Both the position numbers and the translations under genes were made by a program. 64,000 nt of DNA, taken from contig NZ_AP019700.1 in assembly GCF_006738645.1 (NCBI RefSeq), forward strand, positions 1,562,001-1,626,000. The letters are read 5' to 3'. The DNA comes from Stella humosa (GTDB lineage Bacteria > Pseudomonadota > Alphaproteobacteria > ATCC43930 > Allostellaceae). Below, in pieces: positions 1-64,000 of the stretch. Each line of letters begins with the position of its first letter. The first letter of the stretch is position 1. The notes under the pieces are model-generated. The model was not told the DNA's origin. It did not search any database and saw nothing but the letters and a program-made list of their open reading frames with translations.

Positions 1-170
1 ACGTCGAAGAAGACCGCGCCCGGGATGTGCTTGGCCTGGTACTCGGCCAGCGCGTCGCGCTTCAGGTTGGGCAGGAAATAGGTGCCGTCGACCACCCGCA
101 CGCCGGGGTCGTTCAGATGCTCGGCCAGCCACTGGGTGGAAACCAGGGCGTCGGGATTGGCATAGCTCAT
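1..170 (-). CDS. sseA: Rhodanese-type sulfurtransferase, N-terminal part (cut by window edge)
   Basis: Only the first 56 codons lie in the window; the gene runs off the left edge. The visible N-terminus reads MSYANPDALVSTQWLAEHL, then a VRVVDG strand, a YLPN-like FLPN segment and HIPGAVFFD. This matches the start of the first rhodanese domain of two-domain 3-mercaptopyruvate/thiosulfate sulfurtransferases, which move sulfane sulfur from mercaptopyruvate or thiosulfate to an acceptor. The catalytic cysteine loop sits in the C-terminal domain and cannot be seen. The gene lies 16 bp downstream of the AlaX gene and follows a cysteine synthase, so a sulfur-metabolism operon is plausible. The choice between mercaptopyruvate and thiosulfate as substrate cannot be made here. 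Confidence 0.8.
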   Translation of the reverse strand, partial: MSYANPDALVSTQWLAEHLNDPGVRVVDGTYFLPNLKRDALAEYQAKHIPGAVFFD

Positions 171-186
171 GGGGGCTTCCTTGGGA

Positions 187-894
187 TCAGGCAAAGGCGA
201 TGACGACGCGCCGGTTCTGCCGGCCCTTGTTCTCGATCTTGGCGATCTCGACCCGACCGATCTCGCCCGTGCGCTGCACATGCGTGCCGCCGCAGGGCTG
301 CAGGTCGACGCCGGCAATGTCGAGCAGCCGCACCCGGCCCTGGCCCGAGGGTGGCTTCACCGACATGGTGCGCACCAGCTCGGGCCGCTCGGCCATCTCG
401 GCGTCGGTGATCCAGGTCGAGGCGACCGGGTGGTCGGCCGCCACCAGCGCGTTCAGCTTCTCGGTCAGCACGGCCTTGTCCAGCGCCTCGCCGGGAATGT
501 CGAAATCCAGCCGGCTGCGATCGGCGCCCACCTGGCCGCCGGTAACGGCACCCGGCACGATGGCGCAGACCAGGTGCATGCAGGTGTGCATGCGCATGTG
601 GCGGTGGCGCCGCTCCCAGTCGATGGCCGCGACCACGGCGCTGCCGGCGGCCGGCAAGGTGCTGCCGGGGGCGGGGATATGCAGGATGCCGTCGGGCGTC
701 GGCGCCTTCACCGTGTCGACGATGGCGATCTCGCCGCCGTCGGCCAGGCGGATGGTGCCGGTGTCGCCCGGCTGGCCGCCGCCGGTCGGGTAGAAGACGG
801 TGCGGTCGAGCGTGATGCCGCGCTCGTCGGCGGCGATCACGGTGGCCGCGCACTCGCGCAGGTAGGCGTCGTCGCGGAACAACTGCTCGGTCAT
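187..894 (-). CDS. alaX: Alanyl-tRNA editing protein (AlaX family)
   Basis: This 235-residue protein resembles the editing domain of AlaRS, and stand-alone AlaX proteins deacylate Ser- or Gly-tRNA(Ala) in trans. The N-terminal half has FYPTGGGQPGDTG, the conserved glycine-rich loop. Mid-protein HMRMHTCMH supplies the first zinc-binding histidines, and QPCGGTH near residue 205 supplies the C-x3-H pair. The start at 894 was chosen because MTEQLFRDDAYLRE is the usual family N-terminus and it leaves a 7-bp gap after the upstream cysteine synthase; a longer reading frame would overlap that gene. Linkage to cysteine synthase suggests co-expression, but no mechanistic link is evident. Confidence 0.88.
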   Translation of the reverse strand: MTEQLFRDDAYLRECAATVIAADERGITLDRTVFYPTGGGQPGDTGTIRLADGGEIAIVDTVKAPTPDGILHIPAPGSTLPAAGSAVVAAIDWERRHRHMRMHTCMHLVCAIVPGAVTGGQVGADRSRLDFDIPGEALDKAVLTEKLNALVAADHPVASTWITDAEMAERPELVRTMSVKPPSGQGRVRLLDIAGVDLQPCGGTHVQRTGEIGRVEIAKIENKGRQNRRVVIAFA

Positions 895-901
895 CGCCGC
901 C

Positions 902-1903
902 TCACGCCATCCAGGAGGGAACGGGCAGGTTCTTCTCCCGCAGGAAGGCGGGGTTGAACAGCTTGGACTGGTAGCGCGCGCCGCCGTCGCACAGTATGGT
1001 GACGATGGTGTGGCCCGGCCCCAGCTTGCGCGCCAGCTTGATGGCGCCGCCGACATTGATGCCGCTCGACCCGCCCAGGACCAACCCTTCCTCGCGGATC
1101 AGGTTGAAGATGATCGGCAGGGCCTCCTCGTCGGTCACCTGGAACTGGTCGTCGATCGAGGCGTCCTCCAGGTTCTTGGTGATGCGGCCCTGGCCGATGC
1201 CCTCGGTGATGGACCCGCCCTCGGACTTCAGCTCGCCATGGGCATAGAAGTTGTAGAGCGCGGCCCCCATCGGGTCGGCCAGGACGATCTTCACGTCCTT
1301 GTTGCGCGCCTTCAGCGCCATGCCGGTGCCGACGAGCGTGCCGCCGCTGCCGACCGAGCAGGTGAAGGCGTCGACCTTGCCGTCGGTCTGTTCCCAGATC
1401 TCCGGCCCGGTCGTGTCGATATGGGCCTGGCGGTTGGCGACATTGTCGAACTGGTTGGCCCAGACCGCGCCGTTGGGCTCCGTCTTCGCCATCGCCTCGG
1501 CCAGGCGGCCGGACTGCTTGATGTAGTTGTCGGGGTTGGAGTAGGGCACCGCCGGCACCAGGCGCAGGTCTGCCCCGCACAGGCGCAGCATGTCCTTCTT
1601 TTCCTGGCTCTGCGTCTCGGGCATGACGATGACGGTGCGATAGCCCAGCGCATTGGCGACCAGGGCCAGCCCGATGCCGGTATTGCCGGCCGTGCCCTCG
1701 ACGATGACGCCGCCCGGCCGCAGCAGGCCGCGCCGTTCGGCATCGCGGATGATCGACAGGGCCGCCCGATCCTTCACCGATCCGCCGGGATTGAGGAACT
1801 CCGCCTTGCCGAGGATGGTGCAGCCGGTCTCCTCGGAGGCGCGGCGCAGCTTGATGAGGGGGGTCCGGCCGATCGTGCCGGTGAATCCGTCGCGGATCTC
1901 CAT
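902..1903 (-). CDS. cysK: Cysteine synthase A-like PLP enzyme
   Basis: This 333-residue fold-type II PLP enzyme is predicted to make L-cysteine from O-acetylserine and sulfide in the cytoplasm. The PLP lysine is K44 in NPGGSVKDRAA. The phosphate-binding SVGSGGTLVGTG loop and the C-terminal LCDGGARYQSKLFN segment are present. The substrate loop reads EGTAGNTGIGLA, where classical CysK has TSGNTG; this TAGNTG variant occurs in a subgroup of alphaproteobacterial and actinobacterial enzymes. The ATG at 1903 precedes MEIRDGFTGTIGRTPLIKL, a normal family start. It heads a minus-strand group with the AlaX and rhodanese genes, about 125 bp after the SDR gene. Use of another acceptor or acyl donor is possible. 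Confidence 0.87.
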   Translation of the reverse strand: MEIRDGFTGTIGRTPLIKLRRASEETGCTILGKAEFLNPGGSVKDRAALSIIRDAERRGLLRPGGVIVEGTAGNTGIGLALVANALGYRTVIVMPETQSQEKKDMLRLCGADLRLVPAVPYSNPDNYIKQSGRLAEAMAKTEPNGAVWANQFDNVANRQAHIDTTGPEIWEQTDGKVDAFTCSVGSGGTLVGTGMALKARNKDVKIVLADPMGAALYNFYAHGELKSEGGSITEGIGQGRITKNLEDASIDDQFQVTDEEALPIIFNLIREEGLVLGGSSGINVGGAIKLARKLGPGHTIVTILCDGGARYQSKLFNPAFLREKNLPVPSWMA

Positions 1904-2027
1904 GGGGGGTGGCTCCTGAACGCCGGGGGAAACGTAGCCCGGAGTTAGCGAAAAACCGCCCGCCTGACCAGAACGATCCCCGCATGGCAGGGATCTGCCG
2001 GCGTGCTGCCGGCCCGGGCGGTTCCGC

Positions 2028-2717
2028 TCAACTGAGGCCGACCACCGGGATGCCCGCCCCGTGGATCGCGCGTGCCCGATCGGATGCCAGGAACAGGATG
2101 ACGTCGGCCAGCGCCTCGCGCGAAACCCAGCGCGCGGGGTCGGCCTTGGGCATGTCGGCGCGGTTGGCCGGGGTGTCGATGATGCTGGGCATCACGCAGT
2201 TGACGTTGATGCCGCTGTCGCGCAACTCGCCCGCCATCGCCTCGGTCAGGCGCAGCACGGCGGTCTTGGCGATGGAGTAGGCGGCCATGGCCGGCGCTGC
2301 CTTCAGGGCGGCCATCGCCGCCACGTTGACGATCTTGCCGTGCCCTTGCGCCTTCATTGCGGGCACGACCGCGCGCGCCATGTTGAGGACGCTGACGGCG
2401 TTGCGCCCCAGCATGTCGTCCCACATGGCGGGCTCGGTCTCGTGCACTGCCGGCCCCATGGCGAAGCCGCCGGCGATGTTGCACAGCACGTCGACGCCGC
2501 CGGCCGCCGCCTGGCCGACGATGTCGACGACGCGGGCGGCATCGGTGATGTCGACGGCGACTTGCCGGTGGGCCTGGCCGAACGCCTTGGCCAGGCCCTC
2601 GGCATGCAGGTCGACCAGGATCAGTGCCGCACCCTGGCCGGCGAAGGCTTCCGCCACCGCCCGGCCCAGGGCGCCGGCGGCACCGGTCACCATCACCGTC
2701 CGATCCCGGAAGTCCAT
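2028..2717 (-). CDS. Short-chain dehydrogenase/reductase with a missing catalytic serine
   Basis: This 229-residue classical-length SDR has the nucleotide-binding TGAAGALG motif at the N-terminus, an NIAGG motif, and the YSIAK (YxxxK) active-site pair. The residue 13 positions before the tyrosine, normally serine, is alanine in NVAAMAALKAAPAMAAY. The same substitution and an AL...P.M..Y context occur in the quinoid dihydropteridine reductase branch, so an NAD(P)H-dependent reductase of that type, or a non-standard SDR, is possible. The substrate cannot be named. The accessory island begins directly upstream, so the original promoter of this gene may have been replaced or separated. Confidence 0.85.
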   Translation of the reverse strand: MDFRDRTVMVTGAAGALGRAVAEAFAGQGAALILVDLHAEGLAKAFGQAHRQVAVDITDAARVVDIVGQAAAGGVDVLCNIAGGFAMGPAVHETEPAMWDDMLGRNAVSVLNMARAVVPAMKAQGHGKIVNVAAMAALKAAPAMAAYSIAKTAVLRLTEAMAGELRDSGINVNCVMPSIIDTPANRADMPKADPARWVSREALADVILFLASDRARAIHGAGIPVVGLS

Positions 2718-2776
2718 CGATCATTAGCCTTTCTGTCGCAACTGACGTCTATCGCATCCGCTGGAGGATTGCAGCA

Positions 2777-4279
2777 CTACTTGGCCGGACGCACCAGCCA
2801 GCCCCTAAGCCCATGCCACTCTACGGTGCCGTGTCTCATCACACTGGATTCGCAGGCGACCTCGGCTCGAGCAAGCGGGGCATGGCTTCCTTTGTCGGCA
2901 GCGGCAGTGCGTCCGGGCCCGATCGCCACTGCCATGATCTCCTTGCCCGGCGCAGCCGATTTGTCCTTGAGCCAGTGCACCATCGTAAGGCTGCTGCAGA
3001 CCAAGAAGTGCCCCTGTGATTCGAATGACAGCGTGATCGCGCGATGAGTCGACCACCGATCAATCCCCGTGCCGGTGTCGAGTATGGGTACGAACACCCA
3101 GTCAGGCTGCCAGGAATGGAGAAGAGCAGGTAGCGACGCTATCATAAGATCCTGGCAAATCAGAACAAGACAGCGACCTAGCCCATCGACATCAGCAATA
3201 GTGAAGGTATCTCCACAGGTTATGTTCTCCATTAACTGTTGCGTGTCGGGTAAATCGCCCAGGTCGAGGCGCTCGAAGGTCGGCTTATTCATGCCATAGG
3301 CCCATACCTTTCGATGACGCCACAAAGTTGCGCCCAGAGCATTAAGCATTACCGCTTCGTTGACGGGCGGCTCATGGTCTCTAGCGGGCATAAGTCCCGA
3401 GCCGGCCACAACTAGGCGTGGTGATGGCCCGCTAGCCAGCGCATGAGCAAATCCGTCTAAGTCGCTAGCGACTATGGTCAGCTCTGGTGCCAAAAGCATG
3501 TCGCTGTCGGCCGCGTCGCGGACAGCGCGCGTGAAGGATGCGAGCGGGTGGAATGATCCGCCCTGGGTGATATCGATCACCGCAGTTCCATCGAGTTCTC
3601 GGAGACGAGGCACTAGATCGGTTGAGGCCTCTGCGAGCGGAACGAAGGTGACGCGCTCAGCCCCCTCACTGCGTTTGCGGGGCGGGACACCGCGTGCAAT
3701 GCCCTGATCAATAACGTGGATGTGGACGGTCGCGGTGCCCGAGTCGTGATCGAGGCGCCGAACACCGCAGCCAAGATACCCGAACTGGTCTGGAAGGCTG
3801 AACCCTCCCTCGTGGAAACGACCGCGAGCGTTCCGGGCGAAAGGACCTCGAGGAACGAGAAAGTGCGTGTCAGTTTGGGCATAGACACCATATGCGGTCC
3901 GGCGTTCGCCGGCTTCACGGACCCAGGCCGGCGCCGCGGGCCGGGTGAAGTACGGAGGTAGCAAACGAGATCGCGGGTGGACGTGAGCCATCGCGATGTC
4001 GATCTCCCGCATGAGTTGTAGCAAAAGCCCCGCCTGCCGCTGCCGGATTCCGACGGCAGCACCTTCCGGCCAGATTTTTCTGAGCGCCGCGCAACATTTG
4101 ATGACAGCATCGGCCCCGTTATGCTGGGTGAGTGCGTCAGCCACCGCGAATTTGACGTCGTCGGGGCAAGCTTTAGCCATCGACAGTGCGTTGCCTGAAA
4201 GGCGTATGGCCACCGACCAAGCGATGAGAAACAGCTGCGCTGGTTCGGCCGACGAGCGAAGATCGTCAAGTGTGGTCAT
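2777..4279 (-). CDS. Nitrilase-superfamily (carbon-nitrogen hydrolase) protein of accessory island, putative effector
   Basis: This 500-residue protein has two parts. Residues 1 to about 225 are a helical and charged region I do not recognise. Residues about 230-480 look like a carbon-nitrogen hydrolase fold: E266 in MLLAPELTIV, K332 in YGMNKPTF and C375 in LVLICQDLM. The 66- and 43-residue spacings fit the Glu-Lys-Cys triad of nitrilases and amidases. The preceding GDTFTIADVDGLGR segment also matches the strand pattern before the catalytic cysteine. No signal peptide is seen, so it is probably cytoplasmic. The ATG overlaps the ATPase stop codon by one base (TGATG), implying coupled translation. 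The region is AT-richer than its flanks, which suggests transfer. Substrate unknown; an effector role in a conflict system is inference. Confidence 0.8.
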   Translation of the reverse strand: MTTLDDLRSSAEPAQLFLIAWSVAIRLSGNALSMAKACPDDVKFAVADALTQHNGADAVIKCCAALRKIWPEGAAVGIRQRQAGLLLQLMREIDIAMAHVHPRSRLLPPYFTRPAAPAWVREAGERRTAYGVYAQTDTHFLVPRGPFARNARGRFHEGGFSLPDQFGYLGCGVRRLDHDSGTATVHIHVIDQGIARGVPPRKRSEGAERVTFVPLAEASTDLVPRLRELDGTAVIDITQGGSFHPLASFTRAVRDAADSDMLLAPELTIVASDLDGFAHALASGPSPRLVVAGSGLMPARDHEPPVNEAVMLNALGATLWRHRKVWAYGMNKPTFERLDLGDLPDTQQLMENITCGDTFTIADVDGLGRCLVLICQDLMIASLPALLHSWQPDWVFVPILDTGTGIDRWSTHRAITLSFESQGHFLVCSSLTMVHWLKDKSAAPGKEIMAVAIGPGRTAAADKGSHAPLARAEVACESSVMRHGTVEWHGLRGWLVRPAK

Positions 4280-6540
4280 CAGGTGTCCTCGGACCGAGGC
4301 CTGTCAAAGCTGATGATGACCTCAGATAGGAGATCGAGCGATCCCTTCGGGGCGCCAACCGCAATCAGAGTATCGTGGAGATGGGCGTAATTTTTAATTA
4401 GTGCAGATGCAGACGATCGCGCTGAACGACGGGAGAGCTGCCGGCGAAGGGTCCGGCTGAGTACCTGCCCCGATACTTCGGCAAGCGCGCCGAGGGCCCT
4501 TTCTGCGCTCCCTTTTCGCGTTTCGCTAACCGCAAGTGCCAGCCGTTCGGTAGTGGTGGCGAAGCGAATAGCCTCCTGGGAGTCGAGCATGATCGGGATA
4601 GACGAACGCACGGGGCGGCGTGCGGATACTCGGCGCTGCGTGGTTCCAAACACGGAATTGACGAAAGCAAGCGCGGCCGCCGCGAAATCTGGGCCGTTGA
4701 GGAGGGTCTCGACTGCCCAAGTGTAGGTCGGCATATCGCTAACCACAGAGCGCGGCCAGATTTTCGCCGCTTCAAGAAGATGGCGCTCGGCGTCAGCGGC
4801 CGCGCTCTCCACACGGGCAATTCGCAGATGTAGGCTTGCTGATATGGTGCTTGCGGATATACCCGCAGCCGCTTTGGACAGAGCGTCGAGCGCTAGCAGC
4901 GCCTCACGGCGGGCCGCACTCGGATTGCTCTTCATGAGAACGGCAGATCGCACATCGCCTATCTCTCCTTCAGCGAGTGCGAGCACTGCAGCGTCGGCGT
5001 CGGCTAGCTCGCGCATAGCGTCGAGCAGACTTCGGGCCTTGTCAGTCATTCGTAGAGATTGGGTCGACCGCCCTTGTGCCTGGCTGCGCGCCTCGCTGAG
5101 GGTGAGGCTAATTCGGCGCTGGAGAATTTCGAGGTCTTGTGGGCCCGCTTCGAGAATGTCGTCGAGCTCGGCATAGCGCCCGCCAGCATCGCGGCTACCG
5201 AAATAGACATCGAGATCCTCAAGTGCGTCAACGAGGCGGAGCCGCCAGTCACCGTCGCTTAAAGCGTTGAGTCGGCGCAGCAGATCAACTGCGTTCTTTG
5301 CGACTTCCTTGGCTTCGACCTCAGAATCCTTCGAGTCAGAATCCCAGGAAAGTGCGGCAATGGAAAAGGCGGCGCTGACCAATGCCTCTACGTAATCACG
5401 GTCCAGTTCGACCGCTGGATCGGCGTCAATTGCACCCAAGAGGTACCGGTCAATTTCCTCGCGAGCACGTCCTGGGTCAGCGTGCTCAAGGCTCTTTAGA
5501 TATTCGACAGTGGTAAGCTTGGGCTCCAGCCGACGGCGTACTTGCTCGCGCCAAGCAGAGTCGATTTTGGGACGGTAGAGCTCGACCCCAGTCAAGGTCT
5601 CGGTTAGAGTTTGATAGGCGAGCGTCAGAACGTCGTGCGCCGGGTCACTGGCGGAAAATGGAGCTAACGTCTCGTAGAATGGCACATTTCCAGCCACCGG
5701 TATGGCAATACGTTCCATATCGGCTTCGACTGCGCCGAGATCTAGCCCGGCACGCTGAAGGTGCCGGTGTGCCCGAGCGCGCGCGTCAGCTTCCTCCGTA
5801 GGACGATCCTGGGATACACGCATTGGGCAGATACGCAATTGTACGGCGTCGCCTCGACTACCCTTCACTGCTGTGGCGACTTGGGAAATTCCTTCAATAT
5901 TTTGCCGATTTAGAACGAAGCAAAGCAAGACAGCATCCGGAAGCTGCATCGTGCAGATGCCAGCAACATCTGCGAGACCGGTGCGGCTGTCGACGAGAAT
6001 CACGTCGTAACTGTCACGACACCAGTTTCGCAGCGCTTCGATCATGATGCCGCCCGCGCTTTGCTCAAAGAAGTCGGTCCAACTGAACCGGGCTAAGGCA
6101 TCGGCATAGGGCACTAGGTCGGGCGCTCTAATCGTTGGAGAACCAGCCCCTATGAAGTCTAGTCGTGCTCCATCGGGCAGGCGCAACTCAGAAACGAGCG
6201 AGCGAGTGCATTGGTCGAATAGCGCACCGCTGCGAAACGTCCTAACATGCTCATCGAGCGCAGTTTTACTTTTGGCGCTGCGGATCCCGCTGGTCCATAT
6301 CCAAAAAAGATCCAGAATACCATCGGCCGTCCGGATACGTCGGGAATCCGCATGGTCTGTCATTCCACGAAAATAATAAGCAAGACCAGGAGCCTCAAGG
6401 TCCCAGTCCATAAGCAGGACGCGCTTGCCCGCCATGGCCGCGAGAAAGCCTACATTGGCGAGGGCCATGGTCCGTCCAACGCCCCCTTTGTAGGAAAAGA
6501 ATGTCGTAATTGAGCCCGATCGCCCTGAAACCCGTGCCAT
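4279..6540 (-). CDS. KGGVGR-variant ParA/MinD-like ATPase with long helical C-terminal region
   Basis: This 753-residue protein starts with a SIMIBI-type P-loop domain. The deviant Walker A is SYKGGVGRT (residues 16-24), where ParA/MinD have KGGVGKT; MDWDLEAPG follows at about 44-52, and ILVDSRTGLADVAG at about 180. This arrangement is typical of the KGGVGR-motif ATPase family, which comparative studies link to NTPase-driven conflict systems. From about residue 330 the protein is helix-rich with alanine/leucine repeats, possibly a TPR-like sensor or scaffold; no known domain was recognised there. Its ATG overlaps the stop of the upstream wHTH gene (TAATG), and its stop overlaps the nitrilase start, so the three genes form one tight operon. 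A role in partitioning is unlikely because no ParB or replication gene is present. Confidence 0.85.
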   Translation of the reverse strand: MARVSGRSGSITTFFSYKGGVGRTMALANVGFLAAMAGKRVLLMDWDLEAPGLAYYFRGMTDHADSRRIRTADGILDLFWIWTSGIRSAKSKTALDEHVRTFRSGALFDQCTRSLVSELRLPDGARLDFIGAGSPTIRAPDLVPYADALARFSWTDFFEQSAGGIMIEALRNWCRDSYDVILVDSRTGLADVAGICTMQLPDAVLLCFVLNRQNIEGISQVATAVKGSRGDAVQLRICPMRVSQDRPTEEADARARAHRHLQRAGLDLGAVEADMERIAIPVAGNVPFYETLAPFSASDPAHDVLTLAYQTLTETLTGVELYRPKIDSAWREQVRRRLEPKLTTVEYLKSLEHADPGRAREEIDRYLLGAIDADPAVELDRDYVEALVSAAFSIAALSWDSDSKDSEVEAKEVAKNAVDLLRRLNALSDGDWRLRLVDALEDLDVYFGSRDAGGRYAELDDILEAGPQDLEILQRRISLTLSEARSQAQGRSTQSLRMTDKARSLLDAMRELADADAAVLALAEGEIGDVRSAVLMKSNPSAARREALLALDALSKAAAGISASTISASLHLRIARVESAAADAERHLLEAAKIWPRSVVSDMPTYTWAVETLLNGPDFAAAALAFVNSVFGTTQRRVSARRPVRSSIPIMLDSQEAIRFATTTERLALAVSETRKGSAERALGALAEVSGQVLSRTLRRQLSRRSARSSASALIKNYAHLHDTLIAVGAPKGSLDLLSEVIISFDRPRSEDT

Positions 6541-7259
6541 TAGGCGACTCGTCGTCGGGAGAAATTCGCCAGATCACCAAAGGAGGGAGCTCTCTGAAGA
6601 TGCGGAGCAAGTTCAATATGCAATTCGTTCACTGCTTTCTTAACTTCAATTGTCTGTGTACTACTCATTGCTAATGGAGCAATTCCAAAATGCTCGAGCA
6701 CACCAAGAGCCGCTGGTGTCAGAATATTAATGACCGATGTACCCTCTTTGCGTGCCGTAACGATGCCGAGCTGGCGTAGAACGGCCAGTTTGCGGCTTAC
6801 TGTTTCTTCGCGCTCCCTGACTATTTCGCCCAAACGAAGACCATTGAGCGGCTGGTGCTGCAAGGCTCGTACGTAGCGTTCGTAGCGTTTGTTGCGAATC
6901 GTATGCAAAAAGCGATCATCGGCGCGCCGGTCGAACGTGCGCGCTGCTAGGAGATGCGCGAAGGCGGCTTGGCCGAGGAGAAATGCGGCCGCGGTATCAT
7001 CTTGTCCGGGAGCCCCCCGGGCTGCATCCCGCGCAGCAGGCGACACGGCTGCAAAGAGATCACGGTAGAAGCTGGCGAGCTGGTCAGCTAGCGCGTTAAT
7101 TGAGATATTGTCCGCAGACTCAATCGCTGCGCGGATGCGATCAGCGAGTACAGCCCCTACACGAGTGCCTACAGCTGCCGGCCCATCGGCGCGCAGCCGC
7201 TCGACAGCATCACGAAGGACGTCGAGACTTGATGCATTCTTGATCGCGTCGCTTTTCAT
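6540..7259 (-). CDS. Winged-helix DNA-binding protein, likely regulator or sensor of the island operon
   Basis: This 239-residue protein has a helical N-terminal region (about 1-115) with no recognised domain. A winged helix at about 125-190 covers YVRALQHQPLNGLRLGEIV, then the recognition helix REETVSRKLAVLRQLGIV and a wing TARKEGTSVINILT. It looks like a MarR/ArsR-like DNA-binding domain. As first gene of the three-gene operon it probably autoregulates from a promoter just upstream (7266-7294) that contains repeated GATCAA half-sites. The N-terminal part could sense a ligand or bind the ATPase; that is speculation. Composition matches the island rather than the GC-rich flanks. Confidence 0.72.
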   Translation of the reverse strand: MKSDAIKNASSLDVLRDAVERLRADGPAAVGTRVGAVLADRIRAAIESADNISINALADQLASFYRDLFAAVSPAARDAARGAPGQDDTAAAFLLGQAAFAHLLAARTFDRRADDRFLHTIRNKRYERYVRALQHQPLNGLRLGEIVREREETVSRKLAVLRQLGIVTARKEGTSVINILTPAALGVLEHFGIAPLAMSSTQTIEVKKAVNELHIELAPHLQRAPSFGDLANFSRRRVA

Positions 7260-7265
7260 ATCGCT

Positions 7266-7305
7266 AATTTAGCCGCTGGGAGTGGCTCGATCAAGGAGTG
7301 ATCAA
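7266..7305 (-). promoter_or_regulatory. Predicted sigma70-type promoter and repeat operator of the island operon
   Basis: Reading the minus strand, TTGATC (7294-7289) and TAAATT (7271-7266) are separated by exactly 17 bases, which fits a -35/-10 pair. The expected start site falls at or next to the ATG at 7259, so the mRNA may be almost leaderless. A second TTGATC copy lies 11 bases upstream (7305-7300), giving a direct repeat that overlaps the -35 element. This is a likely site for the winged-helix protein encoded by the first gene. Confidence 0.5.
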
Positions 7306-7654
7306 TTACCGGCGCTGCGTTGACACCGCATATGGCGGTTCAATCGCTGCTACGGCTTTCAAACTCGATTTTCATACCCGACTGTCGAGCAGGTGCGGCG
7401 CCGCGCTGGCGACCCTGTCGCTCTTGAGCAGTCGACAACTGGGTTTTCGGCCGCGTAAGTGCCGGAAATATCACCCCCGTCGGAATCTTCAGTGGCTACG
7501 GACTCTTCAGTAGCGCCTGCGACTCCAACGAATGGCTCGCCAACCAGGAAATTCTCGTTGGACGTCAAATTGCCCTCCGGTTGACCCAATTCAATTCCGC
7601 TGCCCACGGAGTTGTCCAATCACCTATCTGTAAAGAACCGTGTTCAACAGCCAA
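7306..7654. other. Low-GC intergenic stretch between island and deacylase gene
   Basis: This is about 350 bases with no convincing gene. A minus-strand frame at 7359-7619 begins with TTG and gives an 86-residue glycine- and acid-rich peptide without recognisable motifs. It may be a remnant of a larger protein or chance. No integrase, terminal inverted repeat, tRNA fragment or flanking direct repeat was found to explain how the island entered. Confidence 0.4.
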
Positions 7655-9346
7655 TTAGCGCATCAGCCGGCCGGGCAGTTCGCCCGTGTATTCGTCGTTC
7701 CGCAGCGTCTCCAGCCCGGACACGAAGGTGTGGCGATAGCCGCGCGCCTTCTGCAGCAGGCGCGAGCCGCCGGCCGGCAGGTCGTGCACGACCTCGGTCT
7801 TGCGTAGCGCCAGCCGCTCGAAGTCGATGATGTTGAGGTCGGCCTTCATGCCGGGTGCGATCACGCCGCGGTCGGTCAGGCCATAGACCCGCGCCGTGTC
7901 GAGGGTGTGCTTGCGGACGACGTATTCGAGCGGGAAGCGCCGCCCGCGGGTGCGGTCGCGCGCCCAGTAGGACAAGAGGTAGGTGGGGGCGCTGGCGTCG
8001 CAGATGAGGCCGACATGGGCGCCGCCATCGGCCACGCCGATCACGGATGCCTCGTCCGCCAGCATCTCGGCGATGACATCGGAGTTGCCGGCGCTGTAGT
8101 TCTCGAACGGATAGAGCAGCAGGGCATGGCCGCCCTCGGACAGCATCAGGTCGAGCGCCAGTTCCCACGGGTTGCGCTGCTGCCGGCGGGCCTGGGCCGC
8201 CACGCTGTTGGCGATATCGGGCTCCAGGTCGACGGGCTCGGTCAGCAGGGTCGCGCGCTCCAGCATGCGGGCCATGTTGCGCGCGTCGGCGGTGTCCGGC
8301 ACCTCGGCCACCAGTGCCCGGCGCAGTGCGGGGTCGGCCATGATGGCGCCAAACCGCTTGGTCGGATGGAGCCCGCGCAGGGCATTTTCCCACACCGGGT
8401 GGCCGGTGAAGGGGTTGATCGAGGTTTCCAGCCCCATCAGCATGCCGATCGGCCGGCAGCCGACCTGGGCGGTGACGTCGTGGCCCTCGGCGCGGGCGGC
8501 ATGGATCTGGTCCATCGTCTCGCGCCAAAGGCCGGGCGCCCGGTCGACCTGCACGATCAGCCACGACATCGGCTGGCCGGAAACCCGGCAGAAGCTGCGC
8601 AGGATCTCGAACTCGCCGGGACCGAAGTCGGAATTGACCTCGAAGACGCCCCGCCCGGCGCGCTTCATGGCGAGCGCCAGGGCATGCAGTTCCGGCTCGT
8701 CGGCCGACAGGCTGGGCGTCAGCGTGCCGTCGCTCGCCTTGTGCTTGATGGTGCGCGACGTGCTGAGCCCGAAGGCGCCGGCCCCAAGCGATTCCTCCAG
8801 CAGGCGCGCCATGGTCGCGGCCTCGGACTCGGTCGGGCGCTGGCTGTGGTCGAACCCGCGCTCGCCCATGACATAGAAGCGCAGCACGCCGTGCGGCATC
8901 AGCGCGCCGATGTCCATGGCGTAGGAACGTCCGCCCAGCACGTCGAGATATTCGGGGAAGGATTCCCAGTTGAAGGGCACGCCCTCGGACAGGACTGTGC
9001 CCGGGATGTCCTCGACCCCCTCCATCAGCCGGATCAGGTGGTCCTTCGACTCCGGCCGCATCGGCGCGAAGCCGACGCCGCAATTGCCGAAGACGGTGGT
9101 CGTCACCCCATGCAGCGAGGACGGCGACAGGTACGAATCCCAGGTCGCCTGCCCGTCATAGTGGGTGTGGATGTCGACGAAGCCGGGCGTCACCAGCAGG
9201 CCGTCGGCATCGACCGTGCGGCGCGCCACGCCCGACACGCGCCCGACCTCGACGATGCGGCCGTCGGTCACCGCCACGTCGGCCGTGCGGCCGGCAGCAC
9301 CGGTGCCGTCGACGAGGGTGCCGCCGCGGACGAGCAGATCGAACAT
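7655..9346 (-). CDS. N-acyl-D-amino-acid deacylase / D-aminoacylase family amidohydrolase
   Basis: This 563-residue metal-dependent amidohydrolase starts with [15 protein letters not shown] and has the metal-binding DIHTHYDGQ motif at about 60-67. [16 protein letters not shown] follows, which is typical of D-aminoacylases and dihydroorotase-like enzymes. Late motifs include [10 protein letters not shown] (metal-binding Asp region) and [16 protein letters not shown]. These enzymes hydrolyse N-acyl-D-amino acids or related N-acyl compounds in the cytoplasm. The start at 9346 was chosen over a longer frame because AAGGAGTT lies at ribosome-binding distance and the MFDLLVRGG start is standard. 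It sits near two amidases, an asparaginase and a peptide-type transporter, consistent with use of amide-linked nitrogen. Confidence 0.85.
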
Positions 9347-9511
9347 GCTGAACTCCTTTGCTGCCCCCCGGGCGACCTTGGGCCCGAGCATAGCGATTGG
9401 AAGGCGCGGCTCGTCAAGGGCGGGTCGCCATCAGAACGGCGGCGCCTTCTGCCCGCCCGCGGTTCGTGATAATCAGGCGGTCCAGCCGCCGATCCTCTCA
9501 GGGATGCCGCC

Positions 9512-9922
9512 ATGATCCAGGTGATCCGATATGTACCGCTGCTCGCCTTCGTCGTGGTGGCCTACAACATCGTGGCCGCGATCGGGGTCGAGCTGCTGGA
9601 CAGCACGCTCTTCAGCATCGGCCTGTTGTCCGGGTCGCCCTTCACCTTCCAGGTGAAGGACGCGCTGATGCTGGCCGGGCTGCTGCTGCTGTATGGCGAG
9701 CTGAGCAAGGCCACGCGGACCACCACCGTGTCCATCGCCGACCACACGCTGTCGCTGGGCCTGCTGCTCGTCTGCCTGGTGGAGCTGATCGTGGTGCCGT
9801 TCGCCGGTACCTCGACCTTCTTCCTGCTGACGGTCATGACCCTGATCGACGTGATCGCCGGCTTCACCATCACCATCAGCGGCGCCCGTCGCGACCTGAC
9901 CGCGATCCCGCCCGTCCAGTAA
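9512..9922 (+). CDS. Small four-helix integral membrane protein of unknown function
   Basis: This 136-residue protein is strongly hydrophobic, with about four membrane segments: near residues 7-27, 48-64, 79-98 and 103-120. A TFQVKDALMLAGLLLLYGELSKATR segment contains the only charged loop of note. The layout is somewhat like PsiE-type membrane proteins, but I cannot assign it firmly. A 165-bp divergent region separates it from the deacylase gene, and it lies 60 bp upstream of the Opp/Dpp ATPase, so it may be cotranscribed with the transporter genes. Confidence 0.65.
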   Translation: MIQVIRYVPLLAFVVVAYNIVAAIGVELLDSTLFSIGLLSGSPFTFQVKDALMLAGLLLLYGELSKATRTTTVSIADHTLSLGLLLVCLVELIVVPFAGTSTFFLLTVMTLIDVIAGFTITISGARRDLTAIPPVQ

Positions 9923-9982
9923 AGCTGATCCTGGCACGCGCCTTGCCTCGTCCCCTGGCAGACAGCCAGGAGGGCGGGCGGG

Positions 9983-11020
<1,038 letters not shown>

Positions 11021-11032
11021 AGGGGGGCGGGG

Positions 11033-12007
11033 ATGACCACGCTGCTGTCGATCCGCGACCTGCATGTCCGCTTCGAAGGGCGCGACCGCACCGTCCATGC
11101 CGTGAACGGCATCAATTTCGACCTGGCGGCGGGCGAGGTGCTGGGCATCCTCGGCGAGTCCGGATCGGGCAAGAGCGTCACCCTGCGGGCCATCCTGGGC
11201 CTGCTGCCGCCGCGGCGCACGCGCTACCAGGGCCAGATCCTGTTCGAGGGCAAGGAACTGCTGGGCCTGCCCGACGCGGCCTTCTCGCGCCTGCGTGGCA
11301 AGAGCATCTCGATGATCTTCCAGGAGCCGGCGACCAGCTTCGACCCGGTCTATACCGTCGGCCGCCAGATCGCCGAGACGATCATCCGCCACGAGGGCGT
11401 CGGCGAGGCGGCCGCCATGGCGCGCGCCAAGGAACTGCTGGAGCTGGTGCGCATTCCATCGGCGGCGGAGCGCCTGCGCGCCTATCCGCACGAGATGTCG
11501 GGGGGCATGCGCCAGCGGGCGATGATCGCGCTGGCGCTCGCCTGCCGACCCAAGCTGCTGCTGGCCGACGAGCCGACGACGGCACTCGACGCCACGGTGC
11601 AGATCCAGGTCCTGCTGCTGCTGGCGCAGTTGCAGAAGGACCTCGGGCTGGGGGTGATCTTCGTTACCCACGATGTCGGCGTGGCGGTCGAGGTGTCGTC
11701 GCGCCTGGCGGTCATGTATGCCGGCCGGGTGGTGGAGACGGGGCCGCTGGCCGACATCGTCCGCCGGCCGGTCCACCCCTACACGCAAGGGCTGCTTGCC
11801 TCGACCGTGCATGGGTCGATGCGCGGGCGCCGGCTGGATGCCATCCCGGGTGCCCCGCCAGCGCTGGCGACCGCGCCGGTCGGCTGTTCCTTCGCGCCGC
11901 GCTGCCGCCATGCCCAGGCCGAATGCGACCAGCCGCCGCCCGAGCACCGCTTCGGCAGCGGCCGGATGGCGCGCTGCGTCCTGGCGGCGGAGCGTGCGGC
12001 GGCGTGA
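11033..12007 (+). CDS. Oligopeptide/dipeptide ABC transporter ATPase (DppD/OppD-like)
   Basis: This 324-residue second ATPase of the pair has Walker A GESGSGKSV, Q-loop MIFQEPATSFDP, signature MSGGMRQR, Walker B LLLADEPTTALD and VTHDVGV. The C-terminal oligopeptide extension includes GCSFAPRCRHAQAECD. It should form a heterodimer with the preceding ATPase in the inner membrane complex. The start follows an AAGGGGGGCGGGG purine run. The usual order in dpp operons is D then F; here it is F then D. Partner permeases are probably those of the minus-strand amidase operon, an inference from the lack of other candidates in the window. Confidence 0.9.
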   Translation: MTTLLSIRDLHVRFEGRDRTVHAVNGINFDLAAGEVLGILGESGSGKSVTLRAILGLLPPRRTRYQGQILFEGKELLGLPDAAFSRLRGKSISMIFQEPATSFDPVYTVGRQIAETIIRHEGVGEAAAMARAKELLELVRIPSAAERLRAYPHEMSGGMRQRAMIALALACRPKLLLADEPTTALDATVQIQVLLLLAQLQKDLGLGVIFVTHDVGVAVEVSSRLAVMYAGRVVETGPLADIVRRPVHPYTQGLLASTVHGSMRGRRLDAIPGAPPALATAPVGCSFAPRCRHAQAECDQPPPEHRFGSGRMARCVLAAERAAA

Positions 12008-12095
12008 CGGCGTAGCGACGGGGGTTCCGTTCCGCCGCCGCGGTCGGTAGGCATGGCGGGCGGCCGGGCCGGCCGCCTCCAGGGGATATCCGCCG

Positions 12096-12485
12096 ATGAA
12101 GCCGATCGACCATGCCGATGCCACGCCCGAGGTGCAGGCCGTCTATGACGACATCCAGCAGACCCGCGGCGTGCCCGACGTCAACAATTTCTGGAAGATG
12201 GCGGCCAACCACCCGGCCACCCTGCGCCGCACCTGGGACAGCCTGAAGGAGGTGATGGCGCCGGGCGCGGTCGACGTGCTGACCAAGGAGATGATCTTCC
12301 TGGCCGTCAGCATCACCAACGGCTGCACCTATTGCATCCGCTCGCACGAGGCGGCCGCCCGCAAGGCCGGGATGAGCGATGCCCAGCATGGCGAGCTGCT
12401 GGCAGTCGTCGGCATGGCGAACGAGACAAACCGCCTCGCGAACGGTTATCAGGTGCCGGTCGACGCGGCGCTGCTCGATCGCTAG
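12096..12485 (+). CDS. Carboxymuconolactone decarboxylase-like (AhpD-type) protein
   Basis: This 129-residue alpha-helical protein carries CTYCIRSHEAAARKAG, the CxxC-x3-H motif of AhpD-type peroxidase-linked disulfide reductases, followed by a typical MSDAQHGELLAVV helix. Members of this family can reduce peroxides or act as thiol reductants; decarboxylase activity is not implied by the CxxC subgroup. It lies 88 bp after the DppD-like gene and 43 bp before a flavin oxidoreductase, so a redox pair with the latter is possible. The precise role is unknown. Confidence 0.82.
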   Translation: MKPIDHADATPEVQAVYDDIQQTRGVPDVNNFWKMAANHPATLRRTWDSLKEVMAPGAVDVLTKEMIFLAVSITNGCTYCIRSHEAAARKAGMSDAQHGELLAVVGMANETNRLANGYQVPVDAALLDR

Positions 12486-12528
12486 CCCGCGTCGCCATCC
12501 GTAGCGACAGCCAAGGCAAGCCAGCATC

Positions 12529-13908
12529 ATGACGGTCGCCAGACCGGCGGCCGAACGCGCCGCCACGCCAGGGAACGGGGCCACACGCCGGCCCGGCCGA
12601 ATCGCCACCGTGTCGCCCGGCTGGTGGGTGGTGCTGGGGGCGCTGCTGGTCACCACCGGCCTGTGGGCGGTGGGCCGCGCCGGCATGGCCGACGACGGCC
12701 CGCTGTGGCCCTGGCGCGGCCCCGGCATGCTGGTCGCCGCCTGGGCGATCACGCTGCTGGCCGTCATCCTGCTGGCGACGGCGCGCAGCCGCATGATCGA
12801 GCCGATGTTCGGCGGGCTGGACCGCGCGGTGCGCCTGCACCGTCGCCTCGGGCCGATCGCGGTCTCGCTCATCGTCGCCCATGTCGCCTTCTACATCCCG
12901 CCCACCATCCAGATGGGCGCGTCGATCGGCGATCTGGTGGTGCCGTTCTGGTCGCCCGACGCGCGCACCTTCGATGCCATCGTCCTCTACGCCCTGCTGG
13001 CCTGGACGGCGCTCGCCTACACCAGGCGCCTGCGCTACGAGGGCTGGCTGTCGCTCCATGGCTTCATGGGGCCGATCTTCCTCGGCGCGTCGGCCCATTC
13101 GCTGCTCGAAGGCTCCACCATCCTCGCCTTCGAGCCGCTGCGCTTCTGGATGTGGCTGCTGGTCCTGGTGGGGATGGCAAGCTGGGCCTATCGCGTCGTC
13201 TTCCATCGCTGGCTGGCGCCGCGCTTCCGCTACAAGGTTGAGCGTGTCGAGCCGCGATCGGGCGACACCATCGACCTGGTGCTGCGTCCGCGCGACCGGC
13301 GGATGATCTATGAGCCCGGCACCTTCGTCTTCATCCGCCGCCCGGGCGACGCTGCGACCGGGGGCGAGCTGCACCCGTTCTCGATCTCGTCCTCGCCGGC
13401 CGAGCGCAACCTGCGGCTGTCGGTACGCATGCTGGGCGACTTCACCCGGTCGCTGGCGAGCCTGCCGGCGGGGGAGCCGATCGAGGTCTTCGGCCCCTTC
13501 GGCAGCTTCACCCCGCACCGCTATGCGGGATATCGCCGGCTGGTCTGCCTGGGCGCCGGCATCGGCATCACGCCCTTCCTCGGCATGCTGCGCTTCGAGA
13601 TGACCAACGACGACTTCCGCCGCATCTGGCTGTGGTACGTCGTGCGCGACGCCGAAAATGCCCCCTACGACGCCGAGATCCGCGACGGCGTGCTGAAGGC
13701 GGACTCCTGGATCGACTACGACCTGTGGATCACGCCGGACCGCGGCCGGCTGACGGCGGCCCAGGTGATGGCCGCCGTTCACCCGCTCGACGACTATGCC
13801 GTCATGCTGTGTGGCCGGCCGGAGTTCGTGGGCGACATGGTCCGGCAGTTCCTGGCCGCCGGCCTGCCGCGCGAGCGGCTGATCTGGGAGGATTTCCGGT
13901 TCAATTGA
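12529..13908 (+). CDS. Ferric-reductase-like membrane flavocytochrome/oxidoreductase
   Basis: This 459-residue protein has about six membrane segments (residues 25-225) in a ferric reductase-like arrangement, with candidate heme histidines in RLHRRLGP, IVAHVAFYI, SLHGFMGP and SAHSLL. A cytosolic FAD-binding FR-type domain follows: PGTFVFIRRPG, then HPFSISSSP. The NAD(P)-binding domain has CLGAGIGITPFLGML and ends with VMLCGRPEFV and WEDFRFN. It should carry electrons from NAD(P)H through FAD and heme across the inner membrane. The acceptor is unknown. It follows the AhpD-like gene. Confidence 0.85.
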   Translation: MTVARPAAERAATPGNGATRRPGRIATVSPGWWVVLGALLVTTGLWAVGRAGMADDGPLWPWRGPGMLVAAWAITLLAVILLATARSRMIEPMFGGLDRAVRLHRRLGPIAVSLIVAHVAFYIPPTIQMGASIGDLVVPFWSPDARTFDAIVLYALLAWTALAYTRRLRYEGWLSLHGFMGPIFLGASAHSLLEGSTILAFEPLRFWMWLLVLVGMASWAYRVVFHRWLAPRFRYKVERVEPRSGDTIDLVLRPRDRRMIYEPGTFVFIRRPGDAATGGELHPFSISSSPAERNLRLSVRMLGDFTRSLASLPAGEPIEVFGPFGSFTPHRYAGYRRLVCLGAGIGITPFLGMLRFEMTNDDFRRIWLWYVVRDAENAPYDAEIRDGVLKADSWIDYDLWITPDRGRLTAAQVMAAVHPLDDYAVMLCGRPEFVGDMVRQFLAAGLPRERLIWEDFRFN

Positions 13909-13931
13909 CGAACGGGTTGCAGATTCCCAGA

Positions 13932-13982
13932 ATGATCCATAAATAGATCGCAAAGCCGACCCATGAACTGTTTACGGATCAT
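13932..13982. promoter_or_regulatory. Probable HipB operator (imperfect inverted repeat)
   Basis: Upstream of the hipB-like gene, ATGATCCATAAA (13932-13943) and TTTACGGATCAT (13971-13982) form inverted arms with one mismatch in 12. The core GATCC/GGATC halves resemble the TATCC/GGATA halves reported for HipB operators. Placement immediately before the ATG at 13994 fits autorepression. Confidence 0.5.
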
Positions 13983-13993
13983 GCGCGCCGACA

Positions 13994-14332
13994 ATGACGA
14001 AGCTCGCGAACCGCGCCTATTCCCGCTACGCCGGTGACGCCGGAGTGTTGCTGGGCCAGTTGATCCGCCGGGCCCGGCTCGAGCGGAATATGACGGCTGC
14101 GGAACTGGCCGAGCGCGCGGGCCTTTCGAGAGGCCTGGTCCAGCGCATCGAGAAGGGCGATCCGGGCTGTGCCATCGGGGCCGTCTTCGAGACGGCCGCC
14201 ATCGTGGGCGTGCGCCTGTTCGACACAGACCAGGCCGGACTGGCGGCGACCATCGATACCAACCGGACGATCCTCGCCCTGATGCCGCGCTCCGTACGCG
14301 CCCCGCGGATCGAGGCCGATGACGATTTCTGA
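13994..14332 (+). CDS. hipB: HipB-like XRE antitoxin/repressor, orphaned
   Basis: This 112-residue protein has an XRE-type helix-turn-helix at about 17-75: LGQLIRRARLERNMTAAELAERAGLS then RGLVQRIEKGD. The tail ends SVRAPRIEADDDF, characteristic of HipB proteins encoded directly ahead of hipA. HipB normally represses the operon and neutralises the HipA kinase. Here the following hipA frame stops after 40 codons, so the antitoxin appears intact while its toxin is gone. It may survive as a regulator or anti-addiction gene against other HipA toxins. Confidence 0.82.
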   Translation: MTKLANRAYSRYAGDAGVLLGQLIRRARLERNMTAAELAERAGLSRGLVQRIEKGDPGCAIGAVFETAAIVGVRLFDTDQAGLAATIDTNRTILALMPRSVRAPRIEADDDF

Positions 14333-14441
14333 GGCTGGCGCCAGATCCGAAGATCGCCCCAGCGAAGCGTATGTCTGGGTCTGGCTTCCCGGCCAGGTCT
14401 GCCCCGTCGTTGCGGGCCGTCTCCAAGCGGCCGATGGTTAG
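14319..14441 (+). pseudogene. hipA: Remnant of hipA toxin kinase (N-terminal 40 codons only)
   Basis: An ATG overlaps the end of hipB (ATGACGATTTCTGA), the usual hipBA coupling. Its frame reads a short leader and then EAYVWVWLPGQVCPVVAGRL, the conserved N-terminal strand pattern of HipA, up to QAADG and a TAG stop at 14439-14441. The rest of HipA, including the kinase core, cannot be found downstream; the sequence is AT-richer and lacks HipA motifs. The toxin has been lost by truncation or replacement. Confidence 0.7.
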
Positions 14442-14584
14442 CGTGTCTTTATCTGAATCGCAATTTCTTCAAGACAAGTACCGCCGCCGAACCGTATTTC
14501 CCCAAAATCGGCCGCGATCTGCGCCTCCGATACCTACCCAACCTTGGCGTAGTCGCGAAATTGCGAGTCAGGAACGCGTATCCC

Positions 14585-14887
14585 TCAATTGCAGCTCGTC
14601 ATAGTCCCGATTGTGGAACAGTTCACGATCCTGCCGCTCGGCATCCGATACGAGGAGAATGACGTGTTGTTCGCTGGAGGGGTTTGCATCATCTGCGATC
14701 CCATTCGCATCATTGATGCACTTCGCCTCTGCTGCACTTGCTCATCGGCGATATTAACCTGAAGTTGGCAGTTTGCATGCGCCGTCGTCCCAGGCTGGAA
14801 GCCGTAGGAAGAGCATTGATCCGCAGTCGACATCCGCGATCCGCAGGCGGCGACTGTCAACAGTCCCAACACTATTAGTCTCCGCAT
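14585..14887 (-). CDS. Small hypothetical lipoprotein
   Basis: This 100-residue protein has a short signal peptide with lipobox (MRRLIVLGLLTVAAC, cysteine at 15), so it should be lipid-anchored. The mature part has QCSSYGFQPGTTAHANCQLQV, a two-cysteine pattern with YGF.PGT seen in other small periplasmic proteins of unknown function. The tail is serine- and methionine-rich with two further cysteines. It sits between the hip remnant and an empty low-GC stretch. Function unknown. Confidence 0.6.
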   Translation of the reverse strand: MRRLIVLGLLTVAACGSRMSTADQCSSYGFQPGTTAHANCQLQVNIADEQVQQRRSASMMRMGSQMMQTPPANNTSFSSYRMPSGRIVNCSTIGTMTSCN

Positions 14888-15322
14888 TAGAATCCTCCCT
14901 GACGCTGAGCGTAGCGCCTACGCACGGAATAGGCGAGACGCTAGGAGGTCTCACGTCGACCGAGTCGGCCGCGGTAGGGTGACGCTTACCGGTCCCGCAT
15001 CCGGCGGGGCGGAGGCTTTCCTACCTTGATCAATGGGAGAATGTTTGTGCCGAACAAAGCTATGCAGGCCGACCCTAGCCTCCGCCAGACGCTGATGCGT
15101 TCAAAGGCCCAGCAGAGCCAGAACGCGTCGGCTTTTGGGGGCATCGCTGCTCGTCGAGATATACCGGATCCTAGTTTTTTCGTGGTGTCCCGGACGTTCG
15201 AAGCGGCCTCACGATGCTCAAGCGTAGGTGACTGACAAAACGCCCGCACGGGCTGGATGGGGCGCCGATAAATGAGCCGGCGTCCGTTGGCAACCGACCA
15301 TTGGTATGACACTCGGAGTTTC
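14888..15322. other. Gene-poor, lower-GC stretch
   Basis: About 430 bases without a convincing gene. Both strands have open frames (plus 15026-15235, minus 14986-15312), but neither shows homology I recognise or a good ribosome site. The plus-strand reading begins FVPNKAMQAD, reminiscent of short spurious peptides that arise from dispersed repeats in proteobacterial genomes. It may be a repeat or mobile-element remnant. Confidence 0.35.
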
Positions 15323-15342
15323 CTGGCGGCGTTTGCCGCCAG
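15323..15342. terminator. Perfect 8-bp hairpin
   Basis: CTGGCGGC and GCCGCCAG are separated by GTTT. It lies downstream of the asparaginase stop in a region with no gene, and could act as a second, backup terminator for the minus-strand operon. There is no clear U-tract. Confidence 0.35.
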
Positions 15343-15370
15343 CTCCTCAATCCCTATGCATTCGAGGGGG

Positions 15371-15392
15371 GCGCCGCCGGAACTGGCGGCGC
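15371..15392 (-). terminator. Hairpin terminator after the amidase/asparaginase operon
   Basis: GCGCCGCC and GGCGGCGC form a perfect 8-bp stem with a 6-base loop, 8 bases beyond the asparaginase stop codon. It is the natural end of the long minus-strand operon. A T-run is missing, so termination may need Rho or the second hairpin. Confidence 0.5.
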
Positions 15393-15399
15393 TGCTGCC

Positions 15400-16389
15400 T
15401 CAATAGCGGTCGAACATCGCCTGCAACCGCTCCGGCTCGCTCGTCACCGTCAGGCCCAGCATCAGCAGGATGCGGGCCTTCTGCGGCGACAGGGTGTCGG
15501 CCGCCAGCCAGCCGCGATTGCGCAGGCCGGCACGCGGGACGACGCGGCCGCTCATGGAGCGGGTGGACATGATGACGGGGATGCCGGCGGCGGCCGCCCG
15601 GTCGAGCGGTTCGCGCTGGCGTGGCGCCACCATGCCGGGGGCGAGGCCGGCCAGGACCAGGCCCCGGGCGCCGGCCGCCAGGTAGGCCTCGATCGCCACC
15701 GCGTCAGCCCCGGCATAGCTGGAGACGATGTCGACGCGGGGCAGGGTGGCCGCGCCCTCGACCGAGAACTCGGTGTCCGGTGCATGGGCGCGCGTCGGCT
15801 TGCGGTAGAACAGCACGCGGTCGGGATCGGCATAGCCCAGCAGGCCGAAATCGGGCGTGCGGAAGGTCTGGACGCGCAGGATCGAGGTCTTGGTGACGTC
15901 GCGGGCGGACTGGATCTCGTCGTTGAGGACGACCAGGACGCCCATGCCGCGGGCCTCGGCGCTGCCGGCGACGCGCACGGCGTTGCGCAGGTTGGCGCCG
16001 GCATCGCTGCCGAAGGCCGAGGCCGGGCGCTGGGCGCCGACCAGCACGACCGGGATGTCGAGCTTCAGCGCCAGGTGCAGGAAATAGGCGGTCTCCTCCA
16101 GCGTCGAGGTGCCGTGGGTCAGCACGATGCCGTCCAGGCCGGGATGCCGGCCGGGCAGGGCGTGCAGCAGGGCCAGCAGCTCCAGCCAGTCCGGCACGTC
16201 GATGTCCGGGCTGCCGATGGCGCGCCAGGTGACCGGGATGACCTCGCCCGCGGCCGCCACCTCGGGGAACCGCTCCAGCAGGCCGGCGGGGTCGAGCTTC
16301 TGCCCGGTGTCGCCATAATCGACATAGTCGAGCGACCCATGGCCCAGCGACGAGATGGTGCCGCCGCTGCCGACGATGCAGACCTTCAC
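15400..16389 (-). CDS. L-asparaginase-family amidohydrolase
   Basis: This 329-residue protein begins with GSGGTISS, with nucleophile candidate T11. The second threonine motif is THGTSTLEETA (T94). Classical asparaginases have THGTDT, so the substrate-binding aspartate is serine here (S95). The lysine is kept in DVTKTSILR. The enzyme probably hydrolyses an amide, perhaps not asparagine itself. No signal peptide is seen. It starts with GTG overlapping the amidase stop (GTGA), so it is translated with it as the last gene of the operon. Placement behind a peptide-type importer and an amidase suggests release of ammonia from an imported amide. Confidence 0.85.
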   Translation of the reverse strand: MKVCIVGSGGTISSLGHGSLDYVDYGDTGQKLDPAGLLERFPEVAAAGEVIPVTWRAIGSPDIDVPDWLELLALLHALPGRHPGLDGIVLTHGTSTLEETAYFLHLALKLDIPVVLVGAQRPASAFGSDAGANLRNAVRVAGSAEARGMGVLVVLNDEIQSARDVTKTSILRVQTFRTPDFGLLGYADPDRVLFYRKPTRAHAPDTEFSVEGAATLPRVDIVSSYAGADAVAIEAYLAAGARGLVLAGLAPGMVAPRQREPLDRAAAAGIPVIMSTRSMSGRVVPRAGLRNRGWLAADTLSPQKARILLMLGLTVTSEPERLQAMFDRY

Positions 16390-17783
16390 TGTCCACCCCC
16401 CGCGATGGCAGGCCGGGTGACGCGGTCGCCGGCCGCCTGCTCATAGGCGTGCGCGACGGCCAGCACGACATCGTCGGCGAAGGCCTTGCCCACCACCTGC
16501 ATGCTGATCGGCATGCCGCTGGAATAGAAGCCGCAGGGCACGGCCGCGGCCGGCTGGCCGGTGACGTTGAAGGGCATGGTGAAGTAGGGCTTGCCGAAGA
16601 AGGGGAAGACGGGCGCCTCCTCCATGCGGTCGGGCGGGCCGTACTGGGTGGCGGTCAGGATGGCGTCGTAGGGCGCCATTGCCAGGTTCATCTGGTCGAC
16701 CAAGGTGCGGCGGAAGCGGATCGCCTGGATGTACTGGTCGGCCGAGATGAAGGCGCCCAGCCGCATGCGGTCGCGGAAGAGGGCGCCATAGATCTCGGGC
16801 TGGCGGCGCAGGTGGCGCTGGTGGATGGCGAAGCCTTCGCTCAGCAGGATGATGCGGCCGGCGGCGTGGAAGTCCATGAGGTCGGGCAGCGTCACCTCGT
16901 CGACGATCGCGCCCTGGCCGGCCAGCACGGCGGCGGCCTTGTCGATCGCGGCCACGAGCTCGGGGTCGGCCGATTCGTGCCATGCCTTGGCGACGCCGAT
17001 GCGCATGCCCTCGACCGGGCGGCCGATTGCACCCTTGAAGTCGGGCACCGGGCCATTGACCGAGGCCGGGTCGGCCGGGTCATGCCCGGCCAGCACTTCC
17101 ATCATCAGGGCGCAGTCCTGGGCGGTCCAGGTCATCGGCCCCGCATGGTCGAGCGTCCAGCTCAAGGGCAGCACGCCGCGGCGGGAGACGAGCCCGTAGG
17201 TCGGCTTCAGCCCGACCAGCCCGCAGAAGCCGGCCGGCCCCCGGATCGAGCCGCCGGTGTCCGACCCCATGGCGCCCGCGCACATGCCGGACGCGACGGC
17301 CACGCCCGAGCCACTGGACGACCCGCCCGGCTGGAGGTCGCGGTTCCACGGGTTGCGGGCGGGCGGGCTGAACAGGTCGGGGGAGGGGCCGCCGAAGGCG
17401 AATTCGTGGGTCGACAGCTTGCCCAGGCTGATGGCGCCGGCTTCCGCCAGGCGCGCTACCGTCTCGGCGTCCTCGGACGGCACATTGTCCTTCAGCAGGC
17501 GGGAATGGGCCGTGGTCGGGATGCCCTTGGTCGAATAGATGTCCTTCAGCCCGATCGGGATGCCGTGCAGGGGACCGCGCCAGTTGCCGGCCGCGATCTC
17601 CGCCTCGGCCGTGCGGGCGGCGGCCTTGGCCTCCTCGGTCGTCACCAGGATGTAGGCGCTGAGGTCGCCGTCGATGGCGGCGATGCGCGCCAGGTAGGCG
17701 TCGACCAGCTCCACCGGCGACAACTGCTTCGATCCGATCAGCGCCGACAGGCCGGCGATGGTCATGTCCGTCAGGCTGGTCAT
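16386..17783 (-). CDS. Amidase signature enzyme (AtzE/GatA-like)
   Basis: This 465-residue amidase has the Ser-cisSer-Lys triad: K80 in IGLKDIY, S155 in PGGSSSGSG and S179 in GSDTGGSIRGPA. It hydrolyses a C-N amide bond in the cytoplasm; the substrate is unknown. The start at 17783 overlaps the stop of a 66-residue AtzG/GatC-like gene (ATGA), suggesting that the two form a complex as AtzE-AtzG or GatA-GatC do. It is not the tRNA amidotransferase itself, since no GatB is present. The gene ends by overlapping the asparaginase start. Confidence 0.9.
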   Translation of the reverse strand: MTSLTDMTIAGLSALIGSKQLSPVELVDAYLARIAAIDGDLSAYILVTTEEAKAAARTAEAEIAAGNWRGPLHGIPIGLKDIYSTKGIPTTAHSRLLKDNVPSEDAETVARLAEAGAISLGKLSTHEFAFGGPSPDLFSPPARNPWNRDLQPGGSSSGSGVAVASGMCAGAMGSDTGGSIRGPAGFCGLVGLKPTYGLVSRRGVLPLSWTLDHAGPMTWTAQDCALMMEVLAGHDPADPASVNGPVPDFKGAIGRPVEGMRIGVAKAWHESADPELVAAIDKAAAVLAGQGAIVDEVTLPDLMDFHAAGRIILLSEGFAIHQRHLRRQPEIYGALFRDRMRLGAFISADQYIQAIRFRRTLVDQMNLAMAPYDAILTATQYGPPDRMEEAPVFPFFGKPYFTMPFNVTGQPAAAVPCGFYSSGMPISMQVVGKAFADDVVLAVAHAYEQAAGDRVTRPAIAGGGQ

Positions 17784-17980
17784 GCCGCCACCCCGGCGCC
17801 GGCCGGCACGAAGACCAGGGCGGGCTCCGCCGTCAGGTCGGCGTCGGTCGGCAGGCGCGACAGCAGGACCGCGTGCATCTTCAGCCACGCGTCGTGCATG
17901 CGCGGCGCTTCCTCGTCGGTGAAGGTGAGGCCGGCCTGGCGGGTGAGTGCGAGGAAATCCTCGGTCAGGGCTTCGGACAT
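17780..17980 (-). CDS. Small AtzG/GatC-like amidase partner
   Basis: This 66-residue helical protein reads MSEALTEDFLALTRQAGLTF at its N-terminus, then a helix with MHDAWLKMHAVLLSRLP and a tail ending EPALVFVP. Size, the two-helix-plus-tail layout and the EPA.VF ending fit AtzG (DUF4089)-type proteins, which wrap around an AtzE-like amidase. It lies 12 bp after the permease gene and overlaps the amidase start by four bases. Similarity is structural by eye, so a search is needed to confirm the family. Confidence 0.65.
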   Translation of the reverse strand: MSEALTEDFLALTRQAGLTFTDEEAPRMHDAWLKMHAVLLSRLPTDADLTAEPALVFVPAGAGVAA

Positions 17981-17992
17981 TCGGCGTCCTTG

Positions 17993-18892
17993 TTAGCGTT
18001 GGATATCGAGGGCCTGGCGCAGGCCGTCGCTCAGCAGATTGAAGCACATGCAGGTGACGAAGATCACCGCCCCCGGCAGGGCCGCGTTCCAGGGTGCCAC
18101 ATAGATCGACTGGCGCAACGTGTTCAGCATCAGGCCCCAGTCGGCCTCCGGCGGGCTGACGCCGAGGCCGAGGAAACTGAGGCCCGAGGCGACGACGATG
18201 GCGACCGACAGCAGGCTGGAGGCATAGACGAGCACCGGGCCGACGACGTTGGTCAGCACATGCACGCGGATGATGGCGAAGGTGGACGCCCCGCTGGCCC
18301 GTGCTGCCTCGACATAGGGCAGGCTGCGCACCTGGGTCGTCACGCTCTCGGCGATGCGGGTCAGCGGCGGGATGAAGATGAGCGTCAGCGAGATCAGGCC
18401 GTTGGTGAGGCCCGCCCCCATGGCGCCGGAAATGGCGATCGCCAGCAGGATCGAGGGGAAGGCGTAGAAGACGTCGGTCGTGCGCATGATCGCCATGTTG
18501 ACCCAGCCGCCGACGAAGCCCGCGATCATGCCGAGCGTGCCGCCGATGATGAAGGCCAGCAGTACGGGCGTGAAGGACATGAAGAGCGAGATGCGGCCGC
18601 CATAGATGAGGCGGGTCAAGAGGTCGCGGCCCAGCTCGTCGGTACCGAGCAGGTAGCCCGGCGTGCCGATCGGGGCCAGGCGCCGCAGCATGCTGGTTTT
18701 GTAGGGGTCATGCGGGGCGACCAGCGGGGCGAAGACGGCGGCCAGCACGATCGCCACCAGGACGGCCAGGCAGAACAGCGTCACCGGGTCGTGCTTCAGG
18801 CGGCGGACGACGCTGATCCAGTAGCCGGGCGGCTTGTCGACGGCGACGGGTGCCCGCGGCAGGATGACGGCATCAACGGTGGTTTCGGCCAT
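17993..18892 (-). CDS. Peptide/nickel-type ABC transporter permease (DppC-like)
   Basis: This 299-residue inner membrane protein has an N-terminal segment AVLVAIVLAAVFAPLVAPHDP typical of DppC/OppC, then LGTDELGRDLLTRLIYGGRISL and about five further membrane helices. The EAA-type loop YVEAARASGASTFAIIRVHVL contacts the ATPase. The C-terminal SPPEADWGLML motif is standard. It follows the DppB-like permease by 15 bp and should form the heterodimeric channel with it. The substrate follows from neighbours: an amide or peptide-like compound cleaved by the linked amidases. Confidence 0.92.
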   Translation of the reverse strand: MAETTVDAVILPRAPVAVDKPPGYWISVVRRLKHDPVTLFCLAVLVAIVLAAVFAPLVAPHDPYKTSMLRRLAPIGTPGYLLGTDELGRDLLTRLIYGGRISLFMSFTPVLLAFIIGGTLGMIAGFVGGWVNMAIMRTTDVFYAFPSILLAIAISGAMGAGLTNGLISLTLIFIPPLTRIAESVTTQVRSLPYVEAARASGASTFAIIRVHVLTNVVGPVLVYASSLLSVAIVVASGLSFLGLGVSPPEADWGLMLNTLRQSIYVAPWNAALPGAVIFVTCMCFNLLSDGLRQALDIQR

Positions 18893-18907
18893 GGGCGTCG
18901 CCTCCGG

Positions 18908-19858
18908 TCAGCGCTTGATGCGCGGGTCGAGCACCGCTTGCAGGATGTCGACCAGCAGGTTGAGGGTGACGAAGAACAGCGCCAGCACCAGGATCACCCC
19001 CTGGAGCATCGGGATGTCGCGCGAGAAGATCGAGTTGTTGAGCAGCAGGCCGGTGCCGGGCCAGGCGAACACCGTCTCGATCAGGATCGAGCCGCCCAGC
19101 AGGTAGCCCATCTGCAGGCCCATCACCGCCAGTACCGTGGGGGCGGCGTTCTTGGCGACATGGCCCAGGATCTTGCGGCCGGTCAGACCCTTGGCCCACA
19201 GCGCCTGGACGAATTCCTGGCTCATCGTCTCGCGCACGCTCTCGCGCACGGTCCGGGCGACGATTGCCATGGGGATCACCGACAAGGCGATGGTCGGCAG
19301 GATCAGGTGGCGCAGGTTCTCGGGCGTGAAGCTGAAGTTGGTCGACCCGTCCGGACCCATGCCCATCGACGGCAGGATGTCCCATTCGACCGAGAAGATG
19401 ATGACCAGCACGATCGACAGCCAGTAGTGCGGCACGCTGACCCCGGTGACGGCCAGTGCGGTCACCGCCCGGTCGATCGGGCGACCATGGAAGTAGCCGG
19501 CGATGCCGCCCAGCACCGTGCCCACGGTGAAGGCCAGGCACGAGGCCAGGACGGCCAGCAGCAGGGAATTGAAGAAGGCGGGCGGGATCTCGTCGATGAC
19601 ATGGCGGCGGGTGGCGATCGAGGTGCCGAGGTCGCCCGTTACCGCCTTGCCGAGCCAGATGACGTACTGGACGGGCAGGGGCTTATCGAGGCCGTATTCC
19701 TTCTTGATGCGGTCGATCAGTTCCTTGGGCGCATCCTCGGGCAGGATGGCGCTCAAGGGGTCGGAGGGTCCGAGATAGACCAGCGCGAAGCACAGGATCG
19801 TCACGCCGAGCGCGATCGGGATCGTGTAGAGCGTGCGCCGCAGGATGTAGCCCAGCAT
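18908..19858 (-). CDS. Peptide/nickel-type ABC transporter permease (DppB-like)
   Basis: This 316-residue permease starts MLGYILRRTLYTIPIALGVT and has the family features LGPSDPLSAILPEDAPKE and YGLDKPLPVQYVIWL. The EAA loop region contains FVQALWAKGLTGRKILGHV. Six membrane segments are expected. It lies 32 bp after the second binding protein and 15 bp before the DppC-like gene. Together they form the pore of the importer. ATPases are absent from this operon. Confidence 0.92.
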   Translation of the reverse strand: MLGYILRRTLYTIPIALGVTILCFALVYLGPSDPLSAILPEDAPKELIDRIKKEYGLDKPLPVQYVIWLGKAVTGDLGTSIATRRHVIDEIPPAFFNSLLLAVLASCLAFTVGTVLGGIAGYFHGRPIDRAVTALAVTGVSVPHYWLSIVLVIIFSVEWDILPSMGMGPDGSTNFSFTPENLRHLILPTIALSVIPMAIVARTVRESVRETMSQEFVQALWAKGLTGRKILGHVAKNAAPTVLAVMGLQMGYLLGGSILIETVFAWPGTGLLLNNSIFSRDIPMLQGVILVLALFFVTLNLLVDILQAVLDPRIKR

Positions 19859-19890
19859 CGAACCCTCCCCCTTGCCAGCAGACCCTCGAC

Positions 19891-21519
19891 CTAGTCCTTG
19901 GTGACCGGCGTCAGGTCCTGGAACCAGCTCTTGGCCTGGACGAACCCTTTCACATTGCGGGCGATCGCCCGCGGGTTCACGTCATGGGTGATCCAGATCC
20001 ATTCCGCCTTGTCGACGATGGCGGCATGGAGTTCGCCCAGCACGGCGTTCTGGGCTTCCAGTTCGAAGGTCTGGGAGGCCTTCATCATCAGGGCGTTGTA
20101 TTCCGGGTCGTCCACCAGCCCCCAGTTGGACCCGCCCGGCGGAATGCGATTGGGCAGGAAGAAGCGGTCGAAGGCGCTGAAAGGGTCCTGGATCGAGCGG
20201 CTGATGATGAGGGAATCGATCCCGGCCTTCAGGATGTCCGGGTGGTTGGCCGGCTGGCGGCCGACGGCCAGCAGCGCGTTCCATTCCATCACCTCGGCGG
20301 TCACGCTGAAGAAGCACTCGTTCAGGTTGGCCTGGATCGCCTCGAACATCGGCAGCGGCTGCATCTGGCCGGAGCCGGAGGTCGAGATGGCGATCTTGAT
20401 GGGCTGCTTCTTGGTCGCCGAGAAGCCGGCCTCGGCCATCAGCTTGCGGGCCTCGTCGGGCTTGTAGGCCAGCTCGAACTTGGGCTTGCCGAACCAGGTG
20501 TCGCCCGGCGGCATGTGGCCCTTGGCCGGCAGCGACAGGCCGCCCAGCAGGCTGTTGATGCCATCGCGGTCGACGCAGAGGTTGGCCGCCTTGCGCACCC
20601 GGATGTCGTTCCAGGGGGAACCCGGCGCGCGGGATGGCGCGATCGCCCAGTTGTGCGGATAGCCGTTGGTGACGATCTGCATGCCGGCCTGCTTCAGGCG
20701 CGGCACCGTGTCGGGCGAGGGCGCCTCGATCCAGTCCACCTGGCGCGACAGCAGCGCTGCCGTGCGCGCCGATGCCTCGGGAATGGGCAGCAGCACGACG
20801 CGGTCCAGCTTGGGAACGCGCTTCTTGTCCCAATACTCCTTGTTGGCCGTCATCTCGGCCCGCTCACGCGGCACCACGCGCTGGAGCTTCCACGGGCCGG
20901 TGCCGACCGGCGCCTTCGCGAAGGCCTCCCAGCTACCGACCTTGTCGTAGTGGGCCTTGGACGGCATGAACCAGAAGCTGACCTGGTAGGGGATGTAGGC
21001 GCTGGGCGTGTGGGTGACGATCTCCACCGTGTAGGTGTCGACCTTGCGCACTTCCTTGATGTCGGGGATGCGGGTGGCGACCTGGGCGGCCTGCTTGGGG
21101 TCGTAGTGCTTGGCCTTGGTGTCGCGGTTCACCTCGAAGTTGAAGACCACGTCGTCGGCGGTGAACTCGCCGCCGTCATGGTACTTCACCCCCTGGCGCA
21201 GCTTGAAGGTCCACTTGGTCTTGTCGCTGGCGTCGACCGACCAGGATTCGGCCAGGCCGGGCACCAGGCCGGCGGACTTGTCGGCGCTCGACAGGTCCCA
21301 CAGGACGAGCGTGTCGTAGACCATGTAGCCCATGAACCGGTAGCCCTCGGCACCCTGGTCCGCCTGGCCCGCGGTGTAGGGGATGTCGGCCGCCGTCATG
21401 CCGACGCGCAGCACCTTTTCCTGCGCCAGCGCCGGCCCGGCCAGCGCGCCCGCCACCAGCAGGGCGGCCGGCAGCAGGCCCATCGCCCCCCGGTTCCTCG
21501 TCTTCCCGAACGTCGTCAT
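19891..21519 (-). CDS. Extracellular solute-binding protein family 5 (copy A)
   Basis: This 542-residue periplasmic protein has a signal peptide ending near GPALAQEK and the SBP_bac_5 pattern with WSVDASDKTKWTFKLRQGVKYHDGGEFTADDVVFNF-like core split around residue 100. Copy B just upstream in the operon is nearly the same along its whole length, differing mainly in the signal peptide and scattered substitutions. It delivers ligand to the DppB/C-like permeases. The tandem duplication may extend substrate range or dose. The ligand is unknown. Confidence 0.92.
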   Translation of the reverse strand: MTTFGKTRNRGAMGLLPAALLVAGALAGPALAQEKVLRVGMTAADIPYTAGQADQGAEGYRFMGYMVYDTLVLWDLSSADKSAGLVPGLAESWSVDASDKTKWTFKLRQGVKYHDGGEFTADDVVFNFEVNRDTKAKHYDPKQAAQVATRIPDIKEVRKVDTYTVEIVTHTPSAYIPYQVSFWFMPSKAHYDKVGSWEAFAKAPVGTGPWKLQRVVPRERAEMTANKEYWDKKRVPKLDRVVLLPIPEASARTAALLSRQVDWIEAPSPDTVPRLKQAGMQIVTNGYPHNWAIAPSRAPGSPWNDIRVRKAANLCVDRDGINSLLGGLSLPAKGHMPPGDTWFGKPKFELAYKPDEARKLMAEAGFSATKKQPIKIAISTSGSGQMQPLPMFEAIQANLNECFFSVTAEVMEWNALLAVGRQPANHPDILKAGIDSLIISRSIQDPFSAFDRFFLPNRIPPGGSNWGLVDDPEYNALMMKASQTFELEAQNAVLGELHAAIVDKAEWIWITHDVNPRAIARNVKGFVQAKSWFQDLTPVTKD

Positions 21520-21601
21520 GGATGTGCTTCCCCCAATCGGTCGTGGCTATCGGGCCAGGCACAGGTCGGGGCGACGGCGCCCCGGCCCGGCCGGATTGGC
21601 C

Positions 21602-23236
21602 TCAGTCCTTGGTGACGGACGTCAGGTCCTGGAACCAGCTCTTGGCCTGGACGAACCCTTTCACGTTGCGGGCCAACGCCCGCGGGTTCACGTCATGGGT
21701 GATCCAGATCCATTCCGCCTTGTTGACGAGGGCGGCGTGCAGTTCGCCCAGCACGGCGTTCTGGGCCTCCAGCTCGAAGGTCTGGGACGCCTTCTGGATC
21801 AGGGCGTTGTATTCCGGGTCGTCGACCATGCCCCAGTTGGAGCCGCCGGGCGGAATGCGGTTGGGCAGGAAGAAGCGGTCGAAGGCGCTGAACGGGTCCT
21901 GGATCGCGCGGCTGATGATGACCGAATCGACGCCCGCCTTGACGATGTCGGGATGGTTGGCGGGGTTGCGGGCAAAGGCCGTCAGCGCATTCCACTCCAT
22001 CACCTCGGCGGTGACGCTGAAGAAGCACTCGTTCAGGTTGGCCTGGATCGCCTCGAACATCGGCAGGGGCTGCATCTGGCCGGAGCCGGAGGTCGAGATG
22101 GCGATCTTGATCGGCTGCTTCTTGCCAGCCGAGAACCCGGCCTCGGCCATCAGCTTGCGGGCCTCGTCCGGCCGGTAGCCCAGTTCGAAGCTGGGCTTGC
22201 CGAACCACAGGTCGCCTGGCGGCATGTGGCCCTTGGCCGGCAGCGACAGGCCGCCCAGCAGCTTGTTGATGCCCTCGCGATCGACGCAGAGGTTGGCCGC
22301 CTTGCGCACGCGGACGTCGTTCCAGGGCGAGCCGGGTGCCCGCGACGGCGCGATCGCCCAGTTATGCGGGTAGCCGTTGGTGATGATCTGCATGCCGGCC
22401 TGCTTCAGGCGCGGCACCGTGTCGGGCGAGGGTGCCTCGATCCAGTCCACCTGGCGCGACAGCAGGGCGGCGGTGCGCGCCGATGCCTCGGGGATGGGCA
22501 GCAGGATCACCCGGTCGACCTTGGGCACGCGGTCCCGGTCCCAATAGTCCTTGTTGCCGGCCATCTCGGCCCGCTCGCGCGGGACCACCCGCTGGAGCTT
22601 CCAGGGCCCGGTGCCGACGGGCGCCTTGGCGAAGGCCTCCCAGCTCCCGACCTTGTCGTAGTGGGCCTTGGACGGCATGAACCAGAAGCTGACCTCGTAC
22701 GGCACGTAGGCGGTCGGCGTGTGGGTGATGATTTCGATGGTGTATTTGTCGACCTTGCGGACCTCCTTCAGGTCCGGGATGCGGGTTGCCACCTGGGCCG
22801 CCTGCTTGGGGTCGTAGTGCTTGGCCTTGGTGTCGCGGTTCACCTCGAAGTTGAAGACCACGTCGTCGGCGGTGAACTCGCCGCCGTCATGGTACTTCAC
22901 CCCCTGGCGCAGCTTGAAGGTCCACTTGGTCTTGTCGGCGGCGTCGACCGACCAGGATTCGGCCAGGCCGGGCTTCAGGGCGGCCGGCTTGTCCGCGCTC
23001 GACAGGTCCCACAGGACCAGCGGGTCGTAGAGCATGTAGCCCATGAAGCGGAAGCCCTCGAAGCCCTGGTCGGGCTGGCCGGCCGCGTAGGGGATGTCGG
23101 CGGCCGTCATGCCGACCCGCAGCACCTTCTCCTGCGCTGCCGCCACCCCCGCCGTTGCCATCGCGGCGGCGGCAAGACCGCCCGCGACCGCGCCCCATCG
23201 GAACTTTGCCGACCCCGTCGCCCGTGCAAACTTCAT
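21602..23236 (-). CDS. Extracellular solute-binding protein family 5 (copy B)
   Basis: This 544-residue protein is a close paralogue of copy A. The signal peptide differs, ending near GVAAAQEK, while the mature parts align almost without gaps from VLRVGMTAADIPY to the WFQDLT..TKD end. The start at 23236 was chosen because GGGAGAGG lies at ribosome-binding distance and the signal peptide begins there; a longer frame reaches into the amidase gene. It lies about 80 bp after the amidase, and copy A follows 82 bp later. Nearly identical intact copies suggest recent duplication or gene conversion. Confidence 0.92.
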   Translation of the reverse strand: MKFARATGSAKFRWGAVAGGLAAAAMATAGVAAAQEKVLRVGMTAADIPYAAGQPDQGFEGFRFMGYMLYDPLVLWDLSSADKPAALKPGLAESWSVDAADKTKWTFKLRQGVKYHDGGEFTADDVVFNFEVNRDTKAKHYDPKQAAQVATRIPDLKEVRKVDKYTIEIITHTPTAYVPYEVSFWFMPSKAHYDKVGSWEAFAKAPVGTGPWKLQRVVPRERAEMAGNKDYWDRDRVPKVDRVILLPIPEASARTAALLSRQVDWIEAPSPDTVPRLKQAGMQIITNGYPHNWAIAPSRAPGSPWNDVRVRKAANLCVDREGINKLLGGLSLPAKGHMPPGDLWFGKPSFELGYRPDEARKLMAEAGFSAGKKQPIKIAISTSGSGQMQPLPMFEAIQANLNECFFSVTAEVMEWNALTAFARNPANHPDIVKAGVDSVIISRAIQDPFSAFDRFFLPNRIPPGGSNWGMVDDPEYNALIQKASQTFELEAQNAVLGELHAALVNKAEWIWITHDVNPRALARNVKGFVQAKSWFQDLTSVTKD

Positions 23237-23316
23237 CTGCCTCTCCCGTTTTCGAGGGTGAGCCCGGTGGTTTCCTGGAAGCCTCCCGCCTGGTGCTTTT
23301 CGTTTCGTTGGCTGCT

Positions 23317-24732
23317 TCAGGCCGGCAGGTTGGGCACGCGGCGGTGCCACCCCGTCGCCTGCTGGTACTGGTGGGCGACCCGCAGCAGCAGCGGCTCGCT
23401 GAACGGCCGGCCGACGAGCTGGACCGCCATCGGCAGGCCCGCCCCGTCGAAGCCGATCGGCAGGGCCAGCGCCGGCAGGCCCAGATAGTTGAAGGGCCGG
23501 GTGTAGCGGGTGAGGCGTGCCACCATGGCCGGGATGGCCGCGGTCTGCTCCTCGTCCGTCTCGGCGATGGTGGGCACGGGGAAGGTGAGGATGGGGGCGG
23601 CCATCAGGTCGATGCCGGCCATCACCGTCTCGACGAACTGCCGCAGGAGGCGGCCGCGCAGCGCCATCGCCTCCAGGTAGCGGGTGGCCGGGATGTGGTA
23701 GCCGGCCTCGGTGCGGCTGTGGACATGGACCGAATAGTCCTGCGGCCGGTCGCGCATCCAGGTCCCATGGGCAGCCGCCGCCTCCGACTTGGAGATGGCG
23801 TCGCCCAGGGCGAAATAGGGCTCGAGCGGCGGGGCGGGAACGGCCGCGCCCGCCATGCCTAGACCGGCCAGGACGTCCATGGCGGCCGACACGGCGCCCG
23901 CCACCTCGGGCGTCGCATCGGCCATCCAGGCTTGCGGCGGCAGGCCCACGCGCAGGCCGGCCACCGACCGGTCCAGGAAGGTTCGGTCGTCGGGGAAGGG
24001 GCGGCGGCTGGTCGTGGGGTCGCGCGGATCGTGGCCGCTGATGGCGGCCATCATCAAGCTGGCGTCGGCGGCCGTGCGGGTAAGCGGCCCGATGGTGTCG
24101 AGCGACCAGGCGCGCGGCATCGAGCCAGCCCGGCTGACCCGGCCATAGGTCGGCTTCAGCCCGATCAGCCCGTTCATCGCCGCCGGCAGGCGGATCGAAC
24201 CACCCGTGTCCGATCCAAGCGCCCCCGCCACCATGCGCGCGGCCACGGCGGCACCCGAGCCCGCCGACGACCCGCCGGTGATGCGCGACGGGTCCCAGGG
24301 GTTGCGGTTATGGCCGAAATGGATGTTGTGGCCGGTCGGCCCGGCCGCGAATTCCGACATGTTGAGCCAGCCGACCGTGATGGCACCGGCAGCCTCCAGC
24401 CGGGCTACGGCGGGGGCAGGGTCGGGCTGCGGCTGGCCCGGCAGGATGGCCGAGCCGCCGGTCATCGACCCGCCGGCGCGGGCGAACATGTCCTTGTGGG
24501 CGAGCGGCACGCCGTGCAGCGGCCCCGCCCATTGCCCGGCCGCGGCGGCGCGGTCGAGGTCGGCTGCCCGGGCCAGGGCGGCATCGGCCTCGACCCGCAC
24601 GAAGGCGTTGACGACCGGCTGCCACTGGCTGATCCGGTGCAGGGCCGCGCGCGTGGCTTCGACGGACGAAAGTTGACGGTGGCGGATGGCGCCGGCGAGC
24701 TCGGCCACGCCCATCAGGGCCGGGTCGGTCAT
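23317..24732 (-). CDS. Amidase signature enzyme, second copy
   Basis: This 471-residue amidase has the triad K80 (PLAHKDMF), S155 (ITGGSSAGSG) and S179 (GSDTGGSIRLPA). It has diverged strongly from the amidase at 16386-17783 outside the motifs, so the two are not a recent duplication. The start at 24732 overlaps the stop of a 75-residue small gene (ATGA), the same arrangement as the other amidase. It is the second gene of the operon, ahead of the binding proteins. Likely function: hydrolysis of an imported amide. Substrate unknown. Confidence 0.9.
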   Translation of the reverse strand: MTDPALMGVAELAGAIRHRQLSSVEATRAALHRISQWQPVVNAFVRVEADAALARAADLDRAAAAGQWAGPLHGVPLAHKDMFARAGGSMTGGSAILPGQPQPDPAPAVARLEAAGAITVGWLNMSEFAAGPTGHNIHFGHNRNPWDPSRITGGSSAGSGAAVAARMVAGALGSDTGGSIRLPAAMNGLIGLKPTYGRVSRAGSMPRAWSLDTIGPLTRTAADASLMMAAISGHDPRDPTTSRRPFPDDRTFLDRSVAGLRVGLPPQAWMADATPEVAGAVSAAMDVLAGLGMAGAAVPAPPLEPYFALGDAISKSEAAAAHGTWMRDRPQDYSVHVHSRTEAGYHIPATRYLEAMALRGRLLRQFVETVMAGIDLMAAPILTFPVPTIAETDEEQTAAIPAMVARLTRYTRPFNYLGLPALALPIGFDGAGLPMAVQLVGRPFSEPLLLRVAHQYQQATGWHRRVPNLPA

Positions 24733-24956
24733 CGGCCGTCCTCGGGCCGCGCCAACTCGTCCAGGACGGCCAGGAACTGCATCGGCTCGTCGAAGAACCA
24801 GAATGGCGGAACGATGGCGGCCATCTGCGCCTGGATGCGCGCCACCTCGGCCGCCAGTTCGCCGGCGCGCTCGATCGTCAGGGACAGCCCATGCAGTTCC
24901 AGGCCCTGGGCCTGGATCAGCGCGGCGGATACGGAAGGGGAGGGATCGGTCGGCAT
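24729..24956 (-). CDS. Small amidase-partner protein (AtzG/GatC-like)
   Basis: This 75-residue helical protein overlaps the following amidase by four bases. It has a central helix IERAGELAAEVARIQAQMAAI, then VPPFWFFDEPMQFLAVLDEL. It shares size and position, but little sequence, with the 66-residue protein before the other amidase. Position and architecture suggest a GatC/AtzG-like stabilising subunit. As the first gene of the operon it lies about 65 bases downstream of the predicted small RNA terminator. Confidence 0.55.
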   Translation of the reverse strand: MPTDPSPSVSAALIQAQGLELHGLSLTIERAGELAAEVARIQAQMAAIVPPFWFFDEPMQFLAVLDELARPEDGR

Positions 24957-25021
24957 CGTGCCGACGGCGTCGCAACAAGCATGCCATGGGCTGGCGTTGC
25001 CGCGGTCGATCGGCGGGCCGG

Positions 25022-25053
25022 AAAAAGAAGAGGCCGCACCCGAAGGTGCGGCC
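25022..25053 (-). terminator. Intrinsic terminator of the predicted sRNA/leader
   Basis: GGCCGCACC (25032-25040) and GGTGCGGCC (25045-25053) form a perfect 9-bp stem closed by a CGAA loop on the plus strand, TTCG on the transcript strand. The minus-strand transcript then runs TCTTCTTTTT. It is one of the few hairpins here with a proper U-tract. Confidence 0.75.
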
Positions 25054-25120
25054 CAAGTTTAGGGAGGAAACGCCCAAGAAGACACAACATGCACCGCGAG
25101 GCGGTGTGGGCCATGCTGCG
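25022..25120 (-). ncRNA. Predicted small RNA or transcription attenuator upstream of the amidase operon
   Basis: On the minus strand a promoter (25155-25127) is followed by about 100 bases with three parts. A hairpin of CACCGC/GCGGTG with a 3-base loop lies at 25092-25106. An apparently unpaired pyrimidine-rich stretch contains TTTCCTCCCT, able to pair with ribosome-binding sites. A 9-bp GC stem with TTCG loop and TCTTCTTTTT tail ends it. This is the architecture of alphaproteobacterial trans-acting sRNAs. Because the amidase operon begins 65 bases further on, it could instead be a leader whose terminator controls that operon. The rest of the 24957-25411 gap holds no gene. Confidence 0.6.
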
Positions 25121-25126
25121 AAACCG

Positions 25127-25155
25127 AATATGCACCCTCGCCTGGCGGCTTTCAA
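25127..25155 (-). promoter_or_regulatory. Predicted sigma70 promoter of the sRNA/leader
   Basis: On the minus strand TTGAAA (25155-25150) and CATATT (25132-25127) are 17 bases apart. The expected start is near 25120, which gives a transcript of about 100 bases up to the terminator. Confidence 0.6.
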
Positions 25156-25411
25156 GAGGTTTTTTGCAGTTGCTCACTGAAAGAATGGTGCATGATCTTC
25201 AGTGGCCCGGAGGCGGATCATATATCGCACTATGTCAGGTAATTAGCGGATTTTCCGCATCTCGAAACAGAGCTGTATGGCTCGAAAAAGCTCTTGTGCA
25301 ATGCAGCACTGCGACGTTCCGTCGCGCATTTCCAGCCGTTCCGTTGCCGCTGCCCGACCCAGGCCTTAGATTGCCCGACGCCGACGAACCGGCAGGAGAC
25401 GAAGGCCCGGC

Positions 25412-26899
25412 ATGGTCGACAGCAACGCCACCCAGGAGCGCCCCGCAGCCCCGCCCGCCCCGGCCGACAGGCACCATGCGCTGGGCCTGGAGGCGATGAA
25501 CCGCCGTCGCCTGGATGCGGCGATCGGCCATTTCACCGCCGCGCTGGCCTGCGATCCGCGGCATGTGCCGAGCCTGGCCAACCTCGCATCTGCCTTGCAA
25601 TCCGCGGGCCGGCCGGCCGAGGCGCTGGACGGATTCGACCGCGCGCTGCTCCTGGCGCCCGGCCACCCGGGCATCCACCATAATCGCGGCAATGCCCTGC
25701 TGGCCCTGGGCCGGGCCGGGGAAGCTGTCGACGCGCAGGCCCGCGCGTCCGCGCTGGCGCCGGGGGAAGTACGGTTCCTCCATGCCTGGGGTCTGGCGCT
25801 CGAGCGCGCCGACCGGCTGGAGGAGGCGGAGGACCGCCTGCGGGCGGCCCTGGCGCTGGCGCCTGGCCACGCGCCGTCGTCGGCCGCCCTGGCCCTGCTG
25901 CGCCTGGCCCGGGGGGATGCCGAGGAGGCCCTGTCCCTGTGGCGGGCCCAGGCGGCCCGGGCCCGCCGCGTCGACCCGCCCGTCCCCTACGGCACGGTCG
26001 ACCGCCTGGCCAACCGCAGCCGCATCCGCCATGACCTGGAGCAGTTCCGCTGGCTGCTGTCGGCCAGTGGCGACCCGGCGGTCGACCGGGCGGCCATCGA
26101 GCGGCTGGTCCCGCCCTACGAGGCCCTGCTGCGGGTCATGCCGGATGGCGACGAGACCCGCCGTCCCGTCGCCCTGACCGACCCGATGCTGGCGGCACTC
26201 GGGCACCGCTACAATCGCGCCATCCACCGGCTGGAGGCGCCGGCCGTGGCGGGCGACCCGTTCTCCCCCCGCGACTGGGGCCGGGTGGAAGCCGCCTATC
26301 ACGCCGATGCACCCGGGATCGTGTGGGTGGACGACTTCCTGGAGGAGGCGGCACTGCGCTCCTTGCGCCGGTTCTGCTTCGGCTCGACCATCTTCCACCA
26401 TGTGAAGCATGGCGGCTATGTCGGGTCCTACCTGCCGGAGGTGGCGTGCGGCCTGCTGGCCCAGATCGCGGCCGAGCTGCCGCGGCGGCTGCCGTCGGTC
26501 ATCCGCCATCACCGCCTGCGCCAGATGTGGATCTACAAGTATGACGGCCAGATGGAGGGGATCGGCACCCATGCCGATGCCGCCGCCGTCAACGTCAACT
26601 TCTGGCTGACGCCCGACGAGGCCAATCTCGATCCGTCCTGCGGCGGCCTGGTGATCCATCGCTGCGAGGCGCCGCTCGACTGGTCGTTCCAGCGTTTCAA
26701 CGCGGACGAGGACGCGATCGCCGCCCACCTCGCCCGGCACGACGCCGGTTCGCTCAAGGTCGACTACCGCAGCAACCGGGCGATCATCTTCCATTCGGAT
26801 CTTTTCCACGCCACCGACCGTTTTTCTTTCCGGGATCGGTACGAGGATCGCCGCTTGAACGTTACCATGCTGTTCGGCGATCGGGCCGACGGGCGGTAG
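25412..26899 (+). CDS. TPR protein fused to a 2-oxoglutarate/Fe(II) dioxygenase-like domain
   Basis: This 495-residue protein has four to five TPR-like repeats at about 22-175, such as ALGLEAMNRRRLDAAIGHF and HHNRGNALLALGRAGEAVD. A second domain runs from about 300 to 495. That part has THADAAAVNVNFWL (HxD iron ligands) and IIFHSDLFHAT (distal His), then an arginine in RRLNVTMLFG for 2-oxoglutarate. This is the jelly-roll dioxygenase pattern, so an oxygen-dependent hydroxylase is likely, with the TPR part binding the protein target. It is 21 bp upstream of the glucan-exporter-like ABC gene, suggesting co-expression. Target unknown. Confidence 0.8.
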   Translation: MVDSNATQERPAAPPAPADRHHALGLEAMNRRRLDAAIGHFTAALACDPRHVPSLANLASALQSAGRPAEALDGFDRALLLAPGHPGIHHNRGNALLALGRAGEAVDAQARASALAPGEVRFLHAWGLALERADRLEEAEDRLRAALALAPGHAPSSAALALLRLARGDAEEALSLWRAQAARARRVDPPVPYGTVDRLANRSRIRHDLEQFRWLLSASGDPAVDRAAIERLVPPYEALLRVMPDGDETRRPVALTDPMLAALGHRYNRAIHRLEAPAVAGDPFSPRDWGRVEAAYHADAPGIVWVDDFLEEAALRSLRRFCFGSTIFHHVKHGGYVGSYLPEVACGLLAQIAAELPRRLPSVIRHHRLRQMWIYKYDGQMEGIGTHADAAAVNVNFWLTPDEANLDPSCGGLVIHRCEAPLDWSFQRFNADEDAIAAHLARHDAGSLKVDYRSNRAIIFHSDLFHATDRFSFRDRYEDRRLNVTMLFGDRADGR

Positions 26900-26920
26900 C
26901 GTCGGAAAGCGGGCTCGCGG

Positions 26921-28681
26921 ATGAATTTCTTCACGGTCTATCGCCGGGTCCTGGCGCTGCTGGCGCCGGAGCGCAACCTCGTCATCCTGCTGGGCATAGC
27001 CAACCTGGCGCTGGCCACGCTGCCATTCCTGGAGCCGCTGCTGTTCGGCCGGGTGGTGGACACGCTGGCCGGCAGCCCTGGGCGGCCGGCGGCCGACGTC
27101 TGGGCCGATGCCATCGTCCTGCTGACGATCTGGGGCGCGGTCGGCGTCGGCGGCATCATCGCCAACATGACCGTGTCGCTGCATGCCGACCGGCTGGCCC
27201 ATCGCAACCGCCTGGCGGCGATGCGGTCGTTTTTCGAGCATGTGTTGCAGCTTTCGGTGGCGTTCCACACCCGCACCCATTCCGGCCGCCTGCTGAAGGT
27301 GATGCTGCAGGGCAGCGACCACCTGTTCGGCCTGTGGCTCGCCTTCTTTCGCGAGCATCTGGCGACCTTCGTGTCGCTGGTGGTGCTGCTGCCCCTGTCG
27401 CTGTGGCTGAACTGGCGCCTGGGGCTGCTGCTGGTCGGCCTCATCGTCATCTTCTGCAGCCTGACGCTGTTCGTCGTCCGCCGCGCGGAAGCGGCCCAGA
27501 CCGCGGTCGAATCGCAGCATTCGGAACTGGCCGAGCGCACCGGCGACGCGCTCGCCAACGTGCTGCTGATCCAGAGCTTCGTGCGCCTGGCAGCCGAGGT
27601 GCGGCAACTGGGCGACGTCATGCAGCGGCTGCTGGCGGCCCAGTTCCCGGTCCTCAACTGGTGGGCGCTGGCGACCATCCTGGCCCAGTCGGCCAGCACC
27701 ATCACCGTCATCTCGATCTTCCTGCTCGGCACCAGCCTGCACCTGGAGGGCAAGGCGACGGTGGGCGAGATCGTCATGTTCATGGGCTTCGCCACGCTGC
27801 TGATCGCGCGGCTGGAGCACGCCATGTCCTTCATCAGCCGCCTGTTCTTCCAGATGGCGGCGATCGCCGACTTCTTCGCCGTGCTGGATGCGCGGCCGAT
27901 CGTGACCGAGCCCGCCAATGCCATCACCATCGACCGCGCCCAGGGGGCGGTGCGGTTCGAGGATGTGACGTTCGCCTACGATCCCGGCCGGCCGGCGCTG
28001 CGCGGCATCTCGTTCGAGGCCGCACCCGGCGAGACTGTGGCCCTGGTCGGCCCGACGGGGGCCGGCAAGAGCTCGACCCTGGGCCTGCTGTTCCGCCTGT
28101 GGGACCCGCAGTCGGGCCGCATCACCATCGACGGCCACGACATCCGCGAGCTGACGCTGGAATCCCTGCGCCGCAACATCGGCGTCGTCTTCCAGGAGAG
28201 CGCGCTCTTCTTCCGCAGCATCGCCGAGAACCTGCGGGTCGGCCGGGCCGATGCGACCGACGAGGAACTGGTCGCGGCCGCCAGGGCGGCGCAGGCGCAC
28301 GACTTCATCATGCGCCAGGCCCAGGGCTACGAGACGCCGATCGGCGAGCGCGGGGTGACCTTGAGCGGCGGCGAGCGCCAGCGCCTGGCGATCGCGCGGG
28401 CCATCCTGAAGGACCCGCCGATCCTGGTGCTGGACGAGGCGACGAGCGCACTGGATTCCGTCACCGAGAGGCTGGTGCAGGATGCCCTGGCCGCCGTCAC
28501 GCGCGGCCGCACCACCTTCATCATCGCCCACCGCCTGTCGACCATCCGCGACGCCGACCGCATCCTCGTGTTCGAGGACGGCCACGTGATCGAGCAGGGG
28601 TCGTTCGACGAACTGATGGCGGCTGGCGGTGCCTTCGCCCGGCTGGTGCGCACCCAGTACGGCGACGCGGCGCTGGCGTGA
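26921..28681 (+). CDS. ABC transporter with fused membrane and ATPase domains, NdvA/ChvA-like glucan exporter
   Basis: This 586-residue half-transporter has six membrane segments (about 15-310) and an ATPase domain with Walker [12 protein letters not shown]-loop [10 protein letters not shown], signature LSGGERQR and Walker [13 protein letters not shown]. Its N-terminus, [19 protein letters not shown] then [10 protein letters not shown], resembles the start of NdvA/ChvA, exporters of cyclic beta-1,2-glucan in Rhizobiales. It should act as a homodimer. No ndvB/chvB-type synthase is in the window, so the substrate could be another glycan or lipid. Confidence 0.85.
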
Positions 28682-28693
28682 GCCGCGCCCGGC

Positions 28694-29107
28694 CTATTCC
28701 TCGGTCGTGCCGGTCGCCGCCCCGCTCAGGCACTCGTTGACGACCGGCAGCAGCTTGCTGCGGGTGATCGGCTTGCCGACCGAGCGGGTGGCGCCCAGAA
28801 GCTGGGCCACTTCCAGATGGTCCATCGTGCCCATGGCCCCGCTCATGATCGTGGCGCGCGGGCCGCCGGACATGGCGATGATCGGCACCTTGCGGTCGAT
28901 GCGGCGGATTTCGCGAATCGTCTCCAGCCCTTCGACCTCGGGCATGAAGATGTCGGTCACGATCAGGTCGAAGGCGCCGGCCCGGAATGCCTTCAGGGCT
29001 TCCCGCCCGTTAATGGCGACCTCGACCTCGTGCGCTGCCGATTCGAGCAGGGCCACGATGGTCTTGGCCACCAGCTCGTCGTCGTCGATCACCAGGATTC
29101 GCGCCAC
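28694..29107 (-). CDS. Single-domain CheY-like response regulator
   Basis: This 137-residue receiver domain has the acidic pair in VIDDDE, phosphoacceptor D52 in IVTDIFMP, the switch residue in IIAMSGG and the lysine in SVGKPI. There is no output domain. The start codon is GTG at 29107. It lies back to back with the hybrid kinase gene at 29248 and converges with the exporter gene. A phosphorelay partner of that kinase is likely, although its target is unknown. Confidence 0.9.
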   Translation of the reverse strand: MARILVIDDDELVAKTIVALLESAAHEVEVAINGREALKAFRAGAFDLIVTDIFMPEVEGLETIREIRRIDRKVPIIAMSGGPRATIMSGAMGTMDHLEVAQLLGATRSVGKPITRSKLLPVVNECLSGAATGTTEE

Positions 29108-29247
29108 TCGATCTCTCAGTTCGACCTACGGAACGGGCGCAGCATAGGCCGAGATCGGCCACCATCGCAATCGGCTGTTCAACATGCGACAGAACTACCA
29201 TTGATATGTAAGGCGATCTCGACAACATAGGCGCCCGAACCGCGGCC

Positions 29248-32200
29248 GTGGCACTGCTAGGGGTGGAGAGGGTCGTGTCCGAGGGGCGCATCCGACTGCT
29301 GTCGATGGGGGTTTTCCTGGCCGCCCTGTGCGGCTGGGTGGGGTTTGGCATCGTTCACGACCGCGCCGACACCGAGGCGGCGGCCTTTCGCCATGGCACG
29401 AACCTGGCCGATGCGCTGGCCAGGCAGGCGGGGCAGGCGATCGCCGTCACCGACCACTCGCTGTCCGCCCTTATCGCCGCCATCCCGGTCGCCGGCATTC
29501 CCGCGGCGGAAAACCGGAACATCATCTTCGACCTGCTGTCGGAACGGCAGAAGGCGGGGGTCGGCTCGCTCGACTATTTCATCATGGACGGGCAGGGGCA
29601 GCTCCTGCACAGCGCGCGCAGTCGTCAGCCGCGCGGTGAGGATCTGTCGCAGCGGGACTGGTTCGCGGCCCTGGAGCGCGACCGGAATCCCGGCCTGGCG
29701 ATCGGCAAGCCCGTTCGGATCGCGACCGGCGAAGGCCGCCGGGAATGGGCGATCATCGTCCATCGCGCCGTGCGGGATGGCGACGGACGACTCCTGGCGG
29801 TATTCGCCGCCGCCCTGTCGATCGACTATCTGGGGCATTTCTACGGGGCCCTGGACATCGGCCCGGTCGGCCGCGTCAGTCTCTTTCGCGACGATGGCGT
29901 GGTACTGACGCTGCACCCTTTTCGTGAGGCGGCGCTGGGGGCGTCGCGCGCCACCCTGCCGCTGTTCGTCGAGTATCTGCCCCGGGGCCCGAGCGGGCGC
30001 TTCGTGGTCGACAATCCGATCGACGGCGAACGCCGGCTGGTGGCGTACCGCGCGGTCGACGGCTATCCGCTCGTGGTCGCCGTCGGGATGGATGCGGCGT
30101 GGGTCCTGCGGCCATGGCTCGCGCGTTCCCTGCGCCTGCTGGTCACGCTCGGCCTGCTGGTGGCGCTGGTGGTGGTGCTGGCGCTCTATGCGCGCAAGCT
30201 CGCGGCCCGGCGCGCGGCCGCCGGCCTGGAGGAGACACGCAAGCTCAACCTCCTGGCGCGCGCATCGCTCGACCTCGCCCGGACGCGCTCGGCCGAGACG
30301 ATGCTGCGGTCGGCCGCGGCCCTGACGCGCTCGCTGGTCGGTGCCCACCAGTCGGTCGTCGTCGCCAGCCCGCTCGATGGCGGGCCGCCGGTAGTCCATG
30401 CCGTCTCGCTCAGCGACCGCTACGCCCAGTGGCGGGGCTACGAGGAGGCGCCGACCGGGGCCGGAATCTACCGCCTGGTCGTGGAGAGCAACAAGCCGAT
30501 GCGCCTGACCCAGGCGGAGTTGGAGGCCCATCCCGCCTGGCGCGGCTTCGGTGAGGCCAGCGACCGCCACCCGCCGATGCGCGGCTGGCTGGCGGTGCCG
30601 CTCGTGGGCCAGGACGGCAGCAACATCGGCGTCATCCAGTTGTCCGACCGCGACCAGGGCGACTTCTCGGAGGCCGACGAGGCGATCTGCCAGCAGTTCG
30701 CCCTGATGCTCTCGACCCTGATCGAGAACCTGCGCTCGTCCGAGGCGCTGGGCCAGGCGCTGGATGCCGAACGCCTGGCCCGGGCCGAGCTGGAGGCGAC
30801 GCGGGCGGCGGCCGAGCGCGCGCGCCTGCGCTCGGAGACGATCCTCGACAGCATCTCGGACGCCTTCTACGTCCTGGACCGGGAATTCCGCTTCCAGTAC
30901 CTGAACGACCGCGCCATCGCCGTGATGGGCAAGGACCTGGTCGGCCGCGTCGTGTGGGACGCTTTCCCTGCCGCCGATTCGGTGATCCGCCCGGCTCTCG
31001 AACGTGCGATGAGCTCGGGCCAGGCTGAGGTATTCACGGTCCATTACGGGCCGCTGCAAGCTTGGTTCGACGCCCGTGTCTATCCCTTCGAGGATGGGCT
31101 CTCGGTCTATTTCCATGACGTGACCGAGAAGCTCGATACCGAGGCCCGCCTGCTGCAGGCCCAGAAGATGGAGGCGGTGGGCCAGTTGACGGGCGGCATC
31201 GCCCATGATTTCAACAACCTGCTGACGGTCATCCTTGGCATGGGCGATGCCATTCTGGCGGCGCCGTCGGCCGATCCCGGACTGCGCGAGAAGATCGAGA
31301 CGATCATCGCCGCCGGAGAGCGCGGCGCCCAGCTTACGGCCAGCCTGCTCGCTTTCTCGCGCCGCCACCCGCTGGACCCGCGGGCGACCGACATCGGCCA
31401 ACTCCTCGGGCGCACCGAGGGCCTGCTGTCGCGCACCCTGGGCCAGGGGATCGAGACCGAGGTGGTGACCTCCGGCAGCCTGTGGCGGGCGATGGTCGAT
31501 GCGGGCCAGCTCGAATTGGCGCTGCTGAACCTCGCCATCAATGCGCGCGACGCCATGCCCGAAGGGGGGCGGCTGACCATCGAGGCGGCAAACGCCCGGC
31601 TCGACGAAACCTACGCGACCGTCCACCCCGAGGTCTCGGCCGGCCAGTACGTCATGATCGCGGTCAGCGACACCGGCACCGGCATGAGCGAGGCGGTGGT
31701 GGCCCGCGCGTTCGAGCCGTTCTTCACGACCAAGCCCGTGGGCAAGGGGTCCGGCCTCGGCCTCAGCATGGTCTATGGCTTCGTCAAGCAGTCGGGCGGG
31801 CAGGTGAAAATCTACAGCGAGCCCGGCGAAGGCACCGCGGTGAAGCTCTATTTGCCGCGGGCGATCGAGCGGACGGCCGGTGTCCGCGCCGACGAGGAGC
31901 CGATCGCCCGTCCACCCGGCGGCAACGAATCGATCCTGGTGGTGGAGGATTCGGGCGAAGTTTGCCGCCTCTTCGCCAACTCGTTGCGGGCACTGGGCTA
32001 TGGCGTGACGGTGGCAAGTGATGCCGAGGCGGCGCTGCGGCAGATGGCGGGCGCGCGCTTCGACCTGCTGCTGACCGATGTCGTCCTGCCCGGGGCGATG
32101 AACGGCCGCGAACTGGCCGACGAGATCCGCCGCCGCCAGCCCGGCCTGCCGGTGCTGTACACGTCGGGCTATACCGAGAACGCCATCGTCCATCACGGCC

Positions 32201-32301
32201 GCCTCGACCCGGGCGTGCGGCTGCTGCGCAAGCCGTTCCGCCATGCCGATCTGGCGCGGATGGTGCGCATCGCCCTGGCGGATGGCGCCGGCGGGAAGTA
32301 G
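29248..32301 (+). CDS. Hybrid sensor histidine kinase (periplasmic sensor, GAF, PAS, HisKA, HATPase, REC)
   Basis: This roughly 1017-residue kinase has a membrane segment at about 18-37, a periplasmic PDC/Cache-like sensor (about 40-290) and a second membrane segment at 293-312. A GAF region lies at about 340-495 and a PAS domain at 530-640. The phosphoacceptor histidine is H653 in GGIAHDFNNLL. The ATPase domain has NLAINARDAM and GTGSGLGLSMVYG-like boxes, and the C-terminal receiver has D944 in LLLTDVVLP. The GTG at 29248 is the longest start; GTG at 29275 is a possible alternative. The adjacent CheY-like protein may receive phosphate. Signal unknown. Confidence 0.88.
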   Translation: MALLGVERVVSEGRIRLLSMGVFLAALCGWVGFGIVHDRADTEAAAFRHGTNLADALARQAGQAIAVTDHSLSALIAAIPVAGIPAAENRNIIFDLLSERQKAGVGSLDYFIMDGQGQLLHSARSRQPRGEDLSQRDWFAALERDRNPGLAIGKPVRIATGEGRREWAIIVHRAVRDGDGRLLAVFAAALSIDYLGHFYGALDIGPVGRVSLFRDDGVVLTLHPFREAALGASRATLPLFVEYLPRGPSGRFVVDNPIDGERRLVAYRAVDGYPLVVAVGMDAAWVLRPWLARSLRLLVTLGLLVALVVVLALYARKLAARRAAAGLEETRKLNLLARASLDLARTRSAETMLRSAAALTRSLVGAHQSVVVASPLDGGPPVVHAVSLSDRYAQWRGYEEAPTGAGIYRLVVESNKPMRLTQAELEAHPAWRGFGEASDRHPPMRGWLAVPLVGQDGSNIGVIQLSDRDQGDFSEADEAICQQFALMLSTLIENLRSSEALGQALDAERLARAELEATRAAAERARLRSETILDSISDAFYVLDREFRFQYLNDRAIAVMGKDLVGRVVWDAFPAADSVIRPALERAMSSGQAEVFTVHYGPLQAWFDARVYPFEDGLSVYFHDVTEKLDTEARLLQAQKMEAVGQLTGGIAHDFNNLLTVILGMGDAILAAPSADPGLREKIETIIAAGERGAQLTASLLAFSRRHPLDPRATDIGQLLGRTEGLLSRTLGQGIETEVVTSGSLWRAMVDAGQLELALLNLAINARDAMPEGGRLTIEAANARLDETYATVHPEVSAGQYVMIAVSDTGTGMSEAVVARAFEPFFTTKPVGKGSGLGLSMVYGFVKQSGGQVKIYSEPGEGTAVKLYLPRAIERTAGVRADEEPIARPPGGNESILVVEDSGEVCRLFANSLRALGYGVTVASDAEAALRQMAGARFDLLLTDVVLPGAMNGRELADEIRRRQPGLPVLYTSGYTENAIVHHGRLDPGVRLLRKPFRHADLARMVRIALADGAGGK

Positions 32302-32334
32302 GGCCACCAAACACCCAGTCACTTATCTATTGCG

Positions 32335-32359
32335 CTAAGTGTCGGGGCTCGATACTTAG
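32335..32359. promoter_or_regulatory. Probable operator of the ArsR-type regulator
   Basis: CTAAGTGTCG (32335-32344) and CGATACTTAG (32350-32359) form an inverted repeat with one mismatch in 10 and a 5-base spacer, ending four bases before the ATG. A related CACTTAT half-site lies just upstream. ArsR proteins bind such repeats, so autoregulation is likely. Confidence 0.5.
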
Positions 32360-32363
32360 CCAT

Positions 32364-32708
32364 ATGGAACAATATCTGCCATCGCTCGACGGCATCTTCC
32401 AGGCCCTGGCCGACCCGACCCGCCGGGCGGTGCTGGGCCGCCTCGGCCAGGGACCGGCCAGCGTCGGCGAACTCGCCCGGCCGTTCGCCATGGCCCTGCC
32501 GTCTTTCATGAAGCACATCCGCCTGCTCGAGGAGAGCGGCTGGATCCGTACGCAGAAACGGGGCCGCGTGCGCACCTGCACGCTGGAGCGACAGTCGTTC
32601 GCCGCCGTCGACAACTGGCTCGCCGCGCAGCGCGCCCTGTGGGAGGGTCGGACCGACCGGCTCGAACGCTTCGTCACCACCGCCGACCAAGAGGACGAGC
32701 CCGCATGA
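32364..32708 (+). CDS. ArsR-family winged-helix regulator
   Basis: This 114-residue protein reads FQALADPTRRAVLGRLGQG, then SVGELARPFAMALPSFMKHIRLLEESGWI, then a wing RTQKRGRVRTCTL. This is the ArsR fold without metal-binding cysteines. It belongs to the group encoded next to SRPBCC (AHSA1) proteins, where the pair is co-expressed. The stop codon overlaps the start of the next gene (ATGA). It probably represses its own operon through the repeat at 32335-32359. Confidence 0.88.
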   Translation: MEQYLPSLDGIFQALADPTRRAVLGRLGQGPASVGELARPFAMALPSFMKHIRLLEESGWIRTQKRGRVRTCTLERQSFAAVDNWLAAQRALWEGRTDRLERFVTTADQEDEPA

Positions 32709-33172
32709 CCCGGTTTCCCGATCCCGACCTCGACCTGACGATCGCCCGCATCATCCGCGCCCCGCGCGCGGCCATCTGGCGCGCCTGGACCGAGCCCGCC
32801 GCGTTTGCGCGCTGGTGGATCCCCGCACCCATCGTCTGCCGCGTGGCGGCCATGGAGGTCACCCCGGGCGGTGCCCTGGTGACCGAGATGAGCGAGGATG
32901 GCGGCCCCTTCGTGCCCCATCTCAGCGCCTGCTACCTGGCCGTCGACCCGCTGGAGCGGATCGTCTTCACCAACATGCTGACCGGCGGCTGGCGCCCGGC
33001 CGAGCGCGGCTTCATGACGGCCGTCATCACGCTGCGCGACCATCCGGACGGCACGGAATATTCCGCCGTCGCCATGCACCGCAGCCCGGCCGAGCGGCAG
33101 AAGCACGAGGACATGGGTTTCTTTGATGGCTGGGGGACTGTGACGGAACAGCTAGCCTGCCTGGTGGAGTAA
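32705..33172 (+). CDS. SRPBCC/AHSA1-domain protein
   Basis: This 155-residue protein has the family pattern: LTIARIIRAPRAAIWRAWTE at the N-terminus, then FARWWIPAP, the central PHLSACYLAVDPLERIVFTN strand, and the C-terminal MGFFDGWGTVTEQLACLV helix. Such single-domain proteins bind hydrophobic ligands; the ligand here is unknown. It overlaps the ArsR gene by four bases. The start at 32705 was chosen because of that coupling. Confidence 0.88.
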   Translation: MTRFPDPDLDLTIARIIRAPRAAIWRAWTEPAAFARWWIPAPIVCRVAAMEVTPGGALVTEMSEDGGPFVPHLSACYLAVDPLERIVFTNMLTGGWRPAERGFMTAVITLRDHPDGTEYSAVAMHRSPAERQKHEDMGFFDGWGTVTEQLACLVE

Positions 33173-33198
33173 GGGGTCCTGCGGTGATTGACGGGTCA

Positions 33199-33221
33199 TT
33201 CACCGCACTGGATGCGGTGAA
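33199..33221 (+). terminator. Hairpin terminator after the ArsR/SRPBCC operon
   Basis: TTCACCGCA and TGCGGTGAA form a perfect 9-bp stem with a 5-base loop, 27 bases past the stop codon. No long T-run follows. Confidence 0.5.
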
Positions 33222-33358
33222 TAGACCGCCTGCTGGCAGGGGGCGCACCCTGGTCAGGAAGAAGCTTACCCAACCTGCGCCTGAGGTTGATCGCCATCGA
33301 CGATGGGCCGCCATATAGTTCAGGTGGGACCGATCCATATCCTAGGGGAGTGGAGCTG

Positions 33359-33616
33359 ATGCGGGTGTCCGTGATTGAAGCCGAGGGGCAGCTTGCCGAA
33401 CTTGTGCGTCGCGCAGAGGCAGGGGACGAGATCATTTTAACCCGCCATGGCCATCCTGCAGTGCGGCTCGTCCCGGTCACGCCTGCGCCTGATCGAACCT
33501 CCCGCCGTGCTCTGCTCGACGCGGTGCGAGCGTCTGGCCCGGCAAAGGCCACGCCTGGGCCGGGCGCCGCCCGCAGCCAGGATTTTCTCTATGGCGATGA
33601 CGGTTTGCCGGGATGA
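33359..33616 (+). CDS. Phd/YefM-family antitoxin of a VapC pair
   Basis: This 85-residue protein starts MRVSVIEAEGQLAELVRRAEAGDEIILTRHGHPAVRLVP-like with the Phd/YefM N-terminal DNA-binding fold. The C-terminal tail (RSQDFLYGDDGLPG) is the typical disordered toxin-binding end. The ATG at 33359 follows an AGGGGAGTGGAG ribosome site. It overlaps the PIN toxin start by four bases (ATGA). It should neutralise the toxin and repress the operon. Confidence 0.88.
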   Translation: MRVSVIEAEGQLAELVRRAEAGDEIILTRHGHPAVRLVPVTPAPDRTSRRALLDAVRASGPAKATPGPGAARSQDFLYGDDGLPG

Positions 33617-33996
33617 TTGCGGTCGATACGTCAGCATTGATGGCCATTGTGCTGAACGAATCGCCAGCCGCTCACTTTGCGGCGCTCCTGGAAGCCGAAG
33701 TCGATCTGCTGATCTCGGCAGGCACTTTGTCGGAAGCGCTGATCGTCGCCGATCGTCGCAACGTTGGCGAGGAGATGACGAGGCTGATCGACGGTCTCGG
33801 CTTTACGGTCGTCAGCCTGACCGCCGCATCTGCCAAGCGGATAGCACAAGCATATGCCGCCTGGGGAAAGGGCGTGCATCCGGCTGGTCTGAATCTTGGA
33901 GACTGCTTCGCCTATGTCGTGGCGAAGGACCACGGCTGCAGCCTGCTGTATGTCGGTGAGGATTTCGCGCTGACGGACGTCGAACGAGCCGATTGA
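33613..33996 (+). CDS. vapC: VapC-type PIN-domain ribonuclease toxin
   Basis: This 127-residue PIN domain has D5 in MIAVDTSALMAI, an acidic residue in TLSEALIV near 42, and NLGDCFAYVVAK and LYVGEDFALTDV near the C-terminus. These are the usual metal-binding acids of VapC. VapC enzymes cut tRNA or rRNA; the target here cannot be inferred. It ends 86 bp before tRNA-Asn, which is on the other strand. Confidence 0.9.
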   Translation: MIAVDTSALMAIVLNESPAAHFAALLEAEVDLLISAGTLSEALIVADRRNVGEEMTRLIDGLGFTVVSLTAASAKRIAQAYAAWGKGVHPAGLNLGDCFAYVVAKDHGCSLLYVGEDFALTDVERAD

Positions 33997-34081
33997 CGAG
34001 ACCGTTGCAGCTGCGGAACTGCCAATGCACGACGATGAGCGTACTGGCCTGCCGCATCGCGCTCTGGCGCGAAAATCGCGC

Positions 34082-34157
34082 TGGCTCCCCGGGCCGGACT
34101 CGAACCAGCGACCCAGCGGTTAACAGCCGCTTGCTCTACCAACTGAGCTACCGGGGA
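34082..34157 (-). tRNA. tRNA-Asn (GTT anticodon)
   Basis: The minus strand folds as a 76-base tRNA with a TCCCCGG/CCGGGGA acceptor stem, an AGCGG/CCGCT anticodon stem around CTGTTAA, a GCTGG/CCGGC T-stem with TTCGAGT loop, and an encoded CCA. The anticodon GTT reads AAC/AAU (Asn). Confidence 0.97.
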
Positions 34158-34215
34158 ACAGCGCGGCGCGGCTTATAGCAGCCGACTCCGCCGCTGCCAA
34201 CCCTTTGTTCGGACG

Positions 34216-35373
34216 CTATTGCGCGGGCGTGATGCGGAGGATGCGATCGTCGCCTTCCTGGGGCCGGCCGCGGCCGTCGCGGTTGTTGGTGAGGACGTAG
34301 AGCGCGCCGTCCGGGCCGGCGACGGCGTCGCGCAGGCGGCCGAGCGGCTGGGTCGAACGCTCGCCGAACCAGCGCTCGACGGCGGTCGGCCGCCAGCCGC
34401 CGCCGGATGCCGGTTCGAGGCGGATGCGGAGCAGGGCCTGGCTGCGCAGCGTGGCGACGAAAAGGTCGCCCCGCCAGAAGGCCATGCCGGACGGCGGCGT
34501 TGCGGGGTCGGGCCAGGCCAGGATCGGGTCGGCGAAGCGGGCGTCGCCGGCGGCGCCGACGGCCAGCGGCCAGCCATAGTTGGCGCCGCGGCGGATCACG
34601 TTCACCTCGTCCAGCGCGCGCAGCCCGAACTCGCCCGAGGGGCCGTGCTCGCTGGCGAAGAGGGTGCCGGTGCCGGGGTGGAAGGCCAGCCCCTGCACGT
34701 TGCGGTGGCCGAGCGACCAGACGGGCGAGCCCGGAAACGGGTTGTCGGCCGGCACCGCGCCATCGGGCGTGACCCGCAGGATCTTGCCGCCCAGGTCGAC
34801 CAGCACCTGCGCGCGTGGCGCATCGAAGGTCTCGCCGGTGGCGACGTAGAGCATGCCGTCCGGCCCGAAGGCGATGCGCCCGCCATTGTGGAAGCGCGCA
34901 CCCGGCACGCCGGCCAGCACGACGCGGTCGAAGGTGGCCGTGCCGGCGTCGGCCGACAGGCGCAGGCGGATCACCCGGTTGCCGATGTCGGCCCCCTCGG
35001 CATGGGTGTGCATCGCATAGAGGTAGGGCTGCCGGGGATACTCGGGGTGCAGGGCCAGGCCCATCAGCCCACCCTCGCCACCCTGGCGGACGGCGATGGT
35101 GGCGACCGGGCCGGCTGCCAGCCGGCCGCCGTCGATCAGCCGGATGCGGCCAGGCCGCTCGCTCACCAGCGCCCGGCCATCGGGCAGGAAAACCAGCGAC
35201 CAGGGCGCCTCCAGCCCGCCCACCCAGGTCGCGGCTGCGATGCCGGCGGGGGTGGCGACGGCGACGTCGTTCACCGCCTGGGGCCGGCCGCCGCGAATCG
35301 GGTCGGCAGCGGCGATTGCCGGCCAGGCAACCGCCAGGGCGGCCGCGAGCGACAGGGGCAGGCGAAATTTCAT
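34216..35373 (-). CDS. PQQ-dependent sugar (aldose) dehydrogenase, soluble periplasmic
   Basis: This 385-residue protein has a signal peptide (MKFRLPLSLAAALAVAWPAIAAA) and the soluble glucose/sorbosone dehydrogenase beta-propeller fold. The pattern starts GGLEAPWSLVFLPDGRALVSERPGRIRLI-like. It continues with GEGGLMGLALHPEYP, ARFHNGGRIAFGPDGMLYVATGE and SLGHRNVQGLAFHP, and ends DGALYVLTNNRDG. It probably oxidises aldoses with PQQ in the periplasm. It overlaps the upstream 2OG hydroxylase gene by four bases (ATGA). No PQQ biosynthesis genes are in the window. Confidence 0.88.
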   Translation of the reverse strand: MKFRLPLSLAAALAVAWPAIAAADPIRGGRPQAVNDVAVATPAGIAAATWVGGLEAPWSLVFLPDGRALVSERPGRIRLIDGGRLAAGPVATIAVRQGGEGGLMGLALHPEYPRQPYLYAMHTHAEGADIGNRVIRLRLSADAGTATFDRVVLAGVPGARFHNGGRIAFGPDGMLYVATGETFDAPRAQVLVDLGGKILRVTPDGAVPADNPFPGSPVWSLGHRNVQGLAFHPGTGTLFASEHGPSGEFGLRALDEVNVIRRGANYGWPLAVGAAGDARFADPILAWPDPATPPSGMAFWRGDLFVATLRSQALLRIRLEPASGGGWRPTAVERWFGERSTQPLGRLRDAVAGPDGALYVLTNNRDGRGRPQEGDDRILRITPAQ

Positions 35374-36002
35374 CGGAACGGTTCCCCGGATATCCAGCAG
35401 GCCAGGCTGTAACGCAGGCCGGCCGTCACCGGTGTCACGCGGTGCAGTTGCCAGGGCGGGAACAGCACCATGGTGCCGCGCTCGCGCCGGGTGCGGGTGA
35501 TCTCCTGCGAGAAGCGCAGTTCGAGGTCGCCGCCCTCGTAGTCGGCCGGGTCGGAAAGCTGGATGACGACGCTGAGCTTGCGCAGGATGGGCGGCCCGTC
35601 GCCCACGTCCTGGTGCCAGCCGTAATGGTCGCCGCCGGCCGCGTAGCGGGCGAACTGCACCGGCTCGCCCATACCCAGCAGCGAAAAGCCGAAGAACCGG
35701 TCGTTGGCCGAGCGCCCGATGCGCTCGATGCGCTTGTAGAGGAACTGCGTCTCTGGCCCCGGCATCAGCCAGGTGATGGTCGACTGGCGGATCTCGGGAT
35801 GGACGCCGGCGCCGGCGACGCCCGCCTGGCCCGACGTTTCCAGCTGCGCCTCGCCCATCGCGATCAGCCGGTCGCACTGCTCGGCCGTCAGCGCGTCGGG
35901 CATGGTCGTATAGCCCGAATAGGACCGCTCCATCGCGGCCAGATCGAAGCCCCAGAGCATGGTGCGGGAGATGAGGGGGCCACGGGCCGGCTTCGGCATC
36001 AC
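35370..36002 (-). CDS. PKHD-type (PiuC-like) 2-oxoglutarate/Fe(II) hydroxylase
   Basis: This 210-residue protein has the HYGWHQD iron-binding motif at about 125-131, the distal histidine in WQLHRVTPV and the 2OG-binding arginine in GLRYSLACW. The FFGFSLLGMGEPVQFARYAAGGDH segment is typical of PiuC/prolyl 4-hydroxylase alpha-like proteins. Such proteins are often iron-regulated, but no Fur site was recognised. It overlaps the sugar dehydrogenase gene by four bases, an unusual partnership. Substrate unknown. Confidence 0.87.
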   Translation of the reverse strand: MMPKPARGPLISRTMLWGFDLAAMERSYSGYTTMPDALTAEQCDRLIAMGEAQLETSGQAGVAGAGVHPEIRQSTITWLMPGPETQFLYKRIERIGRSANDRFFGFSLLGMGEPVQFARYAAGGDHYGWHQDVGDGPPILRKLSVVIQLSDPADYEGGDLELRFSQEITRTRRERGTMVLFPPWQLHRVTPVTAGLRYSLACWISGEPFR

Positions 36003-36128
36003 GGTTCTCCAGGGTGCGGGTCTGGGACCGGAAGCTGGCGGACCGGGGACGGCCGGTCCGTTGGTATGTCTGTCCCCGGCGGCGGGTCGCCCCTGGTCGG
36101 GGCGTCGCTCGCGGGGGGCAGGTCACAT

Positions 36129-36202
36129 TGGAGGCGCGGCCCGGAATCGAACCGGGATAAACGGATTTGCAGTCCGGTGCCTAGCCACTCGGCCACCGCG
36201 CC
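36129..36202 (-). tRNA. tRNA-Cys (GCA anticodon)
   Basis: The minus strand gives a 74-base tRNA with GGCGCGG/CCGCGCC acceptor stem, anticodon loop CTGCAAA, T-loop TTCGATT and encoded CCA. The anticodon GCA reads UGC/UGU (Cys). Confidence 0.96.
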
Positions 36203-36432
36203 CCGGACATGTGGAAATCAGCGGTCCCCGAGGTCGGCGGTTCTATACGCGGGCGGCCGGCGGATGGTCAAGGCAACCCTGGCATCGGCAGCAGATAGCG
36301 CGCGCCTTGGCGCAATCGGCCGGCGGCCGGGCGGGGGCGGCGATTGCGCTCCCCGCAGTGCAGCAAGTATATAACGGGTGGCGCCCGATGGCGCCCATCC
36401 GGGACTCGGAACAGAAGCGGACTATTCGCTCC

Positions 36433-37089
36433 ATGGCGATCGACTACTCAGCGGCGCGCGCGAACATGGTGGAAAGCCAGATTCGCCCCAACAAGGTGAC
36501 GGACCCTGCCGTCATCGCCGCCTTCCTGCATATCCCGCGCGAGCGGTTCGTGCCGCCGACGCTGTCGGGCGTCGCCTATGTCGATGTCGACATCCCGATC
36601 GGCGCGGGGCGATACCTGCTGGAGCCGATGGTGCTGGGCCGCCTGCTGCAGTTCGCCGGTCCCCGCCCGACCGACCTGGCGCTGGAGATCGGCACGGGCA
36701 CGGGCTATGGCGCGGCCGTCCTGGCGCGCATGGTCGCCACCGTGGTCGGGGTCGAGAGCGACCCGGCGCTGGCCCGCCAGGCGACGGCGAACCTAGCCGC
36801 CATCGGCATCGACAATGCGTCGGTGGTGACCGGCGGCTTTCTCGATGGCTGCCCGGCCCACGCGCCGTACGACGTGATCCTGATTTCCGGCGCGGTCCCG
36901 CGGATCCCGGCCGCGGTCGAGCAGCAGCTTGCCGAGGGCGGCCGCCTGGTAGCGGTGGAGTTCGCCGACGGGATCGGCCGGGCGGTGCTGGTGCGCCGCG
37001 AGGGCGGCCGCCTGTCGCGCCGCGTGATCTTCGACGCCGCCACGCCGTTGCTGGTCGGCACCGAGGGCAAGCCGGCGTTCGTGTTCTGA
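36433..37089 (+). CDS. Protein-L-isoaspartate methyltransferase-like protein
   Basis: This 218-residue SAM-dependent methyltransferase begins MAIDYSAARANMVESQIRPN and has LALEIGTGTGYGAAVLARM (motif I) and VVGVESDPALARQA. The usual isoaspartate-binding stretch near residue 60 is reduced to GAGRYLLEPMVLGRLL. It is the alphaproteobacterial PCMT-like protein encoded upstream of tolC, distinct from the canonical pcm at 60177. Its true role may be O-methyltransfer on another substrate. An upstream ATG at 36389 is possible, but the MAIDY start is normal. Confidence 0.85.
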   Translation: MAIDYSAARANMVESQIRPNKVTDPAVIAAFLHIPRERFVPPTLSGVAYVDVDIPIGAGRYLLEPMVLGRLLQFAGPRPTDLALEIGTGTGYGAAVLARMVATVVGVESDPALARQATANLAAIGIDNASVVTGGFLDGCPAHAPYDVILISGAVPRIPAAVEQQLAEGGRLVAVEFADGIGRAVLVRREGGRLSRRVIFDAATPLLVGTEGKPAFVF

Positions 37090-37166
37090 AAGGTCTCCGC
37101 CCGCGGGGTCGCGGGCGTGGCGTATTGGTGAATTTGCCGCCTGGAGTTGCGGGCGTGGAGGGTCTG

Positions 37167-38549
37167 ATGGCCACGAGGCGAACAGTGAAGCGGGCGGTCG
37201 GCGCGACGTGGCTGGCGGTGCTGGTGGCGGGCGTGCTGCCGGCGGCGGGTGTGGCGCAGACGCTCGAAGAGGTCATGGTCAGCACCTACAACACCAACCC
37301 CCAGCTGCTGGCGGAACGCGCCCGCCTGCGCTCGTTCGACGAGCAGGTGCCGCAGTCCATGGCGGGCTGGCGGCCGACCGTGCAGGCAAGCGCATCCTAC
37401 GGCTTCTCGCATGAGCGCACCGAGGTGCCGACGCTGAAGCGTACCGAGCGGCTGAATCCCTTCTCCAGCACCTTGCAGGTCAGCCAGCCGCTCTATCGCG
37501 GCGGCCGCACGGTGGCCAATACCGAGCGCGCCGTCTTCCAGATCCAGTCGCAGCGCGCCCAGGTCTTCGTCATCGAGCAGCAGGTGCTGCTGGGCTCGGT
37601 GCAGGCCTATATGAACCTCTATCGCGGCCTGGCGGTGGTCCAGCTCAACGCGAACAACATCGAGGTGCTGAAGCGCCAGCTCGAGGCCGCCCAGGACCGC
37701 TTCCGGGTGGGCGAGGTGACCCGCACCGACGTGGCCCAGGCCGAATCGCGCCTGGCCCGCGCTGTCGCCGACAAGCGGCAGGCCGACGGCAACGTCGAGG
37801 TCGCGCGCGCCACCTTCGAGCGGGTCAGCGGCCTGGTGCCGATCGACATCACCTTCCCCAAGCGGGTGCCCAAGACGCCGCCCACCCGCGAGGAAGCCAA
37901 GCGGATGGCCGAGCAGAACAACCCGCAGATCGTGGCCGCCCGCTTCAGCGAACTGGGTGCTCGCGCCAACGTGCGCTCCATCACCGGCGAACTGCTCCCG
38001 ACCGTCTCGCTGGATGCGACCGGCACCTACAACGACGAGTCGCAGAACGCCAACACCAAGATCCGCCAGGGCACGATCGCGGCCCGCGTGTCGGTCCCCC
38101 TCTATGAGGGCGGCTCGACCTACGCCCGGGTCCGCGAGGCCAAGCAGACCGCCGGCCAGCGTCGCATCGAGATCGAGACCAACCGCCGCAGCGTCGTCGA
38201 GCTCGCCAGCTCGCGCTGGGACACGCTGCAGTCGGCCCGCGCCCAGATCGAGGCGCTGCGCGAGAACATCCGCGCGGCCCAGATCGCGCTGGATGGCGTG
38301 CAGCAGGAAGCCGCCGTCGGCTCGCGCACGGTGCTCGACATCCTCGACGCCGAGCAGGAGCTGTTCAACGCCCGCGTCAACCTCGTCAGCTCGCAGCGCG
38401 ACGAGTTGGTCGGCGTCTACGACCTGACCTCGGCCACCGGCCGGCTGACGGCCCGCCTGCTGGGCCTGCCGGTCGAGATCTACGACATGGACGCCTACTA
38501 CGAATCCGTGAAGGACAAGTGGATCGGCCTCGGCGATCCGCTCGACTAG
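37167..38549 (+). CDS. tolC: TolC family outer membrane efflux protein
   Basis: This 460-residue protein has a signal peptide ending near GVAQ and the TolC repeat structure. TLEEVMVSTYNTNPQLLAERARLR opens the first repeat, and YRGLAVVQLNANNIEVLKRQLEAAQDRFRVGEVTRTDVAQAESRLA follows, split across the first coiled-coil. The second repeat has EAKRMAEQNNPQIVAARF and VGSRTVLDILDAEQELFNARVNLVSSQRDEL. It should form the trimeric outer membrane channel of tripartite efflux pumps and type I secretion. No pump genes are adjacent. It follows the PCMT-like gene by 77 bp. Confidence 0.93.
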   Translation: MATRRTVKRAVGATWLAVLVAGVLPAAGVAQTLEEVMVSTYNTNPQLLAERARLRSFDEQVPQSMAGWRPTVQASASYGFSHERTEVPTLKRTERLNPFSSTLQVSQPLYRGGRTVANTERAVFQIQSQRAQVFVIEQQVLLGSVQAYMNLYRGLAVVQLNANNIEVLKRQLEAAQDRFRVGEVTRTDVAQAESRLARAVADKRQADGNVEVARATFERVSGLVPIDITFPKRVPKTPPTREEAKRMAEQNNPQIVAARFSELGARANVRSITGELLPTVSLDATGTYNDESQNANTKIRQGTIAARVSVPLYEGGSTYARVREAKQTAGQRRIEIETNRRSVVELASSRWDTLQSARAQIEALRENIRAAQIALDGVQQEAAVGSRTVLDILDAEQELFNARVNLVSSQRDELVGVYDLTSATGRLTARLLGLPVEIYDMDAYYESVKDKWIGLGDPLD

Positions 38550-38561
38550 TGGCATGAAACG

Positions 38562-39173
38562 ATGAGCGACCGGCGCCCTGCGGCCGATCCGTCGATGGAG
38601 GATATCCTTGCCTCCATCCGGCGCATCATTTCCGACGATGGCGCCAAGCCCGGCGCCGCGCCGCCGCCGGTATCCGTGCCGCGCGGCGAGCCGGTGATCG
38701 CCATGCCGCTGGGGCCGCAGTCGGACCCTGCCGTCTCGGTCGAGCCCCAGCCGCTGCGGGTGGAGCCGCTGCATGTGGAGGCGGTCGCGGCAGGCGCGGT
38801 TGACGTCGACCCGGGACCACGCCTGCGCGCACGGCGCGACGCCGACGACGTGCTGGAACTGACGCAGGTCTACCAGCCACGTATCCTGCCCGAGGCCGAG
38901 GGGCGGCCGGACCCGGCGGCACCGCTGGTATCGCCCGACGCGGCGGCCGAGGTCGCGGCGGCGTTGGCCGCCATCGGCCGGGCCGAGGCGCACGTATCCG
39001 GGCCCGACCTGGGCGGGCTCCTGACCGGCAGCGGCCGCACCGTCGACGACCTGGTGCGCGAGATGCTGCGGCCGATGCTGAAGGAATGGCTGGATTCGCG
39101 CCTGCCCGGTCTCGTAGAAGCGGTCGTTCGCGAAGAGGTCGAGCGGATCGTACGCCGCGCCAACCTGCGCTGA
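38562..39173 (+). CDS. popZ: PopZ-like polar organising protein (DUF2497)
   Basis: This 203-residue protein has the conserved N-terminal MEDILASIRRIISDD motif. A proline- and acid-rich variable middle follows. The C-terminal helical domain reads LVREMLRPMLKEWLDSRLPGLVEAVVREEVERIV, cut here into two parts. PopZ assembles at cell poles and anchors ParB-centromere complexes and cell-cycle kinases in Alphaproteobacteria. It lies 12 bp after tolC and 98 bp before valS, the usual order in this class. Confidence 0.92.
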   Translation: MSDRRPAADPSMEDILASIRRIISDDGAKPGAAPPPVSVPRGEPVIAMPLGPQSDPAVSVEPQPLRVEPLHVEAVAAGAVDVDPGPRLRARRDADDVLELTQVYQPRILPEAEGRPDPAAPLVSPDAAAEVAAALAAIGRAEAHVSGPDLGGLLTGSGRTVDDLVREMLRPMLKEWLDSRLPGLVEAVVREEVERIVRRANLR

Positions 39174-39271
39174 TTTGAGGAGGCCCGCAGCCCGCGGGCC
39201 AGTTCCGTGCCCCGGCCGCCCTCCTGTCGTGGCGCCGGGCCGGTGAATTCGGGATACGGGGTTCCCCTGCG

Positions 39272-41956
39272 ATGATCGAGAAGACCTATCGCCCGGCCGA
39301 GGTCGAGGCGAAGCACTACCAGCGGTGGGAAGACTCCGGCGCCTTTGCCGCGGACCCCGCCTCGCCCAAGCAGCCCTACACCATCATGATCCCGCCGCCG
39401 AACGTGACCGGCAGCCTGCACATGGGACATGCGCTGACCTTCACCATCCAGGACATCCTGATCCGCTATCACCGGATGCGGGGCAGGGATGCCCTGTGGC
39501 AGCCGGGTACGGACCATGCGGGCATCGCCACCCAGATGGTGGTCGAGCGCCAACTGGCCGACAAGGGGATGGTGCTGGACCGGCCGGGCGTGGTCGAGGA
39601 CGCCAACACCCGCGCTATCGGCCGCGACGCCTTCATCGCCAAGGTGTGGGAGTGGAAGGCGGAATCGGGCGGCACCATCACCCGCCAGCTCCGCCGCCTG
39701 GGTGCCTCGCTCGACTGGCCGCGCGAGCGCTTCACCATGGACGAGGGGCTGAGTGCCGCCGTCCGCAAGGTCTTCGTCGAGCTGCACCGCCAGGGGCTGA
39801 TCTATCGCGACAAGCGGCTGGTCAACTGGGACCCCAAGCTCCACACGGCCATCTCCGACCTGGAGGTCGAGCAGCGCGAGGTGAAGGGCCATCTCTGGCA
39901 CTTCCGCTATCCGGTCGAGGGCATGCCCGACACCTTCGTCACGGTCGCCACCACCCGGCCGGAGACGATGCTGGGCGACACCGGCGTGGCCGTTCACCCC
40001 GAGGACGAGCGCTTCCGCGCGCTGGTCGGCCGCAACGTCATCCTGCCGCTGGTCGGCCGCGCCATCCCGATCGTGGCCGACGAGTATGCCGACCCGGAGA
40101 CGGGCACCGGCGCGGTCAAGATCACGCCGGCCCATGACTTCAACGACTTCGAGGTCGGGCGGCGCTGCGGGCTGGCGGCGATCAACATCTTCGATGCCGA
40201 TGCCCGGCTGCTCGACAGCGTGCCGGAACCCTATCGCGGTCTGGAACGCTACGAGGCGCGCAAGCGGATCGTGGCCGACATGGAGGCGCTGGGCCTGCTG
40301 GAGAAGGTGGAGCCGCACACCCACGTCGTGCCGCACGGCGACCGCTCGGGCGTGGCGATCGAGCCGTGGCTGACCGACCAGTGGTATGTCGATGCCGCCA
40401 CCCTGGCCAAGCCCGCGATCGCGGCGGTCGAGACGGGCCAGACCGTCTTCGTCCCGCGCCAGTGGGAAAACACCTTCTTCGAGTGGATGCGCAACATCCA
40501 GCCCTGGTGCGTGTCGCGCCAGCTCTGGTGGGGCCATCAGGTGCCGGCCTGGTACGCGCCCGACGGCACCATCTTCGTCGAGGAGACCGAGGCCGAGGCG
40601 ATCGTCGCCGCCCGCCGCCATTTCGGCGCAGACGTGGCGCTGCGGCGCGACTCCGACGTGCTCGATACCTGGTTCTCGTCCGCGCTCTGGCCGTTCTCGA
40701 CCCTGGGCTGGCCCGAGCACACGCCGGAACTGGCCCGCTACTATCCCGGCGACGTGCTGGTGACGGGCTTCGACATCATCTTCTTCTGGGTCGCCCGGAT
40801 GATGATGATGGGCCACCACTTCATGGGCGACGTGCCGTTCCGCACCGTCTACATCCACGCCCTGGTGCGCGACGCGCGCGGCCAGAAGATGTCAAAGTCC
40901 AAGGGCAACGTCATCGACCCGCTGGACCTGATCGACCGTTTCGGCTGCGATGCCCTGCGCTTCACCCTGTCGGCGCTGGCCGCCCCCGGGCGCGACATCA
41001 AGTTGGCCGAGAGCCGGGTCGAGGGCTACCGCAACTTCGCGACCAAGCTGTGGAACGCGTCGCGCTATGCCGAGATGAACGGCTGCGTCGCGGTCGAGGG
41101 CTTCGCGGCCGACCAGGCCCGCCACCGCGTCAACCGCTGGATTGTGGGCGAGGTCGCGCGCACGACGGAGCGGCTGGAGCAGGAGTTCGCGGCCTATCGC
41201 TTCAACGACGTCGCCAACGTGCTCTACCAGTTCGTCTGGGGCACCTTCTGCGACTGGTACCTGGAGTTCACCAAGCCGATCCTGGCCGGCAGCGACGCGG
41301 AAGCGGCCGCCGAGACGCGGGCGACGACCGCCTGGGTGCTGGACCAGATCCTGCTGCTGCTGCACCCCGTCATGCCCTACATCACCGAGGAACTGGGCGA
41401 GCAGTTGTCGGGCGGCACGCGGCCCGCGCTGATCACGTCGGCCTGGCCCAGCTTCGGCGAGAGCCATCGCGACCCGGTGGCCGCGGCCGAGATGGGCTGG
41501 GTCGTGCGGCTGGTGTCGGAGATCCGCGCCATCCGGTCCGAGATGAACGTGCCGGTGGCGGCCGAGATCCCGCTGCTGGTGAAGGGGGCAGGGGCCGAGA
41601 CCCTGGCGCGCCTGGCCACCCATGGCGACGTGATCCGGCGGCTGGCCCGCCTGGCCTCGATCGACACGGGGGCGGGCGACCCGCCCGCGGGGGCGGCCCA
41701 GGCGGTCGTCGACGAGGCGACCATCGCGCTGCCGCTGGCCGGCATCATCGACCTGGCGAAGGAGCGCGCGCGCCTGGCCAAGGAAGTGGGCCGGCTGGCC
41801 GACGACATCGCCAAGATCGAAAAGAAGCTGGGCAGCGCCGACTTCATGGCCAAGGCGCCGGAGGAGATCGTCGAGGAACAGCGCGAGCGGGCGGCCGCGG
41901 CCGGCGAGGCCAAGGGCAAGCTGGAGGCCGCGCTGGCACGGATCGCCGGGGCCTGA
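39272..41956 (+). CDS. valS: Valyl-tRNA synthetase
   Basis: This 894-residue class I synthetase has the HIGH-type [15 protein letters not shown] motif near residue 45 and [12 protein letters not shown] at about 545. The CP1 editing domain includes [17 protein letters not shown]. The C-terminal coiled-coil arm contains [19 protein letters not shown]. It charges tRNA-Val and hydrolyses mischarged Thr-tRNA. Length is normal for the short bacterial form. Confidence 0.97.
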
Positions 41957-41985
41957 CGGGCGGACCCCGCCAAAACCCCGTCAGG
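41952..41985. terminator. Bidirectional terminator after valS
   Basis: CCTGACGGG (41952-41960) and CCCGTCAGG (41977-41985) form a perfect 9-bp stem around a GC-rich loop that can fold further. It includes the valS stop codon and overlaps the end of the small minus-strand frame. Confidence 0.55.
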
Positions 41986-42091
41986 CGCGGCGTGCGTCCC
42001 GCTCGTCGCGCCAGTCGCGGAACAGGCGGCGGCGGTGGGCGTCGGTCACCCGGCGCTTGATGGTGGCGTAGATGCTTCGCAGGCTGCTCAT
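41981..42091 (-). CDS. Very small arginine-rich peptide, uncertain
   Basis: A 36-codon minus-strand frame reads MSSLRSIYATIKRRVTDAHR and then RRLFRDWRDERDARRA in separate parts. It has a GGAG ribosome-like site 8 bases before the ATG. The length and charge resemble small DUF1127-like arginine-rich peptides common in alphaproteobacteria, which is the reason to list it. In this GC-rich DNA, chance open frames are frequent. Confidence 0.35.
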   Translation of the reverse strand: MSSLRSIYATIKRRVTDAHRRRLFRDWRDERDARRA

Positions 42092-42241
42092 GGGTCCATC
42101 TCCGGCTGCTGGCCGATCGGTGGGCTTGTCTGACGAGGGCCGAGACTAGGCAGCAACCGTGACATTGCGGTGGCGTTCCCGTGGCTCATTGGTGAGACTG
42201 CGGGTCGCCGCGAGGTATCCAGGCAAGAAGAGGGTAGGGGA

Positions 42242-43750
42242 ATGGCGCGCATAGCGGTCGCAGGCTTCCAGCACGAGACGAACACCTTCGCTCCGGCAAA
42301 GGCCACCTATCAGACCTTCGTCGAAGGCGGCGGCTGGCCGCCCCTGCTGCGCGGCAACGAACTGCCGGCGCGCGTCCATGGCATGAACCTGCCGATGGCC
42401 GGCGCCATCGAGGTGCTGCAGAAGGCCGGCCATGCGGTGGTGCCGATCGTCTGGTGCGCGGCCGTGCCGTCTTCCTACGTGACCCAGGACGCGTTCGAGC
42501 GCATCTCGGCCATGATCGTGGGCGACCTCGCCTCGCAGGGACCGTACGACGCCGTCTATCTCGACCTGCACGGCGCCATGGCGGTGGAGCAGTTCGAGGA
42601 TGGCGAGGGCGAGATGCTGCGCCGCGTGCGCGCCATCGTCGGCCCGGACATCCCGGTCTTCACCAGCCTCGACCTGCATTCGAACACTACCCCCGAGATG
42701 GTCGAGTTCTCGAACCTGATGGTCGCCTACCGGACATATCCCCATGTCGACATGGCCGAGACGGGGGGCCGTGCGGCCGCCCTGCTCGATCGTGCGCTGA
42801 AGGAGAAGCGGCCGGTCTACAAGGCGTTCCGCCAGCTTCCCTTCCTGATCCCGCTCACCTGGCAGTGCACCTTCATCGAGCCCGGCAAGTCGCTCTATGA
42901 TTTCTGCGCATCGCTCGAGGGCGGCGACGTGCTGACGGTGTCGTTCACGCCGGGCTTCCCGGCCGCCGACATCCATCATTGCGGCCCGGCCGTGCTGGCC
43001 TATGGCTGGACCCAGGAGGCGGCCGACGAGGCGGCCGACCGGATGGCCAACGCCGTGGCCGAGGCCGAGATGGCCTTCGCCGGCAAGCTCTACGACCCGG
43101 ATTCGGTGGTGCAGGAAGCCACGCGCCTGGCCCAGGGTGCCAGCAAGCCCGTCGTGATCGCCGACACCCAGGACAATCCCGGCGCCGGCGGCAACTCCGA
43201 CACCACCGGCCTGCTGGCGGCGATGATCCGCAACGACGCGCAGAACTGCGCGCTGGGGCTGCTGTGGGACCCGGCCTCGGCCAAGGCCGCGCACGCGGCC
43301 GGCGAGGGCGCCACCATCCGCCTGAAGCTGGGTGCCGTCTCGGGTGTGGCCGGCATCGAGCCGGTCGAGGCGGACTTCCGGGTCGAGAAGCTGGGCAACG
43401 GCCGCTTCACCTGCACCGGCCCCTTCTACGGCGGCGCCCACATGGAGTTGGGCCTGATGGCGTGCCTGTCGGTGGGGGGCGTGCGCATCGCGGTCTCGTC
43501 CAAGAAGTGCCAGGCGGCCGACCAGGAGATGTTCCGCCATGTCGGCATCGAGCCGACCAAGCTGTCGATCCTCGGCCTGAAGAGCTCGGTGCATTTCCGC
43601 GCCGACTTCCAGCCGATCGCCGAGACCATCCTGGTGGTGGAGTCGCCCGGCCCGATGATCGTCGACCCCGCCAACCTGCCCTTCACCCGCCTGCGCGGCG
43701 GCGTGCGCATCAATCCGGGCGGGCCGGAGTTCCAGCAGCCGGCGGCTTAG
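42242..43750 (+). CDS. M81-family metallopeptidase (MlrC-like)
   Basis: This 502-residue protein starts MARIAVAGFQHETNTFAP, the N-terminal M81 motif with zinc ligands. DAVYLDLHGAMAVE and FTSLDLHSNTTPEMV supply further histidines and acids. The C-terminal MlrC domain has DTQDNPGAGGNSDTTGLL and FYGGAHMELG. The family was named after the last enzyme of microcystin linear-peptide breakdown, but most members serve unknown peptide or amide substrates. It is a single gene with no linked mlrA/B/D. The ATG at 42242 follows AGAGGGTAGGGG. Confidence 0.9.
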   Translation: MARIAVAGFQHETNTFAPAKATYQTFVEGGGWPPLLRGNELPARVHGMNLPMAGAIEVLQKAGHAVVPIVWCAAVPSSYVTQDAFERISAMIVGDLASQGPYDAVYLDLHGAMAVEQFEDGEGEMLRRVRAIVGPDIPVFTSLDLHSNTTPEMVEFSNLMVAYRTYPHVDMAETGGRAAALLDRALKEKRPVYKAFRQLPFLIPLTWQCTFIEPGKSLYDFCASLEGGDVLTVSFTPGFPAADIHHCGPAVLAYGWTQEAADEAADRMANAVAEAEMAFAGKLYDPDSVVQEATRLAQGASKPVVIADTQDNPGAGGNSDTTGLLAAMIRNDAQNCALGLLWDPASAKAAHAAGEGATIRLKLGAVSGVAGIEPVEADFRVEKLGNGRFTCTGPFYGGAHMELGLMACLSVGGVRIAVSSKKCQAADQEMFRHVGIEPTKLSILGLKSSVHFRADFQPIAETILVVESPGPMIVDPANLPFTRLRGGVRINPGGPEFQQPAA

Positions 43751-43763
43751 GGAATAGCCGCTA

Positions 43764-43810
43764 TCGGTCGGATCGAGCCGCGTCTGACAAAGACGGAGCG
43801 ATCCGACCGA
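43764..43810. terminator. Large bidirectional terminator between convergent genes
   Basis: TCGGTCGGATCG (43764-43775) and CGATCCGACCGA (43799-43810) pair perfectly over 12 bp. Inside them CGTCT/AGACG forms a second 5-bp hairpin with a GACAA loop. It lies between the M81 gene (plus) and higA (minus), so it can stop both. Confidence 0.65.
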
Positions 43811-43827
43811 AGCCTCCAACCGTCAGA

Positions 43828-44301
43828 TCAGTCCGAGCCGGCAATTCCGACAGCTGGCTGTCTGGGGGGCTTCGCGGACTTGCGGCGGCGGCCCGAGGTT
43901 CGGGTAGCTGGACCGACTTTCTTTGCTGCCGGGGCCAGATCGTACGGCATGATCAGGGCCTCGACCGGGATGCCCCACGCCTTGTGGAGCGCGTAGATCA
44001 TGCCGGTGGTTAATCGCCGGCGCCGGCCTAGCACTTCGGAAGCGCGAGAGCGCAGTCCCAGTACCCGGCCAAGGTCCGCTTGCGATCGGCCTTGGTCTTC
44101 CATGACATGCCGGAGCATCGTGATCGGCTCCAGTGTCATGGTCGGCCAACGATGGCTCTCATAGGCGTCAACCAATGTTCCCAGCACTGCGAGCCGGTCA
44201 TCGTCGGTTGAACCAGGCGCCGGGTCCGCCACCACCAGTCGAGAAATCTCGAGTACCGCGGCAGCATGATCGTCGTCGTTGCGGATCGGCCGAATGTCCA
44301 C
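43828..44301 (-). CDS. higA: HigA-type antitoxin with C-terminal HTH
   Basis: This 157-residue protein has an N-terminal region with DAYESHRWPTMTLEPITMLRHVMEDQGRS, typical of HigA proteins encoded after HigB. The HTH follows in QADLGRVLGLRSRASEVLGRRRRLTTGMI. The C-terminal tail is a lysine/arginine-rich extension not usual for the family. It starts one base after the toxin stop. It probably represses the operon through the palindrome at 44640-44652. Confidence 0.87.
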   Translation of the reverse strand: MDIRPIRNDDDHAAAVLEISRLVVADPAPGSTDDDRLAVLGTLVDAYESHRWPTMTLEPITMLRHVMEDQGRSQADLGRVLGLRSRASEVLGRRRRLTTGMIYALHKAWGIPVEALIMPYDLAPAAKKVGPATRTSGRRRKSAKPPRQPAVGIAGSD

Positions 44302-44302
44302 G

Positions 44303-44614
44303 TCAGCTTCCTTTGAACTGATCCACCGTCAATGCATCTATGGCGTCATATTCTGGATGCGTACCGATGAACTTCACGAAAACCATCTGGTGCCGGAAGA
44401 AGATCGACGCAACCAGGCGATGATTGCCGCCACGAATGGCGAAGCGGACACGTTCCCCGTTGAGAACCTTTGCGCTTGGCACTGTCGCCAGTATGTCCTG
44501 CATCGTTGACCATCTGGCTGCTCTTACCGAAGTGATCCAGGCGGCCAACGCCGAAGCCGCGTCCGCATGGTCCCGAGCATAAGCATCCAGCCTGTTGCGC
44601 GAGATCAGCTGCAT
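44303..44614 (-). CDS. higB: HigB-type ribosome-dependent mRNA interferase toxin
   Basis: This 103-residue RelE-fold protein has RDHADAASALAAWITSVR and VLNGERVRFAIRGGNHRLVASI, then VFVKFIGTHPEYDAI, the standard HigB pattern. HigB toxins cut mRNA on the ribosome. Gene order, toxin first, is typical of higBA. The ATG at 44614 lies downstream of a likely operator. Confidence 0.88.
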   Translation of the reverse strand: MQLISRNRLDAYARDHADAASALAAWITSVRAARWSTMQDILATVPSAKVLNGERVRFAIRGGNHRLVASIFFRHQMVFVKFIGTHPEYDAIDALTVDQFKGS

Positions 44615-44639
44615 CGGTCGGCCATTTAAGGGCGTACGT

Positions 44640-44652
44640 CTTGCGACGCAAG
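44640..44652. promoter_or_regulatory. Candidate HigA operator
   Basis: CTTGCG and CGCAAG flank a single central base, a perfect 6+1+6 palindrome 26 bases upstream of higB. Placement fits autorepression by the HigA HTH. Confidence 0.45.
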
Positions 44653-44713
44653 CACTGTATCCCGTTTCGGGAACATGTCGATGGATCAGCCGGGGAACGC
44701 CCGGCCCGGCCCC

Positions 44714-45481
44714 TCAAGCCAGCGTGCACCATACCGGGGTATGGTCGGAGGCCCGCTCGCGGCCGCGCGGGTCCTTGTCGATGCCGGCTTCCTGCAGGCG
44801 GTCGGCCGCCTGGGGCGACAGCAGCAGGTGATCGATGCGCAGGCCCTCGTCGCGATACCAGCGGCCCTGGACATAGTCCCAGTAGGAATACTGGTGCGGC
44901 TCGGGGTGGAGGGCGCGGAAGGCGTCGGTCAGGCCCAGATGCAACAGGGTGCGGAATCGCGCCCGGCTCTCGGGCCGGCAGAGCGCGTCGTCGGCCCATT
45001 TGACCGGGTCGTAGACGTCGTCGTCGGTCGGGCAAACGTTGTAGTCGCCGCCCAGCACGAAGGTCTCCTCGGCGTCCAGCATGCCGCGGGCGTGCGGCAC
45101 CAGCCGGTCCATCCAGGCGAGCTTGTAGTCGTACTTGTCGCCGGGCGCGGGGTTGCCGTTGGGCAGGTAGATCGAGGCTACCCGCACGCCCTCGACCGTC
45201 GCCTCGATATAGCGCGACTGCAGGTCGTCGGGATTGCCGGGCAGGCCGCGGACGATGTCCTCGATCGGGCTCTTCGCCAGGATGGCGACGCCGTTATAGG
45301 TCTTCTGCCCGTGGGTGGCGAAGTTGTAGCCGAGATCCTCGATCTCGGTCGCCGGGAAGGCATCGTCGACGCACTTCAACTCCTGGAGGAGCACGACGTC
45401 GGGCTGGAACTCGCCCAGCCACTGCACCAGGTTGGGCAGCCGCGCCTTGACGGAATTGACGTTCCAGGTGGCAATCTTCAC
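44714..45481 (-). CDS. xth: Exodeoxyribonuclease III
   Basis: This 255-residue AP endonuclease/exonuclease has MKIATWNVNSVKARL at the start and LLQELKC (metal-binding glutamate). LGGDYNVCPTDDDVYDP carries the D-N pair, and RIDHLLLS and ERASDHTPVWC carry the catalytic D-H. It removes 3' blocks and cuts at abasic sites. The start codon is GTG at 45481. It follows erpA by 18 bp. Confidence 0.94.
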   Translation of the reverse strand: MKIATWNVNSVKARLPNLVQWLGEFQPDVVLLQELKCVDDAFPATEIEDLGYNFATHGQKTYNGVAILAKSPIEDIVRGLPGNPDDLQSRYIEATVEGVRVASIYLPNGNPAPGDKYDYKLAWMDRLVPHARGMLDAEETFVLGGDYNVCPTDDDVYDPVKWADDALCRPESRARFRTLLHLGLTDAFRALHPEPHQYSYWDYVQGRWYRDEGLRIDHLLLSPQAADRLQEAGIDKDPRGRERASDHTPVWCTLA

Positions 45482-45499
45482 GGGACGAGAGGAACCAGG

Positions 45500-45856
45500 T
45501 CAGATCGCAAAGGAGCTGCCGCAGCCGCAGGACGAGGTCGCGTTGGGATTGGTGATGCGGAAGGCCGACCCCACCATCTCCTGGACGTAGTCGACGGCGG
45601 CCCCGTTCAGCAGGTCGAGCGAGGTGTCGTCCACCACCACGGCCACGCCGTGGGCGGCGAACTCGCGGTCGTCGTCGTTGCGCTGGTCGTCGAAGCTGAA
45701 GCCGTACTGGAAGCCGGAGCAGCCGCCGCCGGACACGGCGATGCGCAGGAACATCCCTTTGAACTCGTCCTGCGCCTGCAACTCGCGGATGCGGCGGGCG
45801 GCGTTCTCGGTGACCATCATCTGACGGTCGTCAATCACGGAAGTGCCTTCGGGCAT
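45500..45856 (-). CDS. erpA: Iron-sulfur cluster insertion protein ErpA (A-type carrier)
   Basis: This 118-residue protein has VTENAARRIRELQAQDE, then GGGCSGFQYGFSFDD with the first cysteine and SSCGCGSSF with the last two. These three cysteines bind the cluster to be handed to target proteins. The start at 45856 (MPEGTSVIDDR) fits family length; an upstream ATG at 45880 is less likely. It is followed by xth, an order common in alphaproteobacteria. Confidence 0.92.
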   Translation of the reverse strand: MPEGTSVIDDRQMMVTENAARRIRELQAQDEFKGMFLRIAVSGGGCSGFQYGFSFDDQRNDDDREFAAHGVAVVVDDTSLDLLNGAAVDYVQEMVGSAFRITNPNATSSCGCGSSFAI

Positions 45857-46003
45857 GGGTGTCCTCGCTCGGGAGCCCATATGTAATGGCTATCGCCGCG
45901 GTGTCAAAGGGCCGTGCGACGGACTTGTTCGACCCTGCCGGCGTCCGCTGCTATAGCAAGCCCGTGCCGCGCGATCTCGGCGCGCGCAATGGGAAGGCCC
46001 GCG

Positions 46004-47923
46004 ATGGCGGCAACGGACGACAGTCGCTTCAGGATCCTCATCGAGGCGGTGGTCGACTACGCCATATACAGCCTGGACCTGGGCGGGCGCGTCGCTAGCT
46101 GGAATGCGGGGGCGCGTCGCTTCAAGGGCTACGAGGAAGCGGAGATCCTGGGCCACCATTTCTCGCGCTTCTATGTCGAGGAAGACCGACAGGCGGGGCT
46201 TCCCGCCCGCGCCCTGGAAACGGCCGCCCGCGAAGGCCGCTTCGAGAACGAGGGCTGGCGGGTACGCAAGGACGGCACCCGGTTCTGGGCGCATGTCGTG
46301 ATCGACCCGATCCGGGCCGAGGACGGCGCGCTGACCGGCTTCGCCAAGATCACCCGCGACATGACCGAGCGCTGGGCCGTGCGCGAGCAACTGCGGCGCA
46401 GCGAGGAACAGTTCCAGCTCCTGGTTCGCGGCGTGTCGGACTATGCCATCTACATGCTCGACCTCGCGGGCCATGTGACGAGCTGGAATCTCGGCGCCGA
46501 GCGCATCAATGGCTATATGCCGGACGAGATCATCGGCCAGCACTTCGGGCGCTTCTATACGGCCCAGGACCAGGCGGCGGGCGAGCCGCGGCTGGCGCTG
46601 GAGACGGCGCTGCGCCAGGGCCGGTACGAGCGGGAAGGCTGGCGCGTGCGCAAGGATGGCACGCGCTTCATGGCCAATGTCGTCATCGAGCCGATCCGCA
46701 CCGAGGATGGCCTGCTGCTCGGCTTCGCCAAGGTCACCCGCGACATCACCACCCGGGTGGAGGCGCAGCGCACGCTGGCCGAGGCCCAGGAGGCCCTGTT
46801 CCAGGCCCAGAAGATGGAGGCGCTGGGCCGCCTGACCGGCGGCGTGGCGCATGACTTCAACAATCTGCTGATGGTTGTCCTGGGCAGTCTCGACCTGCTG
46901 AAGCGCCGCCTGGACGGCGATGCCCGCACCGGCACGCTGATCGAGAATGCGATCGAGGCGGCAAGGCGGGGTGCGGTGCTGACGCAGCGCATGCTGGCCT
47001 TCTCGCGGCGGCAGGAGCTGGCGCTGGAGCCGGTCGACCTGCCCACCCTGATGCGGGACATGGCTGAGCTGGTGCGGCGGTCGATCGGGCCCGCGGTCAC
47101 CGTCGATTTCCATGTTCCGCCGCAGCTTCCGGCGATCCTGGCCGACACCAACCAGCTCGAGCTGGCGATCCTCAACCTGGCGGTGAACGCCCGGGACGCG
47201 ATGCCCGAAGGCGGGACGATCGCGATTGCCGCGCGCGAGGAAGCCGTCTCGCGCGCCATGCATGGGCTGGAGCCGGGGCGATACATCTGCATCTCGGTCG
47301 CCGACCACGGCCAGGGCATGGACGAAACGACGCTGCGGCGCGCGACCGAGCCCTTCTTCACGACCAAGGGCATCGGCAAGGGGACCGGCCTCGGCCTGCC
47401 GATGGTCCATGGCGTGGCCGAGCAACTGGGCGGGACACTGCACCTCAGCAGCCGGGCCGGGGTCGGGACGGTGGCCGAGATCTGGCTGCCGGTGGCCCAT
47501 GGGGTGAAGGTGCCCGTGGTCGCGGCCGCCGCGCCGGTTCGCCCGCAAGCCGTCGCGCGGGCGCTCCACGTCCTGGTGGTCGACGACGACCGGCTGGTCC
47601 TGGCCAACATCGTCGCCATGCTGGAGGATCTGGGCCACCGCACCACGAGTGCGGCCTCGGGCGCGGAGGCCATCGCCCATCTGCGGGCCGGCACGCCCTT
47701 CGACCTCGTGCTGACCGACCAGGCGATGCCGCAGATGACCGGGCAGCAGTTGGCGCAGGCGATCGCGGCCGCCCGGCCCGATCTGCCCATCGTGCTGGCG
47801 TCGGGGTTCGCGGAGCTGCCGGCCGATGCGATCCATCTGCCACGCTTGGCCAAGCCCTTCACCCAGGCGCAATTGGCCGCCGCCCTGGCCGAGTCCATGA
47901 AGGCGGGGATGGCGGTTCGCTGA
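46004..47923 (+). CDS. Cytoplasmic hybrid histidine kinase (PAS-PAS-HisKA-HATPase-REC)
   Basis: This 639-residue kinase has no membrane segment. Two PAS domains, at about 10-125 and 140-255, are very similar to each other and share DYAIY.LDL, GQHF/GHHF.RFY and GWRVRKDGTRF. The phosphoacceptor is H283 in GGVAHDFNNLL, the ATPase domain has NLAVNARDAM and GTGLGLPMVHG, and the C-terminal receiver has D572 in LVLTDQAMP. The start at 46004 follows GGGAAGG; ATG at 45989 is possible. Its transmitter resembles that of the membrane kinase at 29248. The stimulus is probably cytoplasmic, perhaps redox or light. Confidence 0.87.
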   Translation: MAATDDSRFRILIEAVVDYAIYSLDLGGRVASWNAGARRFKGYEEAEILGHHFSRFYVEEDRQAGLPARALETAAREGRFENEGWRVRKDGTRFWAHVVIDPIRAEDGALTGFAKITRDMTERWAVREQLRRSEEQFQLLVRGVSDYAIYMLDLAGHVTSWNLGAERINGYMPDEIIGQHFGRFYTAQDQAAGEPRLALETALRQGRYEREGWRVRKDGTRFMANVVIEPIRTEDGLLLGFAKVTRDITTRVEAQRTLAEAQEALFQAQKMEALGRLTGGVAHDFNNLLMVVLGSLDLLKRRLDGDARTGTLIENAIEAARRGAVLTQRMLAFSRRQELALEPVDLPTLMRDMAELVRRSIGPAVTVDFHVPPQLPAILADTNQLELAILNLAVNARDAMPEGGTIAIAAREEAVSRAMHGLEPGRYICISVADHGQGMDETTLRRATEPFFTTKGIGKGTGLGLPMVHGVAEQLGGTLHLSSRAGVGTVAEIWLPVAHGVKVPVVAAAAPVRPQAVARALHVLVVDDDRLVLANIVAMLEDLGHRTTSAASGAEAIAHLRAGTPFDLVLTDQAMPQMTGQQLAQAIAAARPDLPIVLASGFAELPADAIHLPRLAKPFTQAQLAAALAESMKAGMAVR

Positions 47924-47967
47924 CGGATTGCCGCGCGGACCCCCTTTGGATAGGGTCTGGCCCCGTC

Positions 47968-49137
47968 ATGGCCCATGCCGCTCCCGGTCTCGCCCCCTAT
48001 GCCAGCCGGCCGGAGGAATCGCGCGGCCGGCTCGTGCCCGAGGCCGAGAGCGAGACCCGCAGCGCCTTCCAGCGCGACCGCGACCGGATCATCCACTCCA
48101 CCGCCTTCCGCCGGCTTGAATACAAGACGCAAGTCTTCGTCAACCATGAGGGCGACCACTACCGCACGCGCCTGACCCATTCGATCGAGGTGGCGCAGAT
48201 CGCCCGCTCGCTCGCCCGGGCACTGGGCCTGAACGAGGACCTGGCGGAGGCCGTGGCACTCGGCCACGACCTCGGCCACACGCCGTTCGGCCATGCCGGG
48301 GAAGAGGCGCTCGACGCGGCGATGGCGCCCTTCGGTGGCTTCAGCCACAACGACCAGACCTTCCGCGTGCTGACGATGCTGGAGCGCCGCTACGCGGCGT
48401 TCGATGGCCTGAACCTGACGTGGGAGACGCTGGAAGGCACGGTCAAGCACAACGGGCCGCTGCCCGCGGGGGCAGCACCGCCCACCATCGCCGCCTTCGA
48501 TCGGGTGTTGCCGCTGGAACTGGGCGGGTGGCCGGGGGCGGAGGCGCAGGTGGCGGCGTTGGCAGACGACATCGCCTACAACAACCACGATATCGACGAC
48601 GGCCTGCGCGCCGGCCTTTTCACGCTGGAGGATCTGGCCGACGTGCCGCTGGCGGGGCCGGTCTTCGCCCTGGTCACGCGCGCGCATCCCGGCATCGAGC
48701 CCTCGCGCCTGATCCATGAGGGCGTGCGCCGGATGATCGACCGCATGGCCAACGACCTGCTGGCCGAGACGCGTCAGCGCCTGGCCGAGCTGGCGCCGCG
48801 CTCGGTCGATGACATCCGCGCCGCCGGGCGGCCGGTGGTCGGCTTCAGCGAGGCCATGCGCACCCACGACCGGGCCTTGAAGGCGTTCCTCTTCCAGCGC
48901 ATGTACCGGCACTACCGGGTCAATCGCATGGCCAGCAAGGCGCGCCGGGTGGTCCGCGACCTGTTCGGCCTCCTGGTCGACGAGCCGAACTGCCTGCCGA
49001 CCGACTGGCAGGCCCAGGCCGAGGGGCCGCGCACGGCGCGCACCGCGCGGGTGGTGGCCGACTATGTGGCCGGCATGACCGACCGCTTCGCGCTCGACGA
49101 GCACACGCGGCTGTTCGATGTCCATGCGCGGACCTGA
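47968..49137 (+). CDS. dgt: Deoxyguanosinetriphosphate triphosphohydrolase-like HD protein
   Basis: This 389-residue protein has RDRIIHSTAFRRLEYKTQVF, then RTRLTHSIEVAQIAR, and the HD motif ALGHDLGHTPFGHAGE. GFSHNDQTFRVL and DDIAYNNHDIDDG supply other metal ligands. It is the type 2 dGTPase subfamily, expected to hydrolyse dNTPs. It precedes argS by 66 bp, the usual order in this group. Confidence 0.93.
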   Translation: MAHAAPGLAPYASRPEESRGRLVPEAESETRSAFQRDRDRIIHSTAFRRLEYKTQVFVNHEGDHYRTRLTHSIEVAQIARSLARALGLNEDLAEAVALGHDLGHTPFGHAGEEALDAAMAPFGGFSHNDQTFRVLTMLERRYAAFDGLNLTWETLEGTVKHNGPLPAGAAPPTIAAFDRVLPLELGGWPGAEAQVAALADDIAYNNHDIDDGLRAGLFTLEDLADVPLAGPVFALVTRAHPGIEPSRLIHEGVRRMIDRMANDLLAETRQRLAELAPRSVDDIRAAGRPVVGFSEAMRTHDRALKAFLFQRMYRHYRVNRMASKARRVVRDLFGLLVDEPNCLPTDWQAQAEGPRTARTARVVADYVAGMTDRFALDEHTRLFDVHART

Positions 49138-49203
49138 GGCTGGACGGGTGCATGCGCGCACCTGACGCGCGACAAGAGCCCGGAATCGGGGCATACGGAG
49201 CCG

Positions 49204-50961
49204 ATGAACGTCTTTCACCATTTCCGCGACCGGGTGCTGGCCGCCGTCGCCGAGCTGCAGGCCGCCGGGCGCCTGCCGGCTGAACTCGATCTCGCGCGGG
49301 TCGTCGTCGAACCGCCGCGCGACGCCGCCCATGGCGACCTGTCGTCCAACGTCGGCATGGTCCTGGCCAAGCCCGCCCGCAGCAACCCGCGCGCCATCGC
49401 CGAGATGGTGGGCGCGGCGCTGGCCGGCGGCGAGGGCGTGGCAGCCATCGAGATCGCCAACCCGGGCTTCCTCAACCTGCGCCTGACGCCGGCCTTCTGG
49501 CGGGAGCGCATCCGCGACGTGCTGCGCGCGGGCGTCGCCTATGGCGATTCCGCCATGGGGCAGGGTCGGCCGGTCAATGTCGAGTATGTCTCGGCCAACC
49601 CGACCGGGCCCATGCATATCGGCCACGCCCGTGGCGCCGTGGTCGGCGACGCGCTGGCCGCCCTGCTGGAGAAGGCGGGTTTCGCCGTCACCCGCGAATA
49701 CTACATCAACGATGCCGGCGGGCAGGTCGACGTCCTGGCGGCATCGGCCCACCTGCGCTACCGCGAGGCATTGGGCGAGGAAATCGGCGCCATCCCCGAG
49801 GGCCTCTATCCCGGCGACTACCTGCGCGCGGTGGGCGAGCAGTTGGCGGAGATCCATGGCGACCGCTGGCTGGCCGCCCCGACCGAGGAGTGGCTGCCGG
49901 CCTTCCGCCGCCACGCCATCGACGCGATGATGGCGATGATCCGCGAGGATCTGGCGGCGCTTGGCGTCCGGCACGACATCTTCACGTCGGAGCGCAGCCT
50001 GGTTGAATCCGGCGCCATCGAGCGCGCGCTGGAGGTGCTGGAGGCCCGCGACCTGCTCTATACCGGCGTGCTCGAGGCGCCCAAGGGCAAGCTGCCCGAC
50101 GATTGGGAGCCGCGGCCCCAGACCCTGTTCCGGGCGACCCGGTCGGGCGACGACGTCGACCGGCCGTTGCGCAAGTCGGATGGTAGCTGGACCTATTTCG
50201 CGGCCGACATCGCCTATCATTTCGACAAGTTCCGCCGCGGCTTCGCAACCCAGATCGACGTCTGGGGTGCCGACCACGGCGGCTATGTAAAGCGCATGCA
50301 GTCGGCCGTGGCCGCCGTCAGCGACGGGCAGGCGGCCCTCGACGTGAAGATCTGCCAGCTCGTCAATCTGCTGGATGGCGGCGAGCCGGTGAAGATGTCC
50401 AAGCGCGCGGGCACCTTCGTCACCCTGCGCGAGGTGGTCGACGCGGTCGGGCGCGACGTCGTCCGCTTCATCATGCTGACGCGCAAGAATACCGAGACAC
50501 TGGATTTCGACCTGGCCCGCGTGCGCGAGCAGTCGAAGGACAACCCGGTCTTCTACGTGCAGTACGCCCATGCTCGCGCGCATTCGGTTCTGCGCCATGC
50601 GCGCGAAACGTTGGCGGCCGCCGATCTATCGCCGGCCGCCCTTGCCGCGGTAGAATTGGGGGGCATATCGGATTCGGCCGAGCTTGCCCTCGTCCGGCTG
50701 ATGGCGCAGTGGCCGCGCATCGTGGAGAGCGCGGCCGAGGCCCACGAGCCCCATAGAATAGCGTTTTTTCTCTATGATCTCGCCAGTACGTACCATATGT
50801 TGTGGAACAAGGGGAAAGACGACGCAAGTCTTCGCTTCCTGGTGCGGGAGGACGAGAATCTGACGCTGGCTCGACTGGCGCTGGTCCAGGGCTTTGCCCT
50901 GGTGATCGCGTCGGGGCTCCGGGTCTTCGGCGTCGAACCCGTCGAGGAGATGCGCGCATGA
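49204..50961 (+). CDS. argS: Arginyl-tRNA synthetase
   Basis: This 585-residue class I synthetase has [18 protein letters not shown] (HIGH) and [13 protein letters not shown] (KMSK). The N-terminal Add1 domain and the C-terminal DALR anticodon-binding domain ([14 protein letters not shown] onward) are complete. The last four bases overlap the SPOR gene start (ATGA). Confidence 0.97.
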
Positions 50962-51896
50962 CGATCGAACTCAATCACGACGCGGCCGATCGCGCCCTCG
51001 GCCGGGACTATGGCAGCGACGACCGCCGCGCCCGCCCGTGGCTGATCGGCGTCGTCGCACTTGCCGTCATCGGTACCTTCTGCGGCATTGTCTGGTACGC
51101 CTACACCCAGGGCCTGAGCCAGGGCACGCGGGGCGGGGTGCCGTTGTTGCGCGCCGACCCGTCGCCGATGCGCGAACGACCGGCGGAGCCCGGCGGGATG
51201 AAGGTCCCGCACCAGGACAAGCTGATCTACGACCAGGTCGCCCGCGCGCCGACGTCTGCGCCCACGATCGAGCGCATGCTGCCGCCGCCCGAGACGCCGA
51301 TCGCCCGCCCGGTCGCCCCGCCGGCCGCACTGGCGCCGCCGCCGGCGGCTTCCGTCACGCCGGTCACGCCCGCGCCCAGCATGCAGGCCCCGGCCGCCCC
51401 GGCGCCGACCGTGCAGCCCGCACCCGTGCGTCCCCCGCCGTCGCTGGCGGCGCCGACCAGCCCGCCCTCCATGGCGATGCCGGCCGCACCGGCACCGCCG
51501 CAGGCGACCCTGCGGCCGTCCGTCCCGGTTACGCCGATCGCCCCGGTGGTGCCGCCCGCGCCACCCGTCGCTGCCGCGCCGGCCCCAGCCCCGCCGCCCG
51601 TCGCCGCGGCACCGCCCGCCAGCGCGCCGGCTCCGGTCGCCGGCGGCAGCTACCGCATCCAGTTGGCGGCCGTCCGCTCGCAGGAGGCCGCCCAGCAGGA
51701 GTGGGAGAAGATGAAGACGGCCCATGCCCCCGTCCTGGGCAAGCTGTCGTCGCAGATCGTGCGCGTCGACCTCGGCGAATCGCGCGGCGTCTTCTACCGC
51801 ATCCAGGCCGGCCCGTTCGGCGATCCCGATGCGGCCCGCCGCACCTGCACGGCCCTCAAGGACCGGAATGTCAGCTGCCTCGTCGTCCGTCCCTGA
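50958..51896 (+). CDS. SPOR-domain membrane protein
   Basis: This 312-residue protein has one membrane segment at about 31-51 ([20 protein letters not shown]) with a short cytoplasmic N-terminus. A long proline/alanine-rich periplasmic linker at about 95-230 follows. The C-terminal SPOR domain at about 235-312 begins [20 protein letters not shown] and ends [18 protein letters not shown] domains bind denuded peptidoglycan at the septum. It resembles FtsN-like proteins encoded after argS in this class. Confidence 0.88.
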
Positions 51897-52959
51897 GATA
51901 GTCCCGCCTTCGACCCCCGCCCCCCGCGGGCGGCGGCCAGCCGAATTTCCCCGCGCAGTCGTGTTCGGCTGCGCGGGGACTTCGCTTTCGGGGCAGGAAG
52001 CGGCCTTCTTCGCCGAAGCGCGGCCGCTGGGATTCATCCTCTTTCGCCGCAACATCGAGACGCCCGACCAGGTCCGGCGGCTGACCGCGGCCCTGCGCCG
52101 GTCGATCGGCAACCCGCAGGCGCCGGTGCTGATCGACCAGGAGGGTGGCCGCGTCGCCCGCCTGCGCCCGCCGCACTGGCCTGAGTTCCCGGCCGCCCGC
52201 CGCTTCGGCGACGCCTGGGCGCGCGACCCGGAGCGCGCCGTGGAAGCGGTGCGCGCCAACAGTCGCCTGCTCGCCGCCACGCTGCTGCCGCTCGGCATCA
52301 CCATCGACTGCATGCCCGTGCTCGACCTGCCGGTGCCGGGCAGCCACGACGTGATCGGCGACCGCGCCTATTCCGACGATCCCATGGCGGTAGCCCAGCT
52401 CGGCCTGGCCGCTGCCGAGGGCCTGCTGGAAGGCGGCGTGCTGCCGGTCGTGAAGCATATTCCCGGCCATGGCCGGGCCGGCGTCGACAGCCACCTGGAA
52501 CTGCCGGTGGTGGCCGCCCCGGAAGCCGAACTCATGGAGCGCGACTTCGCGCCGTTCCGCGCTTTGCGCTACATGCCGCTCGGGATGACGGCCCATGTCC
52601 GCTACCTGGCGCTGGATGCGGCGCGGCCGGCGACCCTGTCGCCCGTGGTCCTGGGCGAATTCGTGCGCGACCGGATCGGCTTCGCCGGGCTGCTGTTCAG
52701 CGACGACCTGTCGATGCAGGCGCTGCCGGGCGCGATCGAGGAGCGGGCGGCGGCCTGCATCGCGGCCGGCTGCGACGTGGCCCTGCACTGCAACGGCAAC
52801 ATGGACGAGATGGTCCGCGTGGCAGCCGCGGTGCCGGCGATGAGCCGGCACGCGGCCCGACGCTGGTCGATCGCCGAGGACATCCGGCGGCGCGGCGACC
52901 CCACGGCCGATCCGGAACGGCTGGCCAATTGGCGCGATCTGATGCTGCTCGACGTTTGA
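51868..52959 (+). CDS. nagZ: Beta-N-acetylhexosaminidase (NagZ)
   Basis: This glycoside hydrolase family 3 enzyme has FGCAGTSLSGQE, GFILFRRNI, IDQEGGRVARL, the KHIPGHGRAGVDSH loop with the His dyad, and FSDDLSMQAL with the nucleophile aspartate. It releases GlcNAc from anhydro-muropeptides in cell-wall recycling. The start is uncertain. ATG at 51868 gives 363 residues and overlaps the SPOR gene by 29 bases; GTG at 51961 gives 332 residues and matches the usual N-terminus. Confidence 0.9.
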   Translation: MSAASSSVPEIVPPSTPAPRGRRPAEFPRAVVFGCAGTSLSGQEAAFFAEARPLGFILFRRNIETPDQVRRLTAALRRSIGNPQAPVLIDQEGGRVARLRPPHWPEFPAARRFGDAWARDPERAVEAVRANSRLLAATLLPLGITIDCMPVLDLPVPGSHDVIGDRAYSDDPMAVAQLGLAAAEGLLEGGVLPVVKHIPGHGRAGVDSHLELPVVAAPEAELMERDFAPFRALRYMPLGMTAHVRYLALDAARPATLSPVVLGEFVRDRIGFAGLLFSDDLSMQALPGAIEERAAACIAAGCDVALHCNGNMDEMVRVAAAVPAMSRHAARRWSIAEDIRRRGDPTADPERLANWRDLMLLDV

Positions 52960-52972
52960 AGGTGGTGCGGGC

Positions 52973-53695
52973 TTGGACGATCTGATCTTCACCATCTCGG
53001 TCTGGACGCTACCGGTCCTGGTCGCCATCACCTTTCACGAGGCCGCCCATGGCTTCGTCGCCCGCCTGCGCGGCGACGACACCGCCTGGCGGCTCGGCCG
53101 GGTCACCTTCAACCCGCTGAAGCATATCGACCTGTTCGGCACCATCATCCTGCCGGCGACGATGCTGGCGGGCTCGCTGGCGGTCGGCGCGCAGCCCTTC
53201 CTGTTCGGCTTCGCCAAGCCGGTCCCGGTCGATTTCTCGCGCCTCGACAACCCGCGCTACGACATGGTGCTGGTGGCGCTGGCCGGTCCCGGCATCAACA
53301 TCGTCCTGGCGCTGGCCGCCGCCATCCTCGGCCACATGGTGCCGGTGCTGCCGTCCTTCATGGGCGAGTGGGCGTTGTTCAACTTGGTGAATGCCATCCA
53401 GATCAACGTGTTGCTGGCCGTCTTCAACATGCTGCCGCTGCCGCCGCTGGATGGCGGCCGGGTCGCGGTCGGGCTGCTGCCGGCGCCGCTCGCCTATCCG
53501 CTGGCACGGCTGGAGCGGCACGGCTTCTTCATCCTGCTGGGGCTGCTGTTCGTGCTGCCCTTCATCGGCCAGCAGGTCGGGCTCGACCTGAACGTGTTGC
53601 AATGGCTGATCCGGGGGCCGACCGAATACATCATCGAGATGGTGCTGACGGTCACCGCCTTCGACCCGCTCGCCACCCTGTCGGCGATGCGCTGA
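52973..53695 (+). CDS. Site-2 protease family (M50) membrane metalloprotease
   Basis: This 240-residue protein has HEAAH (residues 22-26) in the first membrane helix, followed by NPLKHIDLFGTIILP, and the distal metal ligand in PLPPLDGGRV. About six membrane segments are expected. It is a minimal S2P with no PDZ domain. Start is TTG at 52973. It is regularly found between nagZ and scpA in alphaproteobacteria, and its substrate is unknown. Confidence 0.9.
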   Translation: MDDLIFTISVWTLPVLVAITFHEAAHGFVARLRGDDTAWRLGRVTFNPLKHIDLFGTIILPATMLAGSLAVGAQPFLFGFAKPVPVDFSRLDNPRYDMVLVALAGPGINIVLALAAAILGHMVPVLPSFMGEWALFNLVNAIQINVLLAVFNMLPLPPLDGGRVAVGLLPAPLAYPLARLERHGFFILLGLLFVLPFIGQQVGLDLNVLQWLIRGPTEYIIEMVLTVTAFDPLATLSAMR

Positions 53696-53707
53696 CCGGC
53701 GGCCGCG

Positions 53708-54538
53708 ATGGCCAAGGCCGAACCCTTCGAGGAAGACCGCCCGACGACCGCGGCCGAGGGCGCGCTGGTCGTCGACCTGGAGGGCTTCGAGGGGCCGATC
53801 GACGTGCTGCTGTCGCTGGCGCGCGACCAGAAGGTCGACCTGACCCGCATCTCCATCCTGGCCCTGGCGGACCAGTACCTGGCCTTCGTGACGGCGGCCA
53901 AGGCGCTGCGGCTGGAACTGGCGGCCGAGTATCTGGTGATGGCGGCGTGGCTGGCCTATCTCAAGTCCCGCCTGCTGCTGCCGGAGCCCGAGACCGACGA
54001 CGAGCCGAGTGGCCAGGACCTGGCCGAGGCGCTGGCCTTCCAGCTTCTGCGGCTCGAGGCGATGCAGAAGGTGGGGGCGACCCTGTTCGCGGGCAGCCAG
54101 CTTGGCCGCGACGTCTTCGCCCGCGGCGAGCCGGAAGGCGTGCGCAACGTCACCCGCGGCGTCTATGAGTTGTCGCTGTTCGAGCTGCTGAAGGCCTATG
54201 CCGAGCATCGCCGGCAGCGTGACGGGGCAGTCCTGCACATCGACCGGCTCGAGCTTTACTCGATGGACGAGGCCTTGCAGCGGCTGTCGCGGCTCGTCGG
54301 CCGCACGCCCGGCTGGAGCACGCTGGCGAGCTACCTGCCGGACGACCTGCGCCCCGGTATCATCACCCGCGCGGCGATGGCGGCGATGTTCGCGGCCAGC
54401 CTGGAGTTGGCGCGCGAGGGCCGGGTCGTGCTACGCCAGGACCAGGTGTTCGGACCGATATTCGTTCGCAGCGGCAAGCCGGCCAACCCGGATGGCGGTG
54501 CTGCGACCGGCCAGGGGCAGGAAGCAGAGCAGACGTGA
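53708..54538 (+). CDS. scpA: Segregation and condensation protein A
   Basis: This 276-residue kleisin has DLEGFEGPIDVLLSLARDQKVDLTRISI at the start, then YLVMAAWLAYLKSRLLLP and a C-terminal winged helix. It bridges SMC heads with ScpB. It overlaps scpB by four bases (GTGA). Confidence 0.94.
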   Translation: MAKAEPFEEDRPTTAAEGALVVDLEGFEGPIDVLLSLARDQKVDLTRISILALADQYLAFVTAAKALRLELAAEYLVMAAWLAYLKSRLLLPEPETDDEPSGQDLAEALAFQLLRLEAMQKVGATLFAGSQLGRDVFARGEPEGVRNVTRGVYELSLFELLKAYAEHRRQRDGAVLHIDRLELYSMDEALQRLSRLVGRTPGWSTLASYLPDDLRPGIITRAAMAAMFAASLELAREGRVVLRQDQVFGPIFVRSGKPANPDGGAATGQGQEAEQT

Positions 54539-55197
54539 GCCAGCTCGAACCGGAATTGCGCCTGGCGGAGGCGCTGCTGTTCGCCGCGGCCGAGCCGCTG
54601 GACGCCCAGACCATCGCCAGCCGCATGCCCGAGGGCACCGACATCGAGGCGCTGATGGAGCGTCTGACGGCGATCTATGCCGACCGCGGCGTGCAGGTGG
54701 TGCGGGTGGCGGGTCGCTTTGCCATGCGCACCGCACCCGACCTGGCCGGCGCGCTGCGGCTGGAGCGCACGGTGACGCGCAAGCCGACGCGCGCCTCGAT
54801 CGAGACCCTGGCCATCATCGCCTACCACCAGCCGGTCACCCGCGCCGAGATCGAGGAGATTCGTGGCGTGGCGTTGAGCCGGGGGACGCTGGAAACCCTG
54901 ATGGAGGCAAGCTGGATCCGCCCCAAGGGCCGGCGCCAGACGCCGGGCCGGCCGGCGACCTGGGTGACGACCGACCAGTTCCTGGCCCATTTCGGCCTCG
55001 ACCAGCTGGCAGATCTGCCCGGCATCGACGAGCTGAAGGCGGCCGGACTGCTCGACCAGCGGCCGGTACTGAACCCGCTGCCGTCCGAACTGGAAACGCC
55101 CGTTGATGACGGCGACGACGAGCGCGAGGACCCGGCGGAAGTGCCGCCGGAAGATGCCGACGATGGCGTGAGCGGGGGTGAGCATGTCCGCGGCTGA
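54535..55197 (+). CDS. scpB: Segregation and condensation protein B
   Basis: This 220-residue protein has two winged helices: LRLAEALLFAAAEPLDAQTIASRMP first, and ETLAIIAYHQPVTRAEIEEIRGV in the second. The C-terminus is acidic. It starts with GTG overlapping scpA. The end overlaps the start of the downstream ABC gene. Confidence 0.93.
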   Translation: MSQLEPELRLAEALLFAAAEPLDAQTIASRMPEGTDIEALMERLTAIYADRGVQVVRVAGRFAMRTAPDLAGALRLERTVTRKPTRASIETLAIIAYHQPVTRAEIEEIRGVALSRGTLETLMEASWIRPKGRRQTPGRPATWVTTDQFLAHFGLDQLADLPGIDELKAAGLLDQRPVLNPLPSELETPVDDGDDEREDPAEVPPEDADDGVSGGEHVRG

Positions 55198-56302
55198 GAG
55201 GATGATGCACCCGCAGGCAGCCGCCGCCGGCGCTCCGGCGCTGTCGCTGGAGGGGATCGGCCATGCCTATGACGGCGTCGCCGCCGTGATCGACGTCAGC
55301 CTCGCCATCGGTGCCGGCGAAGTGGTGTGCCTGCTGGGGCCGTCCGGCTGCGGCAAGACGACGATCCTGCGGGTCGCGGCCGGGCTGGAGCGGTTGCAGC
55401 GCGGCCGCGTGGCGATCGCCGGGCGCACGGTGGCGGGCGATGGCATCGACCGCCCGCCCGAGGAGCGCGGCGTCGGCCTCGTCTTCCAGGATTACGCGCT
55501 GTTCCCGCATCTGTCGGTGCGCGAGAACGTCGCCTTCGGCCTGCGCGCCATGTCTGCCGCCGACCGCCGCGCCCGCGCGGTCGAGGTGCTGCAGCGGGTG
55601 GGGCTGGCCGGCCTGGCCGAGGCCTATCCGCACACCCTGTCGGGCGGGCAGCAGCAGCGCGTGGCACTTGCCCGCGCCCTGGCGCCGCAACCGCGCGTGA
55701 TGCTGCTGGACGAGCCGTTCTCCGGCCTCGACACCCGGCTGCGCGACCAGGTGCGCGACGAGACGCTGCATGTGCTTAAGGACACCGGCACCGCCACCCT
55801 GCTGGTCACGCACGATCCGGAGGAGGCGATGTTCATGGCCGACCGGATCGCGGTCATGCAGGCCGGCCGGATGGAGCAGCTGGGGGCGCCGGCCGACCTC
55901 TACTGCGCGCCTGCCAACGCCTTCGTCGCGGCATTTTTCGGCGAAGTGAACCGCCTGCACGGGGTCGTCGGCGAAGGCCGGGTGGCAACGCCTTTCGGTG
56001 CCGTGGAGGCGCCCCGCCACCTGGACGGCACCGCCGTCGACATCCTGATCCGGCCGGAAGCCATCCGGCTGTCGGCCCCCATCGAGTCGGGGGCAGGGCC
56101 GGCGGGGCGGGTACGGGTCGTGGCCGCGCGCATGCTGGGCCGCAGCTCGCTGCTCCATCTGGCGGCGGAAGGCGGAGCGGCCGGCGCCTTGCACCTGCAT
56201 GCCCGCGTTCCCGGGCGATTCCTGCCGGCGGAGGGCACGATTCTGGCCGCCACGCTGGATCGCGAGCAGACGTTCGTGTTCGCGCGCGAAGCGACGGTCT
56301 GA
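55184..56302 (+). CDS. FbpC/PotA-like ABC transporter ATPase, orphan
   Basis: This 372-residue ATPase has Walker A GPSGCGKTT, Q-loop VFQDYALFPHLSV, signature LSGGQQQR, Walker B VMLLDEPFSGLD and VTHDPEEA. A C-terminal TOBE-like domain (about 285-372) includes ILIRPEAIRL. It resembles ATPases of iron(III) or polyamine importers. No permease or binding protein is near, and the gene breaks the usual scpB-tatA adjacency. The start at 55184 follows GGGGGTG; GTG at 55178 is possible. Confidence 0.87.
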   Translation: MSAAERMMHPQAAAAGAPALSLEGIGHAYDGVAAVIDVSLAIGAGEVVCLLGPSGCGKTTILRVAAGLERLQRGRVAIAGRTVAGDGIDRPPEERGVGLVFQDYALFPHLSVRENVAFGLRAMSAADRRARAVEVLQRVGLAGLAEAYPHTLSGGQQQRVALARALAPQPRVMLLDEPFSGLDTRLRDQVRDETLHVLKDTGTATLLVTHDPEEAMFMADRIAVMQAGRMEQLGAPADLYCAPANAFVAAFFGEVNRLHGVVGEGRVATPFGAVEAPRHLDGTAVDILIRPEAIRLSAPIESGAGPAGRVRVVAARMLGRSSLLHLAAEGGAAGALHLHARVPGRFLPAEGTILAATLDREQTFVFAREATV

Positions 56303-56412
56303 AGCGACTGCCGGTCGCATGCCGCGGCGACCGGCGTCGTTGCGGCAGCATGGCCTTTCTGCCAGTATCCGGCTCCATTTTTCCCAGCCCCGAAACAACT
56401 GCCGCGCCATCC

Positions 56413-56610
56413 ATGCCGAGCGCTCTCGAAATCATCCTGGTGGTCCTGGTCGTGGCGGTGTTCTTCGCCATGCCGCGCCTGTCCGGGCGGATGCGTGACA
56501 TCGGCCGGGCCGCCGGGGGTTTCGGCCGTACCGCCCGGGCGACCGCCGGCGCCATGGGCGAGGACCTTCCCCGTCTCCCGGCGCCGCCCCGCCCGCCCGC
56601 GGTCGGCTGA
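56413..56610 (+). CDS. tatA: Divergent TatA-like translocase subunit
   Basis: This 65-residue protein has one membrane helix (about 5-20, LEIILVVLVVAVFFAM) followed by an amphipathic RMRDIGRAAGGFGRT segment and a proline-rich tail. The usual FG hinge is replaced by AMPRL. It sits 33 bp before tatB, in the tatA position. It could be a reduced TatA or a TatE-like variant; another tatA elsewhere in the genome is possible. Confidence 0.6.
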   Translation: MPSALEIILVVLVVAVFFAMPRLSGRMRDIGRAAGGFGRTARATAGAMGEDLPRLPAPPRPPAVG

Positions 56611-56643
56611 GCAGGCCCGGCACGGGCGCGGCCGGGAGCGCGA

Positions 56644-57207
56644 ATGTTCGACATCGGATGGTCCGAACTGGCCGTGATCGCGGTGGTGGCGCTGGTCGTC
56701 ATCGGGCCGAAGGACCTGCCCAAGGTGCTGCGCACGGTCGGGCTGTGGGTGGCCAAGGCGCGCGCGGTCGCCCGCGACTTCCAGAGCAGCGTCGACGAGA
56801 TGGCGCGCGAGGCCGACCTGCAAGACGTCAAGAAGCAGTTGGACGAGCTGCGCTCGACCAACGTGTCGGAGCTGATCGAGAAGCATGTCGACCCCCAGGG
56901 CGAGATGCGCAAGGCGTTCGAGCCGCCACCGGAACTGAGCCACGACCCCTTCGCCGAGCCGGAGAAGAAGGCGGTGGACTACGTGCCGCCGCCCGATCCG
57001 ACCATGGTCGAGCCGACGGTGGTTGAGCCGATGGTGGTTGAGCCGACGGTGGTAGGGTCGGGCCAAGCCGCTCCGACCCCGACGACGATGCCGGCGCTCG
57101 ACACGATCGCCTCGGCCGCCGCGGTGCCGGACGTGCCGCCGCCGGCCCCGGACGCGGCCTTTCCCGATCCGGCAGCGCCGCCCAAGCCGCCCGCCGGCGC
57201 GGCCTAG
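56644..57207 (+). CDS. tatB: Twin-arginine translocase subunit TatB
   Basis: This 187-residue protein begins MFDIGWSELAVIAVVALVVIGPKDLPKVLRTVG, with the TatB membrane helix and the conserved GPK hinge split here, and an amphipathic helix to about 80. The long proline/valine-rich tail contains TVVEP/MVVEP repeats. TatB with TatC binds twin-arginine signals. It lies 12 bp before tatC. Confidence 0.93.
   Translation: MFDIGWSELAVIAVVALVVIGPKDLPKVLRTVGLWVAKARAVARDFQSSVDEMAREADLQDVKKQLDELRSTNVSELIEKHVDPQGEMRKAFEPPPELSHDPFAEPEKKAVDYVPPPDPTMVEPTVVEPMVVEPTVVGSGQAAPTPTTMPALDTIASAAAVPDVPPPAPDAAFPDPAAPPKPPAGAA
57004..57054 (+). repeat. 15-bp tandem repeat inside tatB tail
   Basis: Three to four copies of the unit A(C/T)GGTGGTTGAGCCG encode (T/M)VVEP. 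The region lies in the disordered C-terminal tail and could vary in copy number without harm. Confidence 0.8.
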
Positions 57208-57219
57208 GGTTCCCCGCAC

Positions 57220-58074
57220 ATGCGCGAAGAAGAGGATATCGACGACAAGAAGATGCCGCTGCTCGATCACCTGATCGAGCTGCGCAACCGGCTGATGTGG
57301 TCCGTCGGCGCCATCCTGGTCGCCTTCGGCCTCTGCTACTACTTCTCGGCCGACATCTACAATTTCCTGACGCGCCCGCTGGCCGATGCGCTGGGCGCCC
57401 GGGAAGGCCGTCGGATGATCTTCACCGACCTGACGGAACTGTTCTTCACCTACATCAAGGTCGCGTTCTGGGCAGCCACCATGCTGTCCTTCCCGATCAT
57501 CGCCAGCCAGATCTGGATCTTCGTGGCGCCCGGCCTCTACCGCCACGAGCGCAAGGCCTTCCTGCCGTTCCTGTTCGCGACGCCGGTCCTGTTCCTGCTG
57601 GGCGCCTCGCTCGTCTACTACTTCATCTTCCCGCTGGCCTGGCGCTTCTTCCTCAGCTTCGAGCAGCCCGGCGCCGGCGGCGACCTGCCCATTCAGCTCG
57701 AAGCCAAGGTCAACGAGTACCTGTCGCTCGTGATGACCATGATCTTCGCCTTCGGCCTGGCGTTCCAGCTACCGGTGCTGCTGACCCTGCTGGCCCGGGT
57801 CGGCATCGTCAGCGCGGCCATGCTGGCGAAGGGGCGGCGCTATGCCATCGTGGGCATCTTCATCTTCGCGGCTATCGTCACCCCGCCCGACGTGATCAGC
57901 CAGGTCGGCCTCGCGATCCCGATGATCCTGCTCTACGAAATCTCGATCATCTCGGCCAAGCTGGCCGAGCGGGCGCGACGCAAGCGGGAGCAGGAGGAAG
58001 AGGCGGAGGCGGCTGCCGATGCGGCGGCGGAAGAGCGATCGAGCACCGGCCGATCGCCCGGCGATCCGGCCTGA
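57220..58074 (+). CDS. tatC: Twin-arginine translocase subunit TatC
   Basis: This 284-residue protein has [20 protein letters not shown] at the start and six membrane segments. [26 protein letters not shown] is split across TM2, and the conserved [19 protein letters not shown] lies near TM5-TM6. It recognises the twin-arginine motif and recruits TatA. The C-terminal tail is glutamate/alanine-rich. Confidence 0.95.
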
Positions 58075-58117
58075 CGCACGACGCCTGTCCCGACCCCCAG
58101 TACCCAAGCGAACGATC

Positions 58118-59407
58118 ATGCACGACATTCGATTCATCCGGGACGAACCGGACCTGTTCGACCGCGGCCTCGCCCGCCGCGGCGTGGCGCCACGCGCGCA
58201 GCACATCCTGGCGCTCGACGCCGAGCGCCGTTCGACCCAGACCCGGGTCCAGGAGATCCAGCAGCGCCGCAATGAGGCGTCCAAGGCGATCGGCCAGGCC
58301 AAGAGCCGGGGCGAGGATGCCGGCCCCGCGATCGCCGAGGTCGCGCGCCTGAAGGAAGAGATGCCGCGGCTCGAAGCGCGCGAGGCCGAACTGGCGGCCG
58401 AGCTGGATGCGCTCCTGGCCGAATTGCCGAACCTGCCGGCCGACGATGTGCCCGACGGCGCGTCGGAAGCCGACAATGTCGAGATGCGGCGCTTCGGCGA
58501 GCGGCCGGCCTTCAACCACGAGGCGCGCGAGCACTTCGATCTGGGCGAGGCCCTGGGCCTGATGGATTTCCAGGCGGCGGCCCGCCTGTCCGGCTCGCGC
58601 TTCGTGGTGCTGAAGGGGCAGCTCGCCCGGCTGGAACGGGCACTGGCCGCCTTCATGCTGGACATCCATACCGGCGAGTTCGGCTATGTCGAGGTGCAGC
58701 CGCCCTTGCTGGTGCGCGACGAGGCGGTGTTCGGCACCGGCCAACTGCCGAAGTTCGGCGACGACCTGTTCCGCACGACCAACGGCTTCTGGCTGATCCC
58801 GACGGCCGAGGTGCCGCTGACCAACCTGGCGGCCGACCAGATCCACGACCTCGCCGCCCTGCCGCTGCGCTTCACCGCCTACACGCCCTGCTTCCGCTCC
58901 GAGGCCGGCGCGGCCGGGCGGGACACGCGCGGCATGCTGCGCCAGCATCAGTTCGGCAAGGTCGAACTGGTCTCGATCGTGGGCGACGACCAGTCCGATG
59001 CCGAGCATGAGCGGATGACCAGCGCGGCCGAGACCGTGCTGCAGCGGCTTGGCCTGCACTACCGGGTGATGGCGCTCTCGACCGGCGACATGGGCTTCAG
59101 CGCGCGCCGGACCTATGATCTCGAGGTGTGGCTGCCGGGGCAGGGGGCGTTCCGCGAGATTTCGAGCTGCTCGACGTGCGGCGACTTCCAGGCGCGACGG
59201 ATGAAGGCCCGCTATCGTGCGGCCGGCGAGAGGGGGACACGCTTCGTGCATACGCTGAACGGTTCGGGCCTCGCCATCGGTCGCACCCTGATCGCCATCC
59301 TCGAGAACTACCAGCGGGCAGACGGGCTGGTGACGGTGCCGGACGCCCTGCGCCCCTATCTGGGCGGGATCGAGGTCATCGGCGCGCCGGCGGGAGCCGC
59401 CGCATGA
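58118..59407 (+). CDS. serS: Seryl-tRNA synthetase
   Basis: This 429-residue class II synthetase has the N-terminal coiled-coil arm (about 25-105). The catalytic motifs are [25 protein letters not shown] (motif 2, split), [19 protein letters not shown] and [19 protein letters not shown] (motif 3). The ATG at 58118 is the normal [12 protein letters not shown] start. The end overlaps surE (ATGA). Confidence 0.96.
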
Positions 59408-60180
59408 CCGCGATCGACCTCGCCAACGCCCGCATCCTCGTCACCAACGACGACGGCATCCACGCCCCCGGCATCAAGGTGCTGGAGAAGGTGGCGCGCT
59501 CGCTGTCCAAGGATGTCTGGACCGTGGCACCGGAGGAGGAGCATTCCGGCGCCGGCCATTCGCTGACGCTGCGCTATCCCTTGCGCATTCGCCAGCTTTC
59601 GCGCCGCAGGTTCGCCGTCGACGGCACGCCGACCGATGCGGTGCTGATGGGCGTGCGGGTGCTGCTGAAGAGCAAGCGCCCGACCCTGATCCTGTCCGGC
59701 GTCAATCGCGGCGGCAATCTGGGCGAGGACGTGACCTATTCCGGCACGGTGGCCGCCGCCATGGAGGGGACCCAGCTCGGCATCCCCTCGATCGCGCTCA
59801 GCCAGTGCACGCGCCCCGGGCAGCCCATCTGGTGGTCGGCGACCGAGCATCACGCGCCGGACGTGATCCGCCGGGTCTGCGAGGTCGGCTGGCCCAAGAA
59901 CGTGCTGATCAACCTGAACTTCCCGCCCTGTCCGCCCGCCAGCGTGGAGGGCATCCGGGCGACCAGCCAGGGCCGCCACAAGATCGGCGGCGCGCTCCAG
60001 GAGGGGAAGGACCCGCGCGGGCTCTCCTACTACTGGATCGCCACCACCCGGGACGAGGATGACGGGGTGGAGGGCACCGACCTGCACGCCGTGCGTAACC
60101 TCTTCATCTCGGTGACGCCGCTCTTCACCGACCTTACCCATCGGCCGACCCTGAAGCCGCTGGCGGAGATCTTCCCGTGA
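59404..60180 (+). CDS. surE: 5'-nucleotidase/exopolyphosphatase SurE
   Basis: This 258-residue protein has [14 protein letters not shown] (metal-binding DD pair), [27 protein letters not shown] and [26 protein letters not shown], the full SurE pattern. It hydrolyses nucleoside monophosphates. It starts inside the serS stop and ends overlapping pcm by four bases (GTGA). Confidence 0.95.
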
Positions 60181-60833
60181 GTAGTGCGCCGCGTCAGCTC
60201 CGGCTCGTGATGGAGTTGCGGCGGCAGGGGATCAGCGACACCCGCGTGCTGGGGGCGATGGAGCGCATTCCGCGCGACACCTTCGTGCCGCTGCCCTTTC
60301 GCGATCAGGCCTACGAGGACACCGCCCTGCCGATCGGCCACGGGCAGACGATCAGCCAGCCGACCGTGGTCGCCCGCATGACCGAGGCGCTGGAGCTGAA
60401 CGACCGCCACCGGGTGCTGGAGATCGGCACCGGCTCGGGCTACCAGGCGGCCGTGCTGGCCCGGCTGTGCCGCCGGCTCTACACCATCGAGCGCCATCGC
60501 GACCTGTTGCAGACGGCCGAGACGCGCTTTCGCGAGCTGCGCCTGCACAACGTCACCACGCGCTGGGGTGACGGCATGAAGGGCTGGCCCGAATCCGCCC
60601 CCTTCGACCGCATCATCGTCACCGCCGCCGGGCTGGAGATCCCGGACCTGCTGACCGACCAGCTCGCCCCCGGCGGCATCATCGTCATCCCGGTCGGCGA
60701 GCGCGGCGACAACCAGCGCCTGGTGCGGATGGTGCGCGACGCCGACGGCCTGGTGTGCAGCGACATGGGCACCGTGCGCTTCGTGCCGCTGGTGGCGGGC
60801 CTGCCGCGCAGTGCCGCCGAGCGTCCGGCCTGA
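60177..60833 (+). CDS. pcm: Protein-L-isoaspartate O-methyltransferase
   Basis: This 218-residue enzyme has the isoaspartate site GHGQTISQPTVVARM and motif I VLEIGTGSGYQAAVLARL. It begins with GTG at 60177 overlapping surE. The surE-pcm pair is conserved in proteobacteria. It methylates damaged isoaspartate residues for repair. Confidence 0.94.
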   Translation: MSSAPRQLRLVMELRRQGISDTRVLGAMERIPRDTFVPLPFRDQAYEDTALPIGHGQTISQPTVVARMTEALELNDRHRVLEIGTGSGYQAAVLARLCRRLYTIERHRDLLQTAETRFRELRLHNVTTRWGDGMKGWPESAPFDRIIVTAAGLEIPDLLTDQLAPGGIIVIPVGERGDNQRLVRMVRDADGLVCSDMGTVRFVPLVAGLPRSAAERPA

Positions 60834-60909
60834 CCCCCGCCCGAGGCCGGCCGGCGGGCAAGCATCGACGATTTGCGCCTGACTCGGTCGTACCGATAGA
60901 ATCGACCCC

Positions 60910-62596
60910 ATGACAGGACGGCGCATCCGCCGCCCGGCCGCGCTCCCCATCCTTCTTGCAGCCGCCCTGGCGCTCGCGGCCTGCGGCCAGGAGTATGAGG
61001 CGATCGAGGTGTGGGACCCCGACCGCCCGGTGCCCCGGCCGCGCGACAGATCGCGCGCGCGTCCGGTGCGGCCGGCCCCGTCACCCTCCCGCTGCCGCGC
61101 CCGTCGCCCCGCCGGCCAGCCCCGCGATCGTCGAGCGCCAGCCCGTCGATGGCCCCGTGCGACCGCCGCCGCTGCCGCAGCGCCGCCTGGACCAGTTGGC
61201 GCGGCCGGCCCCGGCCCCGGCAGCATCGCCGCCGCCGCCGCCGCAAACGGTCCCGCCGGGGCCCGTCCTGCCTGCGCCGATCCTAGTCGCGCCCGTACCT
61301 GCCGCGCCCGCCGCGCCGCCCGAGCCGGCGCCGCCCCCACCCGTGGCGGCCGCCGCGCGGCCGCAGGTGGGCGGCACGGTCACCGTCGGCAACGGCGAGA
61401 CCCTGTTTGCGATCTCTCGGCGGACGGGGGTCCCGGTGCGCGCGCTGATCGACGCCAACGGCCTGAAGCCGCCTTACGGCTTGCTGACCGGCCAGCGCAT
61501 CGCCGTGCCCGCCAACCGCTTCCACGAGGTGCAGCCGGGCGAGACGCTCTACAGCGTGTCGCGCCGCTACGGCGTGGCGATGAGCGTGCTGGTGAGCGAG
61601 AACGGCCTGGATGCGCCCTATGGCGTGCGGGCGGGCCAGCGGCTCAAGGTGCCTACGCCGGCCGCGACCTCCGCGCCCGAGACGATGGTGGCGGCCGTGC
61701 CGCCGCCCAACAGCCTGCAGCCGCCGCCCGGCCAGATCCTGCAGCCGCCCGCCCCACAGGTGCTGCGCCCACCACCGGGTGCCGAGCCGCAGCCGCAGCC
61801 GCAGCCGGAACCCGCGCCGCCCGTCGAGCCGCCGCCCCAGGTCGGCTTCCTGACGCCGCCCGCGATCACGGCGCCCGAGCCGGTGCTGCCGCCGCAGCGC
61901 CCCGGCCGCGCGGCGCCGCCGGCCCCGCCGCCGGCGGCCGAAGCGCCGCCCGAGCCAACCGTCCAGCCCGAGCCGGCACCCCGTCCCGAGCTCGCGCCGC
62001 GGCGCGGGCGCGACCGCGTGCGGCCGGAACCGCCGCCGGCCGTCGCCCCTGTGGTGCCGCCGCCGCCGCCCGCCATGGCGATGGCGCCGCCGCCGGAGCC
62101 GCCGCCCACCGCCGGCCCGCCGCCGCGCGAGGGGCGCGGCTTCGCCTGGCCCGTGCGCGGGCAGGTCGTCACCCGCTTCGGGCCGACCGGCCGCGGGCTG
62201 CACAATGACGGGATCAACATCGCCGCCCCCAAGGGAGCGGCCGTGCTGTCGGCGGAGGCCGGGATCGTTGCCTACGCCGGCAACGAGTTGCGCGGCTTCG
62301 GCAATCTATTGTTGGTCAAGCATGCCGATGGCTGGGTCACGGCCTATGCCCACAACGACAGCCTGCTGGTGAAGCGCGGCGACCGCATCCGCCGCGGCCA
62401 GCCGATCGCGCGCGTGGGCCAGACCGGCAATGTCGGCGAGCCGCAGCTTCATTTCGAAATCCGCCGCGGCACCCGCGCGGTCGACCCGGCCGAATATCTG
62501 GTCGGCCGGTCGACCGAGCTCGTGCCCGAACTGGCGCCGCCGCGCCTCAGGACGCATCCAGCGGTCTTGCTCGCCGCCCTGCCAGGTCCTGGATGA
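60910..62596 (+). CDS. nlpD: NlpD-like LysM/M23 lipoprotein, apparently frameshifted
   Basis: The N-terminus from 60910 has a lipoprotein signal with lipobox (AAALALAAC) followed by a charged segment to about 61075. The remaining domains are in the next frame: two LysM modules at about 61370-61510 and 61525-61655, a long proline-rich linker, and a LytM/M23 domain from about 62130 with AYAHNDSLLV and LHFEIRR. A +1 shift near 61075-61090 joins them. The M23 site is degenerate (GINIAAP where active enzymes have an aspartate, QLHFEI in place of HLHFEI), as in NlpD, which activates amidases rather than cutting. Either a sequencing indel or a true mutation is possible. Confidence 0.75.
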
Positions 62597-63410
62597 ACTG
62601 CCAGGCGACGCGGCCGGAGCGCGAGCCGCGCGTGACCGACCACTCGTTCGCCTCGCGCCGGATCTGCTCGCTCGGGATGTCGATGCCGTAGTGCTGGGCG
62701 TAGCCCTCGACCATGGCCATGTAGGTGTCCTGGTCGCAATGGTGGAAGCCCAGCCACAGGCCGAAGCGGTCCGACAGCGACACCTTCTCCTCGACTGCCT
62801 CGCCCGGGTTGATCGCCGTCGAGCGCTCGTTCTCGATCATGTCGCGGGCCAGCAGGTGGCGCCGGTTCGAGGTGGCGTAGAAGACGATGTTGGCCGGCCG
62901 TCCCTCGACGCCGCCGTCCAGCACCGCCTTCATCGACTTGTAGCTGGCGTCGTTGCCGTCGAAGGACAGGTCGTCGCAGAAGATGATGAAGCGGCGGTCG
63001 ACGTCGCGCAGCGCCGTCAGCAGGGCGGGCAGGGACGGGATGTCCTCGCGGTGGATCTCGACCAGCGCGATCGTGCCGGGATGCTCGGCCGCCACCGTCG
63101 CCTGCACCGCCTTCACCAGCGAGCTCTTGCCCATGCCGCGGGCCCCCCACAGGAGCGCATTGTTGGCGGGCAGCCCGGTGGCGAAGCGCCGGGTATTGTC
63201 GGTCAGCATGTCGGCCTGGCGGTCGATGCCGCGCAGCAGCGTCATGGCGACGCGGTTGACCCGCGGCACGGCCTCCAGCCGGCTGCCATCGGCGTGCCAG
63301 ACATAGGCGTCGTAGGCCTTCAGGTCGACGGGCGGGGCCGCCGGCGGGGCCATCCGCTCCAGGGCGTCGGCGATGCGGCGCAGCAGCGCCTCGGTGGATT
63401 GGTCCGTCAT
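62547..63410 (-). CDS. AAA-type ATPase of DUF815 family
   Basis: This 287-residue protein has Walker A GARGMGKSSLV at about 88-98 and Walker B FIIFCDDLSFDG. It has a sensor-like FYATSNRRHLL and a C-terminal helical lid. The family is widespread in alphaproteobacteria and beta/gamma groups next to yajC or nlpD, but its function is unknown. It overlaps the end of the LysM/M23 gene by 50 bases, convergently. Confidence 0.9.
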   Translation of the reverse strand: MTDQSTEALLRRIADALERMAPPAAPPVDLKAYDAYVWHADGSRLEAVPRVNRVAMTLLRGIDRQADMLTDNTRRFATGLPANNALLWGARGMGKSSLVKAVQATVAAEHPGTIALVEIHREDIPSLPALLTALRDVDRRFIIFCDDLSFDGNDASYKSMKAVLDGGVEGRPANIVFYATSNRRHLLARDMIENERSTAINPGEAVEEKVSLSDRFGLWLGFHHCDQDTYMAMVEGYAQHYGIDIPSEQIRREANEWSVTRGSRSGRVAWQFIQDLAGRRARPLDAS

Positions 63411-63454
63411 GGTCTCCGGATGGGGTAGGGTGGGGCCGGGGCTCCGCCCCCTCT

Positions 63455-63502
63455 GGCGGATGCGACCCCGCGGCTGATGCGACCCGCCGGCTGATACGAC
63501 CC
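63455..63502. repeat. Short tandem repeat in the yajC upstream region
   Basis: Three imperfect copies of a unit about 16 bases long (GGCGGATGCGACCC, CGGCTGATGCGACCC, CGGCTGATACGACCC) lie between the DUF815 gene and yajC. Function is unclear; an expanding repeat or protein-binding sites are possible. Confidence 0.6.
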
Positions 63503-63634
63503 AGTGGCGCCGTGCGTCAACCGGCGATGGTTCGTCGGTTGCGCTTGCCGGGGAAGTCGCTTACCTAATGCGCGGCCTTGGCCTGTCGGGCGGGTCCGAT
63601 TGTCGTTGTTCCGCCCCTAGAGGAGTCCCGCGGT

Positions 63635-63988
63635 ATGTTGATTTCGCCAGCCTACGCCCAGGCGGCCGGCGGCAGCCAGGACATGCTGATGTCCCTGGCG
63701 CCCCTCGTCCTGATCTTCGTGGTCTTCTACTTCCTGCTGATCCGTCCGCAGCAGAAGCGGATGAAGGACCACAAGGCGATGCTGGGCGCGCTGCGCCGGG
63801 GCGACAAGGTCGTCACGGGCGGCGGCATCATCGGGACCGTCGCCCGCGTTCCCAACGACGACGAGGTGGTGGTCGACATCGCCGACGGCGTCCGGGTGCG
63901 GGTGCTGCGCGGCACGATCACGTCCATCCTCACCAAGGGCTCCGGCGAGGAGACCGAGGTCGAGAAGCCGGCCAAGGCCGGCAAGTAG
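63635..63988 (+). CDS. yajC: Preprotein translocase accessory subunit YajC
   Basis: This 117-residue protein has one membrane helix (about 20-38, LAPLVLIFVVFYFLLIRP) and the conserved RPQQKRMKDHKAMLGALRRGDKVVTGGGIIG pattern, split here at RRG. The C-terminal domain is cytoplasmic. The start at 63635 follows GAGGAG. YajC forms the SecDF-YajC complex, and secD is expected just past the window edge. Confidence 0.95.
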   Translation: MLISPAYAQAAGGSQDMLMSLAPLVLIFVVFYFLLIRPQQKRMKDHKAMLGALRRGDKVVTGGGIIGTVARVPNDDEVVVDIADGVRVRVLRGTITSILTKGSGEETEVEKPAKAGK

Positions 63989-64000
63989 CGCCGTTCGGGG

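Follow-up and report, generated by a model that had tools for sequence, protein, structure and literature searches.

A Probable Trans-Acting Small RNA of the αr8 Family Encoded beside an Amidase Operon in Stella humosa

Results

Identification of an αr8-Family sRNA Gene

The minus strand of the Stella humosa window (the whole 64,000-nucleotide stretch of DNA that was analyzed) very likely carries a stand-alone gene for a trans-acting small RNA (sRNA) of the αr8 family, about 100 nt long, whose seed is predicted to pair with Shine-Dalgarno sites. The gene (mmgR/SisA-type; 25017–25120, minus strand) is delimited by a covariance match to Rfam family RF00519 together with a 5′ extension that is conserved in Stella. 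A trans-acting sRNA is supported because the match covers the αr8 model at full length and both seed and terminator are conserved in relatives. On sequence evidence, relatives keep all elements of the gene: the σ70-type promoter that belongs to it, the hairpin at the 5′ end, a second hairpin that is weak and only potential, the seed, and the terminator. Every sequence element that the initial annotation of this locus had named lies where it had been placed, on the minus strand.

A scan of the whole window with Rfam returned three matches above the curated thresholds, two tRNAs and RF00519, the latter at 25090–25017 (minus strand) with a score of 61.6 bits (gathering cutoff 41, E = 3e-10) and spanning model positions 1–77 of 77. 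RF00519 is the Rfam family suhB, which Rfam describes as mmgR; it is the αr8 family, known in Caulobacter as SisA, and this is its only above-cutoff copy in the genome. The RNA has the seed of the family, UUUCCUCCCU, as an exact match, as well as its Rho-independent terminator, and the predicted promoter, conserved in Stella, makes it a putative independent intergenic transcription unit. Linkage to an N-formylglutamate amidohydrolase (FGase) gene, which is usual for αr8 in most species and not strictly defining, was not found: this genome has four FGase genes, all at other places, and an amidase operon adjoins the sRNA. The gene is a real, ordinary, and expected member of an already described sRNA family.

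Anti-Shine-Dalgarno motifs are present in several unrelated alphaproteobacterial sRNAs, and an RNA of another kind (αr14/NfeR1-like or AbcR-like) could share CCUCCC with αr8 by chance. Such a coincidence is contradicted by a match that spans the whole αr8 model and by the scores of all other Rfam sRNA families at the locus, every one of which is below threshold (SorY, for example, reaches 18.9 against a cutoff of 111); we consider it exceedingly improbable. Elsewhere on the contig, at 2835391–2835468 (minus strand), a second αr8-like RNA with the seed AUUCCUCCCU scores a subthreshold 28.9 bits; it was read in this genome and in Stella vacuolata, and the other two Stella genomes contain matches of similar score.

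Of 81 relatives, 58 have an RF00519 member above the cutoff, as do 73 of 143 genomes sampled across the class. Among named records, the genome of the window is closest to S. vacuolata ATCC 43931, whose amidase is 87% identical, and to Stella sp. ATCC 35155. Throughout the four Stella genomes the −10 box, 5′ hairpin, seed, and lower terminator stem are almost unchanged, and the flanks drift. The seed is the most strongly conserved part of the αr8 RNA, with TTTCCTCCCT, or no less than its final eight bases, at 54 of the 55 loci read; the one locus without it is L017. A lack of conservation of the hairpins or of the CCTCCC motif in relatives, which the initial annotation had named as evidence that would speak against its reading, was thus not observed, with seed and terminator both conserved there.

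Promoter and Transcript

The promoter TTGAAA-N17-CATATT proposed previously is present on the minus strand by direct reading as well as by promoter scan, with the −35 box at 25155–25150 and the −10 box at 25132–25127. It is the one promoter-like site in the 1.2 kb scanned, where 0.1 is expected in shuffled sequence. Comparison within Stella shows TTG of the −35 box in all four genomes, the full TTGAAA in three of the four, and no change in the −10 box CATATT. The predicted transcript, its start deduced from the −10 box, comprises ~100 nt from ~25120 to ~25021; the covariance match extends to 25017, which was taken as the 3′ limit of the annotated gene.

Predicted RNA Architecture

The 103-nt RNA folds more stably than its shuffles (z = −3.7). 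The first hairpin of the initial annotation is confirmed as CACCGC-CTC-GCGGTG at 25106–25092 (minus strand), and in the predicted fold it forms the apex of a longer imperfect hairpin, GCAUG...CAUGU (25083–25117, minus strand), that lies only partly inside the Rfam model and whose loop is the sole variable part across the Stella genomes. RNAalifold applied to 17 sequences missed the base of this hairpin; its arms are misaligned in that alignment, and per-sequence folding was therefore used. At 54 αr8 loci, the 36-nt segment just 5′ of the Rfam model has a mean z of −2.6; for a control segment lying another 100 nt upstream the value is −0.3, and the individual z-scores in Stella are modest (−0.9 to −1.4). 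The folding results indicate a predicted 5′ hairpin beyond the Rfam model that is kept across the Alphaproteobacteria; it is newly added here.

The anti-Shine-Dalgarno seed, UUUCCUCCCU (TTTCCTCCCT), occupies 25061–25070 (minus strand) and is identical to the αr8 10-mer reported previously (PMC12559287). For the stretch described as unpaired in the initial annotation, the exact seed at 25070–25061 is therefore established, whereas its exposure is a prediction: GUUU is paired with AAAC in the minimum-energy fold, leaving only CCUCCCU (7 nt) of the seed in the loop. A weak hairpin before the seed, with four pairs (GUCU/GGGC, two of them G-U), is possible in the model alignment and absent from the minimum-energy fold.

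The RNA ends in an intrinsic terminator, located by terminator scan, whose stem-loop (25031–25054, minus strand) reads GGCCGCACC-TTCG-GGTGCGGCC and is followed by CTTCTTTTTC, with the U-rich tail running to ~25021. A TTCG-loop terminator with a U-tract had been recognized before; the scanner counts 10 pairs in place of the 9 bp given then. In alignment A2, the terminator pairing is kept in 17 of 17 sequences, and pairs of the upper stem have changed on both sides and yet remain paired in up to 7 of the 17.

Relationship to the Adjoining Amidase Operon

The operon downstream of the sRNA is an amidase/solute-binding-protein operon. Its first gene is a small 75-aa ORF (24729–24956, minus strand) with no Pfam or NCBIfam match, which is kept as 75–76 aa in S. 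vacuolata and Stella sp. ATCC 35155 and was not found in that form in a further genome (G002). It is followed by an amidase-signature enzyme (23317–24732, minus strand; PF01425) that is nearest to the AtzE type, at a score below the cutoff of that model.

Between the sRNA terminator and this first ORF lies a σ54-type promoter, TGGCATGCTTGTTGCG (24971–24986, minus strand), which was identified by pattern match, is close to the σ54 consensus, and keeps its position in all four Stella genomes. The corresponding pattern, TGGCAYGNNNNTTGC, has two matches in the window versus 0.12 expected from shuffles. Transcription from the promoter at 24971–24986 is expected to begin ~4 nt ahead of the ATG at 24956, which would make the amidase mRNA nearly leaderless. 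The other σ54-type promoter motif of the window, TGGCACGCGCCTTGC, is at 9932–9946 (plus strand).

These features bear on the second half of the initial annotation, which had read the locus as either an sRNA or an attenuator. A cis-acting attenuator, in which read-through of the terminator would control the amidase operon, is in line with an arrangement in which the amidase adjoins the sRNA on the same strand in four of four Stella genomes and the terminator precedes the ATG at 24956 by 65–75 nt, in agreement with the 65 nt noted earlier. We rejected attenuation because of the intervening, conserved σ54-type promoter and the changing neighbors. Motif evidence for that promoter suggests that the downstream gene is not transcribed only by way of the terminator. 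The association of the sRNA with an amidase operon was seen in Stella only; other families have different, unrelated neighbors, usually a convergent FGase gene following the sRNA, and no conserved association with a controlled gene was found outside Stella. Moreover, the RNA belongs to a known trans-acting family and is most conserved in its seed. Of the two readings, the trans-acting sRNA is thus the one that stands, on the full-length αr8 match and the conserved seed, and control of the operon by read-through is very unlikely. In all likelihood the amidase operon is transcribed separately, from a putative σ54-type promoter of its own, and the sRNA is probably not a switch for its neighbor. 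A leader arrangement upstream of FGase genes was considered as well and ruled out, since in the correct frame the genes are convergent.

Predicted Targets of the Seed

In Caulobacter, the αr8 10-mer UUUCCUCCCU pairs with Shine-Dalgarno regions, aided by Hfq, and brings about the repression of a wide range of mRNAs; experiments there have demonstrated base pairing, dependence on Hfq, and repression of targets for this seed, and the sponge RNA CrfA counteracts the αr8 sRNAs (PMC12559287). We infer that the Stella seed would likewise pair with Shine-Dalgarno sites of the GGGAGGAAA type and would keep a group of mRNAs from being translated, in the way that Caulobacter SisA represses its targets.

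The target search relied on sequence patterns only, with GGGAGGAAA, the complement of nine seed bases, as the query. Sites of the form GGGAGGAAA-N1-12-ATG number 13 in the genome of the window versus 1 for the reversed control, and several of them recur upstream of orthologous genes in sister Stella species. Twelve of the 13 sites have usable genes, of which 7 encode solute-binding proteins of transport systems, compared with ~4 of 47 genes in a control set with AGGAGGB ribosome-binding sites (three by Pfam, one by eye). A one-sided Fisher test gives p ~0.0005–0.003 for this enrichment, the value varying with the number of control ORFs counted as real. The predicted αr8 target class in Stella is probably enriched for solute-binding proteins of ABC, TRAP, and TTT transporters; the enrichment could instead mirror the strong ribosome-binding sites of highly expressed genes.

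Loss of hfq from the Assembly

The Hfq models of Pfam and NCBIfam have no match in this assembly, and each of three sister Stella genomes has one. Alignment of the S. vacuolata hfq region to the genome of the window reveals a clean 2.3-kb gap at contig position about 2,734,650 (L101:3586-4500 versus L095:3888-6210). The missing stretch comprises the end of an aminotransferase class IV gene, a HAD hydrolase gene, hfq, and hflX over its first two thirds; what is left is an in-frame fusion ORF of 305 aa. A Pfam search of the genome for ProQ likewise gave no match. With one assembly at hand, the loss may be a real deletion in the strain or an assembly error.

αr8 sRNAs usually depend on Hfq, as in Caulobacter (PMC12559287). 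The gene could accordingly be a relic in this strain, its RNA unstable or without effect lacking Hfq, which would fit the deletion of hfq with parts of its neighbors and the missing Pfam match to ProQ. The promoter, seed, and terminator of the sRNA are nevertheless intact, and the loss of hfq, a gene present in the three sister genomes, may be of recent date or an artifact of assembly. We regard a relic as unlikely and retain the reading as a trans-acting sRNA gene.

PhaR-Type Motifs in αr8 Promoters

A PhaR/AniA motif has been published for S. meliloti (PMC12542648), and its core palindrome, YGCRNYGCR, lies within the promoter region at 40 of 54 αr8 loci versus 11% of control stretches; two scrambled patterns occur at 0 and 1 of the loci. 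In a reduced set intended to represent each family by roughly one locus, 26 of 34 have the palindrome. The promoters that bear it are among L003–L084 and come from many alphaproteobacterial families. It is absent from all four Stella promoters (L001, L014, L016, and L026); L026 and L014 alone have a form with one mismatch. Upstream of the Stella sRNA promoter, at about 25160–25240 of the window, we observed a conserved TGCAAAAAA and a further palindrome, GCANNTGC; the latter is found at 12 of 54 αr8 loci versus 4% of control stretches.

Discussion

The αr8 family itself is known; what is new here is the conservation of the 5′ hairpin, the PhaR-type motif in αr8 promoters, the predicted solute-binding-protein target set, and the hfq deletion. 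All four come from sequence analysis; the hairpin, the motif, and the deletion are side results. This work adds a clean αr8 member for a little-studied genus and names specific likely targets. The comparative PhaR-motif result matters more than the new member: if the motifs are real operators, carbon storage would be coupled to αr8 throughout the family, a link examined so far in S. meliloti (PMC12542648), and this is directly testable. A bolder proposal would have the Stella RNA work in this strain without the deleted Hfq, its 5′ hairpin and terminator sufficing for stability and pairing, and αr8 stand under direct control of the PHB sensor PhaR throughout the class, with that control lost in Stella; we consider this combination distinctly improbable.

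Comparison with Known αr8 Systems

Sinorhizobium meliloti MmgR, which limits the accumulation of PHB granules, belongs to the same Rfam family, RF00519, as the Stella RNA. This 77-nt RNA is induced by NtrC, and AniA/PhaR represses it by way of a site in its promoter (PMC7143759, PMC12542648); the Stella gene differs in its longer 5′ part and in a promoter without an intact PhaR-type site.

Caulobacter crescentus has four αr8 copies and the sponge CrfA, whereas Stella has one above-cutoff copy. The Caulobacter sisA gene is downstream of an FGase gene, and a convergent FGase next to the αr8 gene has been reported there (PMC12559287); the Stella copy sits beside the amidase operon in an assembly without hfq. 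SisA represses mRNAs by pairing with their Shine-Dalgarno sequences, and Caulobacter SisA-D share with the Stella RNA an identical 10-nt seed, UUUCCUCCCU, a Rho-independent terminator, and an intergenic gene (PMC12559287).
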